Shown here: positions 1-45,537 of the stretch, in pieces
How the letters are laid out: each line of letters opens with the position of its first letter
Position numbering within the stretch: position 1 is the stretch's first letter
Assembly (NCBI GenBank): GCA_021815205.1
Contig: JAKAHD010000002.1
Coordinates: 1-45,537, forward strand
From: a bacterium
GTDB lineage: Bacteria; Patescibacteriota; Minisyncoccia; UBA6257; GWB1-50-10
Reading direction: 5' to 3'
Length of the DNA: 45,537 nucleotides
Notes under the pieces: generated by a model
Database searches by the model: none
Seen by the model: the letters and a program-made list of their open reading frames with translations, nothing else
Told to the model about the DNA's origin: nothing
Position numbers and translations under genes: made by a program

Positions 1-130
1 GTCCTGCCTTCCCGTTCGACCTGCCGGTACCACAGGAACCGCACTTCTTTAGGATATTTCATATATTCATAGTGAACACTGTCACCCTTTGGTTTGTCGA
101 GTGTCACCTTCTGGTGTTAACTGTACATTT

Positions 131-152
131 GCTTCTGCGTGATCCGCTTCTA
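131..152. repeat. R2 element, right half only
   Basis: GCTTCTGCGTGATCCGCTTCTA directly upstream of a TATAAT promoter. Confidence 0.7.
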
Positions 153-193
153 TTGTATAATCAGGAAAAGGTCGTTTTTTTTCGAAATAGTAT

Positions 194-424
194 ATGCAGG
201 CATTTCTTCAGAGTAACTGGATAGTACTCTTACTCCTTATATGGACCTTGCCGTGGAAGGGGGTGGCACTATGGAAAGCGGCCCGCCTTTCCGAGAAGTG
301 GTGGTTCGTGATCTTGCTCGTCGTGAACACAATAGGGATTCTCGAGATACTCTATATTTTCGTCTTCTCGAAATACGCGGCGAAGCGATCGGTATCGGGA
401 ACCCAGGAACCTCAAATACAGTAG
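194..424 (+). CDS. Small two-TM membrane protein, DUF5652-like
   Basis: 76 aa ORF; two hydrophobic segments with PWKGVALWKAARLSEKWWF...NTIGILEILYIF, recalled as typical of the DUF5652 family; extended -10 (TGTATAAT, 154-161) upstream. Confidence 0.7.
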   Translation: MQAFLQSNWIVLLLLIWTLPWKGVALWKAARLSEKWWFVILLVVNTIGILEILYIFVFSKYAAKRSVSGTQEPQIQ

Positions 425-695
425 GATAGGTACAAGTTCGGTAGAAAAGCCGAGTAGCAAAAATCCAAAATCCAAAATTCGAATGTCTCTCCCTACGAGA
501 GATGTCTGTCCTTACGGGACATCTCCCGCAGGGATGACCGAAGGGACAGAGATACAAAACAATATCGAATGTCAAAAATTGGAATTTTTAAAACACGTGT
601 TTTGAATTTCTAAACATTTGATTATTAGTGCTTGTTTCGGATTTTCCTCTGGAGGAGGATCGTCCTTCGGAGGACGAATTTCGTGCTTCGGATTT

Positions 696-830
696 ATCCC
701 GTGAGAAGCAAGAAACCCCGTAGCGTGCCGCGAGGATGAACCCCCACACTCATTTCGTGTGGGGGGGGTGAATGCCTCGTCCCGCGGCGAACGCGGGGTT
801 TCCTACCCCCATGTGAGCTTCTCACGGGAT
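696..830. repeat. Composite nested-hairpin element R1, copy a
   Basis: 14-bp perfect outer arms ATCCCGTGAGAAGC/GCTTCTCACGGGAT, inner AAACCCCG/CGGGGTTT and CCCCCACAC/GTGTGGGGG. Confidence 0.93.
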
Positions 831-864
831 TTATGTTCTGAATCGCAGGTGGTAGAATCAGATT

Positions 865-1599
865 ATGAACGGTACCAGGATTCGCAATGTGTATAGTCCT
901 TCCTTAAGAACTCCTTTTAAATTGAGCCGTTCGAAAATTGAGCTCTACACGGAATGCAAACGGTGTTTTTATCTCGACCGTCGGCTCGGCGTGGGACGCC
1001 CGCCGGGATTTCCTTTCACGCTGAACTCCGCGGTCGATGCGCTCCTCAAAAAAGAATTTGATATCCATCGCGCGGCGGGCACCCCGCATCCTTTAATGAA
1101 AGCATACGGCGTGGACGCGGTGCCCTTCCCTCACGAGATGATGAACGAGTGGCGGGAAAACTTCAAAGGAATCCAATATTTGCACGAACCGACGAATTTC
1201 ATCGTGACGGGTGCCGTGGATGATATCTGGGTGAATCCGAAGCAAGAACTTATCGTCGTGGATTACAAAGCGACCTCGACTTCAGGCGAAATCACGCTTG
1301 ATGCCGAATACCGGCAATCCTATAAGCGCCAGATGGAAATCTACCAGTGGCTTCTAAGAAAGAGCGGATTCAAGGTTTGGGACACTGGGTACTTCGTGTA
1401 TGCGAACGGTGACAAGGACAAGGAGGCCTTCGATGGAAAACTGGAATTTAACGTAGTACTCCTCCCATATACGGGAAATGATACGTGGGTGGAGCCGACG
1501 CTCCACGAGATCAAGAAATGCCTCGAAGGGGAACTGCCTGCCGCAGATTCGGAGTGCGAGTATTGTGCGTACCGCGACGCGGCGGGGGAGTATGAATAG
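865..1599 (+). CDS. PD-(D/E)XK nuclease superfamily protein (RecB/Cas4-like)
   Basis: Motifs KLSRSKIELYTECKRCFYL, GAVDDIW, VVDYKAT and a C-terminal CEYCAYR cysteine pair. Confidence 0.85.
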   Translation: MNGTRIRNVYSPSLRTPFKLSRSKIELYTECKRCFYLDRRLGVGRPPGFPFTLNSAVDALLKKEFDIHRAAGTPHPLMKAYGVDAVPFPHEMMNEWRENFKGIQYLHEPTNFIVTGAVDDIWVNPKQELIVVDYKATSTSGEITLDAEYRQSYKRQMEIYQWLLRKSGFKVWDTGYFVYANGDKDKEAFDGKLEFNVVLLPYTGNDTWVEPTLHEIKKCLEGELPAADSECEYCAYRDAAGEYE

Positions 1600-1733
1600 G
1601 AAATGGAATACAGCGCGAGCAATAATTTTGCCCGCGCTGGAATTTATCCTCCACACCTATACATTGGTGTGGGGAATAAGTGTGCATCCGCCGAAGAGCT
1701 CGTCGCGTGCGGTGTATTAAAATTTGAAACGTA

Positions 1734-1771
1734 ACACCAAGTTATTTCGCCATGGCGAAATAACTTGGTGT
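1734..1771. repeat. 38-bp perfect zero-loop palindrome
   Basis: ACACCAAGTTATTTCGCCATGGCGAAATAACTTGGTGT equals its own reverse complement. Confidence 0.97.
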
Positions 1772-1828
1772 AAAAGGAGACAAACCCACGAATACCGCAT
1801 ATGGGCCGACATGCAGTATAATTAACAC

Positions 1829-3466
1829 ATGTTCGTAGATGAAATAAAGAACATTATTCGGGGCGATGTGCTCACGGATGAGACAACGCTCAACACCTAC
1901 TCGAGCGATTACTCAATCTTCAAGGTGAAGCCGCGGGTCGTGGTGTTCCCGAAGGATACGGTGGACGTCGAGAAACTCGTCGCGTATGCCGTAGAGAAAA
2001 AGAAAAACGGCGAGGACATCTCGCTCACGGGCCGCTCGGCGGGCACGGATATGTCGGGGGGGCCGTTGAACGACTCGGTGATCGTCGAGTTCGTAAAGTA
2101 TTTCAATCATGTGCGGGAGATAGGGGAGGATTACGCCGTTGTTGAACCCGGCGTCTACTTCCGTGATTTCGAAAAAGAACTCGATAAAAAAGGACTGCTC
2201 TACCCGCCGTACCCCGCCTCGAAGGATCTTTGTGCGCTCGGGGGTATGGTGAATAATAACTCGGGCGGGGAAAAAACTTTGGAATATGGAAAAACGGAGC
2301 AGTATCTCGAGGAGGTGCATATCGTGCTCGCGGACGGGAAGGAGCATATAGTAAGGCCGCTCTCCAGTGGTGCTCTGGAGATAAAGCTCAAGGAACAGGG
2401 TTTTGAGGGGGATATATATAGGAAACTCTATAAACTTATCGAGGATAACTACGATGCGATTCAAGCGGCAAAGCCGAAGGTATCGAAGAACTCTGCCGGG
2501 TATTTTTTATGGAACGTATGGGATAGGAAGACGTTTGATATTACGAAGGTGATCGTGGGTTCGCAGGGAACACTCGGGCTTCTTACCGCGGCGAAGCTCC
2601 GCCTTGTGAAGAAGAAAAAACACTCCGCGCTTGCGGTGATTTTTTCAAAAGATTTGAAGTCGGTGCCCGATCTCGTGGACGATCTTCTGAAGTTCCATCC
2701 GGAAAGCATGGAATCATACGATGATAAGACGTTGAAGCTCGCAATAAAATTCCTTCCTTCGCTCCTCAAGCTTATGAAAGGAGGGATAGTGAAACTTTTT
2801 TTCCAATTTATTCCGGAATTCCTTATGGTGATGAAGGGCGGCATGCCGCAGATGGTACTTCTTATATCCTTTACGTCGGACAATAAGGAGGAGCTCCGCA
2901 AGGATATGGAGGAAGTACGTATGGTTGCAAAGAAATATCCTGTTCGGGCGCGCATCATAAAAACGGAAGAAGGCGCGCAGAAGTACTGGGTGATCCGAAG
3001 GCAGAGCTTCGCGCTCCTCCATAGCCATGTGAGGGGCATGTATGCCGCGCCCTTCATTGACGACATCATTGTTGATCCGAAGTACATGCCGGAGCTCCTC
3101 CCGCAGGTAAACGCGATATTAGACAGACACAAGGACAAGTTAATCTACACGATCGCGGGGCACCCGGGAAACGGGAACTTCCATATTATTCCGCTCGTGC
3201 ATTTGGACGACGAGGAGACGCGGAAAATTATTCCCCAGGTGACGGAAGAGGTCTATAAGCTTGTCTTCAAATACGGCGGCTCCATCACCGCGGAGCATAA
3301 CGACGGATTGATCCGCACGCCGTATCTCGAGGAGATGTACGGCCCGAAGATCGCGGAACTTTTCAAGGAGGTGAAAAACATCTTTGATCCCCTGGGTGTT
3401 TTCAACCCGCGGAAGAAAGTGGGAGCCACGCTCGAATATGCGGAGGAACATATGAGGTGGAGGTAG
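1829..3466 (+). CDS. FAD-binding oxidase/dehydrogenase (GlcD / D-lactate dehydrogenase-like)
   Basis: FAD_binding_4-like N-terminus (RPRVVVFPKDTVDVEKLV, GRSAGTDMSGGPL, GGMVNNNSGGEKTLEYGKT, GSQGTLGLLT) and C-terminal HPGNGNFHIIPLV ... FDPLGVFNPRKK. Confidence 0.9.
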   Translation: MFVDEIKNIIRGDVLTDETTLNTYSSDYSIFKVKPRVVVFPKDTVDVEKLVAYAVEKKKNGEDISLTGRSAGTDMSGGPLNDSVIVEFVKYFNHVREIGEDYAVVEPGVYFRDFEKELDKKGLLYPPYPASKDLCALGGMVNNNSGGEKTLEYGKTEQYLEEVHIVLADGKEHIVRPLSSGALEIKLKEQGFEGDIYRKLYKLIEDNYDAIQAAKPKVSKNSAGYFLWNVWDRKTFDITKVIVGSQGTLGLLTAAKLRLVKKKKHSALAVIFSKDLKSVPDLVDDLLKFHPESMESYDDKTLKLAIKFLPSLLKLMKGGIVKLFFQFIPEFLMVMKGGMPQMVLLISFTSDNKEELRKDMEEVRMVAKKYPVRARIIKTEEGAQKYWVIRRQSFALLHSHVRGMYAAPFIDDIIVDPKYMPELLPQVNAILDRHKDKLIYTIAGHPGNGNFHIIPLVHLDDEETRKIIPQVTEEVYKLVFKYGGSITAEHNDGLIRTPYLEEMYGPKIAELFKEVKNIFDPLGVFNPRKKVGATLEYAEEHMRWR

Positions 3467-3532
3467 GCGCAGCATATAGGGAATAGTATATAATATCTAG
3501 AGACAAGAATCAGGAATAAGGAATTAGGAATT

Positions 3533-5287
3533 ATGGATACCGAAAAACGAATATGCCAAAACTGCAAACAGGAATTTGTCATCGAACCCGATGATTTTTC
3601 ATTCTATGAGAAAATAAGGGTTCCGCCGCCCACGTGGTGCCCGGAGTGCAGGATGAAGCGGCGGATGGTCTTCAGAAATGAGCGGAAGCTCTTCCACACT
3701 AAAGACGGAATAACAGGCAACTCAATCCTCGCACTTTACCCGCCCGAATCCGGCTACATTATTTATGACGATACGTATTGGTGGGATACAAGTAAATGGG
3801 ATCCGATTTCTTACGGTGTTGATTTTGACGAGAACAGGCCGTTCTTACTTCAATTATTTGAGCTTAATAAACGTGTTCCTAAATATCGCCGTGCCGCTAT
3901 CAATATGGTAAATAGCGAATACTCCGCGAATGCCGCCGATCTCAAGAACTGCTATCTTTTGTTCAATTCGAACTATTCGGAGGACTGTGCTTATGGAAAT
4001 GGCATTGATTACAGCCGCAATTGCTATGATAACTCTCATATTCAAAAATCAGAAAAATGCTATGGTTCTTTTTGGCTCACCGCGTGTTACGAAAGTCATT
4101 TTTCTTCTCAGTGCGAAAATTGCATTTCCGTATGGTTTTCAAAAAATTGCCGCGGTTGCAATAACTGCTTCGGTTGTGTGAATTTAAGAAACAAAAACTA
4201 TTGTTTCTTTAATGAACAGCTTCACAAAGAAGAATACGAACGCAGATTTGCAGAACTTCATCTTGATACGTGGAGCGGTCTCGCGGTCGCGCAAAAAAAA
4301 GCCGACGCCTTTTGGCTTCAGTTCCCCATTAAATATCTGCAAGGCATTCAGAACGCGAACGTGAGTGGTGATTTTATCTCCCACTCAAAGAATGTTTACC
4401 GAGGTTATCTAATCCGTGAATGTGAAGATGTTCGCTATATCCAGTATTCACAAGTTCCCTCAAGTCGTGACTGTATGGACGGAACACTCATCGGCAATCA
4501 TTCGGAGTTGTTGTACGAGACTTCAGTGTGTGGGTGGGGTGGCAGTAATCTGAAGTTTTGTTGGGAGTGTTGGGATGACGTTCGCGATCTGGAATATTGT
4601 ATTTTCTGCGGGCACGGCGCTTCCAATCTTTTCGGCTGTGCTGGTGTTTTGAAACATCAGTACTGCATTTTAAATAAACAATACAGTAAAAATGATTATG
4701 AGTTTCTGAAAAAAAGAATCATCGAGCATATGGATAAACTGCCGTATGTTGATAGAAAAGGAAGGGTGTATAAATACGGAGAATTTTTTCCGCCGGAGTT
4801 CAGCGCATTTGCTTACAACCAGACAATCGCATCGGAGCATTTTCCGCCCACACAGGAAGAGGCCGAAAAGTTGGGAATCCGCTTACAAGAACCAAACCCG
4901 ACTGAATATGAAACGACCATACACGCAAGCGACCTTCCCGATTCAATCAAAGATGCAGCGGATTCGATACTCAAGGAAGTAGTTCGGTGTGAAACGTGTA
5001 AACGTGCTTATCGGATAATTCCAGTCGAGCTGCACTTCTTGCGCCAGATGAATTTGCCTCTTCCTCGGCACTGTATCGACTGCCGTCATTTAGCACGGGT
5101 AAGCAAGCGCAATAAGGCAGTATTTTATGAGCGGCAGTGCTCCTGTGATTATAAGGTCTATAAAAATACTGGTGGTCATATGCACCACCCAACGGGTCGC
5201 TGTTTGAATAGGTTTATTACTAGCTACGCCCCCGACCGACCGGAGATCGTGTACTGCGAACAATGCTACCAGACGGAGGTAGTGTAA
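3533..5287 (+). CDS. Cys-rich protein with N- and C-terminal zinc ribbons (uncharacterised CPR-type family), copy 1
   Basis: N-term CQNCKQEFVIEPDD...CPECRMKRRM; internal repeated C/N/S motifs; C-term CETCKRAYRI...CIDCRHLAR...EIVYCEQCYQTEVV; paralogous to 34335-36113. Confidence 0.85.
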   Translation: MDTEKRICQNCKQEFVIEPDDFSFYEKIRVPPPTWCPECRMKRRMVFRNERKLFHTKDGITGNSILALYPPESGYIIYDDTYWWDTSKWDPISYGVDFDENRPFLLQLFELNKRVPKYRRAAINMVNSEYSANAADLKNCYLLFNSNYSEDCAYGNGIDYSRNCYDNSHIQKSEKCYGSFWLTACYESHFSSQCENCISVWFSKNCRGCNNCFGCVNLRNKNYCFFNEQLHKEEYERRFAELHLDTWSGLAVAQKKADAFWLQFPIKYLQGIQNANVSGDFISHSKNVYRGYLIRECEDVRYIQYSQVPSSRDCMDGTLIGNHSELLYETSVCGWGGSNLKFCWECWDDVRDLEYCIFCGHGASNLFGCAGVLKHQYCILNKQYSKNDYEFLKKRIIEHMDKLPYVDRKGRVYKYGEFFPPEFSAFAYNQTIASEHFPPTQEEAEKLGIRLQEPNPTEYETTIHASDLPDSIKDAADSILKEVVRCETCKRAYRIIPVELHFLRQMNLPLPRHCIDCRHLARVSKRNKAVFYERQCSCDYKVYKNTGGHMHHPTGRCLNRFITSYAPDRPEIVYCEQCYQTEVV

Positions 5288-5316
5288 CAGGTACTATGAG
5301 GCCTCATAGTACCTGT
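5287..5316. repeat. Palindrome family P, copy P2 (30 bp perfect)
   Basis: ACAGGTACTATGAGGCCTCATAGTACCTGT; starts at the last base of the 3533-5287 stop codon. Confidence 0.97.
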
Positions 5317-5475
5317 CTTCTCATATTAGTCCTGTGTTTTAATCCGTCTTATAAGATGGTTGTTCAAGATTGGTAAACCTTGTCCATTAAGATTATTAGT
5401 TTGCCAATCTTAAATTACGGATACGTGTATTATCCGTGTTCTGTGGTAATCTGTATCAATTGTGAGATATTTGGT

Positions 5476-6729
5476 ATGGACTACTTTGAGATCATAAAGA
5501 AAGATCAGGAGACCAACGCGAGGGCTGGAATTTTACGCACCCCGCACGGAGAGGTGCGGACGCCTTCCTATGTCGTCGTGGGGACTGATGCGGCGGTCAG
5601 GTGCGTGCCGCCCGAGGAACTTCCGCGCACGAAGACGCAGCTCATTATCGCGAACACCTACCATTTATGGCGGACGTTCGGGCTAAACCCACGGCCCGCA
5701 GAGCGGGCTGGGTCGCCCGAACATTTTCCGAGGGAAAATGTTTTAGGGAAAAACTTGGAAACGTTCGAGGGATTGCACGAGCGGATGAAGTGGAACGGCC
5801 CCCTCATGACTGACAGCGGGGGATTTCAGGTATTCAGTTTCGGATTCGGAAGAGCGCACGGTCTTGGGAAAATGATGCCGCGATCATCCGAAAGTGGCGC
5901 GCGGAGTTTCAAGATGGGAGAAAATCTCGTGCGGGTGACGGAAGACGGCGCGTATTTTACTGACGGGGGAGAAGAGCTGTATCTTGACGCCGAGACCTCG
6001 ATCCGTATTCAGGAGAAACTCGGCGCGGATATTATCGTGGCGTTCGATGAACCCACTTCTCCTTTACACGATCATACGTATACAAAAGAATCGCTCGTGC
6101 GGACGCATGCGTGGGCCCTCAAGTCCTTGAAGGCGAGGACGCGCAAAGACCAGATGATGTACGGGGTGGTGCAGGGCGGCGCGTTCGAGGACCTGCGGAA
6201 AGAGAGCGCGGAGTTTATCGGGAAGCAGGCGTTCGAAGGATTTGCAATCGGCGGATCGTACGGCGAATCAATGGGTGCGCCGCGGGAGCAGATGCTTTCC
6301 GTCTTGAAGTGGAGCGTGCCGTATCTCCCGGAAGGAAAGCCCCGCCATCTTTTGGGGATCGGGCGCATCGAGGATGTGTTCGATGCGGTCGAGCTCGGAA
6401 TGGATACCTTCGACTGTGTGATTCCGACGCGGGAGGCGCGCCACGGCTCGATATGGAGCGCGTTGGGGAGGTTCGACATGCGGAAGGGAATGTTTGAGAA
6501 AAGCGATGCGCCGCTCGAAGAGGGGTGCGGTTGCATTGCGTGCGCCGAGAAAAAAATCACCCGCGGCGAGCTCCGCAAGCTTTTTAAATCGAAGGATAGG
6601 GAAGCCGGTCATCTTGCAACGCTCCATAATATCTATTTTTTCAACAATCTTTTGGAAAAGATAAGAACCTCGATTCTCGAGGGGAGGTTTTCGGAGTTTA
6701 AAGAAGAATTCCTTCGGAATTTACGATAG
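5476..6729 (+). CDS. tgt: Queuine/archaeosine tRNA-guanine transglycosylase
   Basis: IANTYHLW, LMTDSGGFQVFSFG, GVVQGGAFEDLRKESAEFI, FAIGGSYGE, GCGCIACAEKKITRGELRKLF...LHNIYFFNNLLEKIR; ORF track start 5380 moved to ATG 5476. Confidence 0.95.
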   Translation: MDYFEIIKKDQETNARAGILRTPHGEVRTPSYVVVGTDAAVRCVPPEELPRTKTQLIIANTYHLWRTFGLNPRPAERAGSPEHFPRENVLGKNLETFEGLHERMKWNGPLMTDSGGFQVFSFGFGRAHGLGKMMPRSSESGARSFKMGENLVRVTEDGAYFTDGGEELYLDAETSIRIQEKLGADIIVAFDEPTSPLHDHTYTKESLVRTHAWALKSLKARTRKDQMMYGVVQGGAFEDLRKESAEFIGKQAFEGFAIGGSYGESMGAPREQMLSVLKWSVPYLPEGKPRHLLGIGRIEDVFDAVELGMDTFDCVIPTREARHGSIWSALGRFDMRKGMFEKSDAPLEEGCGCIACAEKKITRGELRKLFKSKDREAGHLATLHNIYFFNNLLEKIRTSILEGRFSEFKEEFLRNLR

Positions 6730-6814
6730 AAGCGGATTACGCAGAATGAAACGCAAATTAACGCAGATAAGTGTTCTGCGTTATTCGGTGCAGCTTCTGC
6801 GTTTTCTACTTCTA
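6727..6814. repeat. R2 element (TAGAAGC...GCTTCTGCGTT...CTTCTA), starts on the tgt stop codon
   Basis: TAGAAGCGGATTACGCAGAATG...TTCTGCG...GCTTCTGCGTTTTCTACTTCTA. Confidence 0.85.
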
Positions 6815-6889
6815 ACGCAAAAGTGATTGACACGGCATCCGATTCCTTGTATGGTATTTTCATCTTTAACAATTTAATGGAGGTTCTTT

Positions 6890-7393
6890 ATGGAAAGGCA
6901 AGTAAGAGAACATCTTCTCGCTGTAGCGAACCGCACCTTTATGTCCGTTATGGAGGTGTTGCGTCTAAACAAAATATACGCACCCCTACTTACCGGAAGA
7001 GAGGGAGTATGTTATGCGGTTCTGAATCTTAATACCGGCCAGATGGAATTCGCGGAAGCGATAGGAGTGCGAATCGCTCCGGAAAAGGAGAAGAAATATC
7101 TCACTCTTGCGCAGGAAAAGGCATACAGACTTTTCCGAAACATCAAAAAGGGACACCTCACCAGCCTGGAGAGTGTCAATAAAGAATGCAACATGTGGGG
7201 GGGCGCGGTGAAAGGAGAGAAGTATATTCACTCGGTCTCCGGCCTGCCGGATGTTTGTGTATCAGGACTCCTTGATTCGGTCATGGCAATATCTATTGCG
7301 GCGGCAGTGCAAGATGTCGGCGGGCGCATAGCAGGAATAGAGGTAGTAATAAGAGATAGCCATCTTAGGTTACAGTACACCTTGCCTCAGTAA
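6890..7393 (+). CDS. Hypothetical protein
   Basis: 167 aa ORF, possible promoter TTGACA-17-TATGGT upstream (about 6827-6856), terminator-like hairpin downstream; no family recognised with confidence. Confidence 0.65.
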   Translation: MERQVREHLLAVANRTFMSVMEVLRLNKIYAPLLTGREGVCYAVLNLNTGQMEFAEAIGVRIAPEKEKKYLTLAQEKAYRLFRNIKKGHLTSLESVNKECNMWGGAVKGEKYIHSVSGLPDVCVSGLLDSVMAISIAAAVQDVGGRIAGIEVVIRDSHLRLQYTLPQ

Positions 7394-7405
7394 GTTTTTT
7401 CGACG

Positions 7406-7441
7406 GAACCCGACATTCAAATGTTCGGGTTCTTATATTTT
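7406..7441 (+). terminator. Intrinsic terminator-like hairpin
   Basis: GAACCCGACATTCAAATGTTCGGGTTC followed by TTATATTTT. Confidence 0.7.
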
Positions 7442-7458
7442 ATGAACAAATTCCATAA

Positions 7459-7589
7459 ATCCCGTTAGAAGCTCACACGGAGTAGTAAACCCCGCGTTCG
7501 CCACGGGACAAGGCATTCACCCCCACACTAAATGAGTGTGGGGGTTCATCCCCGTAGCAAGCCACGGGGTTTTCTGCTTCTAACGGGAT
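7459..7589. repeat. Composite nested-hairpin element R1, copy b (core inverted relative to copy a)
   Basis: Outer arms ATCCCGTTAGAAGC/GCTTCTAACGGGAT; core is largely the reverse complement of copy a. Confidence 0.93.
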
Positions 7590-7783
7590 AAAGGCAGATA
7601 ACGCTGAAGCGTACGCAGAAAAAGGCAGAACGTATCCGCATGCATCTGCATCTATCTCTGCGCCCGCCCGACCGAATGACGGTCATTCGGGCAGGTCATC
7701 CGCTTCTCTATTTAAGAGATTCTTCTTTCCCCCTACGGGGGATCAGAATGACAACTCAATAGAGGAGGATTAGAATAAGAGCG

Positions 7784-8827
7784 ATGAAATACGTCGTACT
7801 TATGCTTGTGATTGCCGGCATTGCGCTTATAGGCGGGTTCGCGCTCACACAGGAACGATCACAGATGATTGTTCCGAATGTCGCGACCTCTTCCCAAGAG
7901 ACCGCCTCGCTTTCTTCATCGGTTAACGTGCAGGAAGCAACATCGAGCGCGACATTTTCAATCCCGGCGGCGACATCTTCGGTTACTTCGACTGCACCTG
8001 CGCCGCCCGCAACGTCTCCCGCGACGACAACTCAAGAAACAAACATGGTATTGAGCGATGCCGTGCGTTTCTCCGATATCGCGCCCTCGCAGGGAGAAAC
8101 GGTGCGGATGGATATTCCCAGAAACTTCAGAAATGTCACAGTGACGTTCGATGGAAAAAACATGCCGGTATTTGCCTTCGAAGGAGAACAGCACGCCCTC
8201 CTTCCTATAAAAGCGCAGGAGACCGAAGGCGCGCATACGGTAACCGTCGCGGCGGCGGGAGAGAAGAATTATTTAAAAACGATTACGGTGCGGAATGGAA
8301 ACTTTCCGGTTGTCGCCTTAGGCATCCCGCCGAAGCTCGGCGTGACGCCCGCGGAGCTCGTGCAGGGGCTCGAGAAAGAGAATGCAAATATTAACGCGCG
8401 TGTCGCCAAGGTAACGCCGCAACTGTATTTCACGAAAGGATTTGGACTGCCGCTCGCAGATAACACGAAAATCGGATCGCGGTACGGTGAGATACGGAAA
8501 ACGGGAGATCAGGTAATCTACCACATGGGCGTGGATTTTGAGGGTAAGGAGGGGGATAGCATCGCCGCGATGAATGACGGCGTCGTGCGGGAGGCGCAGC
8601 ACACCCAGCTCTATGGGAATATCGTGATTATCGATCACGGCGAGGGGATCTATACGATGTACCTCCACCTCAAAACCATTCTTACTTCGGTCGGCGCGCG
8701 TGTCCGCAAGGGACAGGTAATCGGCGTGATGGGTGAGACGGGGTATGCGACAGGCCCGCATCTCCATCTTTCGGTGAAGGTGAACGGAGTCTCCATTGAT
8801 CCACTCAGGTTTATTAAAGAATTCTAG
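7784..8827 (+). CDS. M23 (LytM-like) peptidoglycan endopeptidase with N-terminal signal/anchor
   Basis: GSRYGEIRKTG...HMGVDFEGKEGDSIAAMNDGVV...GNIVIIDHGEGIYTMYLHL...GETGYATGPHLHLSV; Ser/Thr/Ala-rich linker after the N-terminal TM. Confidence 0.95.
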   Translation: MKYVVLMLVIAGIALIGGFALTQERSQMIVPNVATSSQETASLSSSVNVQEATSSATFSIPAATSSVTSTAPAPPATSPATTTQETNMVLSDAVRFSDIAPSQGETVRMDIPRNFRNVTVTFDGKNMPVFAFEGEQHALLPIKAQETEGAHTVTVAAAGEKNYLKTITVRNGNFPVVALGIPPKLGVTPAELVQGLEKENANINARVAKVTPQLYFTKGFGLPLADNTKIGSRYGEIRKTGDQVIYHMGVDFEGKEGDSIAAMNDGVVREAQHTQLYGNIVIIDHGEGIYTMYLHLKTILTSVGARVRKGQVIGVMGETGYATGPHLHLSVKVNGVSIDPLRFIKEF

Positions 8828-8918
8828 TTTGAGAAATTGCCGCTGATTGGCAAGCTGATCTCCGCTTATGTCGTATCAGCGTACATCAGCCATACATCAG
8901 TGGGAATCAGCCGCAAAT

Positions 8919-9941
8919 CTATTTAGTGAAATAGATAAATTCGAGGATGATAAGAATGAACCATCCCGCCTGGAGCACGAACCAGGCGATGATCTCGATC
9001 CACTCCGCGCGATCCTTCTCGGAGACGCTGAAATTATCCATAAACGTCGCGTATACCTCTTCGATGGATTCGAGCTTCTCCTTAATCGAGGTGCGCCACT
9101 CGTTCAGTTTGAATTTCTTCGCGGCAAGGTCGTAGAAGCGCGCCGAGTACCAGTCGCCGATGAGTTTCAGATCGCGTTCAAGTGATTGGAATGCGGAGAT
9201 GAGTGTGATCCTGTCCTTAATGATATTTTTTACCTCGCTTGCGAGTTCCTTATCACGGAAGAAATGTTTTTTTTCGGGGCGCCGCACGAGCGCGGTGATC
9301 CGCGAGAGGCGTTCATCGAGTTTTCGGTCGAGGATCCGATGCCGCAGAAGTTGAAGGTTCGCGAGCGTGAGGAGCTCGATCGCGAGTCCGAAATCGCCCT
9401 CCGTGTCGAAGAGGAACGCGCCGTCCCAATCCACAATCGAGAGATCGTATTTCGCATATTTGATCTGTGCGGAGATGGTATACTCGATCTCTTTTGGGTC
9501 AAGCGGAAGCTTCTCGGATTTTAGAAGACCCGCGATATCCGCGGCGTGGCTTTTAAGAAATTGTTCCGGATCGCCCGTATACTCCGACACGCGGAAGATG
9601 GAGTAAAGCTCGCTGTACTGCTCGTTTCCTCCCCGCGCCTTGAGCAGTGTGTAACTTTCCGCGTAGCAGAGCCCCTCGAGTTCGGAGATCGTTTTCTGAT
9701 CGAAGATATCCGAAACGTCAAGCGTCGCCTGGATAACGGCGATATCGGGTTCGTATCCTTGGATGGAGAATACGACGTTTTTTCCTTTAATATTTGCCTT
9801 CGCCGTATCGATCGCGACCTGATGCGGCACCGAGGCGGGGAAGTAGTGCGGGCCGCTTTTCTCGGACTTTGATTCCGCCGCCGTGCCGCGCACCGATTTT
9901 CCCACCTCTCCTACGACAAGCGTCGTGAGTTGATTCTTCAT
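8919..9941 (-). CDS. RMD1/DUF155-like membrane-anchored protein (tentative)
   Basis: 340 aa ORF on minus strand; acidic DWDGAFLFDTEGDF..., coiled region RILDRKLDERL, C-terminal TM helix WIEIIAWFVLQAGWFILIILEFIYF. Confidence 0.6.
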   Translation of the reverse strand: MKNQLTTLVVGEVGKSVRGTAAESKSEKSGPHYFPASVPHQVAIDTAKANIKGKNVVFSIQGYEPDIAVIQATLDVSDIFDQKTISELEGLCYAESYTLLKARGGNEQYSELYSIFRVSEYTGDPEQFLKSHAADIAGLLKSEKLPLDPKEIEYTISAQIKYAKYDLSIVDWDGAFLFDTEGDFGLAIELLTLANLQLLRHRILDRKLDERLSRITALVRRPEKKHFFRDKELASEVKNIIKDRITLISAFQSLERDLKLIGDWYSARFYDLAAKKFKLNEWRTSIKEKLESIEEVYATFMDNFSVSEKDRAEWIEIIAWFVLQAGWFILIILEFIYFTK

Positions 9942-9965
9942 TTCTCTTATTATACACTGGAGGCA

Positions 9966-11261
9966 ATGTTTGCAAAGAAAAGCGCGGGAACGATCTTACT
10001 CGTTATCATGCTGCTTTCGGCGTGCGCCGCGGTCTTCGACTACGATCCGTTATGGCGCACGATAAGCTCCTTCCGCCCGTGGAACCTGGGGCTCGATCTC
10101 GCGGGAGGGAGCCTTTTGAAGTATCAGATCGATCTTTCGCAGATCCCTTCCGCGGACAAAAACTCCGTGGTCTCGGGCATGCGCGACGTGATCGAAAAAC
10201 GCGTGAACCTCTTCGGTGTAAGCGAGCCGCGGGTCTACACGGAGGCGAGCGGCGACACTTCGCGCCTCGTCGTGGAACTTGCGGGCGTGAAGGATGTGCA
10301 TCAGGCAATCCAGCAGATCGGCGCGACGCCGTATCTCGATTTCCGAACGGTAACGCAGACGGGAACGAGCACGGAGACTTTTACTCCTACGGCATTGAAC
10401 GGGCGGTACGTGCAGGGCGCACAAATCGGATTCAATCAGACGACGCGCGTGCCGGAGATTGATTTTTCGCTGAATACGGAGGGCGCGAAACTTTTTCAAG
10501 AGATTACGAAACGCAACATAGGGAAGCCTCTCTGTATTTTTATTGATAATCAACCGATCATTCCCGATAGCTACATCGACAGTTGTCCCACAGTGCAGTC
10601 GGAGATCCCGGGAGGGAAGGCGGTGATCTCCGGAAACTTCACGCTCCCGCGCGTGCAGCAGATCGTGGAACGTTTCAATGCCGGCGCGCTTCCCGCCCCG
10701 ATCACGCTTATCAATCAGCAGACGATAAGCCCGGATTTCGGGCGGAACGCCCTCGACACCTCGATCTTCGCGGGAATCTTGGGAACGCTTGCGGTAATGC
10801 TCTTTATGATCCTGTATTACCGGAAGCTCGGTTTCTTTGCCGCCGCGGCGCTTTGTATGTATATTGCGCTCACGCTCGCGGTCTTCAAGATCGTACCGGT
10901 CACGATGACGCTTTCGGGGATCGCGGGGTTTATTCTTTCAATCGGCATGGCGGTTGATGCGAACGTGCTCGTCTTTGAGCGCACAAAAGAGGAGTTGAAG
11001 AAGGGTTTGAGCCATGTCGCGGCGATTGAGGAAGGATTCAAGCGGGCATGGACCTCGATCAGGGACTCGAATATCTCGACGATGATCACGGCCGCGGTAC
11101 TCTACTACCTTACCTCGAGTTTTGTGCGCGGGTTCGCCTTGGCGCTCTTTCTCGGGGTCGTGATGAGCATGTTTTCCGCAATCACGATCACCCGCACCAT
11201 GTTGCGCGTCGCGATGAAACGGGATGATAAAAAGCTTGCGGAGGCCGCAGCGCAAAAATAA
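9966..11261 (+). CDS. secD: Protein translocase subunit SecD
   Basis: LGLDLAGGSLLKYQID, VVISGNFT, six-TM RND-type C-terminus with AVDANVLVFERTKEEL; start moved from TTG 9930 to ATG 9966. Confidence 0.95.
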   Translation: MFAKKSAGTILLVIMLLSACAAVFDYDPLWRTISSFRPWNLGLDLAGGSLLKYQIDLSQIPSADKNSVVSGMRDVIEKRVNLFGVSEPRVYTEASGDTSRLVVELAGVKDVHQAIQQIGATPYLDFRTVTQTGTSTETFTPTALNGRYVQGAQIGFNQTTRVPEIDFSLNTEGAKLFQEITKRNIGKPLCIFIDNQPIIPDSYIDSCPTVQSEIPGGKAVISGNFTLPRVQQIVERFNAGALPAPITLINQQTISPDFGRNALDTSIFAGILGTLAVMLFMILYYRKLGFFAAAALCMYIALTLAVFKIVPVTMTLSGIAGFILSIGMAVDANVLVFERTKEELKKGLSHVAAIEEGFKRAWTSIRDSNISTMITAAVLYYLTSSFVRGFALALFLGVVMSMFSAITITRTMLRVAMKRDDKKLAEAAAQK

Positions 11262-11273
11262 AACCACACCGCC

Positions 11274-12182
11274 ATGACAATACGCAATCTTGAGGTCGTC
11301 GGAAAGAGAAAATACTTTTTAGGATTTTCCGGGTTTCTTGTCGCGGTTTCGATCACGCTCGTGATCGTACTAGGATTGAAGCCCGGAATCGATCTCGAGG
11401 GAGGAACAGAGTGGCAGATCGCATTTCAGAAGAGCGGCGTGACGTCGCAGGAGATACGGTCGGTGATTCAAGGGGCGAATATCAGTAACAAAGACGTATT
11501 GGTACAGCAGGAAGGCGACGGGAGTTTCACGGTGCGCGCGCATACCTTGAGTGAAGCGGAGCATCAGATGCTCGTGCACGCGCTTGATCAGAAGATAGGC
11601 ACCGTGAACGAAAAGAACTACTCCTCGATCGGCCCCTCGGTCGGGGCAGAACTCCGCACGAACGCCATCTGGGCGATCGGAGCGGTGCTCTTCGGTATCT
11701 CGCTCTTCATCGCCTACGCGTTCCGGAAGGTCTCCGAGCCCGTGAAGTCATGGAAGTACGGTGTGGTGACGCTCCTCACCCTCGTGCATGACGTGAGCAT
11801 CCCAACAGGGCTCCTCGCGGTTTTGGGCGCGTGGAAGGGGATTGAGATTGATACGAATTTTATCGTAGCTCTCTTGGTGGTTATGGGATTCTCGGTACAC
11901 GACACAATCGTCGTCTTCGACCGCATCCGGGAAAACCTTCTTCTCCAGAGAGGCAAGAAGATAGCACTCGGAGAAGTCATTAACTACAGCATCCGCGAGA
12001 CATTCGCCCGTTCGGTGAACACCTCGTTCACGCTGTTCCTTGTTCTTGTCGCGCTCCTCTTTTTCGGTCCCTCTTCACTTTTTTACTTTGTGCTCACGAT
12101 CCTCGTGGGTACGATATTCGGCACCTACTCCTCGATTTTCGTGGCAAGCCCGCTCCTCTTTATGTGGCAGAAGAAACAGTAG
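11274..12182 (+). CDS. secF: Protein translocase subunit SecF
   Basis: GIDLEGGTEWQIAF, SVHDTIVVFDRIRENL, follows secD. Confidence 0.95.
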   Translation: MTIRNLEVVGKRKYFLGFSGFLVAVSITLVIVLGLKPGIDLEGGTEWQIAFQKSGVTSQEIRSVIQGANISNKDVLVQQEGDGSFTVRAHTLSEAEHQMLVHALDQKIGTVNEKNYSSIGPSVGAELRTNAIWAIGAVLFGISLFIAYAFRKVSEPVKSWKYGVVTLLTLVHDVSIPTGLLAVLGAWKGIEIDTNFIVALLVVMGFSVHDTIVVFDRIRENLLLQRGKKIALGEVINYSIRETFARSVNTSFTLFLVLVALLFFGPSSLFYFVLTILVGTIFGTYSSIFVASPLLFMWQKKQ

Positions 12183-12312
12183 GAGAAGGGAAAAGGAGAG
12201 GGGGAGGGGTTGACCCTTCATATAACCCTAGTATTTAAATCAAATATAATAGTATTGAGGCAAAACCCAAAACAAGAGCGCCCGTTCGCAGTGCGGAGTG
12301 TTATGTGAGGGG

Positions 12313-12341
12313 TTGACCCAGAAAATAAATTATGTTAGTAT
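12313..12341 (+). promoter_or_regulatory. Promoter TTGACC-17 bp-TAGTAT for the sigma4/HARE gene
   Basis: Direct match; -10 ends 8 nt before ATG 12350. Confidence 0.7.
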
Positions 12342-12349
12342 CGAATCGT

Positions 12350-13372
12350 ATGAAATCAATTGATTTGAACCAGCTTATTGATGATCTTCTTTCGGACTTT
12401 ACCCCAAAACAGCGCCGCGTCGTGATGGGCCGTTTCGGATTGAAGAACGGCGAGCCGATGACGCTCCAGAGTATCGGCGATGAACTGGGGATCACACGCG
12501 AACGCGTTCGCCAGATCGAAGCGCAGGCGACAAAGAAACTTCGTGAGAAAGCGAAGATGTCTTTGGCGGCGCTTCTTGACGAGGCTCACGCACACTTGAA
12601 AGCGGTGGGAGGCGTGCGCCGCGACGATTATTTTATCCAAGATATGCTTTTCGCCCTTAAGGTGGAGCGTGCGGTGAGGTATCCCGGCGAGAAGCTCCGT
12701 TTCCTGATGCGAGTGGGGGGCGCGCCCCATTATTCCAAGGAAGATGATGCAATGTATGCCTATTGGTATCTTGATCAAGATGCGAAGGCGAAGTTCTTGG
12801 ATTTTGTGAAGGAAGTAACCGCGTTCCTGAAGACCGGAAGGAAGCAGGAAGTAATCGACAAAAAATTATATCTCATGCACTGCAAGGATCTTACCTCGTG
12901 CCACCTCGTTTCGATCCCGAAGCATTTCGCGGTGAACGTGTTTGGCGATTTTGGTTTGAAGGCATGGCCCGAGATCGAACCAAAGACGATCCGCGACAAA
13001 ATGTATCTTGTGCTCAAAAAACACGAGAAACCGCTTCATTTCCAGGACATCGCGAGATACATCAGCAAGTACGGGCTCTCGAAAAATACGGCGCATGTGC
13101 AGACGGTGCATAACGAGCTCATCAAGGATACGCGCTTTGTGCTCGTGGGGAGAGGCATCTACGGCCTCCGCGAGAACGGCTTCGAACCGGGAACGGTGCG
13201 CGAAGTGATTGCGCGGCTCCTCGAGACGCACGGGCCGCTCCACTCGACCGAGGTGGTAAACCTCGTAAATCAGCAGCGATTTTTGAAGGAGAACACGATC
13301 CTTTTAAATCTCCAGAACCGCCGCCACTTCACGCGGCTCGAGGACGGGAGGTACAAGATAAAGGAGGCGTAA
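12350..13372 (+). CDS. Sigma-70 region 4-like HTH fused to C-terminal HARE-HTH/winged-helix segments
   Basis: FTPKQRRVVMGRFGLKNGEPMTLQSIGDELGITRERVRQIEAQATKKLR (sigma region 4.2 style) and KPLHFQDIARYIS...RFVLVGRGIYGLRE, then a second wHTH-like segment; TTGACC-17-TAGTAT places transcription start near ATG 12350. Confidence 0.85.
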   Translation: MKSIDLNQLIDDLLSDFTPKQRRVVMGRFGLKNGEPMTLQSIGDELGITRERVRQIEAQATKKLREKAKMSLAALLDEAHAHLKAVGGVRRDDYFIQDMLFALKVERAVRYPGEKLRFLMRVGGAPHYSKEDDAMYAYWYLDQDAKAKFLDFVKEVTAFLKTGRKQEVIDKKLYLMHCKDLTSCHLVSIPKHFAVNVFGDFGLKAWPEIEPKTIRDKMYLVLKKHEKPLHFQDIARYISKYGLSKNTAHVQTVHNELIKDTRFVLVGRGIYGLRENGFEPGTVREVIARLLETHGPLHSTEVVNLVNQQRFLKENTILLNLQNRRHFTRLEDGRYKIKEA

Positions 13373-13453
13373 GACGGTGATACGATCGAGATGTCATAGT
13401 GATACGATGGAAATACAATCGTATCACTATGGTATCACTACTGTATCACCGTC
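13373..13453. repeat. Nested inverted repeat directly after the sigma4/HARE gene stop
   Basis: GACGGTGATAC/GTATCACCGTC outer and CATAGTGATACGAT/ATCGTATCACTATG inner; GTGATACGAT also occurs near 28910-28930. Confidence 0.9.
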
Positions 13454-13521
13454 CTGTATTCGTATTTCACGGCAAGATGCAATACAATGAGAGCTAGAGG
13501 AACATTCTCGGCTTTCCTAGT

Positions 13522-14937
13522 ATGATCGACCATCTCTTCAGGGAAATAGGATCCTTTTTCGAGGAACTCGTGCGGAAGGAAGAGTTCTGGGTGATTCTCT
13601 TTCTCCTGGGGATAGGAGGGACTCTTGCGGCGCCTTCTTTAGGCGGAAGGAGTATAGGTGATGCACTGCGTTATTTTCTCGAACTCACGTGGTGGTTGTG
13701 GGCATTTCTCATCTTGCTCCCGATCTTTAGCGGAACATGGCTCCACTGGCGGCAGGAAAAATATATTGAAGGGATTGAGTGGGTGCTCTTGGAACTCCGC
13801 ATGCCGCGCCACGTGGAAAAAAGTCCGCAGGCGATGGAGCAGGTGTTTGCGGCAATTCATACCTTAAGAAACGCCCCTGCGGACGTGAAGGAAAAATACG
13901 GGGATGGCGAAGTGACGAGGTGGTTCTCGTTCGAGATGGTATCGTTCGGAGGAGAGATCCATTTCTATGTCCGCACCTATGTAGGACTCCGGAATCTCGT
14001 CGAGGCGGCGTTCTTCTCATACTATCCCGATCTTGATATCGTGGAGGTTCAGGACTATATTGACCGGTTTCCCGATACCGTGCACGGGCTGTACGAGAAA
14101 GGGCTTGATATGTGGGGCACGGAGATGATCCTTAAAAAAGAGGAGTATTATCCGATAAAAACATACGCCGATTTTGAGAGTCCGGACGATGAAAAGAAGT
14201 TTGATCCCATCTCCACCTTTCTCGAGGTCTTGGGGAAGATAAACAAAAACGAGTTCGTCGGCATACAAATATTGGCCGCTCCCGCGGCAAGCGAGGAATG
14301 GGATGAGAAGTGGGGGGAAGAGCTTAAGAAATTGAGAGAGCCGGAAGGGAAGAAAAGAAAGTTCGTTTCTCCCGAAGGCGTGACGCAGGAGTATGAATCC
14401 CTCATGATCCGTTCCCCGGGGCAGACCGATGTTTTGAAGGCGGTCGAGAAGAATCTTTCGAAGCCCGCATTCAAGACGATTATTCGTTTCGTGTATTTTT
14501 CTCCCAAGGTGACGTTCTACGATAGTTATCCGAGAAGAGGGCTCGTGGGCGCCTTCAACCAATACGGCGCGCTCGATCTGAACTCGTTCCTGCAGAACTA
14601 TTCGGTAAGTACCCGCGCGAGAATCTGGAACAAGCCGTACCTATTCCCGGGCATCCGCGTTGAGTATCGCAAGGCGCGTCTCCTCATCAACTATCGTACT
14701 CGCATGGTGCCGCCCGAGATGAAGATGGGACGCCTTATCACCTCGTATTTCTTGAACTGGAACACCGTATCGCACCGGTTTATGATGAATACCGAGTGCC
14801 TTGCGTCGCTCTTCCATGTACCGACGATCGTGGTACTTACGGAACCTCACATACGGCACCTCGAGAGCAAGCGCACAGGGCCGCCTGCCGGACTCGCGAT
14901 CTTCGGCGAGGACGAGGAGGTAAAGCCCTACGAATAA
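13522..14937 (+). CDS. Membrane-anchored protein encoded upstream of a VirD4/HerA-like ATPase
   Basis: 471 aa; two N-terminal TM segments then a large soluble domain; near-contiguous with the next gene. Confidence 0.75.
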   Translation: MIDHLFREIGSFFEELVRKEEFWVILFLLGIGGTLAAPSLGGRSIGDALRYFLELTWWLWAFLILLPIFSGTWLHWRQEKYIEGIEWVLLELRMPRHVEKSPQAMEQVFAAIHTLRNAPADVKEKYGDGEVTRWFSFEMVSFGGEIHFYVRTYVGLRNLVEAAFFSYYPDLDIVEVQDYIDRFPDTVHGLYEKGLDMWGTEMILKKEEYYPIKTYADFESPDDEKKFDPISTFLEVLGKINKNEFVGIQILAAPAASEEWDEKWGEELKKLREPEGKKRKFVSPEGVTQEYESLMIRSPGQTDVLKAVEKNLSKPAFKTIIRFVYFSPKVTFYDSYPRRGLVGAFNQYGALDLNSFLQNYSVSTRARIWNKPYLFPGIRVEYRKARLLINYRTRMVPPEMKMGRLITSYFLNWNTVSHRFMMNTECLASLFHVPTIVVLTEPHIRHLESKRTGPPAGLAIFGEDEEVKPYE

Positions 14938-14942
14938 AGCCA

Positions 14943-15473
14943 ATGTCTTTCCTTGTAAATCCTTTTGCGAACGCCCTTTCCTCCCTTACATGGGAAGGGT
15001 TCTTTGCTACCGCTCGCATCATTATTATTATCCTGGATGTTGCGCTTTTTCTGGGGATTATCATTCTCATATGGAAAGCGTGGGAGTTCCGTCCGCGGCT
15101 CGAGGAGAATTTCCGAGGCACGGGCGAGGACGAGGAACTTACCTTCGATCATAAAGCGATTCTCAGCCAATGGAAGAAGCTACACAACGACGCGGCAAGC
15201 GCGCCCCCGCATTCCGTAACGCTCGCGGTAATCGCGGCTGATAACTTCGTGGATACGATCTTGAAGGGCATGGGGCTCGAAGGGGATTCCATGGCGGATC
15301 GGCTCCAGAAGTTCGATCCGCGGGAGTACCATACCTTGGAAGGCCTTTGGAAGGCGCACAAAATAAGGAACCAGCTCGTGCACACGCCGGGATTCGAGAT
15401 CTCGGAACGCGAAGGGAGCGAACTGCTCAAGGCGTATGAAGCATTTCTTAAGGAATTGGGAGCACTCGAATAG
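14943..15473 (+). CDS. Single-TM protein with HEPN/DUF4145-like helical domain (tentative)
   Basis: ATG 14943, 5 nt after the previous stop; N-term TM; VIAADNFVDTILKGMG...AHKIRNQLVHTPGFEIS contains an RNxxxH-like motif. Confidence 0.7.
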   Translation: MSFLVNPFANALSSLTWEGFFATARIIIIILDVALFLGIIILIWKAWEFRPRLEENFRGTGEDEELTFDHKAILSQWKKLHNDAASAPPHSVTLAVIAADNFVDTILKGMGLEGDSMADRLQKFDPREYHTLEGLWKAHKIRNQLVHTPGFEISEREGSELLKAYEAFLKELGALE

Positions 15474-15599
15474 TTAACGAATTTTTAATTTACAATTTAC
15501 AATTCGAAATCAATTTTTAATGATATAAATTCGAAAGTAATAAACTCGTTTCGCCGTAATTGAAAATTTAAAATTTCAAATTAAAAATTATCACCTACT

Positions 15600-17045
15600 A
15601 TGGCTCGCGAATCAAAACTGCAAATCATCAAGTACGCGCCTCCACCGCCGGAGCTGCCGATCTATGGGAAGATTGACCCGAAGGATGTCTCATTTATCGG
15701 GAGAACGAACTACGTCGCGGCGCTCGAACGGAAGAACTTCATCTTCGGCATCAAGCGCGTCGATCGGAAGCGACATGTGTACATCATCGGGAAGAGCGGC
15801 GTCGGGAAATCAAAGCTTCTCGAGATATTTACGCGGCAGGATATCGCCTATGGCCACGGCCTATGCCTCATCGACCCGCACGGCGATACGATCGAGGATA
15901 TCCTGCCTTTTATTCCCGAGCATCGCATTGATGATGTGTGCCTCATCGACCCCTCGGATATCGATTATCCCGTCTCCTTCAACCCGCTCGCGAACATTGA
16001 CCCCTCGTTTAAGCATCAGCTTACCCAAGGGCTCATCGAAGTTATGGAAAAACAGTTCGGCGCGAACTGGACGCCGCGCTTAGAACACGTATTCCGCTTT
16101 ACCTGCCTTGCACTCCTCGATTATCCGCATGCGACGATGCGCGGCATGATCTCGATGCTCACGGACCGTAACTATCGCCAGAAGGTAGTCGAATATATAG
16201 AAGACGATATGGTGAAGCGTTTCTGGGCAATCGAGTTCGCGGACTGGTCGGAGAAGTTTGATACCGAGGCAATTATCCCGCTCGTGAACAAGCTTGGGCA
16301 GTTTCTCTCGGATCCCATGCTTAGGAACATCTTCGGGCAGAAAGAGAACAAGGTGAAGCTTGAAGAACTGATGCAGGAGAAGAAGATTATTTTGATCAAT
16401 CTCTCGAAGGGAAAAATCGGGGAGGAGAACTCGAGCTTCTTCGGCTCGATGTTCATCACGAAAATCAAGCAGGCGGGCATGGCGCGGGCCGCGCTCCCAA
16501 GCTCCGAACGCCACGACTACTATGTGTACGTGGACGAGTTTCAGAACCTCGTGACGGACACATTTGAGAATCTCTTATCCGAATCCCGCAAGTACGCCCT
16601 ATGTCTTACGATTGCGCACCAGTACGTGGGGCAGCTCTTGCCTAAGGTGCAGGCGGCCGTCCTCGGGAATACGGGCACCATCATCATCTTTCGCGTGGGA
16701 GGCGAGGACGCGGTGAAGCTGAAGCCGGAGATGGCGCCCATCTTCGATATCAAGGATATGATCAACCTCGGCATGGGGCAGATCTACATCAAGATGACGA
16801 TCGACGGAGAGACCTACGATCCGTTTTCCGCGGAAACTCTGAAGGTGTTGCCGCCCACACACCCCTCCTTCAAAGAGGAGATTATCAAACGTTCCCGCGA
16901 AAAATACTCGATCTCTGCCGATGCCGCAAAGCGGCTCATCGCCGAAGAGGAAGAAGGGATATTCCGTAGCGCGCAGGAAAAAGCGGCAATCACAAGCAAG
17001 CCACAAACCGCCGCGCAAAACGACACGCCGGAGCCGCTCATCTGA
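15600..17045 (+). CDS. VirD4/TraG/HerA-like DNA-translocase ATPase (copy 1)
   Basis: Walker A IGKSGVGKSKLL, DPHGDTIEDIL, Walker B YVYVDEFQNL, AHQYVGQL. Confidence 0.9.
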   Translation: MARESKLQIIKYAPPPPELPIYGKIDPKDVSFIGRTNYVAALERKNFIFGIKRVDRKRHVYIIGKSGVGKSKLLEIFTRQDIAYGHGLCLIDPHGDTIEDILPFIPEHRIDDVCLIDPSDIDYPVSFNPLANIDPSFKHQLTQGLIEVMEKQFGANWTPRLEHVFRFTCLALLDYPHATMRGMISMLTDRNYRQKVVEYIEDDMVKRFWAIEFADWSEKFDTEAIIPLVNKLGQFLSDPMLRNIFGQKENKVKLEELMQEKKIILINLSKGKIGEENSSFFGSMFITKIKQAGMARAALPSSERHDYYVYVDEFQNLVTDTFENLLSESRKYALCLTIAHQYVGQLLPKVQAAVLGNTGTIIIFRVGGEDAVKLKPEMAPIFDIKDMINLGMGQIYIKMTIDGETYDPFSAETLKVLPPTHPSFKEEIIKRSREKYSISADAAKRLIAEEEEGIFRSAQEKAAITSKPQTAAQNDTPEPLI

Positions 17046-17162
17046 CGAATTCTGAATTTTAAGTTTCAAATTTCAAATAAATTTTAATTTACTTAATTTT
17101 AAAATCATTCAATTAAAATTTATAATTTTTGAGAAAGGTCGCTAGTTTAAAAAGTAAGTTAT

Positions 17163-17468
17163 ATGATTCTCATCTATACCACATGTAAAAACGAAGAAGA
17201 GGGGAAAAAGCTCGCGAAGCTCATCATCGAACATCACATTGCGTCGTGCGTGAATATGTGGCCGATCGGATCAACCTATCGGTGGGAAGGAGAGATAAAG
17301 GAAGATCAGGAGTTCGCATTGCTTATAAAGACGCTCGAATCGAAACTCCAGCCCATTGAAGACCTCATTTCACGGAACCACTCCTACTCAACGCCCTTTA
17401 TTGGGGCGATAGAGGTAAAACGCATCAATCACGCGTACCGGGAGTGGATGTCAGGAGTAGTACGGTAG
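17163..17468 (+). CDS. cutA: Divalent-cation tolerance protein CutA
   Basis: TTCKNEEEGKKLAKLIIEHHIASCVNMWPIGSTYRWEGEI...FALLIKT. Confidence 0.95.
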   Translation: MILIYTTCKNEEEGKKLAKLIIEHHIASCVNMWPIGSTYRWEGEIKEDQEFALLIKTLESKLQPIEDLISRNHSYSTPFIGAIEVKRINHAYREWMSGVVR

Positions 17469-17498
17469 TTGCATTTTTTCAAAGTTATGATATAATAA

Positions 17499-17587
17499 AG
17501 GGTAGTGAACCCTTTTTGACTTGCGCGCTCGGCAATAGAAAAAGAGAAGGCATGGTTTTTTCTATCGTACTCGCCGCGCGATATCAA
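17499..17587 (+). ncRNA. Candidate structured RNA/leader element, copy 1
   Basis: AGGGTAGTGAACCCTTTTTGACTTGCGCGCTCGGCAATAGAAAAA...TTTTTTCTATCGTACTCGCCGCGCGATATCAA; shares strands but not stems with copy 2; TATAAT 17491-17496 upstream. Confidence 0.55.
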
Positions 17588-17595
17588 TAAAGACG

Positions 17596-17781
17596 ATGCC
17601 ATTCTGGGGAACGGTCATTGTAATGGTAGTTCTCATATACATGATCTACTCGATCGTGAAGGGTTTTTTGCTCACCCAAAAATGCAAGAATATTTTGAAG
17701 CGTCGGAGGATGCTTATGGGATTCAAGGAGGAAAACCATAAGAACAAAGACTCGGAGAGCGGCGATTCGGGAGGGTTATAA
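17596..17781 (+). CDS. Small single-TM protein
   Basis: 61 aa ORF, strong N-terminal TM; starts 8 nt after the candidate structured RNA copy 1. Confidence 0.5.
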   Translation: MPFWGTVIVMVVLIYMIYSIVKGFLLTQKCKNILKRRRMLMGFKEENHKNKDSESGDSGGL

Positions 17782-17931
17782 CGGATTACCGCTGATTGCG
17801 AGCTGATTTTCGCTGATGTAATGAGGAAGGGGGATGCCCTTTTTTATTTTTTTTATCTATTTTATCCACAATACCCGCTAATTGCTCGTTACCAATTACT
17901 GAATTACCTGTTTTGCGCTATACTTATTTCT

Positions 17932-19425
17932 ATGAGAATCACACTCTCCAATTTTCTCCCGAAGGACGTTGTCCGAGTTATTGTAGTAAAAAGCAATATC
18001 GATATCGCGGCGCATCCGTTTTTTAAAGATACCCCGAGAGAAAATAAAAAGTATCTTGAAGCGATCGTGAAACGGTTGGAGAAGGAAAGGGAATTCGCGG
18101 ATATCGTGTTGCTTCCCTTGGGCGGCATGTACGCGCTTCTTATTTCTCTTGACACGAACGCGGCGTGGAGAAGGATGATACTCACAATGCGCAAGGTGAT
18201 CGCGGTGGCGCGGAAGGAGCGCATGAGAAAACTCGCGGTGCGGCTCGAGGATTTTATACCGAGGGGAGATGCCATCGCTCCGGAGATCGTTGCGGAGGTG
18301 ATGGCGCTTCAATTCGAGTTGGCAAACTTCGATTTTGTGGAGCATAAGACCCCGCCCAAAGAGGGATGGAGTTTCGTGCAGGACGCACTGATTTACACGG
18401 ATGAGAAACGGATTCACACAGATATTAAAAAGGGGATTGAGAGGGGGAAAATCATCGGAGAAGAAACAAACAAGGCGCGGCATCTCTCAAACACGCCCGG
18501 GGGGATTATGACGCCGCGGAAACTTGCGGACGCGGCGGCGCGCGCCGGAAAAATCTCGGGGTTCAAAACGAAGATTCTGCAAGAGACGGAGATGCGAAAG
18601 CTCGCAATGGGAGGCGTGATCGGCGTGTCGCAGGGATCGTCGGAGCGCCCGCGATTTATCGTGATGGAATACCTGCCTGCGCAGGCAGGCTCCGGGGGAA
18701 AGAAAAGCGAGAAGCCGGTAGTGCTTGTGGGGAAAGGAGTCACCTTCGATACGGGCGGATTGAATTTGAAACCGACCGAGCACATTTACGAGATGCATAT
18801 GGACATGTCGGGCGGTGCGGCGGTGATCCATACGCTCGCGGCATTGGCAAGAATGAAGGTGAAGCGGAATGTCGTGGGGCTCGTGCCGGCGGTCGAGAAC
18901 ATGCCTTCGGGATCGAGTTATCATCCGGGCGATCTTTTGCGTACGATGTCCGGGAAGACGATCGAGGTTTTAAATACGGATGCGGAGGGAAGGATTATCC
19001 TCGCGGATGCCCTCCATTATGCGAAAAGGTATGACCCCGGCCTTGTGATTGATGTCGCAACACTCACGGGTTCCGCAATGGCCGCCCTGGGCCAGCGCGC
19101 ATCCGCAATCTTTGCGACACACGAAACGACATCGAAACGAATCCGGGAAAGCGGTGAAACAGTAGGGGATTTCGTGTGGCCACTTCCCTTATGGGAGGAG
19201 TATGAGGAAGAGATCCGAGGGACGTTCGGCGATGTGGCGAATGCGGGGAAAACCCGCTACGGCGACGCGGTGAACGCCGCGGTGTTCTTGTGGCAATTTA
19301 TCAAGGGCTGGAACTGGGTGCACTTGGACATCGCGCCGCGCATGACGGCGATCGAGGGCGAGTTCCTCGCGAAAGGCGCCGCGGGCGCAAGCGTCCCGCT
19401 TCTCTCATATTTCTTGAGTCAATAG
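17932..19425 (+). CDS. pepA: Leucyl aminopeptidase (M17)
   Basis: LVGKGVTFDTGGLNLKPTEHI, NTDAEGRIILADALHYA, GSAMAALG; start moved to ATG 17932. Confidence 0.95.
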   Translation: MRITLSNFLPKDVVRVIVVKSNIDIAAHPFFKDTPRENKKYLEAIVKRLEKEREFADIVLLPLGGMYALLISLDTNAAWRRMILTMRKVIAVARKERMRKLAVRLEDFIPRGDAIAPEIVAEVMALQFELANFDFVEHKTPPKEGWSFVQDALIYTDEKRIHTDIKKGIERGKIIGEETNKARHLSNTPGGIMTPRKLADAAARAGKISGFKTKILQETEMRKLAMGGVIGVSQGSSERPRFIVMEYLPAQAGSGGKKSEKPVVLVGKGVTFDTGGLNLKPTEHIYEMHMDMSGGAAVIHTLAALARMKVKRNVVGLVPAVENMPSGSSYHPGDLLRTMSGKTIEVLNTDAEGRIILADALHYAKRYDPGLVIDVATLTGSAMAALGQRASAIFATHETTSKRIRESGETVGDFVWPLPLWEEYEEEIRGTFGDVANAGKTRYGDAVNAAVFLWQFIKGWNWVHLDIAPRMTAIEGEFLAKGAAGASVPLLSYFLSQ

Positions 19426-19520
19426 AAGCAAATCACGCAGATGAGACGCAAATACACCCCTCACATAAATACCTATGTGAGAGGTGTATCTGCGTGCGCT
19501 TCTGCGTTATCCGCTTCTAT
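19423..19520. repeat. R2 element, starts on the pepA stop codon
   Basis: TAGAAGCAAATCACGCAGATG...ATACACCCCTCACATA/TATGTGAGAGGTGTAT...GCTTCTGCGTTATCCGCTTCTA. Confidence 0.9.
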
Positions 19521-19544
19521 ATACTATGGTGCTATAATAGGGAC

Positions 19545-21407
19545 ATGCCAAGCGAGGGTCTCGACAAAGATGTAGTATATTTCGCACGGACGAATTTCAG
19601 AAATGCGAATCGGCTTTTCGGCATCAAACGGAAAGATCGGCGCCAGCATATGTATGTAATCGGAAAAACAGGCGTCGGAAAGTCCGCGCTTTTGAACAAT
19701 CTTATCGTGCAGGATATCGCGAACGGCGAAGGACTTTGTATCGTCGATCCTCACGGGGAGCTTATTGAGGAGGTCTTGCATAGGATTCCGGAGGAACGCG
19801 TGAAAGACGTAATCTATTTCAATCCCGCCGACACCGATTTCCATCTCGGCTTCAATGTGCTCGAGCTTCCCGATCCGAAGTACAAGCACCTCGTGGCGTC
19901 AGGGCTCATGGGGATATTCACGAAGATCTGGTCGAACGTCTGGTCGGCGAGGATGGAATACATTCTGAATAACGCGATTTTGGCGCTTCTCGATACGCCG
20001 GGCTCGACGCTTTTGGGTATCACGCGGCTTCTGGTCGACAAGGAATATCGAGGGAAAATCGTTTCAAATCTCAAAGACCCCGTCGTGAAGGCATTCTGGG
20101 TGAACGAGTATGAAGAATGGCGTGACCAGTTCAGGAATGAAGCGATCGCGCCCATTCAGAACAAGGTGGGCCAATTTCTCTCGACCTCGGTCGTGCGAAA
20201 CATCGTAGGACAGGCGAAGAGCACATTTGATATTTTCGATATTATGAACACGGGGAAGATTTTCCTCGTGAATGTATCGAAAGGAAGAATAGGAGAAGAT
20301 AATTCGGCGCTCTTAGGAGCCATGCTTATCACGAAGATTCAGCTCTCGGCGATGGAACGCGTGCGCGTTCCCGAAGACGAGCGCGTGGACTTTTTTTTGT
20401 ATGTTGACGAGTTTCAAAACTTCGCGACGGATTCCTTCGCGAGCATTCTCTCCGAGGCGCGAAAATACCGCCTTGATCTGGTACTCGCACACCAATACGT
20501 GGGTCAGCTCGTCACGGACGTTTCAACCAAGGTGCGCGATGCGGTATTTGGAAACGTGGGAACCATAATTGTATTCCGCGTCGGCGCCGCAGATGCGGAG
20601 TTCCTAGAAAAGGAGTTCGAGCCTGAGTTTGTTCCGGAAGATTTTGTGAATCTCCCGAACTATAACGTTTACCTGAAGCTTATGGTGGATGGTGTAACCT
20701 CGCGCCCTTTTTCGGCGCACACGCTTCCGCCCTTTAAGCTTGGTTCCGCGGAAGATAATTCCCAGAAGATTATCGAGTACTCAAGGAAACATTATGCCCG
20801 CCCGCGGTGGGTGGTAGAAGAAGAGATCAATAAATGGACTGGTGTGATGGGATCTACGGAAGGTCAATTTGAGGTAACTTGTTCTTCGTGCGGCAAGCAG
20901 ACGACGGTTCCATTCGAACCCGAAGAGGGGCGGCCGGTCTATTGCAAGGACTGTCTGCAGAAGATAAAGGCGGGGGAGATGAAGCCGGTGCATATTCCGA
21001 GAGGGAACGGCAGTGCGGGATTCGAAAACCGCCCGCAGGCACAGCAGTACGCCGCCCTCGCCGATCTTGGAATAGAGTTTGAAAAGACGCAGGCGGCGCA
21101 GGCGGGCGGCGGAGTACCACAAGGGCATGGCGTGCAGGAAAAGAGGAGCCATGATCGAAGGCCGCCGCGGGAGCATGCACGGGAACAAAGAACGCCGGTT
21201 CGAGAGAAACCTTCCACAACATTCGACGAAGAATCAATAGTCGCGTCTTCCGCGGAGACTCCCACACTCTCACTGCATGCGCTCGAATCGTCGTCTCCCG
21301 CAATATCTGCGGAAAAAAAAGAAGTGCCCTCCAAACATCCGTTGGATGTCGAGGGGTTACGTGACGCTCTGAAGGATGCGTTGGAAAAGATAAAGAGAGA
21401 GGAATAG
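19545..21407 (+). CDS. VirD4/TraG/HerA-like ATPase (copy 2) with C-terminal CxxC...CxxC zinc ribbon and disordered tail
   Basis: Walker A IGKTGVGKSALL, DPHGELIEEVL, FLYVDEFQNFATDSFASILSEARKYRLDLVLAHQYVGQL; then CSSCGKQTTVPFEPEEGRPVYCKDC. Confidence 0.9.
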   Translation: MPSEGLDKDVVYFARTNFRNANRLFGIKRKDRRQHMYVIGKTGVGKSALLNNLIVQDIANGEGLCIVDPHGELIEEVLHRIPEERVKDVIYFNPADTDFHLGFNVLELPDPKYKHLVASGLMGIFTKIWSNVWSARMEYILNNAILALLDTPGSTLLGITRLLVDKEYRGKIVSNLKDPVVKAFWVNEYEEWRDQFRNEAIAPIQNKVGQFLSTSVVRNIVGQAKSTFDIFDIMNTGKIFLVNVSKGRIGEDNSALLGAMLITKIQLSAMERVRVPEDERVDFFLYVDEFQNFATDSFASILSEARKYRLDLVLAHQYVGQLVTDVSTKVRDAVFGNVGTIIVFRVGAADAEFLEKEFEPEFVPEDFVNLPNYNVYLKLMVDGVTSRPFSAHTLPPFKLGSAEDNSQKIIEYSRKHYARPRWVVEEEINKWTGVMGSTEGQFEVTCSSCGKQTTVPFEPEEGRPVYCKDCLQKIKAGEMKPVHIPRGNGSAGFENRPQAQQYAALADLGIEFEKTQAAQAGGGVPQGHGVQEKRSHDRRPPREHAREQRTPVREKPSTTFDEESIVASSAETPTLSLHALESSSPAISAEKKEVPSKHPLDVEGLRDALKDALEKIKREE

Positions 21408-21455
21408 AGCCCTTCCATTTTAGAAGACTAACGTGGGTCGGGTAAGCGTGCTGGG

Positions 21456-22031
21456 TTAGTTTTTCTCCACTCGCTCGATATACTCTCCAGTCGAGGTATT
21501 GACTCGTACCACATCTCCTTCGTTTACGAAGAGGGGGACGTTTACTTTTGCTCCTGTTTCGAGCGTCGCGAGTTTCGTGCCGCCCTGTGCGGTATTGCCC
21601 TTGATTGCGGGAGGCGCCTCGGTAACCTTCAAATCTATTTTAATCGGGAGTTCGATGTTGATAATCCTTTCCTCGAATGTGTCGGCGGTGACGTCCGTAT
21701 TCGCTTTCAGGAACTGCACGCCCTCGCCGATCGCTTCCGCGGGAAGCTGAAATCGATTTTTCGGGTTACCCGCTTCATGAAACCAGTACTGGCCGCGATT
21801 CTCATAGATGAACTTCACGGGCGTCTGGGTAATCTCCGCTTCCTCGAAAGTATCATTCACGTGCGCGGTGAATTCCTGCACCTTGCCGCTTATGAGGTTC
21901 TTGATCTTGAGCTGGGCAACCGGTTTCCTCTGCTGCATGCGGATGAACGCGTATTCCAGTACGCGAAACGGAGCCCCGTCTTTCACGAATACCGTGCCGA
22001 TTTTAAGTTCGTTATAGGATAGGCGAGACAT
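21456..22031 (-). CDS. efp: Translation elongation factor P
   Basis: KIGTVFVKDGAPFRVLEYAF..., KIKNLISGKVQEFT, three-domain length and C-terminus FVNEGDVVRVNTSTGEYIERV. Confidence 0.92.
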   Translation of the reverse strand: MSRLSYNELKIGTVFVKDGAPFRVLEYAFIRMQQRKPVAQLKIKNLISGKVQEFTAHVNDTFEEAEITQTPVKFIYENRGQYWFHEAGNPKNRFQLPAEAIGEGVQFLKANTDVTADTFEERIINIELPIKIDLKVTEAPPAIKGNTAQGGTKLATLETGAKVNVPLFVNEGDVVRVNTSTGEYIERVEKN

Positions 22032-22171
22032 AAGTTAAAAATCAAAATCAGAATTTCAAATACCAAATCAATGTTTAAAATCTAAATAACAAAACAGGCA
22101 TTTTTGATATTTGGCATTTGAGCTTTAACATTTCGTCTTATTCTATTGAAAAATCGAAAAGATTTCAAGAG

Positions 22172-22255
22172 AAAGGGCGTTCGCCCCTTTTGACTTGTGT
22201 GCTCGGTAATGCAAAACACTTCGTGTGTTGCATTCCGCTCGCTGCGCTGCGTCAA
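22172..22255 (+). ncRNA. Candidate structured RNA/leader element, copy 2
   Basis: AAGGGCGTTCGCCCCTTTTGACTTGTGTGCTCGGTAATGCAAAACACTTCGTGTGTTGCATTCCGCTCGCTGCGCTGCGTCAA. Confidence 0.55.
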
Positions 22256-22343
22256 TGATGCATCTGCAATATTCGCTTCACCCGTCGCCCCTATTCTCGC
22301 CGCTTGCGGCGAGGCATTCGGTGGGTGCACAATAATCAGTGCA

Positions 22344-23621
22344 GTGAAGAAAAAAGTAAAAAGAGTTCACTCTGATTTATCCCAAGCGCAGTCGAGGGAG
22401 CGAAGTCGACCCCTCGACAAAACTCGGGGCAAAAGAGTGTTTGTCGGCATGTCCGGCGGAGTCGATTCCTCAGTCGCCGCATATCTTTTGAAGGAACAGG
22501 GCTACGACGTCGTGGGTGTCTTTATTATGGGCTATAACGTCGACGGATGCGCGGAGCGCGATGCGGAGGACGCGCGGCGCGTGGCGGGGTATCTCGACAT
22601 TCCTTTTTATGTGTTTGATTTTGGGAAGGAGTATAAAAAGAAGGTGGTGGAGTATATGATCGACGGATACCGAAAGGGAATCACGCCGAACCCCGACGTG
22701 ATATGCAACAAGGAAATAAAATTCGGATTATTCCTTGAAAAAGCGCGCGAGATGGGCGCGGATTACATCGCAACCGGCCATTATGTAAGGCTACGAAATA
22801 CGAAAAAGTACGAATATACGAAAACGAAAGCGTGGAGTAATTCGTATATTCGTAATCAATTCGTATTTCGTAGTATGTATCAAGCGAAGGACAAGAATAA
22901 AGATCAGTCATACTTCCTCTGGACGCTTACACAAGAGCAACTCAAATACTGTCTCTTTCCGATCGGGGAGTATACGAAACCGAGGGTGAGGGGAATCGCG
23001 AGGAATGCGGGACTTCCGACCGCGGAGAAAAAAGATTCGCAAGGTATTTGTTTTTTAGGACAGGTGTCCATCAAGGATTTCTTGAAGGAATACATCCCCA
23101 CGCACGAAGGAGCGGTCGTGACCGCGGACGGAATGCGGGTGGGAACGCACGAAGGCGCGGAGTTCTACACTATTGGCCAGCGCCACGGTCTGAATTTGGG
23201 AATTAAGAATAAAGAATTAGGGATAACAGGGAAGATGGAAACGAAGGCGCATTATGTGGCGGAAAAAGATGTGAAGCATAATACGATCATGGTGGCGGAA
23301 GGGGATAATAATCCATTGCTTGAAAAGAAGGAGGTTATAATCACGAATGTAAATTTCATAACCGCGACGCCCCACGAGGACGATTTGAAAAGAGGAGTTA
23401 CCGTGTACGCGAGAATCCGCTACCGCCAGCCGCTCGTCGAAGCGACGCTCATTGCCACCGATGGTAAAAAGACGCGTGCGGATAGATATCAGCATCAATC
23501 AGCGTCATCAGCATCAATCAGCGTCAAATTTTCGAAACCGATAAAATTTGTCGCACCGGGCCAGTCCGCGGTGTTTTATTCGAAGAAAGGAAGGGTACTT
23601 GGAGGAGGAGTTATTATCTAA
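22344..23621 (+). CDS. mnmA: tRNA-specific 2-thiouridylase
   Basis: VFVGMSGGVDSSVAAYLLKEQGYDVVGVF, TPNPDVICNKEIKF, DYIATGHYVR, DKNKDQSYFLWTL, KKDSQGICFLG, PGQSAVFY; GTG 22344 start is uncertain. Confidence 0.95.
   Translation: MKKKVKRVHSDLSQAQSRERSRPLDKTRGKRVFVGMSGGVDSSVAAYLLKEQGYDVVGVFIMGYNVDGCAERDAEDARRVAGYLDIPFYVFDFGKEYKKKVVEYMIDGYRKGITPNPDVICNKEIKFGLFLEKAREMGADYIATGHYVRLRNTKKYEYTKTKAWSNSYIRNQFVFRSMYQAKDKNKDQSYFLWTLTQEQLKYCLFPIGEYTKPRVRGIARNAGLPTAEKKDSQGICFLGQVSIKDFLKEYIPTHEGAVVTADGMRVGTHEGAEFYTIGQRHGLNLGIKNKELGITGKMETKAHYVAEKDVKHNTIMVAEGDNNPLLEKKEVIITNVNFITATPHEDDLKRGVTVYARIRYRQPLVEATLIATDGKKTRADRYQHQSASSASISVKFSKPIKFVAPGQSAVFYSKKGRVLGGGVII
22791..22873. repeat. In-frame nested inverted repeat inside mnmA
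   Basis: CTACGAAATACGAA/TTCGTATTTCGTAG and TACGAATATACGAA/TTCGTATATTCGTA, all within the open mnmA frame. Confidence 0.95.
23488..23525. repeat. Tandem 19-bp direct repeat (x2) inside mnmA
   Basis: ATCAGCATCAATCAGCGTC repeated exactly. Confidence 0.95.
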
Positions 23622-23652
23622 CACAATCTTGGAAACGAACGGCTCATTCTAA

Positions 23653-23692
23653 GGGTGTCCAACCTCCTTAATTTTAAGGAGGTTGGACACCC
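23653..23692. terminator. Long hairpin downstream of mnmA (19-bp stem, 2-nt loop)
   Basis: GGGTGTCCAACCTCCTTAA TT TTAAGGAGGTTGGACACCC; no strong T-tract, so terminator function is uncertain. Confidence 0.6.
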
Positions 23693-23788
23693 ATAGCATT
23701 TTTGGTTTATCAGTTATCAGAGCGCGGCTCTGATAATTTTGTGGATATCTTTTGAGGAAATGGTGTTTTCTCATTCTATAATAGGAAT

Positions 23789-25270
23789 GTGCCTGCATAC
23801 AATGTGTTCTTCTACGGCGCACTGTTTTTTCTCACGGGGGTTCTCGGAGCGAGCGTAGCATTGCACTCCTCAATACTTATCATTGTCGCCGCGTGTGCCG
23901 CGGTATTTTTATTCGTATGGCGCTCGAAGAAAGAAAAACGGTTTGTGTGGCTTGCAGGACTGTCGCTCTTTACGGTTGCGGGAGCGATGTATTATACGGG
24001 ATTCACCGCGAAGCGTTTTTCGGAGCCCGCTTCGGGAACGCAGATAAAATTCAGCGGGACGGTTGTCGAGAACCCGGAGATAAAAGATGCGTCGCAGGCG
24101 ATCGTGCTCAAAGCAATTAATGGAGAATATAAAGGCGCGCGCTTTCTGCTCACGACGGATCGCTCTCCCGCGTACCATTACGGAGATGTGCTTGAAATAT
24201 CGGGAAGCATAGGGGCGCCGATCTCCGATCCCTTCGATGCATATCTTGCAAAAGAGCGTATTGTTGCCGCGATACGATTCCCCGCGATTACGCGTGCCGG
24301 GGAACACAAAGGATCGGCAATAAGGGAGTACTTGTTTTCGTTCCGCGAGCGCGTGCTTGCTTCCTTTAATTCCTTTCTTCCGCAGGAGCAGGCAGCGTTT
24401 TTGGGCGGGCTTACCTTGGGAGACAAGACCGGGTTTTCAAAAGAATTCACCGCGGCGATGCAAGGGAGCGGGACGACGCATCTCGTGGCGCTCTCGGGAT
24501 ACAACATCACGATTATCGTACTTGCCGCGATGTCGCTCTTCCTTCTTTTTTTTGGCAGAAAGGCGGCACTCCTCCTCACCGCACTCGTGATCGTCGGGTT
24601 TGTCGTTATGACGGGCGTCGAAGCTTCCGTCGTGCGCGCCGCGATCATGGGAGTATTGATTCTTATTGCGAAAGAAGAGGGAAGAGTATTTGATGTACGA
24701 AATGTCGTCGTATGCGCCGGACTTATCATGGTGCTTTTAAATCCCCGGATTCTCGTGTTCGATGTGGGATTCGAACTCTCGTTCCTTGCGTTTTTCGGTA
24801 TCGTGTATCTGGAGCCGGCATTGCAGCGCGCGGTGGTGTTTTTCAGAAAAGAAGGCGCGCTTTCGTGGAGAAAGAATCTTCTCACAACCTCCGCGGCGCA
24901 GATTATGGTCTTGCCCGTACTCTTCGGTTCGTTCGGTTCGTTCTCTCCACTCTCGCTCCTCTCAAATATGCTGATTCTCGAATGTGTCCCTATCACGATG
25001 GCACTAGGATTTGCGGCGGGGGCGCTCGCTTCGATCTCATACTATGCGGGGCTTGCGGCGAGCTGGTTCGTCGCACCACTTCTCTACTTCGAGACGGGGC
25101 TCATCAAGTTTTTCGGAAATCTCGGTGCGGTGCTTCAAGCGCCGATGCATTGGAGTGTCGCAGTAGTCTATTACATAGGGGTTGGGTATTTTATATGGAG
25201 GATAAACAGGAATGAGAGCAATGAAGATAAATATCCTGAAAATGCCAAATCACAAATGCCAAATCAATGA
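23789..25270 (+). CDS. ComEC/Rec2-type competence membrane protein (channel part only)
   Basis: DUF4131-like N-term, FLGGLTLGDKTGFSKEFTAAMQGSGTTHLVALSGYNITII, VRAAIMGVL, multiple TMs; GTG start 6 nt after TATAAT. Confidence 0.9.
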   Translation: MPAYNVFFYGALFFLTGVLGASVALHSSILIIVAACAAVFLFVWRSKKEKRFVWLAGLSLFTVAGAMYYTGFTAKRFSEPASGTQIKFSGTVVENPEIKDASQAIVLKAINGEYKGARFLLTTDRSPAYHYGDVLEISGSIGAPISDPFDAYLAKERIVAAIRFPAITRAGEHKGSAIREYLFSFRERVLASFNSFLPQEQAAFLGGLTLGDKTGFSKEFTAAMQGSGTTHLVALSGYNITIIVLAAMSLFLLFFGRKAALLLTALVIVGFVVMTGVEASVVRAAIMGVLILIAKEEGRVFDVRNVVVCAGLIMVLLNPRILVFDVGFELSFLAFFGIVYLEPALQRAVVFFRKEGALSWRKNLLTTSAAQIMVLPVLFGSFGSFSPLSLLSNMLILECVPITMALGFAAGALASISYYAGLAASWFVAPLLYFETGLIKFFGNLGAVLQAPMHWSVAVVYYIGVGYFIWRINRNESNEDKYPENAKSQMPNQ

Positions 25271-25471
25271 CGAAATCCGAAGCACGAAATCCGAAATCCG
25301 AAACAAATTCTAAATTATAATGCACTAATGACGAAAACCGTACTTCTTGTCATTCGTCGCTTCGGACATTCGTGCTTGTTTTGGATTTCGATATTCGTAT
25401 TTCGAATTTAATGTGATGTTCGTTCTTTGTCTCCCTACGGGAGATGTCCCCAAGGAACAGATTTTGAAATC

Positions 25472-26350
25472 ATGCCCATCGTTCCCCAAGAAGTGTTCAA
25501 GTACATCGAGCGGAAATCGGGAAGATTTATTCTCATCTTCCTTCTCCTTCTTGTGCTTTGTGTGTGGCTCCTCGTGCGCATCACGCAGGCGGATCAAAAA
25601 GATCTCGCCATGTACTTTCTGCCCGTGGGGCAGGGGGACAGCGAGCTTGTGATCTTGCCCGGAGGCGCGAAGATCTTGATTGACGGGGGACCACCAACAC
25701 TCAATACGGTCCGCGCCTTGGACAAGGTGCTTCCCGAAGGCACGCGCACGATCGATGCCGTCATAATGACACACCCCCAGCTTGATCATTATGGCGGTCT
25801 TATTGACGTCGCGAGGCGGTACCAGATCGGTATATTTGTTTCAAACGGATTCTCCTCCGGTTTGGGTTCGTTCAGCGAACTGCAGTCGCTCCTTAAAGCG
25901 CACAAGGTGCCGCAGATCATTTTGCATAAAGGGGACGCGATCCGCTACGCCTCGAGTACGTTGCTCGTGCTCGCGCCTCCCGTGGAAATAAAGAGTGTTG
26001 CCGATCCAAACGAGGCGGCAATTCTCTTGGAGCTCTTCTCGAAGAACACGACGGCGCTCTTTATGAGCGATGCGACCGCAGAGATGGAACAGGATGTCGC
26101 AAAGCAAGCGGGGCCGGTGGATGTACTCAAGGTAAGCCATCACGGGTCGAAGTATTCCTCCACGGAGTATTTTCTCCGCGCAACATCACCCACAATTGCC
26201 GCGATCGAGGTCGGAAAGAACACGTACGGCCATCCCACGCCGCAAACACTCGCGCGTCTCAAGGCAGTCGGCGCAAAAATATTTCGCACGGATAAGGACG
26301 GGCTCATCATGATCCGAAGCGACGGAACAAGTATCACGGTTTTGAAATGA
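25472..26350 (+). CDS. ComEC C-terminal-type metallo-beta-lactamase fold hydrolase with N-terminal TM
   Basis: FLPVGQGDSELVILPGGAKILIDGG, MTHPQLDHYGGL, LKVSHHGSKYSS; ATG 25472 preferred. Confidence 0.9.
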   Translation: MPIVPQEVFKYIERKSGRFILIFLLLLVLCVWLLVRITQADQKDLAMYFLPVGQGDSELVILPGGAKILIDGGPPTLNTVRALDKVLPEGTRTIDAVIMTHPQLDHYGGLIDVARRYQIGIFVSNGFSSGLGSFSELQSLLKAHKVPQIILHKGDAIRYASSTLLVLAPPVEIKSVADPNEAAILLELFSKNTTALFMSDATAEMEQDVAKQAGPVDVLKVSHHGSKYSSTEYFLRATSPTIAAIEVGKNTYGHPTPQTLARLKAVGAKIFRTDKDGLIMIRSDGTSITVLK

Positions 26351-26381
26351 GCCGACTCCTGTGGTAAAATTGAGCCGACGT

Positions 26382-27809
26382 ATGAGAACGTACACAAAAG
26401 ATATTACCACAGAGGAGGGGAAGAGCGTGGAACTCTTGGGGTGGGTGGATACCCGCCGCGATCACGGGAAACTTATTTTCATAGACCTCCGCGACATGAG
26501 CGGCAAGGCACAGGTGGTATTTTTACCCTCGGACAAAGAACTCCACGCGCTCGCGGAAAAACTGCGTCCCGAATGGGTGGTGAAGGCGACGGGTACCGTC
26601 GCGAAACGCCCGAAGGGAATGGAGAATGAGAAACTTCCGAACGGATTTCACGAGGTAACGGCGACGGCGCTCGAGATTATCACGGAAGCAAAGACGCCTC
26701 CCTTCGATCTCGGAAGCGACGGGAGAGAAATCGGGGAAGAGGTACGGATGAAGTACCGCTATCTTGACCTGCGCCGTCCGCGCATGCGGAAGAATCTTCG
26801 CAATCGTGCGAAGGTAAACGCGTTCATCCGCGAGTTTCTCGCCTCAAAAGATTTTACCGAAGTCGAGACGCCCTACATCAGCAAGTCAACGCCCGAAGGT
26901 GCGCGCGATTATCTTGTGCCTTCGCGCGTCTATCCCGGCAACTTTTACGCGCTTCCGCAGTCACCTCAACAGTACAAACAGCTCCTTATGGTTGCGGGCC
27001 TTGAGAGGTATTTCCAGATCGTGCGATGTTTCAGGGACGAGGATACGCGCGGTGATCGCCAGCCGGAGTTCACCCAGCTCGATCTTGAGATGAGTTTCAC
27101 CAATCAGGAAGAAGTGCTTGAGCTCACCGAGGCGCTTATGGTGGAGATGGTGAAAGGACTCTATCCCAAGAAGACAATCTCACGGGTGCCGTTTCCGCGC
27201 ATGACGTATAAGGAAGTGATGGAGAAGTACAACTCTGATAAGCCCGATATGAGAAAAAATAAGAACGACCCGAACGAGCTCGCGTTCCTTTTTATTATTG
27301 ATTTTCCCGCGTTCGAGTGGAAAGAGAATGAAAAACGGTGGGATGCGGTGCATCATCCGTTCACGAGACCAAGGGTGAACAACGTGGAAGATTTCAAGGA
27401 ACAATTCAAAAAAGATCCGGCGGCGATCCTTGCGGATCAATACGATCTCGTGCTCAATGGATACGAGATCGGCGGCGGATCCATCCGTATTCACGATCCG
27501 GCGCTCCTCGAGGAGGTATTCGAGGCGATGGGGAACACGCGCGAGGAGGTACGCTCGAAGTTCGGGCACATGCTCGAGGCGTTCGAGTACGGTGTACCGC
27601 CGCACGGAGGCATTGCCTCGGGGCTCGATCGCTTGGTCGCGATCTTGGAAGACGAACCCAACATCCGCGAAGTAATCGCGTTCCCCAAGACGGGAGACGG
27701 ACGGGACCTGATGATGCAAGCCCCCTCTGAAGTGAGTCAAGAACAACTTAAAGAACTCCACTTGAAAATAGAGAAGAATAATGGTACAAAGGAGAAAACA
27801 AATGGCTAA
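26382..27809 (+). CDS. aspS: Aspartyl-tRNA synthetase (shortened)
   Basis: GWVDTRRDHGKLIFIDLRD, YRYLDLRRPRM, FYALPQSPQQYKQLLM, FRDEDTRGDRQPEFTQLDLEMSF, GGIASGLDRLVAIL. Confidence 0.95.
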   Translation: MRTYTKDITTEEGKSVELLGWVDTRRDHGKLIFIDLRDMSGKAQVVFLPSDKELHALAEKLRPEWVVKATGTVAKRPKGMENEKLPNGFHEVTATALEIITEAKTPPFDLGSDGREIGEEVRMKYRYLDLRRPRMRKNLRNRAKVNAFIREFLASKDFTEVETPYISKSTPEGARDYLVPSRVYPGNFYALPQSPQQYKQLLMVAGLERYFQIVRCFRDEDTRGDRQPEFTQLDLEMSFTNQEEVLELTEALMVEMVKGLYPKKTISRVPFPRMTYKEVMEKYNSDKPDMRKNKNDPNELAFLFIIDFPAFEWKENEKRWDAVHHPFTRPRVNNVEDFKEQFKKDPAAILADQYDLVLNGYEIGGGSIRIHDPALLEEVFEAMGNTREEVRSKFGHMLEAFEYGVPPHGGIASGLDRLVAILEDEPNIREVIAFPKTGDGRDLMMQAPSEVSQEQLKELHLKIEKNNGTKEKTNG

Positions 27810-28878
27810 AGAATTTTCCTTTCCGGTGTTTAAAACGAAAATAGAAGGGCTCTCACAGCCCTTCGCGCTTGAAGATCCGGTTGAGCGCAGAAAATATTTC
27901 GAACTCAAAGCGGGAAAAGAGATAGAGAAGATACGGGAATATCTCGAGCGGGGAAATTTTCTCGCAATCCTTCTGGGGCCGAAGAATTCGGGGAAGGGGA
28001 CGTATTCGAAACTTTTCGCGGAGGCGATCGGCGGTGACAGAATTCGGCACATCTCGGTCGGTGATATCGTGCGCGACGTGCATGCAGGTTTCAAGGACAA
28101 GAAGGAGGAAGAAAAGCTCGCGGCGTTTTTGAGAACAAGGTATCGCGGGGCGCTTCCGCTCAATCAGGCGATTGACGCGCTCTTGGGAAGAAGCACCTCG
28201 AGTCTTCTGCCGACGGAGCTTATCCTCGCGCTTATTGAGTACGAGATTTCGAAGGATGAGAAGAAGGCGATTTTTGTGGATGGGTTCCCGAGAAGTATGG
28301 ATCAAATTTCTTACTCTATTTATTTCAGGGAACTTATGGGGTATCAAGATAATCCCGACTTCTTCGTGTTCATTGATGTACCCGAGACGATTATCGGCGA
28401 AAGGATGAAATACAGAGTAGTGTGTCCGAGGTGTCACGCGCCGAGAAATCTCAAACTGCTCCGCACGAAAGAGATCGGCTACGACAAGGAGAAAGACGAG
28501 TTTTATCTCATGTGCGATGATCCGCAGTGTGGACACGCGAGAATGAGCGTGAAGGAAGGGGACGATCTTGGAATTGAAGCTATTCGCGAAAGGATAGAAG
28601 CCGACAAGGCGGTGATGCAGACGCTCCTCAAGATGGAGGGGGTTCCGAAAGTGTATTTGAGAAACGCAATACCGGTCGCGGAAGCGGCGCAGGCAGTTGA
28701 TGCGTACGAACTCACGCCGTCCTATGAGTACACCTACGATGCGCGAGAGGGGAAGGTGCGCGTGAAAGAAATCCCTTGGGTGGTACCGGACGAAGACGGT
28801 GTGCCGTCTTACAGCTTATTACCGGCAACGGTAGTAACAGGGCTCATCAAGCAGGTGCCGGGAGCGCTCGGGATATAG
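27802..28878 (+). CDS. Adenylate kinase-like nucleoside monophosphate kinase, extended
   Basis: P-loop LLGPKNSGKGTYSKLF, ISVGDIVRDV, FVDGFPRSMDQ, zinc-ribbon LID-type CPRCHAPRN...CDDPQCGH; overlaps the aspS 3' end by 8 nt. Confidence 0.85.
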   Translation: MAKEFSFPVFKTKIEGLSQPFALEDPVERRKYFELKAGKEIEKIREYLERGNFLAILLGPKNSGKGTYSKLFAEAIGGDRIRHISVGDIVRDVHAGFKDKKEEEKLAAFLRTRYRGALPLNQAIDALLGRSTSSLLPTELILALIEYEISKDEKKAIFVDGFPRSMDQISYSIYFRELMGYQDNPDFFVFIDVPETIIGERMKYRVVCPRCHAPRNLKLLRTKEIGYDKEKDEFYLMCDDPQCGHARMSVKEGDDLGIEAIRERIEADKAVMQTLLKMEGVPKVYLRNAIPVAEAAQAVDAYELTPSYEYTYDAREGKVRVKEIPWVVPDEDGVPSYSLLPATVVTGLIKQVPGALGI

Positions 28879-29194
28879 TGAGTGACACCATAGTGATTCT
28901 GTGGTGATATTGTAGTGATACGATTGTAGTACTGCGGTTTTGCTGTGATATTGCCGTCGTATTTCCCGCATTCTGTCAACTGTTGCTTTTTTCTTCACGA
29001 GGTATAATGAAAATATCCCGTCATTTAGATTCCGGATCAAATAATCCTATTTAGTGGTTCCGCGTAATTCGGTTCGATAGAGGATTCATTTCTTCTTAAG
29101 GATCGATTCAGGAGCCAGGGCTTGAAGAGAGCCGGGATTTATCTAAAGGCGGGATTTTATTTTCCCTACTCATCGGAATCATACATCGTCCGCT

Positions 29195-29236
29195 CCTTCC
29201 ACGGGTGCTATGCTATAGCATAGCACCCGTGGAAGG
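29195..29236. repeat. Palindrome family P, copy P3 (42 bp perfect)
   Basis: CCTTCCACGGGTGCTATGCTATAGCATAGCACCCGTGGAAGG. Confidence 0.97.
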
Positions 29237-29290
29237 CATCGATTCAAAAAGAGAAAAAGGGAGTATACTATAATTATAGGAGAAGAAATT

Positions 29291-29323
29291 ATGAGCGCGG
29301 AACAAACCGTACGCGAACACTAG
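29291..29323 (+). CDS. Candidate leader peptide MSAEQTVREH upstream of the TrpR-like gene
   Basis: ATG...TAG 10-codon ORF with AGGAG 29278-29282 upstream; stop 3 nt before ATG 29327. Confidence 0.35.
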   Translation: MSAEQTVREH

Positions 29324-29326
29324 CAT

Positions 29327-29767
29327 ATGGGAAAAGACATCAAGAGGAAAAAAGTACGCATACCTTCCGTTTCCATGTATCCATCGCGGAAGGAGTGGGA
29401 GATTGCGGTATGGAGAATGATGATGCGCTCCCCGGATCTGCTTGGTGTGGTGATTACTCCCGGCGAACGCCACGATCTTGTGATACGTACCGCGGTGAGA
29501 GAAGGCATTCGTTCCGGAAAAAGCTATCGTGAGATCGGAAACGAATTATGGTGTTCTCCGCAAACCATAAGCGGCATCAAAAAAGCGCTTCGCGAGGAGC
29601 GCTATCGAAGCTACTGGGAGCGAGGCAAAACAGAACGGAAGAAAAAAACATACTCCCGATCTTCTCACGATACGGCATGGCGCGAGCCGCGAAGAAGGAC
29701 AAGGCGAGTTACCGGCACGGTATCGCTGGGCGGCATCACAAGAACCCGCTACCCTGAATCGAGGTAA
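29327..29767 (+). CDS. TrpR/YerC-like HTH protein
   Basis: TPGERHDLVIRTAVREGIRSGKSYREIGNELWCSPQTISGIKKAL resembles the Trp repressor superfamily fold; basic C-terminal tail. Confidence 0.75.
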   Translation: MGKDIKRKKVRIPSVSMYPSRKEWEIAVWRMMMRSPDLLGVVITPGERHDLVIRTAVREGIRSGKSYREIGNELWCSPQTISGIKKALREERYRSYWERGKTERKKKTYSRSSHDTAWREPRRRTRRVTGTVSLGGITRTRYPESR

Positions 29768-29774
29768 GCACCAT

Positions 29775-29800
29775 GGGTGTTATGACGCGTCATAACACCC
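29775..29800. repeat. Palindrome family P, copy P4 (26 bp perfect)
   Basis: GGGTGTTATGACGCGTCATAACACCC. Confidence 0.97.
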
Positions 29801-29895
29801 CCCAAGAGGCATGGACTTTTTGAAAAATACATGGAAAAAAACAGAAGAATGGAATGAAGGATGATGACATGCACGGAGCGCAAGAAGTCGTCTAA

Positions 29896-29923
29896 CAGGT
29901 GCTATGCTATAGCATAGCACCTG
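29896..29923. repeat. Palindrome family P, copy P5 (28 bp perfect)
   Basis: CAGGTGCTATGCTATAGCATAGCACCTG. Confidence 0.97.
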
Positions 29924-29942
29924 AGGAAGTGAAAGATAACGT

Positions 29943-31247
29943 ATGGGGAAGATTCAAAATTTTGATGCACTTGCAACTTCTCCCGAGCGGAAGGCGGCCT
30001 TGGAAATCACCGAGGCGGCGCTTGCGGCAATTGATACGAAAGCGGTGATACGGAAGTGGGTATCGAATACGAATGGCAATCTCACGATAGGAGAGCATCT
30101 TATAAAAAAAGAGGAGTATGACCGTCTTTTCGTAGTGGGCGTCGGAAAGTGCGCACTTGAGGCGGGTATTGCGCTCGAGGAGATTCTCGGCGAACAATTG
30201 AGTAGCGGGATGTTGCTTACCCCGATTCATCCGTCGGCTTTATCAAATTTTCCTCCGGAAGATAAATTAAAAATTTTCGTGGGCTCGCATCCGTTCCCGA
30301 CGGAAGCGAACGTAAACGCGACAAGCGAGATCATCAACCTCCTCGCGACATGCACCCCGAAGGACATGGTACTTTTCGTTATCTCGGGCGGCGGTTCGAC
30401 GCTCTTGTGCCAGCCGAGGAATCTCGTGTGCGCGCAGGAAAAGGAGATCCTGAACATCCTTTTCGATAAAGGAGCAACAATCGAAGAGGATAATATTATC
30501 CGGAAACATCTCTCGCTTGCGCGAGGAGGACATCTTGCCGCGTACGCGTATCCCGCCCGCATCATCTCGCTTATTTTTTCCGATGTGCCGGGAGATGATG
30601 TGCAGTTTATCGCCTCGGGCCCCACAGTGATGGACACGACGACTGTTGCTGAAGCCGAAACAATCGTGAAGAAGTACCAACTCGAAAAGCACCTCGGGTT
30701 CAAGATCGAGCTCCTCGAGAATCCGAAGGACAAGAAGTATTTCGAGGGGGTTACGAATATTATCGTAGTGTCGAATCGGGTCGCGACAGACGCGATGGAA
30801 AAGAAAGCCGAAGAGCTCGGATGCAAGGCGACGACGGTAACACGCACACTCCAAGGCGAAGCGCGGAAGGTGGGGAAAAATATTGCGAAGAAAATTCACG
30901 GAATGCCGCCGGGGTCGGTATTGCTCTACGGCGGAGAGACGACCGTGACAGTCAAAGGGAGCGGCATTGGAGGGAGGAATCAAGAGGTGGCGCTCGGCGC
31001 GATGGGGAAGATTCGGGAGGGTGAACTCATACTCTCGTTCGCCTCGGATGGACGCGACAACAGTGACTGCGCGGGAGCGCTTTGTGATATAATGACGGGA
31101 GAAAAAGCCAAGAAATTAAGCCTTGATCCAAGGAGTTTTTTGAAACGGAATGATTCATTTCACTTTTTCGAAGCGGTCGGCGATTCGCTCAAAACGGGAG
31201 ACACGGGGTCGAATGTGTCGGATTTGATTATCGCGATGAAATTATAG
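29943..31247 (+). CDS. Glycerate 2-kinase (DUF4147/MOFRL family)
   Basis: VVGVGKCALEAG, VLFVISGGGSTLLCQP, SDVPGDDVQFIASGPTV, GGETTVTVKGSGIGGRNQE, FASDGRDNSDCAGALCD. Confidence 0.92.
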   Translation: MGKIQNFDALATSPERKAALEITEAALAAIDTKAVIRKWVSNTNGNLTIGEHLIKKEEYDRLFVVGVGKCALEAGIALEEILGEQLSSGMLLTPIHPSALSNFPPEDKLKIFVGSHPFPTEANVNATSEIINLLATCTPKDMVLFVISGGGSTLLCQPRNLVCAQEKEILNILFDKGATIEEDNIIRKHLSLARGGHLAAYAYPARIISLIFSDVPGDDVQFIASGPTVMDTTTVAEAETIVKKYQLEKHLGFKIELLENPKDKKYFEGVTNIIVVSNRVATDAMEKKAEELGCKATTVTRTLQGEARKVGKNIAKKIHGMPPGSVLLYGGETTVTVKGSGIGGRNQEVALGAMGKIREGELILSFASDGRDNSDCAGALCDIMTGEKAKKLSLDPRSFLKRNDSFHFFEAVGDSLKTGDTGSNVSDLIIAMKL

Positions 31248-31337
31248 AAATTAAGTAGTAGTTAGGTAGAAATTTTTCGTACGGACAACTTCATTACCAT
31301 AAATTACCCACCTAGTTACTACGCAATTACTTTACTC

Positions 31338-33929
31338 ATGCAACGCAATAAAAAACTTATTCTCAAATTCGAGGAGATCACCATAAAGGACGTGCCGCTC
31401 GTGGGAGGAAAGAACGCTTCCCTTGGGGAAATGATCCGCTATCTTGCGCCGCAGGGGGTGAGGATTCCAAGCGGATTCGTAGTGACCGCCGCAGCATACC
31501 GCTCCTTCTTAAAAAAATCCCGAATTCCGAATCCCGAATTCCAAATAAATCCAAAATCCAAGAAAATAAAGAAGAAGATAACGCTGGAGAGTTTTATTAA
31601 AACCACTCTTAAGGGACTTGATACGAAAGATCTGAAGAATCTTGCGGAACGGGGGAGATTGGTGCGGGAAACGATAAAAAAGACGGAGCTTCCTAGCGAT
31701 CTGAAACGCGCAATCGCGAACGGGTATGCCAACCTCGAAAAGCGGTACGGCAAAAATGCCGATGTCGCGGTGCGTTCTTCGGCAACCGCGGAAGACTTGC
31801 CCGGCGCAAGTTTTGCGGGAGAGCACGACACCTATCTGAATATGCGGGGCGTTGATGAAGTAATCGAAGCGGTGCGCGCCGCGATGGCTTCGCTTTTCAC
31901 CGATCGCGCGATTTCATACCGCGTCGATAAGAAGTTTGATCATTTGAAAGTCGCGCTTTCCGTGGGAGTGCAGAAAATGGTGCGGTCCGACAAAGGCGCC
32001 TCGGGTGTGATGTTTACCGTGGACACCGAATCCGGGTTCCGTGATCTCGTGATCATAAACGGTTCGTGGGGACTTGGGGAGATGATCGTGCAGGGAGAAG
32101 TAACCCCCGACGAGTTCCTTGTTTTCAAAAAGAATTTAGAGATCAGCATACATCAGCCTCATCAGCATACATCAGTGTTGCATCCAATAATCAGCAAAAA
32201 GCTCGGAGTAAAAAACAGAAAGATGATTTACTCCGAGGGACGCGGCATTAAAACAACGAAGATCATAACTACAAACGAGAGGGAGAAAGATACTTTCGTG
32301 CTTTCGGAAAAAGAAGCGTTGCATCTTGCGGAGTGGGGGGCGCTCATAGAGAAACATTACTCAGAAAAGAATAAGAAATGGACCCCGATGGATATCGAAT
32401 GGGCGAAAGATGGGAAGAACGGCGAGCTGTATATCGTTCAGGCTCGCCCCGAAACCGTGCAGGCGGGAAAGGATTTTTCGAAAATCAAGGAATATAACCG
32501 GAAAGAGAACGGGAAGATTCTCGTACGGGGTGCGTCCGTGGGATCGAATATTGCGAGCGGGAAAGCCCGTGTAATACTCGATGCAAAACGCATTAAGGAG
32601 TTCAAGACGGGAGAGGTGCTCGTGACGACGATGACCGACCCCGACTGGGAGCCGATTATGAAGATCGCCTCGGCGATCGTGACGGACAAGGGCGGCCGCA
32701 CCTCCCACGCCGCAATCGTTTCGCGCGAGTTGGGGATTCCTTGTGTAGTGGGCACGGAGAACGCGACAAGGATCATACGGACGGGGCAGGAGGTTACCGT
32801 AGATACGACGGGAAGCGAGGGGTTCGTGTTTGCGGGCACGTTGAAGTTCGAGGTAGTTGAACATGATATAAAAAAGATTCCGAAACCGAAGGTGCATATC
32901 ATGGTGAATATTGCGACTCCCGATTCCGCGTTCGAAAAGTCATTCCTGCCGACAAACGGCGTGGGACTCGCGCGCGAAGAATTCATCATCGCGGGCGATA
33001 TCGGCATTCATCCGAATCTGCTCCTTAATTTTGAAAAAATCAAGAAGAAATTCAAAATTCTCCCCCTGCGGGGGATCTCCCAAAGAGACACAAATTCTAA
33101 ATTACAAACAAATTCCAAATTCAAAATTTCAAAAGACGAAGTAAAACGTTTGGTAAAAAAAGTGGAAGAAAAAATGGGAGGGTGGAAAAGCCCGACGCAA
33201 TTCTATGTCGATAAGTTGGCATACGGGATCGCGAAAATCGGCGCGGCATTCTATCCGAAGCCGGTTATCGTGCGATTTTCCGACTTCAAAACGAACGAAT
33301 ATCGTACGCTTTTGGGCGGCGATCTCTACGAACCCAAGGAGGAGAACCCGATGATCGGATGGCGCGGCGCATCGCGATATTACAACCCGAATTTCGCCGA
33401 TGCCTTCGCGCTCGAGGTAAAGGCAATGAAAAAAGTGCGAAACGAGATGGGGCTCACGAATATCATTCCGATGATCCCGTTCGTGAGGACCCCCGAGGAG
33501 GGGAAGAGGGTGGTGGGTATTATGAAAAAGAACGGGCTCTCGAGGAAAAAGGATGCGACCCTCAAGATATACATGATGTGCGAAATTCCATCGGATGTGC
33601 TCCGCGCGGACGAGTTTCTCGACATCTTCGACGGCATGTCGATCGGCTCGAACGATTTGACCCAGCTTACGGTGGGGATCGACCGCGACGGGAATGAGTC
33701 CGTGCGCGGCATCACGAACGAGAACGACGAGTCGGTGAAGAAATTTATTTCCGAAGTTATTCAGACGTGTAAGAGAAGGAAAAAATACATCGGCATCTGC
33801 GGCCAGGCGCCGTCGGATTACCCCGAGTTTGCCGAATTCCTCTTAAAAGAAGGAATCGACAGCATTTCCCTGAATCCCGATACGGTTATCAAGACCACAA
33901 TTGCGCTTGCGAAAAAACACGGTAAATAG
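31338..33929 (+). CDS. ppsA: Phosphoenolpyruvate synthase
   Basis: VGGKNASLGEMIRYLAPQGVRIPSGFVVTA, AVRSSATAEDLPGASFAGEHDTYLN, TDKGGRTSHAAIVSRELGIPCVVGT, SIGSNDLTQLTVGIDRD, CGQAPSDYPEFAEFL. Confidence 0.95.
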   Translation: MQRNKKLILKFEEITIKDVPLVGGKNASLGEMIRYLAPQGVRIPSGFVVTAAAYRSFLKKSRIPNPEFQINPKSKKIKKKITLESFIKTTLKGLDTKDLKNLAERGRLVRETIKKTELPSDLKRAIANGYANLEKRYGKNADVAVRSSATAEDLPGASFAGEHDTYLNMRGVDEVIEAVRAAMASLFTDRAISYRVDKKFDHLKVALSVGVQKMVRSDKGASGVMFTVDTESGFRDLVIINGSWGLGEMIVQGEVTPDEFLVFKKNLEISIHQPHQHTSVLHPIISKKLGVKNRKMIYSEGRGIKTTKIITTNEREKDTFVLSEKEALHLAEWGALIEKHYSEKNKKWTPMDIEWAKDGKNGELYIVQARPETVQAGKDFSKIKEYNRKENGKILVRGASVGSNIASGKARVILDAKRIKEFKTGEVLVTTMTDPDWEPIMKIASAIVTDKGGRTSHAAIVSRELGIPCVVGTENATRIIRTGQEVTVDTTGSEGFVFAGTLKFEVVEHDIKKIPKPKVHIMVNIATPDSAFEKSFLPTNGVGLAREEFIIAGDIGIHPNLLLNFEKIKKKFKILPLRGISQRDTNSKLQTNSKFKISKDEVKRLVKKVEEKMGGWKSPTQFYVDKLAYGIAKIGAAFYPKPVIVRFSDFKTNEYRTLLGGDLYEPKEENPMIGWRGASRYYNPNFADAFALEVKAMKKVRNEMGLTNIIPMIPFVRTPEEGKRVVGIMKKNGLSRKKDATLKIYMMCEIPSDVLRADEFLDIFDGMSIGSNDLTQLTVGIDRDGNESVRGITNENDESVKKFISEVIQTCKRRKKYIGICGQAPSDYPEFAEFLLKEGIDSISLNPDTVIKTTIALAKKHGK
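32142..32179. repeat. Tandem 19-bp direct repeat (x2) inside ppsA
   Basis: ATCAGCATACATCAGCCTC / ATCAGCATACATCAGTGTT. Confidence 0.93.
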
Positions 33930-34083
33930 GAATTGGGAATTGAGTAATTAGTAATTTGAAATCTGGATACATAAATCAAAATCTCCAAGTAGAAACATTC
34001 TTTTACCCAAGGAGGAACCAAGCGGAGCGGTAATCACCGTGGTGTATCGTCAGAAAAAGTCATTTTAGCTGTAGGGAATGTAA

Positions 34084-34107
34084 GGTGTTATGACGCGTCA
34101 TAACACC
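34084..34107. repeat. Palindrome family P, copy P6 (24 bp perfect)
   Basis: GGTGTTATGACGCGTCATAACACC. Confidence 0.97.
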
Positions 34108-34246
34108 CGTGTCTTTTTTAGGACCTCAGTTTCGTGCGTATGCACGGAACTGAGGCCAGCGCCCGCATGTTCAATAGTTCCGAGATTGTTATATAATAAC
34201 GGTATGTCTGCCTATGGCAGATCTCCCGTAGGGAGACAACCCATTC

Positions 34247-34300
34247 ATGAACCCCGAAGTAAAAATCTGCAAAGATTGCCATCAATTCGGGGTTATATGA
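34247..34300 (+). other. Short ORF MNPEVKICKDCHQFGVI, apparent truncated zinc-ribbon N-terminus
   Basis: 18 codons incl. TGA; resembles MNQEKRTCQNCKQSFVIE of the next gene; palindrome P7 begins directly after its stop. Confidence 0.4.
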
Positions 34301-34326
34301 CGGGTGCTATGCTATAGCATAGCACC
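34301..34326. repeat. Palindrome family P, copy P7 (26 bp perfect)
   Basis: GGGTGCTATGCTATAGCATAGCACCC. Confidence 0.97.
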
Positions 34327-34334
34327 CCACTTCC

Positions 34335-36113
34335 ATGAATCAGGAGAAAAGAACATGTCAGAATTGTAAGCAATCCTTCGTCATTGAACCGGATGATTTC
34401 GGTTTCTATGAGAGGATGCGGGTGCCGGCGCCGACATTCTGTCCTGCCTGCCGCACGCAACGGAGAATGGCATTCCGGAACGATGGATTTTTATATAAGC
34501 GAAAGAGCGATTTTTCCGGAGAGAGCATTTTCTCGATGTATTCGGAGAAATCCCCAATAAAGGTATATGAGCTTGAAGCGTGGTATTCGGATAAGTGGGA
34601 CCCCATAAGTTATGGCAGGGATGTTGATTTTTCAAGGCCGTTTTTCGAGCAGATTCGCGAGATGTTTCAAGAAGTCCCGTGGCGAGCGAGAGGTATTATT
34701 AAGCCCGTGGGGAGCGAATACTCGAACAACTTCACTGGATTCAAAAATTGCTACCTCTGCTTTAACGGCAGCGAATCGGAGGAATGCGGCTATTCGAACG
34801 GGCTGGATTATTCCAAAAACTCTTTCGACAACTCCCATATCGCGTATTGCGAACTCGCCTACGAAGGGTTTTGGCTCACGAGATGCAATACGATCGCGTT
34901 CTCGTCACAATGCGAGGACAGCTTCAATATTTGGTTTTCAAAGAATTTGCGGGGATGTTCGAATTGTTTCGGATGTGCGAACCTCACGAATAAAAGTTTC
35001 TGTATTTTCAACAGACAATATACGAAAGAAGAATATGAAAAGGAAATCCAGAAATACAATCTCGGTTCCCGTAGCGCGGTAAAAATGTTATGGCAGAGGG
35101 CGCAAAAGTTTTGGTTGCAGTTTCCCGAAAAGTTCATGCAAGGAGCGAAAAACTCCAGAGTGAGCGGAAACTACATCAATCAGTCGAAAAACGTGTTCGA
35201 GTCGTATCTCGTTCGAAGCGGCGAAGACTTGAAGAGTTGCCAATATCTTCAGACGGGACCCAACAAGGACTGCCGGGACCTTACGTTCTTTGTGGGGAAC
35301 GAACTTGTGTATGAAGCAGCCCAATGTGGTGATGGCGCGTATAATCTGAAATTCTGTTTTCAGTGCTGGACGAATGTAAAAAATCTCCAATATTGTACGA
35401 GCTGTCTTTCTTCTTCCGATTGCTTCGGGTGTTCAAGTTTGCGCAATAAGCAATATTGTATTTTGAACAAGCAATATACGAAAGAAGAATATGAAAAACT
35501 CGTTCCGAAAATCATCGCGCACATGAACGAGATGCCGTATGTGGATGAAAAAGGAAGAAAATATTGCTATGGTGAATTCTTCCCGGCCGCGTTTTCTCCC
35601 TTTGCATACAACGAAACGATTGCACAAGAGTATTTTCCGCTCACGAAAGACGAAGCGGCGGAACAAGGATATGCATGGAAAGATCAGGAGGCAAAGGGAT
35701 ATAGCGTTACGCTTCCCGTCGAAGAAATAGTGGACGATATCAAATTCGCGGACGAGAGCATTTTAAATCAGGTAATAGAATGCGCGCATGAAGGAAGATG
35801 CAACGATCAGTGCACGAAGGCATTTAGAATCATTCCGCAGGAACTCTTATTCTATAAAAGAATGAATCTGCCCATCCCCGATCTCTGTCCGAACTGCAGG
35901 CATTTCGAACGCTTGAAGCGAAGAAATCCGATTCACCTCTGGCACCGCGCCTGCCAGTGCGCAGGTACGAAATCGGAAAACGGAGTATATACGAATACCG
36001 CAGCGCATCAACACGGGGCGGGGAAGTGTACAAACGAATTCGAAACCAGTTATTCGCCCGACCGTCCCGAGATCGTGTACTGCGAGCAGTGCTATCAAGC
36101 TGAGATAATTTAG
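34335..36113 (+). CDS. Cys-rich protein with N- and C-terminal zinc ribbons, copy 2
   Basis: CQNCKQSFVIEPDDFGFYERMRVPAPTFCPACRTQRRM...; collinear with 3533-5287 along its length. Confidence 0.85.
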   Translation: MNQEKRTCQNCKQSFVIEPDDFGFYERMRVPAPTFCPACRTQRRMAFRNDGFLYKRKSDFSGESIFSMYSEKSPIKVYELEAWYSDKWDPISYGRDVDFSRPFFEQIREMFQEVPWRARGIIKPVGSEYSNNFTGFKNCYLCFNGSESEECGYSNGLDYSKNSFDNSHIAYCELAYEGFWLTRCNTIAFSSQCEDSFNIWFSKNLRGCSNCFGCANLTNKSFCIFNRQYTKEEYEKEIQKYNLGSRSAVKMLWQRAQKFWLQFPEKFMQGAKNSRVSGNYINQSKNVFESYLVRSGEDLKSCQYLQTGPNKDCRDLTFFVGNELVYEAAQCGDGAYNLKFCFQCWTNVKNLQYCTSCLSSSDCFGCSSLRNKQYCILNKQYTKEEYEKLVPKIIAHMNEMPYVDEKGRKYCYGEFFPAAFSPFAYNETIAQEYFPLTKDEAAEQGYAWKDQEAKGYSVTLPVEEIVDDIKFADESILNQVIECAHEGRCNDQCTKAFRIIPQELLFYKRMNLPIPDLCPNCRHFERLKRRNPIHLWHRACQCAGTKSENGVYTNTAAHQHGAGKCTNEFETSYSPDRPEIVYCEQCYQAEII

Positions 36114-36229
36114 AAGCAGATCACGCAGAAATGTACGCGGATATACCCCTCACATAAATACTTATGTGAGGGGTATACGCAGATGCGTTCTGCGTCAATC
36201 TGCGGCGCTTCTGCGTTATCCGCTTCTAT
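36111..36229. repeat. R2 element, starts on the stop codon of the zinc-ribbon gene copy 2
   Basis: TAGAAGCAGATCACGCAGAA...TATACCCCTCACATA/TATGTGAGGGGTATA...GCTTCTGCGTTATCCGCTTCTA. Confidence 0.9.
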
Positions 36230-36247
36230 GTGTTACAATATCGGTAT

Positions 36248-37261
36248 ATGAAAATAGGTTTTTTTGAGCTTGAGGGATGGGAGAAGGATGTTATCATAAA
36301 AGCGCTTCCGGAGCATGAGTTGTATTTCAGCGACAAGAAGATCAGCGAAGACGAGATGCCCGAGAGGCGCGACTTCGACATCGTTTCCCTCTTTGTGAGT
36401 TCGCGGGTCACCGCGAAAGTGATTGAAGAGTTCCCGAATCTGAAGCTCGTCACGACGAATTCGACGGGATTCGACCATATCGACTGCGCGGCATGCAGGG
36501 CGCGCGGCATCACGGTGGCATATGTTCCCGGGTATGGCAATAATACCGTCGCGGAGTATGCGTTTGGCCTCCTTTTGAATCTTACGAGGAAGATTTACCA
36601 GGCGATTGATCAGATCAAGGAACGCGACGATTTTTCGCAGAATAACCTCCGCGGTATCGACTTGAAGGGGAGAACAATGGGAGTCTTGGGTACAGGGAGA
36701 ATCGGAAGGGAAACGATCGCGATCGCGAAAGGGTTCGGGATGAAAGTGATCGCGTTCGACCCGTACCCGAACGCGCAGGCGGTGCAGGAGCTCGGATTCG
36801 AGTATAAAACGCTCGACGAGGTGCTCGCGAATGCCGATTGTATTTTGATTCATTGTCCACTCTCGGACTCGACGCGCCATCTTATCAACATGGAGAATGT
36901 AAAAAGGATGAAACGCGGCGCGTATCTCGTGAATACCGCACGGGGGCCGATCGTCGAGACCGACGCGATCGTGTACGGACTCCAAAACGGCATTCTCGCG
37001 GGCGTGGGTCTCGACGTACTCGAAGAGGAGGGGGAGACGAAAGATGAGTTGCAATTTCTCGCAAAATCCGGAACCCGCGAGGAAGAACTGCGGACAATTC
37101 TTGAGAATCACGTGCTCATGAAAATGCCGAATGTCCTCATCACGCCGCACAACGCGTTTAATTCACAGGAAGCGTTGATGCGCATCTTAGGCACTACGAT
37201 AGAAAATATCAAAGGGTTCGTTGGAAATACGCTTAATCCGAAAAATATTGTTCCAGTGTAA
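36248..37261 (+). CDS. D-isomer specific 2-hydroxyacid dehydrogenase (D-lactate dehydrogenase-like)
   Basis: TMGVLGTGRIGRETIAIAKGFGMKVIAFDPYP, LVNTARGPIVETDAIVYGL, GVGLDVLEEEG, NVLITPHNAFNS; ATG 36248 8 nt after TACAAT. Confidence 0.93.
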   Translation: MKIGFFELEGWEKDVIIKALPEHELYFSDKKISEDEMPERRDFDIVSLFVSSRVTAKVIEEFPNLKLVTTNSTGFDHIDCAACRARGITVAYVPGYGNNTVAEYAFGLLLNLTRKIYQAIDQIKERDDFSQNNLRGIDLKGRTMGVLGTGRIGRETIAIAKGFGMKVIAFDPYPNAQAVQELGFEYKTLDEVLANADCILIHCPLSDSTRHLINMENVKRMKRGAYLVNTARGPIVETDAIVYGLQNGILAGVGLDVLEEEGETKDELQFLAKSGTREEELRTILENHVLMKMPNVLITPHNAFNSQEALMRILGTTIENIKGFVGNTLNPKNIVPV

Positions 37262-37307
37262 GTTTACCCTTTCTATAACATGCGTTATTTATCATGCAAA
37301 CAAATGA

Positions 37308-37412
37308 ATCCCCACACCCTCCTGCGAGGTATTAAACCCCGCAGGAAGGACTTCTACGCCACCCATTCATCCCCGTAGCAAGCTACGAGGTATTCTGGGA
37401 AGGTGTGGGGAT
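37308..37412. repeat. R1-related composite hairpin element
   Basis: Outer ATCCCCACACC/GGTGTGGGGAT; inner TCCTGCG/CGCAGGA and CATCCCCGTAGCAAGCTACGAGG shared with R1b. Confidence 0.85.
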
Positions 37413-37483
37413 AAATACGGGATCAAGTCGAACCGTACGGATTTGCATTATTTGCTGTAGTTCGCATCATTAGCGATTACTCC

Positions 37484-38683
37484 ATGATTATCGAATCACT
37501 CACCATACAAGAGATTTTCGATTCGAGAGGAGCACCGACGATCGAGGTTACGCTCACGGCGCCCGGGCATCATTCATTCCTTGCAAGAATTCCCTCGGGA
37601 AAGAGCAGGGGAACGCACGAGGCGGCGGTGCTTTCGTATGCGGATGCAGAAAAAGCGCTCCACAATATACTCCGCACGAGAGTAGTGGGGCTCGATTTCC
37701 AGACAATCAAGGAGCTCGACACGTTCCTTATAAAGCTCGACGGCACCGAACAAAAAGAAAAACTCGGCGGTAACGTAATGCTCGGCATATCGCTCGCGTT
37801 CGCGCGGGCGCTTGCGTATGAGAAGGGAGAGGAATTATGGAAGGTATTGCACGAAGAGTTTTTTCCGCGGACGGATATCTCAAAGAGACCACTCATCTTC
37901 GCGAACCTCATAAACGGCGGCGCGCATGCGGACAATAATCTCGATATTCAGGAGTATATGGTAGTCGCCGAACCAAACGCGGAGTATCGGCAAACGGTGC
38001 AGAAACTTATCTCCTTCTACGAACGGTTGGGGTTCATGATAGCAGAAGAGCGTGGAGTTGCGCGCCTTCCCCTGGGAGACGAAGAGGGGTATGAGGTGAA
38101 CTTCAAGGATAACTTCGCGCCGGTCGCGCTTCTCGAGAGATTCATCAAGGAGAGCGAGTTGCAGAATGAGTTCAAAATCGCGCTCGATGCGGCGGCATCG
38201 AGTTTTTATGAAAATGGGAGTTATCGTCTTGAAGGATCATTGTTGTCTATGGAGCAACTCGTCGAGCGGTATAGGGAATATTTCGAAAGATCGAAGTTGT
38301 TGTATTCCATCGAAGATCCGTGTGATGAGGGTGACTTCGAGGGATTCAAGAAGATAATGGAGATCGCGGGAGACCGCTGGATTGTTGCGGACGATCTCAC
38401 GACGACCAACCCGCGTAGGATAGACAAGTATGCGGGAGAGGGGTTGATGACCGGCGTGATTATCAAGGCAAATCAAATCGGTACGCTTACCGAGACATGC
38501 GAGGCGATTAACGCCGCAAAAAAGCGGGGAGTGCGCGTAATCGTGTCGCACCGTTCGGGAGAGACGGATGATGCGTTTCTTATTCACATCGCGAAAGCGT
38601 GCGGGGCGGACGGGGTGAAGATCGGAGCGCCCGCGAAGGAACGGATCTCGAAGTATGACGAGCTGATACGGTTGTATTCATGA
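37484..38683 (+). CDS. eno: Enolase
   Basis: IFDSRGAPTIEVTL, IPSGKSRGTHEA, FANLINGGAHADNNLDIQEYMV, IEDPCDEGDFEGFKKI, IKANQIGTLTET, SHRSGETDDAFLIHIA. Confidence 0.95.
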   Translation: MIIESLTIQEIFDSRGAPTIEVTLTAPGHHSFLARIPSGKSRGTHEAAVLSYADAEKALHNILRTRVVGLDFQTIKELDTFLIKLDGTEQKEKLGGNVMLGISLAFARALAYEKGEELWKVLHEEFFPRTDISKRPLIFANLINGGAHADNNLDIQEYMVVAEPNAEYRQTVQKLISFYERLGFMIAEERGVARLPLGDEEGYEVNFKDNFAPVALLERFIKESELQNEFKIALDAAASSFYENGSYRLEGSLLSMEQLVERYREYFERSKLLYSIEDPCDEGDFEGFKKIMEIAGDRWIVADDLTTTNPRRIDKYAGEGLMTGVIIKANQIGTLTETCEAINAAKKRGVRVIVSHRSGETDDAFLIHIAKACGADGVKIGAPAKERISKYDELIRLYS

Positions 38684-38688
38684 TTGCG

Positions 38689-38800
38689 GCACAATTCTTT
38701 TGATAAAAAGTGTGCGCTCCGGGGCGCTAGCCCAAGTCCCCACACCTATGGCATAGGTGTGGGGACAAGTCTTACCCACTTTTTATCAAAAGAATTGTGC
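38689..38800. repeat. Nested inverted repeat downstream of eno
   Basis: 24-bp perfect outer arms GCACAATTCTTTTGATAAAAAGTG/CACTTTTTATCAAAAGAATTGTGC enclosing GTCCCCACACCTATGgCATAGGTGTGGGGAC. Confidence 0.95.
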
Positions 38801-38850
38801 ACAAATGAATTTGTGGGGAGTGAGTTTGATATAATAATGTAAATGAACCC

Positions 38851-38976
38851 CGCACCTTTAGAGGATTGCGGAAGGTAAAATAAAAAATTGTTTTATGAAA
38901 ATAGATAAAGAAGTCGCAGGGATAATATAGAGGAGTATAATGCTTTATAAAGAGCATGGTCCTCTAAAGGTGCGAG
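38851..38976 (+). promoter_or_regulatory. Candidate translational-control leader of doxX
   Basis: 15-bp arms CGCACCTTTAGAGGA (38851-38865) and TCCTCTAAAGGTGCG (38960-38974); the right arm contains the doxX SD; short ORFs between and overlapping. Confidence 0.5.
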
Positions 38977-39447
38977 ATGAAGAATTCTGATTTATCGAAA
39001 AAGGCATCGCTGTGGCTTTTTGTGTTGCGTCTCGGAGTGGGGTGGTTTTTCTTTTACGCGGGACTCACGAAGGTGCTTGACCCCTCGTGGAGCGCGGAGA
39101 AGTTCCTTATGGGAGCGAAAACGTTTCCCGGGCTTTACGCGTGGTTCGCCCAGCCGGGGCTCGTGCAGAGCATCAACCTTATCAATGAATGGGCGCTTGT
39201 CGTCTTGGGCGCCGCGCTTATCCTCGGGTTCTTCCTGCGTCCCGCGGCGCTCTTCGGGATTCTTCTCATGCTTCTTTATTATTTTGCCTCGAACGCCGTA
39301 CCTGTGGTCGAGCACGGATTCATCGTGGACGAGCACATTGTTCTTATTTTAATTCTTTCATTCTTTGTTGCCATTGATGCGGGCGATCACTGGGGATTGG
39401 ACCATTTTTTAAGAAAAGAAGAGAGGGCGAAGGTAGAGAACTATTAA
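38977..39447 (+). CDS. DoxX family membrane protein
   Basis: VLRLGVGWFFFYAGLTKVLDPSWSAEKFLMGA..., four TM segments. Confidence 0.88.
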   Translation: MKNSDLSKKASLWLFVLRLGVGWFFFYAGLTKVLDPSWSAEKFLMGAKTFPGLYAWFAQPGLVQSINLINEWALVVLGAALILGFFLRPAALFGILLMLLYYFASNAVPVVEHGFIVDEHIVLILILSFFVAIDAGDHWGLDHFLRKEERAKVENY

Positions 39448-39509
39448 GGACACGGATTACACAGATAAGAATATGGACACCACAGACGGTACCTGTGTAA
39501 TATTGACGC

Positions 39510-39532
39510 ATACCGCGGCTCGCGGTATTTTT
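39510..39532 (+). terminator. Intrinsic terminator between doxX and the SHOCT gene
   Basis: ATACCGCGGCTCGCGGTATTTTTA. Confidence 0.7.
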
Positions 39533-39559
39533 AGTATGAAAAGATCTAAAAGGGTAAGT

Positions 39560-40279
39560 ATGAAGCAACACATCCTCTATTTCGGTCTGCTGCTTACAGC
39601 ACTCCTCATATTTTCTGGAGCAGGCATGACGCATGCGCAGATGATGGGAAGATATAACGGCTCCTACGGCGCAATGATGGGCGGATGGGTATATCCCGCG
39701 GCAACATCTTCGGAACTTTCGGCAAGCGACACTCAGGCAATCGCGGCTGGCAAGGCATGGTACGCAAAACTCCAGGCGAAACAGGTGTCGTGCGATGATC
39801 TGACGCGGAGCGACTTCGAGAATCTCGGCGAGTATGGTATGGATCAGATGATGGGGACGAGGCACGCCGCGATGAATGCGGCAATGGAGACGATGATGGG
39901 AGCACAGAATGAAGAAGCGATGCACGTCGCGATGGGCGAACGATTCTCGGGATGCGATGCGGATGCGGTATTCTCCGGCGGGTCGAGCCGTGGAAACGGT
40001 GACAATTATTTGGGATATATGCCTATGATGGGATATTTTGGATACGGCCCGATGATGGGCTACGGATACGGCAGCGGATGGTGGGGATGGATTATGATGA
40101 TCCTCTTCTGGGCCCTCATCGTGTTCGGCGTCTTCGCGCTTGTGAAGTGGCTGCGCCACGGTTACGAAGGGTATCATCATCATGCCCATTCTGCCTTGAA
40201 TGTGCTGAAGGAGCGTTACGCGAGAGGGGAAATTGACAGGAAGGAGTTCGAGGAAAAAAGGAAGGATTTAGAATCGTAG
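39560..40279 (+). CDS. Secreted/membrane Met- and Gly-rich protein with C-terminal SHOCT-like domain
   Basis: Signal peptide, MMGRYNGSYGAMMGG, YMPMMGYFGYGPMMGYGYGSGWWG, TM, then ALNVLKERYARGEIDRKEFEEKRKDL; ATG 39536 is an alternative start. Confidence 0.8.
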   Translation: MKQHILYFGLLLTALLIFSGAGMTHAQMMGRYNGSYGAMMGGWVYPAATSSELSASDTQAIAAGKAWYAKLQAKQVSCDDLTRSDFENLGEYGMDQMMGTRHAAMNAAMETMMGAQNEEAMHVAMGERFSGCDADAVFSGGSSRGNGDNYLGYMPMMGYFGYGPMMGYGYGSGWWGWIMMILFWALIVFGVFALVKWLRHGYEGYHHHAHSALNVLKERYARGEIDRKEFEEKRKDLES

Positions 40280-40481
40280 TTCAACAAGGGAAAATCTTGT
40301 AGGGTGTCATTCTGAACCCCGCCTGCGTCACGCAGGAGGCGGGCGGGGAGAAGAATCTTGTAACGCTGATCGGTGTCGATAAAGCTGATACCTGCTGATA
40401 CCCTGAGATCCTTCTCCTCCTTGGGGAAGAAGGATGACCAAGATGGCGTTTGAAGGATGATTTCAGGGATTGGTTATAAGT

Positions 40482-40910
40482 ATGTCAAAGAAGATACTTC
40501 TTATTCTTTTAATCTTAGGAATTGTGGGGTTTGCGGATGCCGCATACCTTACCGCTACTCATTACGGAGGAACATCGCTCGTGTGCTCCGTGTTCAACGG
40601 ATGCGACAAAGTAACCTCGAGCGTCTACGCGGCATGGGGAGGTATTCCGGTCGCGCTCGTGGGGATGTTCTACTACGCGGCAATCGTGATCGTCGCGGGG
40701 CTCGCAGTGTGGAAGGATAAAAAATATGTGCTGTGGATCGTGGGCGTGAGCGCGCTCGGACTTTTCGCGTCAATCTGGTTCGTGTATCTTCAAGCGTTCG
40801 TACTTCACGCGTTCTGCACCTACTGCCTTATCTCCGCCGCGGTTACATTCACGATTTTTGTGATGAGCGTGAAAGCGCTACGCTTAAGGAGCAATGAAGG
40901 TGGAGCATAG
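40482..40910 (+). CDS. Vitamin K epoxide reductase (VKOR) family protein
   Basis: GFADAAYLTATHYGG, CSVFNGCDKVTSSVYAAWGGIPVALVGMFYYA, CTYC active site. Confidence 0.92.
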   Translation: MSKKILLILLILGIVGFADAAYLTATHYGGTSLVCSVFNGCDKVTSSVYAAWGGIPVALVGMFYYAAIVIVAGLAVWKDKKYVLWIVGVSALGLFASIWFVYLQAFVLHAFCTYCLISAAVTFTIFVMSVKALRLRSNEGGA

Positions 40911-41016
40911 AAAGAGATAACACGGGAGACAAGGCGAAACTACGCGGAAACGCCCTCGTGTTAATCTGCGGACTCATATTTTGAGGTCATCCTCGATGAT
41001 AGGAAGTTGTATAGCA

Positions 41017-41040
41017 GGTGCTATGCTATAGCATAGCACC
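41017..41040. repeat. Palindrome family P, copy P8 (24 bp perfect)
   Basis: GGTGCTATGCTATAGCATAGCACC. Confidence 0.97.
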
Positions 41041-41080
41041 CTCATTCGCTTTTATCTTGAAAAATTTCACCTGAAAATAC

Positions 41081-41110
41081 CAGAGTACTATGCGGCCGCA
41101 TAGTGTCCTG
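41081..41110. repeat. Palindrome family P, copy P9 (imperfect, 18 bp perfect core)
   Basis: CAGAGTACTATGCGGCCGCATAGTGTCCTG. Confidence 0.85.
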
Positions 41111-41433
41111 ATTTATTCTCCTTCGCCCGAATACCTCCGTCGCGTGCGATGATGATGAAGGGCGAGAAGAACCCTTCCGTAGTCCGCTCGAGGCGGACGA
41201 AGGAGGGTTGGATCCAGGATGAATTTAGGATACCGCATCGCGTGCGTGCAGTATCTTCATTGGAGTCCGATTTTGATATGTTTCGATATGGCTTTCGGAT
41301 TCGAACGTATAACATTTAGACGATCGTCTGAAATGTTGTACGCTCTTTGCTTAGCTTATAGTCCTCGTCGCGCCCTCTCGCATTGCGGGCACGCGCTCGC
41401 GGTTTTATAACCCCCACCCATCCACAGGGAGAT

Positions 41434-41463
41434 TTGACAGGGTGATAGTATAAATGCTATATT
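41434..41463 (+). promoter_or_regulatory. Promoter TTGACA-18 bp-TATATT for 41506-42204
   Basis: Direct match to sigma-70 consensus, followed by ATTATTTCCGGTAATAAT dyad. Confidence 0.7.
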
Positions 41464-41505
41464 ATTTCCGGTAATAATTTAAAAAAATAATCTTGGAGAA
41501 ATGAT

Positions 41506-42204
41506 ATGGGTACACAAAATAATTTTGTGGATTACAGAACATTCTATGATACCGCTGGAGAGAGCGATTTCATATTGCCCTCTGAGGTAGAAGAAGCAAC
41601 CGGACTTAAGTATGACGACGAAACATTAAGCCGTTTTCTAGAAGCCCTACCGCAAAAAGACGATATCGAATGGTGTAAAAAAATGGACTACATATTTATA
41701 CCGGGTCCGCCAGAGGTTCTTTCTATGGAAAGGATTGTTTCTATTCAGCCAAACCTTTTTCACTTCGACACTAAAGAAGTAAGTGAAACTTGTCTTAAGC
41801 GCTCGCTTAAGACGAAATGGATAATTATCAAAAAGAGTGTTCTAATGCACGAGATATATCACCGTATTCTTTCTGATCTTTATGAGAAAATTGAGAAAAG
41901 AGAAAATATATCTCATTATTGTCCAGGTCCAGCAGAATTAGCCTGGGCCATGCTTATCTATAGAATGAGCAGAAAAAAATATTTACTTAACGGATGTGAA
42001 GTCCTTTCTGACGCTACTATTGGTTTTGATTCTCCGCTCACACGCAGCTTTCCTATTATGTTCATGTGGAACAAACCGGAAGATAAGATTTTTCTCTATA
42101 GGCTTGAGGCGATGAGCATCGATATTGATGCTGTAACAATAGTAATCCCAACAAGGTTATCCACTTCTATTAATGAAGATAAAGAAGAGGATTTACCATT
42201 TTGA
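41506..42204 (+). CDS. Hypothetical protein, CPR-type accessory family
   Basis: 232 aa ORF with TTGACA-18-TATATT promoter (41434-41463), GGAG Shine-Dalgarno and a strong downstream terminator; N-term FVDYRTFYDTAGESDFILPSEVEEATGLKYDDETLSRFLEALP. Confidence 0.8.
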   Translation: MGTQNNFVDYRTFYDTAGESDFILPSEVEEATGLKYDDETLSRFLEALPQKDDIEWCKKMDYIFIPGPPEVLSMERIVSIQPNLFHFDTKEVSETCLKRSLKTKWIIIKKSVLMHEIYHRILSDLYEKIEKRENISHYCPGPAELAWAMLIYRMSRKKYLLNGCEVLSDATIGFDSPLTRSFPIMFMWNKPEDKIFLYRLEAMSIDIDAVTIVIPTRLSTSINEDKEEDLPF

Positions 42205-42225
42205 TTGTGAAAGGTTCAAACAAGG

Positions 42226-42268
42226 GAAGGTTTTGTTTCTTAATGAAACAAAACCTTCTTATTTTTTG
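42226..42268 (+). terminator. Strong intrinsic terminator
   Basis: GAAGGTTTTGTTTC TTAAT GAAACAAAACCTTC then TTATTTTTT. Confidence 0.92.
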
Positions 42269-42401
42269 GTCGGTTATAATACCCTCACGTCCCTGTTTCC
42301 ACACGTTCCATAGTTCTCTTAACCCGAATATGAATGAGAGGCAGGCGCTGGAAGTGACCTGCCGATTTTTTTGCTTGAGATGTAGGGATAAATCAGCTAG
42401 A

Positions 42402-42521
42402 ATCCCGTAGAGAAGCAGATCGCGATCGAATGGTTGAATCCGCATTTTTCGGTTATGATTCTGCTTATATATGTCCGAGTATAGGATTGAGAAGAAGCGC
42501 GATCGCGGCTTCTCACGGGAT
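42402..42521. repeat. R1-shell element with unrelated core
   Basis: ATCCCGTAGAGAAGC...GCTTCTCACGGGAT plus inner CGCGATC/GATCGCG. Confidence 0.8.
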
Positions 42522-42572
42522 AAATCAACATAGATCCCAACATCTTCTAGAGAGAAGGAATACGCCAGTCTC

Positions 42573-44462
42573 ATGAATATTACAGTAAGCGAAATACGCA
42601 AGCGATATCTCGAATTTTTTAAGAAACGGGGACACGTGATAATTCCCTCGGCGTCTTTGGTTCCAGAGAACGATCCGACAACCCTTTTCACGGGAAGCGG
42701 CATGCAACCCCTGCTCCCGTACCTTTTGGGCGCGCCGCATCCCGAGGGGAAGCGCATCGCGGATTCGCAGAAAAGTTTCCGCGCGGAAGATATTGACGAG
42801 GTGGGGGACAACCGCCACACAACATTTTTCGAAATGCTCGGGAACTGGTCCTTTGGTGATTATTTCAAAGAGGAGCAGCTCACGTGGGTTTTCGAATTTT
42901 TGACGGATAAGGCAGAAGGTGCCGGACTTAACCCTGCGAATTTGTATGTTACGGTATTTGCGGGCGACAAGGAAACCGGAATTCCGCGCGATGAAGCGTC
43001 AGTGGAAATTTGGAAAAAACTTTTTGGAGAGAAGGGCATTGAGGCGGACTACCTTGAGCTCGGTTCCACAGAGGAAGGAAGCGAGAAAGGAATGCGGGGG
43101 GGAAGAATCTTTTCCTACGATGTGAAGAAAAACTGGTGGAGCAGATCGGGCATTCCCGCGAACATGCCTCTCGGAGAGCCGGGGGGGCCGGATTCGGAGA
43201 TTTTCTATGACTTTGATCCGAGCGGGAAAACGCACAAGAAAGAGTTTGGCAAGGAATGCCATCCGAACTGCGACTGCGGACGGTTTTTGGAAATAGGGAA
43301 CTCCGTGTTCATGGAGTATAAGAAAAAAGAAAATGGAAGTTTCGAAAAGCTTGCTCAACGCAACGTGGATTTCGGTGGAGGATTGGAGCGTATCACCGCG
43401 GCGGCGAACCATAACCCCGATATTTTCTCAATTGATGTATTTGAACCGATCCTGAAATATCTCCCTAGTAATCTGCCGATCAGAAACAAGAGAATCATCG
43501 CCGATCACACGAGAGCGATGGTGTTCTTAATCGCAGACGGCGTGCGCCCCTCGAACAAAGGCGCGGGATACGTACTGCGCCGCCTTATGCGCCGCGCAAT
43601 GATCTACGAATATATGACGAGCGATCCCGACTTGAATCTTATTTCGGTGATCGCGGAGATCGTGAGAAAATACAGGGATGCGTATCCCGATTTGCAGGAA
43701 GAGACGATTATTCCCGTGTACGACGACGAGAATAAAAAATTCCTCGCTGCGTTCAAAAACGGCCTCAAGGAGTTCGACAAGCTTATTGAAAAGGGAGGCA
43801 TATCGGGCAAGGATATCTTCAATCTCTTTTCGACGTACGGATTGCCGTATGAATCCGCGTTCGAGTTTGCAAAAGAGCGCGCGGGCATCGAAATAAACAA
43901 GGATGAGTTTCAAAAAGAGATGGAACGGCATCGCGAACTTTCTCGCACCGCCTCGGCAGGCGCCTTCAAGGGCGGACTCGCGGACCATTCGGAAAAGACA
44001 ACCCGTTTGCACACCGCGCACCATTTACTTCTCAAGGCGCTCCAGATAGTATTGGGAACGCACGTGAAACAGCGGGGCTCGAACATTACGAGCGAACGCC
44101 TGCGGATGGATTTCTCGCATGATGCGAAGATGACGGAAGAACAGAAAAAGGAGGTGGAACGGATTGTGAATGAGAAAATCAGAGAGAATTTGCCGGTGCT
44201 TCGGAATGAGATGTCGCGGGAAGAGGCGGAACGGCTCTATGCGGAACATGAGTTCGGGCAGAAGTATCCCGATCGCGTATCCGTCTACTCGATAGGTCCC
44301 AAAGGCGCAACGCTTGAGAACCCGCAGTTTGAAAGAGCATTCTCGATCGAGTTTTGCGGAGGCCCCCATGTGACGCACACGGGCGAAATTGGGGATTTCA
44401 GGATTTTGAAAGAAGAAGCGAGCGCGGCGGGAGTGAGGAGGATAAAAGCGATAATTGAATAA
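42573..44462 (+). CDS. alaS: Alanyl-tRNA synthetase (lacks C-Ala domain)
   Basis: IRKRYLEFFKKRGHVIIPSASLVPENDPTTLFTGSGMQPL, HTAHHLLLKAL, CGGPHVTHTGEIG; ends right after the editing domain at 629 aa. Confidence 0.95.
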   Translation: MNITVSEIRKRYLEFFKKRGHVIIPSASLVPENDPTTLFTGSGMQPLLPYLLGAPHPEGKRIADSQKSFRAEDIDEVGDNRHTTFFEMLGNWSFGDYFKEEQLTWVFEFLTDKAEGAGLNPANLYVTVFAGDKETGIPRDEASVEIWKKLFGEKGIEADYLELGSTEEGSEKGMRGGRIFSYDVKKNWWSRSGIPANMPLGEPGGPDSEIFYDFDPSGKTHKKEFGKECHPNCDCGRFLEIGNSVFMEYKKKENGSFEKLAQRNVDFGGGLERITAAANHNPDIFSIDVFEPILKYLPSNLPIRNKRIIADHTRAMVFLIADGVRPSNKGAGYVLRRLMRRAMIYEYMTSDPDLNLISVIAEIVRKYRDAYPDLQEETIIPVYDDENKKFLAAFKNGLKEFDKLIEKGGISGKDIFNLFSTYGLPYESAFEFAKERAGIEINKDEFQKEMERHRELSRTASAGAFKGGLADHSEKTTRLHTAHHLLLKALQIVLGTHVKQRGSNITSERLRMDFSHDAKMTEEQKKEVERIVNEKIRENLPVLRNEMSREEAERLYAEHEFGQKYPDRVSVYSIGPKGATLENPQFERAFSIEFCGGPHVTHTGEIGDFRILKEEASAAGVRRIKAIIE

Positions 44463-44464
44463 CA

Positions 44465-44551
44465 TAGAAGCAGATCATGCAGAAGCGCACGCGGATTAAC
44501 GCAGAAACATCTCTGCGTCGTTCTGCGAAGCTTCTGCGTTATCCGCTTCTA
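44465..44551. repeat. R2 element, 3 nt after the alaS stop
   Basis: TAGAAGCAGATCATGCAGAAGCG...GCTTCTGCGTTATCCGCTTCTA. Confidence 0.9.
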
Positions 44552-44577
44552 CGATTCATCTGCTATACTAATGAAAA

Positions 44578-45537
44578 GTGCTTCGATTCAACCACACCTC
44601 CTCACGTCGATCACTCTTCATTATCGAGCATGAAGCCGGGTTTGAGGTAACGCGTGCGCGCATCGCTCCCGAAGGAAAGTTGATCCATGTTGTTTCCTCC
44701 GCATTCGTTTCGGATACGAGACGGTTTTTCCATCCTGTGAGAATGGGGGAGACGATCGCAGTTGCGCTGGGGAGCGCACATGCGACGACGATAGAGTCGT
44801 CGTTTTCTCTCACTCGTGACAACTCATCCACGGTCATTACGGAGAGCGAAATGGATCACCTCGTGTTCAAAGGATTGTGGGAATTTCTCCACCAGCATCG
44901 CGCGTGGGCGGCGAAAAAGATGAAGATATCCGATCTCTCACTCGTGCTTGCCTCAATCGAAGTAAAGGATGTCATGCTCGGGAGTCATCACGTGTTCAAC
45001 CCGATCGGATTCAAGGGGGGAGTGATCACCTTGCGTCTTCGGGGTACATTTGTCGCTCGTGAGCTTCTGCCCTCACTCGAACGGATAAGATCATGGGGTG
45101 CGCTTACGGTGATCGAGGAAGGCATTGCGCTTGCTGATGCGATACCCAAAGACGAATGTCTTCTCGCATGCGTCAACAGGAAGACAACCTCGGTATTCTC
45201 AAAAGGGCATGAAGCGTTCCGACACATCAAGGAGATCCTGTGGGGAACGGAAATATTCGCGAAAGCGCTCGGTGAATCGCTGGGGGTGGACTATGAGACG
45301 GCGGAGAGTATTCTCGCGTACGTCGGTGTGCACGGTGCATCTCCTTCGGTGGCTCGTCACTGCAGGTCGGTGGTGAAGCGGCAGTACGATGCGCTTCACG
45401 ATCTCGTGGATTCTGAAGTGATGAAAAGAAAGGCGGGAGTGAGACGGGCCGAGTTGTTCTTCTACTTTAAGGATATGGCGATCCCGGAATTTTTTTCCAA
45501 CGTGATGAAGGGGCGATACGTAAGGATTGACGAGTAT
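44578..45537 (+). CDS. FtsA/PilM-like actin-fold protein (partial, runs off window)
   Basis: Open frame GTG 44578 to window end (not in the ORF track); FNPIGFKGGVITLRLRGTFV, ITESEMDHLVFKGLWEFL; -10 TATACT 44564-44569. Confidence 0.55.
   Translation, partial: MLRFNHTSSRRSLFIIEHEAGFEVTRARIAPEGKLIHVVSSAFVSDTRRFFHPVRMGETIAVALGSAHATTIESSFSLTRDNSSTVITESEMDHLVFKGLWEFLHQHRAWAAKKMKISDLSLVLASIEVKDVMLGSHHVFNPIGFKGGVITLRLRGTFVARELLPSLERIRSWGALTVIEEGIALADAIPKDECLLACVNRKTTSVFSKGHEAFRHIKEILWGTEIFAKALGESLGVDYETAESILAYVGVHGASPSVARHCRSVVKRQYDALHDLVDSEVMKRKAGVRRAELFFYFKDMAIPEFFSNVMKGRYVRIDEY

Follow-up and report, generated by a model that had tools for sequence, protein, structure and literature searches.

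An 83-nt nested palindrome carried in frame within mnmA in the genome of an ultra-small member of the Paceibacteria is, with a probability that we put at roughly 80%, a copy of a non-autonomous dispersed inverted-repeat element, here termed T, which has recently multiplied in that genome and landed in a tolerant loop of the MnmA protein. This reading draws on a dispersed family of copies that is absent from the genus mates, on the intact frame and predicted fold of the protein, and on the recurrence of unrelated hairpin-forming inserts at the same site. The window (the whole analyzed stretch of 45,537 nt) is contig 3 of a genome of 735 kb, G000 below. An earlier note on this DNA had proposed that a palindromic element with many intergenic copies is carried here in frame, a proposal that our results support; beyond it, several unrelated palindromic families have invaded this loop in the clade as a whole, and T is usually found immediately ahead of start codons.

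The palindrome within mnmA

The palindrome is exact, each of its two nested pairs of 14-nt arms being 100% complementary (Table 1). Folded as single-stranded DNA, the 83-nt unit reaches -25.9 kcal/mol against -8.5 +/- 1.8 in dinucleotide shuffles (z = -9.45), and none of 200 shuffles folds equally well. As the earlier note held, it is contained within a single uninterrupted frame (22197-23621) that specifies a complete MnmA, identified by matches to TIGR00420 (E 1e-107) and NF001138 (E 1.6e-118). The peptide that it encodes, LRNTKKYEYTKTKAWSNSYIRNQFVFRS, is situated between GHYVR and KDKNKDQSYF and was correctly described as extra relative to the E. coli protein, the segment corresponding to a gap in both the E. 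coli and the S. pneumoniae MnmA. Compared with the shortest relatives, the loop is longer by about 19-23 residues net, fewer than the 28 encoded by the element, and T is thus not a clean insertion into a present-day short loop. Read on the sense strand, the element is stop-free in two of its three frames.

Table 1. Features of the mnmA region in the window
Feature	Positions	Strand	Basis or remark
T-family element (83-nt nested palindrome) in mnmA	22791..22873	+	arm match, fold, genome copies
Outer left arm CTACGAAATACGAA	22791..22804	+	
Inner left arm TACGAATATACGAA	22809..22822	+	
18-nt spacer between inner arms	22823..22840	+	
Inner right arm TTCGTATATTCGTA	22841..22854	+	
Outer right arm TTCGTATTTCGTAG	22860..22873	+	
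mnmA (tRNA 2-thiouridine synthase)	22344..23621	+	start likely GTG 22344; frame open from 22197
Predicted-disordered loop codons	22812..22856	+	residues 129-143 of 22428-23618; strands 120-125 and 147-152 either side
Tandem 19-nt repeat, two copies of ATCAGCATCAATCAGCGTC	23488..23525	+	in frame, C-terminal barrel of MnmA

Modeling of the loop, as the earlier note had suggested, places the insert residues with pLDDT <50 in a predicted beta-hairpin loop of an otherwise normal fold (AlphaFold2, alignment of 36 clade members, mean pLDDT 88.8). The model superimposes on S. pneumoniae TrmU/MnmA (2hma) with a TM score of 0.91 and on the E. coli MnmA-tRNA complexes with scores of 0.88-0.90. A second region with pLDDT <50, residues 348-360 (23469-23507), overlaps the ATCAGCATCAATCAGCGTC tandem repeat. 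A further in-frame repeat-like insert, a GAATTAAGAATAAAGAATTAGG stretch after GQRHGLNL, is seen at 23200-23232 of mnmA; low-complexity stretches that look repeat-like also occur in a PEP-synthase-like ORF (31338-33929), near 31460 and near 33050 and with ATCAGCATACATCAGCCTC at 32142, and these may be in-frame repeat inserts too.

T as a dispersed family

The resemblance of the palindrome to intergenic repeats, also claimed earlier, was borne out genome-wide: the 83-nt unit has 124 local matches in G000, with three further full-length relatives (84%) and more than 100 partial ones. The roughly 40 clusters collected share one anatomy, namely a half unit CTACGAAATACGAATTnnnTACGAATATACGAA, a variable spacer (20 to >200 nt in genomic copies other than that in mnmA) which often harbors another repeat, and an inverted half unit. 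Exact TTCGTANTTCGTA(G) arms occur 55 times, and a reversed control pattern never. Among 42 genomes of the family the only other one rich in these arms is G005, from another genus, with 23; all others have 0-4, and the genus mates G001, G002 and G003 have none. Extending the comparison to 244 genomes of the order (the genomes compared being mostly or entirely metagenome assemblies) adds only a few that carry T in numbers, with 19 arms in G076, 15 in G078, 8 in G066 and 7 in G104, and the T sequence in these is the same as in G000. Such a patchy distribution combined with a conserved sequence fits a mobile element.

Within the family, T is present in mnmA only in the two T-rich genomes, G000 and G005, so that the content of the loop tracks the content of the genome; across the order, four genomes have at least 15 arms, and two of these (G076 and G078) have other mnmA inserts. 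The G000 and G005 insertions are in the same frame and have identical junctions and an AGG codon in common. Judged from the sequences they are likely to be independent, because the genus mates of G000 lack T and the flanks of the gene do not point to G005; with the junctions identical, however, a shared ancestry of the two copies or a transferred insert may instead account for both. Transfer of mnmA itself from the G005 lineage is unsupported, as the flanks of the insert match the genus mates at 67-80% and G005 at 65-73%. An internal restart after the palindrome, at the in-frame ATG following GTAG, was likewise rejected, being not conserved in G005.

Most T copies are intercistronic, lying in the gaps between operon genes, and the in-frame exceptions are that in mnmA and, in murD, a half copy which reads LRNMNLVRIYEN and precedes VVLFSPGAASF. 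The G000 stretches around T copies contain 26 "B" ends (TTCGTAATTCGTAG); in 19 of them AGAAATNC comes next, with an ATG that opens at least 80 codons 7-9 nt past the arm. Many of the genes after T, named by reading their protein sequences, have roles in translation, namely rplQ, rpsG, rplB, rpsS, rpsC, rplP, rplX, rplE, rpsH, rplF, rplK, rplI, rplJ and rplL; greA and the gene for HU are further examples. The rplV-rpsC gap measures 139 nt with T in G000, as against 6 nt in G002 and 12 nt in G003, which implies that T entered operon junctions after the split from the genus mates and that its spread is recent. T lies upstream of rplJ and pilC in G026, as it does in G000. In the ribosomal operons of G000 (L095, L101, L105, L272) T ends exactly 8 nt 5' of many ribosomal-protein ATGs, and the conserved AGAAATNC tail looks as if T supplied its own start context. 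G003 (L275:461-603, 2595-2712 and 2904-3044) and G037 (L285) have palindromes of their own flush with start codons (TCCCG...CGGG-ATG), whose arms differ but whose ends are identical in several leaders of ribosomal-protein genes.

The MnmA loop in related genomes

The loop, taken as the segment between GHY and DxxKDQSY, was compared in 39 family genomes and 78 named Paceibacteria loci (Jorgensen-, Lipton-, Harrison-, Wolfe-, Colwell-, Azambacteria and others), and it is a recurrent landing site for unrelated hairpin-forming inserts. Its length in 93 distinct alleles is 11-17 aa in 27, 18-25 in 6 and at least 26 in 60. The inserts of the long loops are mostly unrelated to one another and hairpin-rich: their median hairpin z is -3.0, against -0.4 for control windows of equal length from elsewhere in and around the same mnmA genes (Mann-Whitney p 2e-18), and z falls below -3 in 33/66 long loops versus 9/264 controls. 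Sister species differ in the loop (G012/G013, G006/G009, G036/G037, G027/G030, and G000 versus its genus mates G001 and G002, which have different inserts at this site), and an MnmA tree built without the loop requires that the loop switched between short and long, by gain or loss, at least 23 times and changed its type of insert at least 43 times. The earlier note had named, as the outcome that would speak for ordinary loop evolution, a segment common to all close orthologs as protein without the DNA palindrome; the orthologs do not display this pattern. In a sample of 14 genomes with 1.10 Mb of coding DNA, ORFs contain 21 long perfect inverted repeats, of which mnmA accounts for 7 and tgt, another tRNA-modification gene, for 3; with G000 excluded mnmA holds 6 of 17. 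These counts are descriptive, because most stretches had been selected for containing mnmA, and those of G000 for lying around T copies.

Two further families were delineated among the inserts. The first, V, is a GC-rich palindrome with the core GTCTCCGGGGCGACGCCCAAGTCTTA and copy-specific outer arms, found between genes in G029, G025 and G012 and within mnmA in nine alleles; in the listed mnmA copies an in-frame TAG has become TAC, accompanied by a change at the base with which it pairs in the opposite arm. The second, S, is an undescribed structured element of about 140 nt comprising a closing stem and two hairpins, with compensatory double changes at 39 of its 40 predicted pairs. Over 22 sequences its pairing is 89.7% with 310 double-changed cells, and its covariation is 0.778, compared with 0.20 in shuffled and at most 0.17 in slid alignments. 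A covariance model built from it also locates S beyond mnmA, both in intergenic DNA and within tgt, and in G000 itself. Within mnmA, S is present in 15 alleles, always on the sense strand, and the 14 with readable phase use all three reading frames, which argues strongly for repeated insertion at the DNA level rather than inheritance as protein. The mnmA inserts, S included, have no match in Rfam at E values up to 1 (15 loci). In tgt, S is sense in G002 (L125:13330-13474) and antisense in G029 (L237:10848-10989); it also directly flanks mnmA between genes (L075, L192, L186, L162, L191), on both sides in a Colwellbacteria genome.

Many other mnmA inserts are AT-rich inverted repeats built of repeated 6-8-nt words. 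Comparison of the inserts of other genomes by BLAST with 40-180 kb samples of their own DNA recovered dispersed copies only for the G004 family, and the second match of the G039 insert was its own reverse complement. Recent dispersal is accordingly documented for T, S, V and the G004 family but not for every insert, since most AT-rich ones have no copies in these samples. A short palindrome encoding HSNILKNVRM is found in frame twice in the mnmA of G039, in that of G022 and in another gene of G012 (L251:14652-14750, L231:4810, L246:18181).

Origin and persistence of the insert

In the scenario that we favor, T would have multiplied recently, chiefly in the gaps between operon genes and perhaps by way of a single-stranded hairpin intermediate, and one copy would have landed in the MnmA loop between GHYVR and KDxNKDQSYF, to be translated there. 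This copy would have survived thanks to a short, length-compatible and stop-free sequence and to its place in a beta-hairpin loop at the surface, where extra residues are tolerated. The added peptide would be neutral, and the pairing of the arms would be upheld by the needs of mobility or by template switching, which has been argued to maintain the arms of other coding palindromes (PMC6649704), rather than by any benefit to MnmA. In related lineages the same loop would repeatedly gain, lose and swap other palindromic elements.

One close parallel is with the Rickettsia palindromic elements, which are reported to occur both between genes and in frame within protein genes with functional products (Ogata 2000, 2002, as cited in PMC6649704 and PMC3733652). 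Like them, T is an in-frame palindromic insert in an intact protein gene, with the same sequence family also present between genes. The comparison, already drawn in the earlier note, holds as an analogy across phyla, with no claim of sequence homology, whereas membership of T among those elements finds no support. In contrast to the Rickettsia elements, several unrelated families here meet in a single loop of a single protein, and T is mainly positioned at operon junctions beside start codons. In layout T resembles REPINs, doublets of inverted conserved REP units with a variable spacer that form hairpins, reach tens of copies and are mostly extragenic (PMC3116915; PMC3733652): T too is a high-copy, spaced, inverted doublet of a conserved unit, mostly extragenic with some copies in genes. 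However, no RAYT gene has T at its flanks, and the GTAG/CTAC at the ends of T pair with each other instead of forming the unpaired tag of GTAG-tagged REPs. Y1_Tnp domains were detected in 21 of the 42 family genomes, and G000 has two adjacent tandem Y1 (RAYT-like) transposase genes (L090:3087-3857 and 3854-4567), with no T copy within the surrounding 8 kb; the T-rich G005 gave no match to Y1 transposases. Mobilization of T by a RAYT/REPIN system was therefore rejected. T is most likely a non-autonomous, hairpin-borne mobile element with a REPIN-like layout, an analogy taken from PMC3116915.

A different reading, which we regard as unlikely, is that the loop constitutes a clade-wide docking site where the nucleic-acid hairpin and not the peptide is kept, with unrelated mobile palindromes, namely T, V, the three-way-junction element S and lineage-specific AT-rich ones, being swapped over the evolution of the Paceibacteria either because a hairpin is useful or because hairpin-borne elements home there. 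In a related reading, to which we give slightly less credence, the hairpin would be useful in the mnmA message, by slowing ribosomes for folding, protecting the mRNA or mediating self-regulation, and unrelated palindromes would have been recruited or kept for it. Unrelated sequences at this one site indeed have only their hairpin potential in common, S retains 89.7% of its pairs (covariation 0.778 vs 0.20) even within coding sequence, and the V copies avoid the in-frame TAG through paired changes on both arms, so that the hairpin may have some function in the mRNA. Yet an insert is missing from 27 of the 93 alleles, some of them sisters of alleles that have one (G012/G013, G006/G009, G027/G030), about half of the long loops are devoid of a strong hairpin, and S pairs equally well in its intergenic copies and in tgt, where its orientation can be antisense.

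It is also conceivable, if rather improbable, that the palindromes arose in place through template switching at quasi-palindromes and tandem duplication of words, with no mobile insertion. This mechanism has been discussed for coding palindromes (PMC6649704), and it agrees with the variation of arms between copies that nevertheless pair within each copy, as well as with the many AT-rich inserts whose repeated 6-8-nt words are not found elsewhere in the sampled DNA. It cannot, however, generate the termini and inner arms of T common to about 40 places in G000 and to other families of the order, and S and V have conserved cores. The coding palindromes of Nematomorpha mitochondria, perfect inverted repeats in translated genes (PMC6649704), resemble the T insert in that the identity of the arms appears to be maintained, but there both arms encode conserved protein, while the MnmA insert is extra, variable loop sequence.

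We consider it very improbable that translational bypassing skips the insert or that it is cut out of the RNA, for which there is precedent in the byp elements of Magnusiomyces mitochondria, untranslated palindromic inserts in genes according to the account cited in PMC6649704. The mnmA inserts resemble these as hairpin elements within genes of important function; unlike the byp elements, however, all complete mnmA alleles examined are open and in frame through the insert, none being frame-broken, and the loss of the in-frame TAG from V copies would be irrelevant were the insert skipped. Given these open frames, the insert is most likely translated. Ordinary evolution of a long loop with codons palindromic by chance is scarcely credible, for although this loop varies throughout the bacteria and is structurally tolerant, such an origin is contradicted by a fold z of -9.45, by near-identical DNA at many intergenic places and by the unrelated peptides that S encodes in three frames with the same DNA structure.

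In the literature searched we found no description of palindromic or REP elements in CPR bacteria. To our knowledge, in-frame palindromic invaders have until now been regarded as a peculiarity of Rickettsia; they are now seen in ultra-small Paceibacteria, where several unrelated families concentrate in a single loop of MnmA, an important tRNA-modifying enzyme. The novelty lies in this combination of CPR/Paceibacteria hosts, several families, a single loop and the use of three reading frames by one structured element. The structured S and the start-codon-adjacent T are new families to be explained in genomes thought to be streamlined, and the MnmA loop offers a natural experiment, replicated many times over, in how proteins gain sequence from mobile DNA and in what renders a site permissive.
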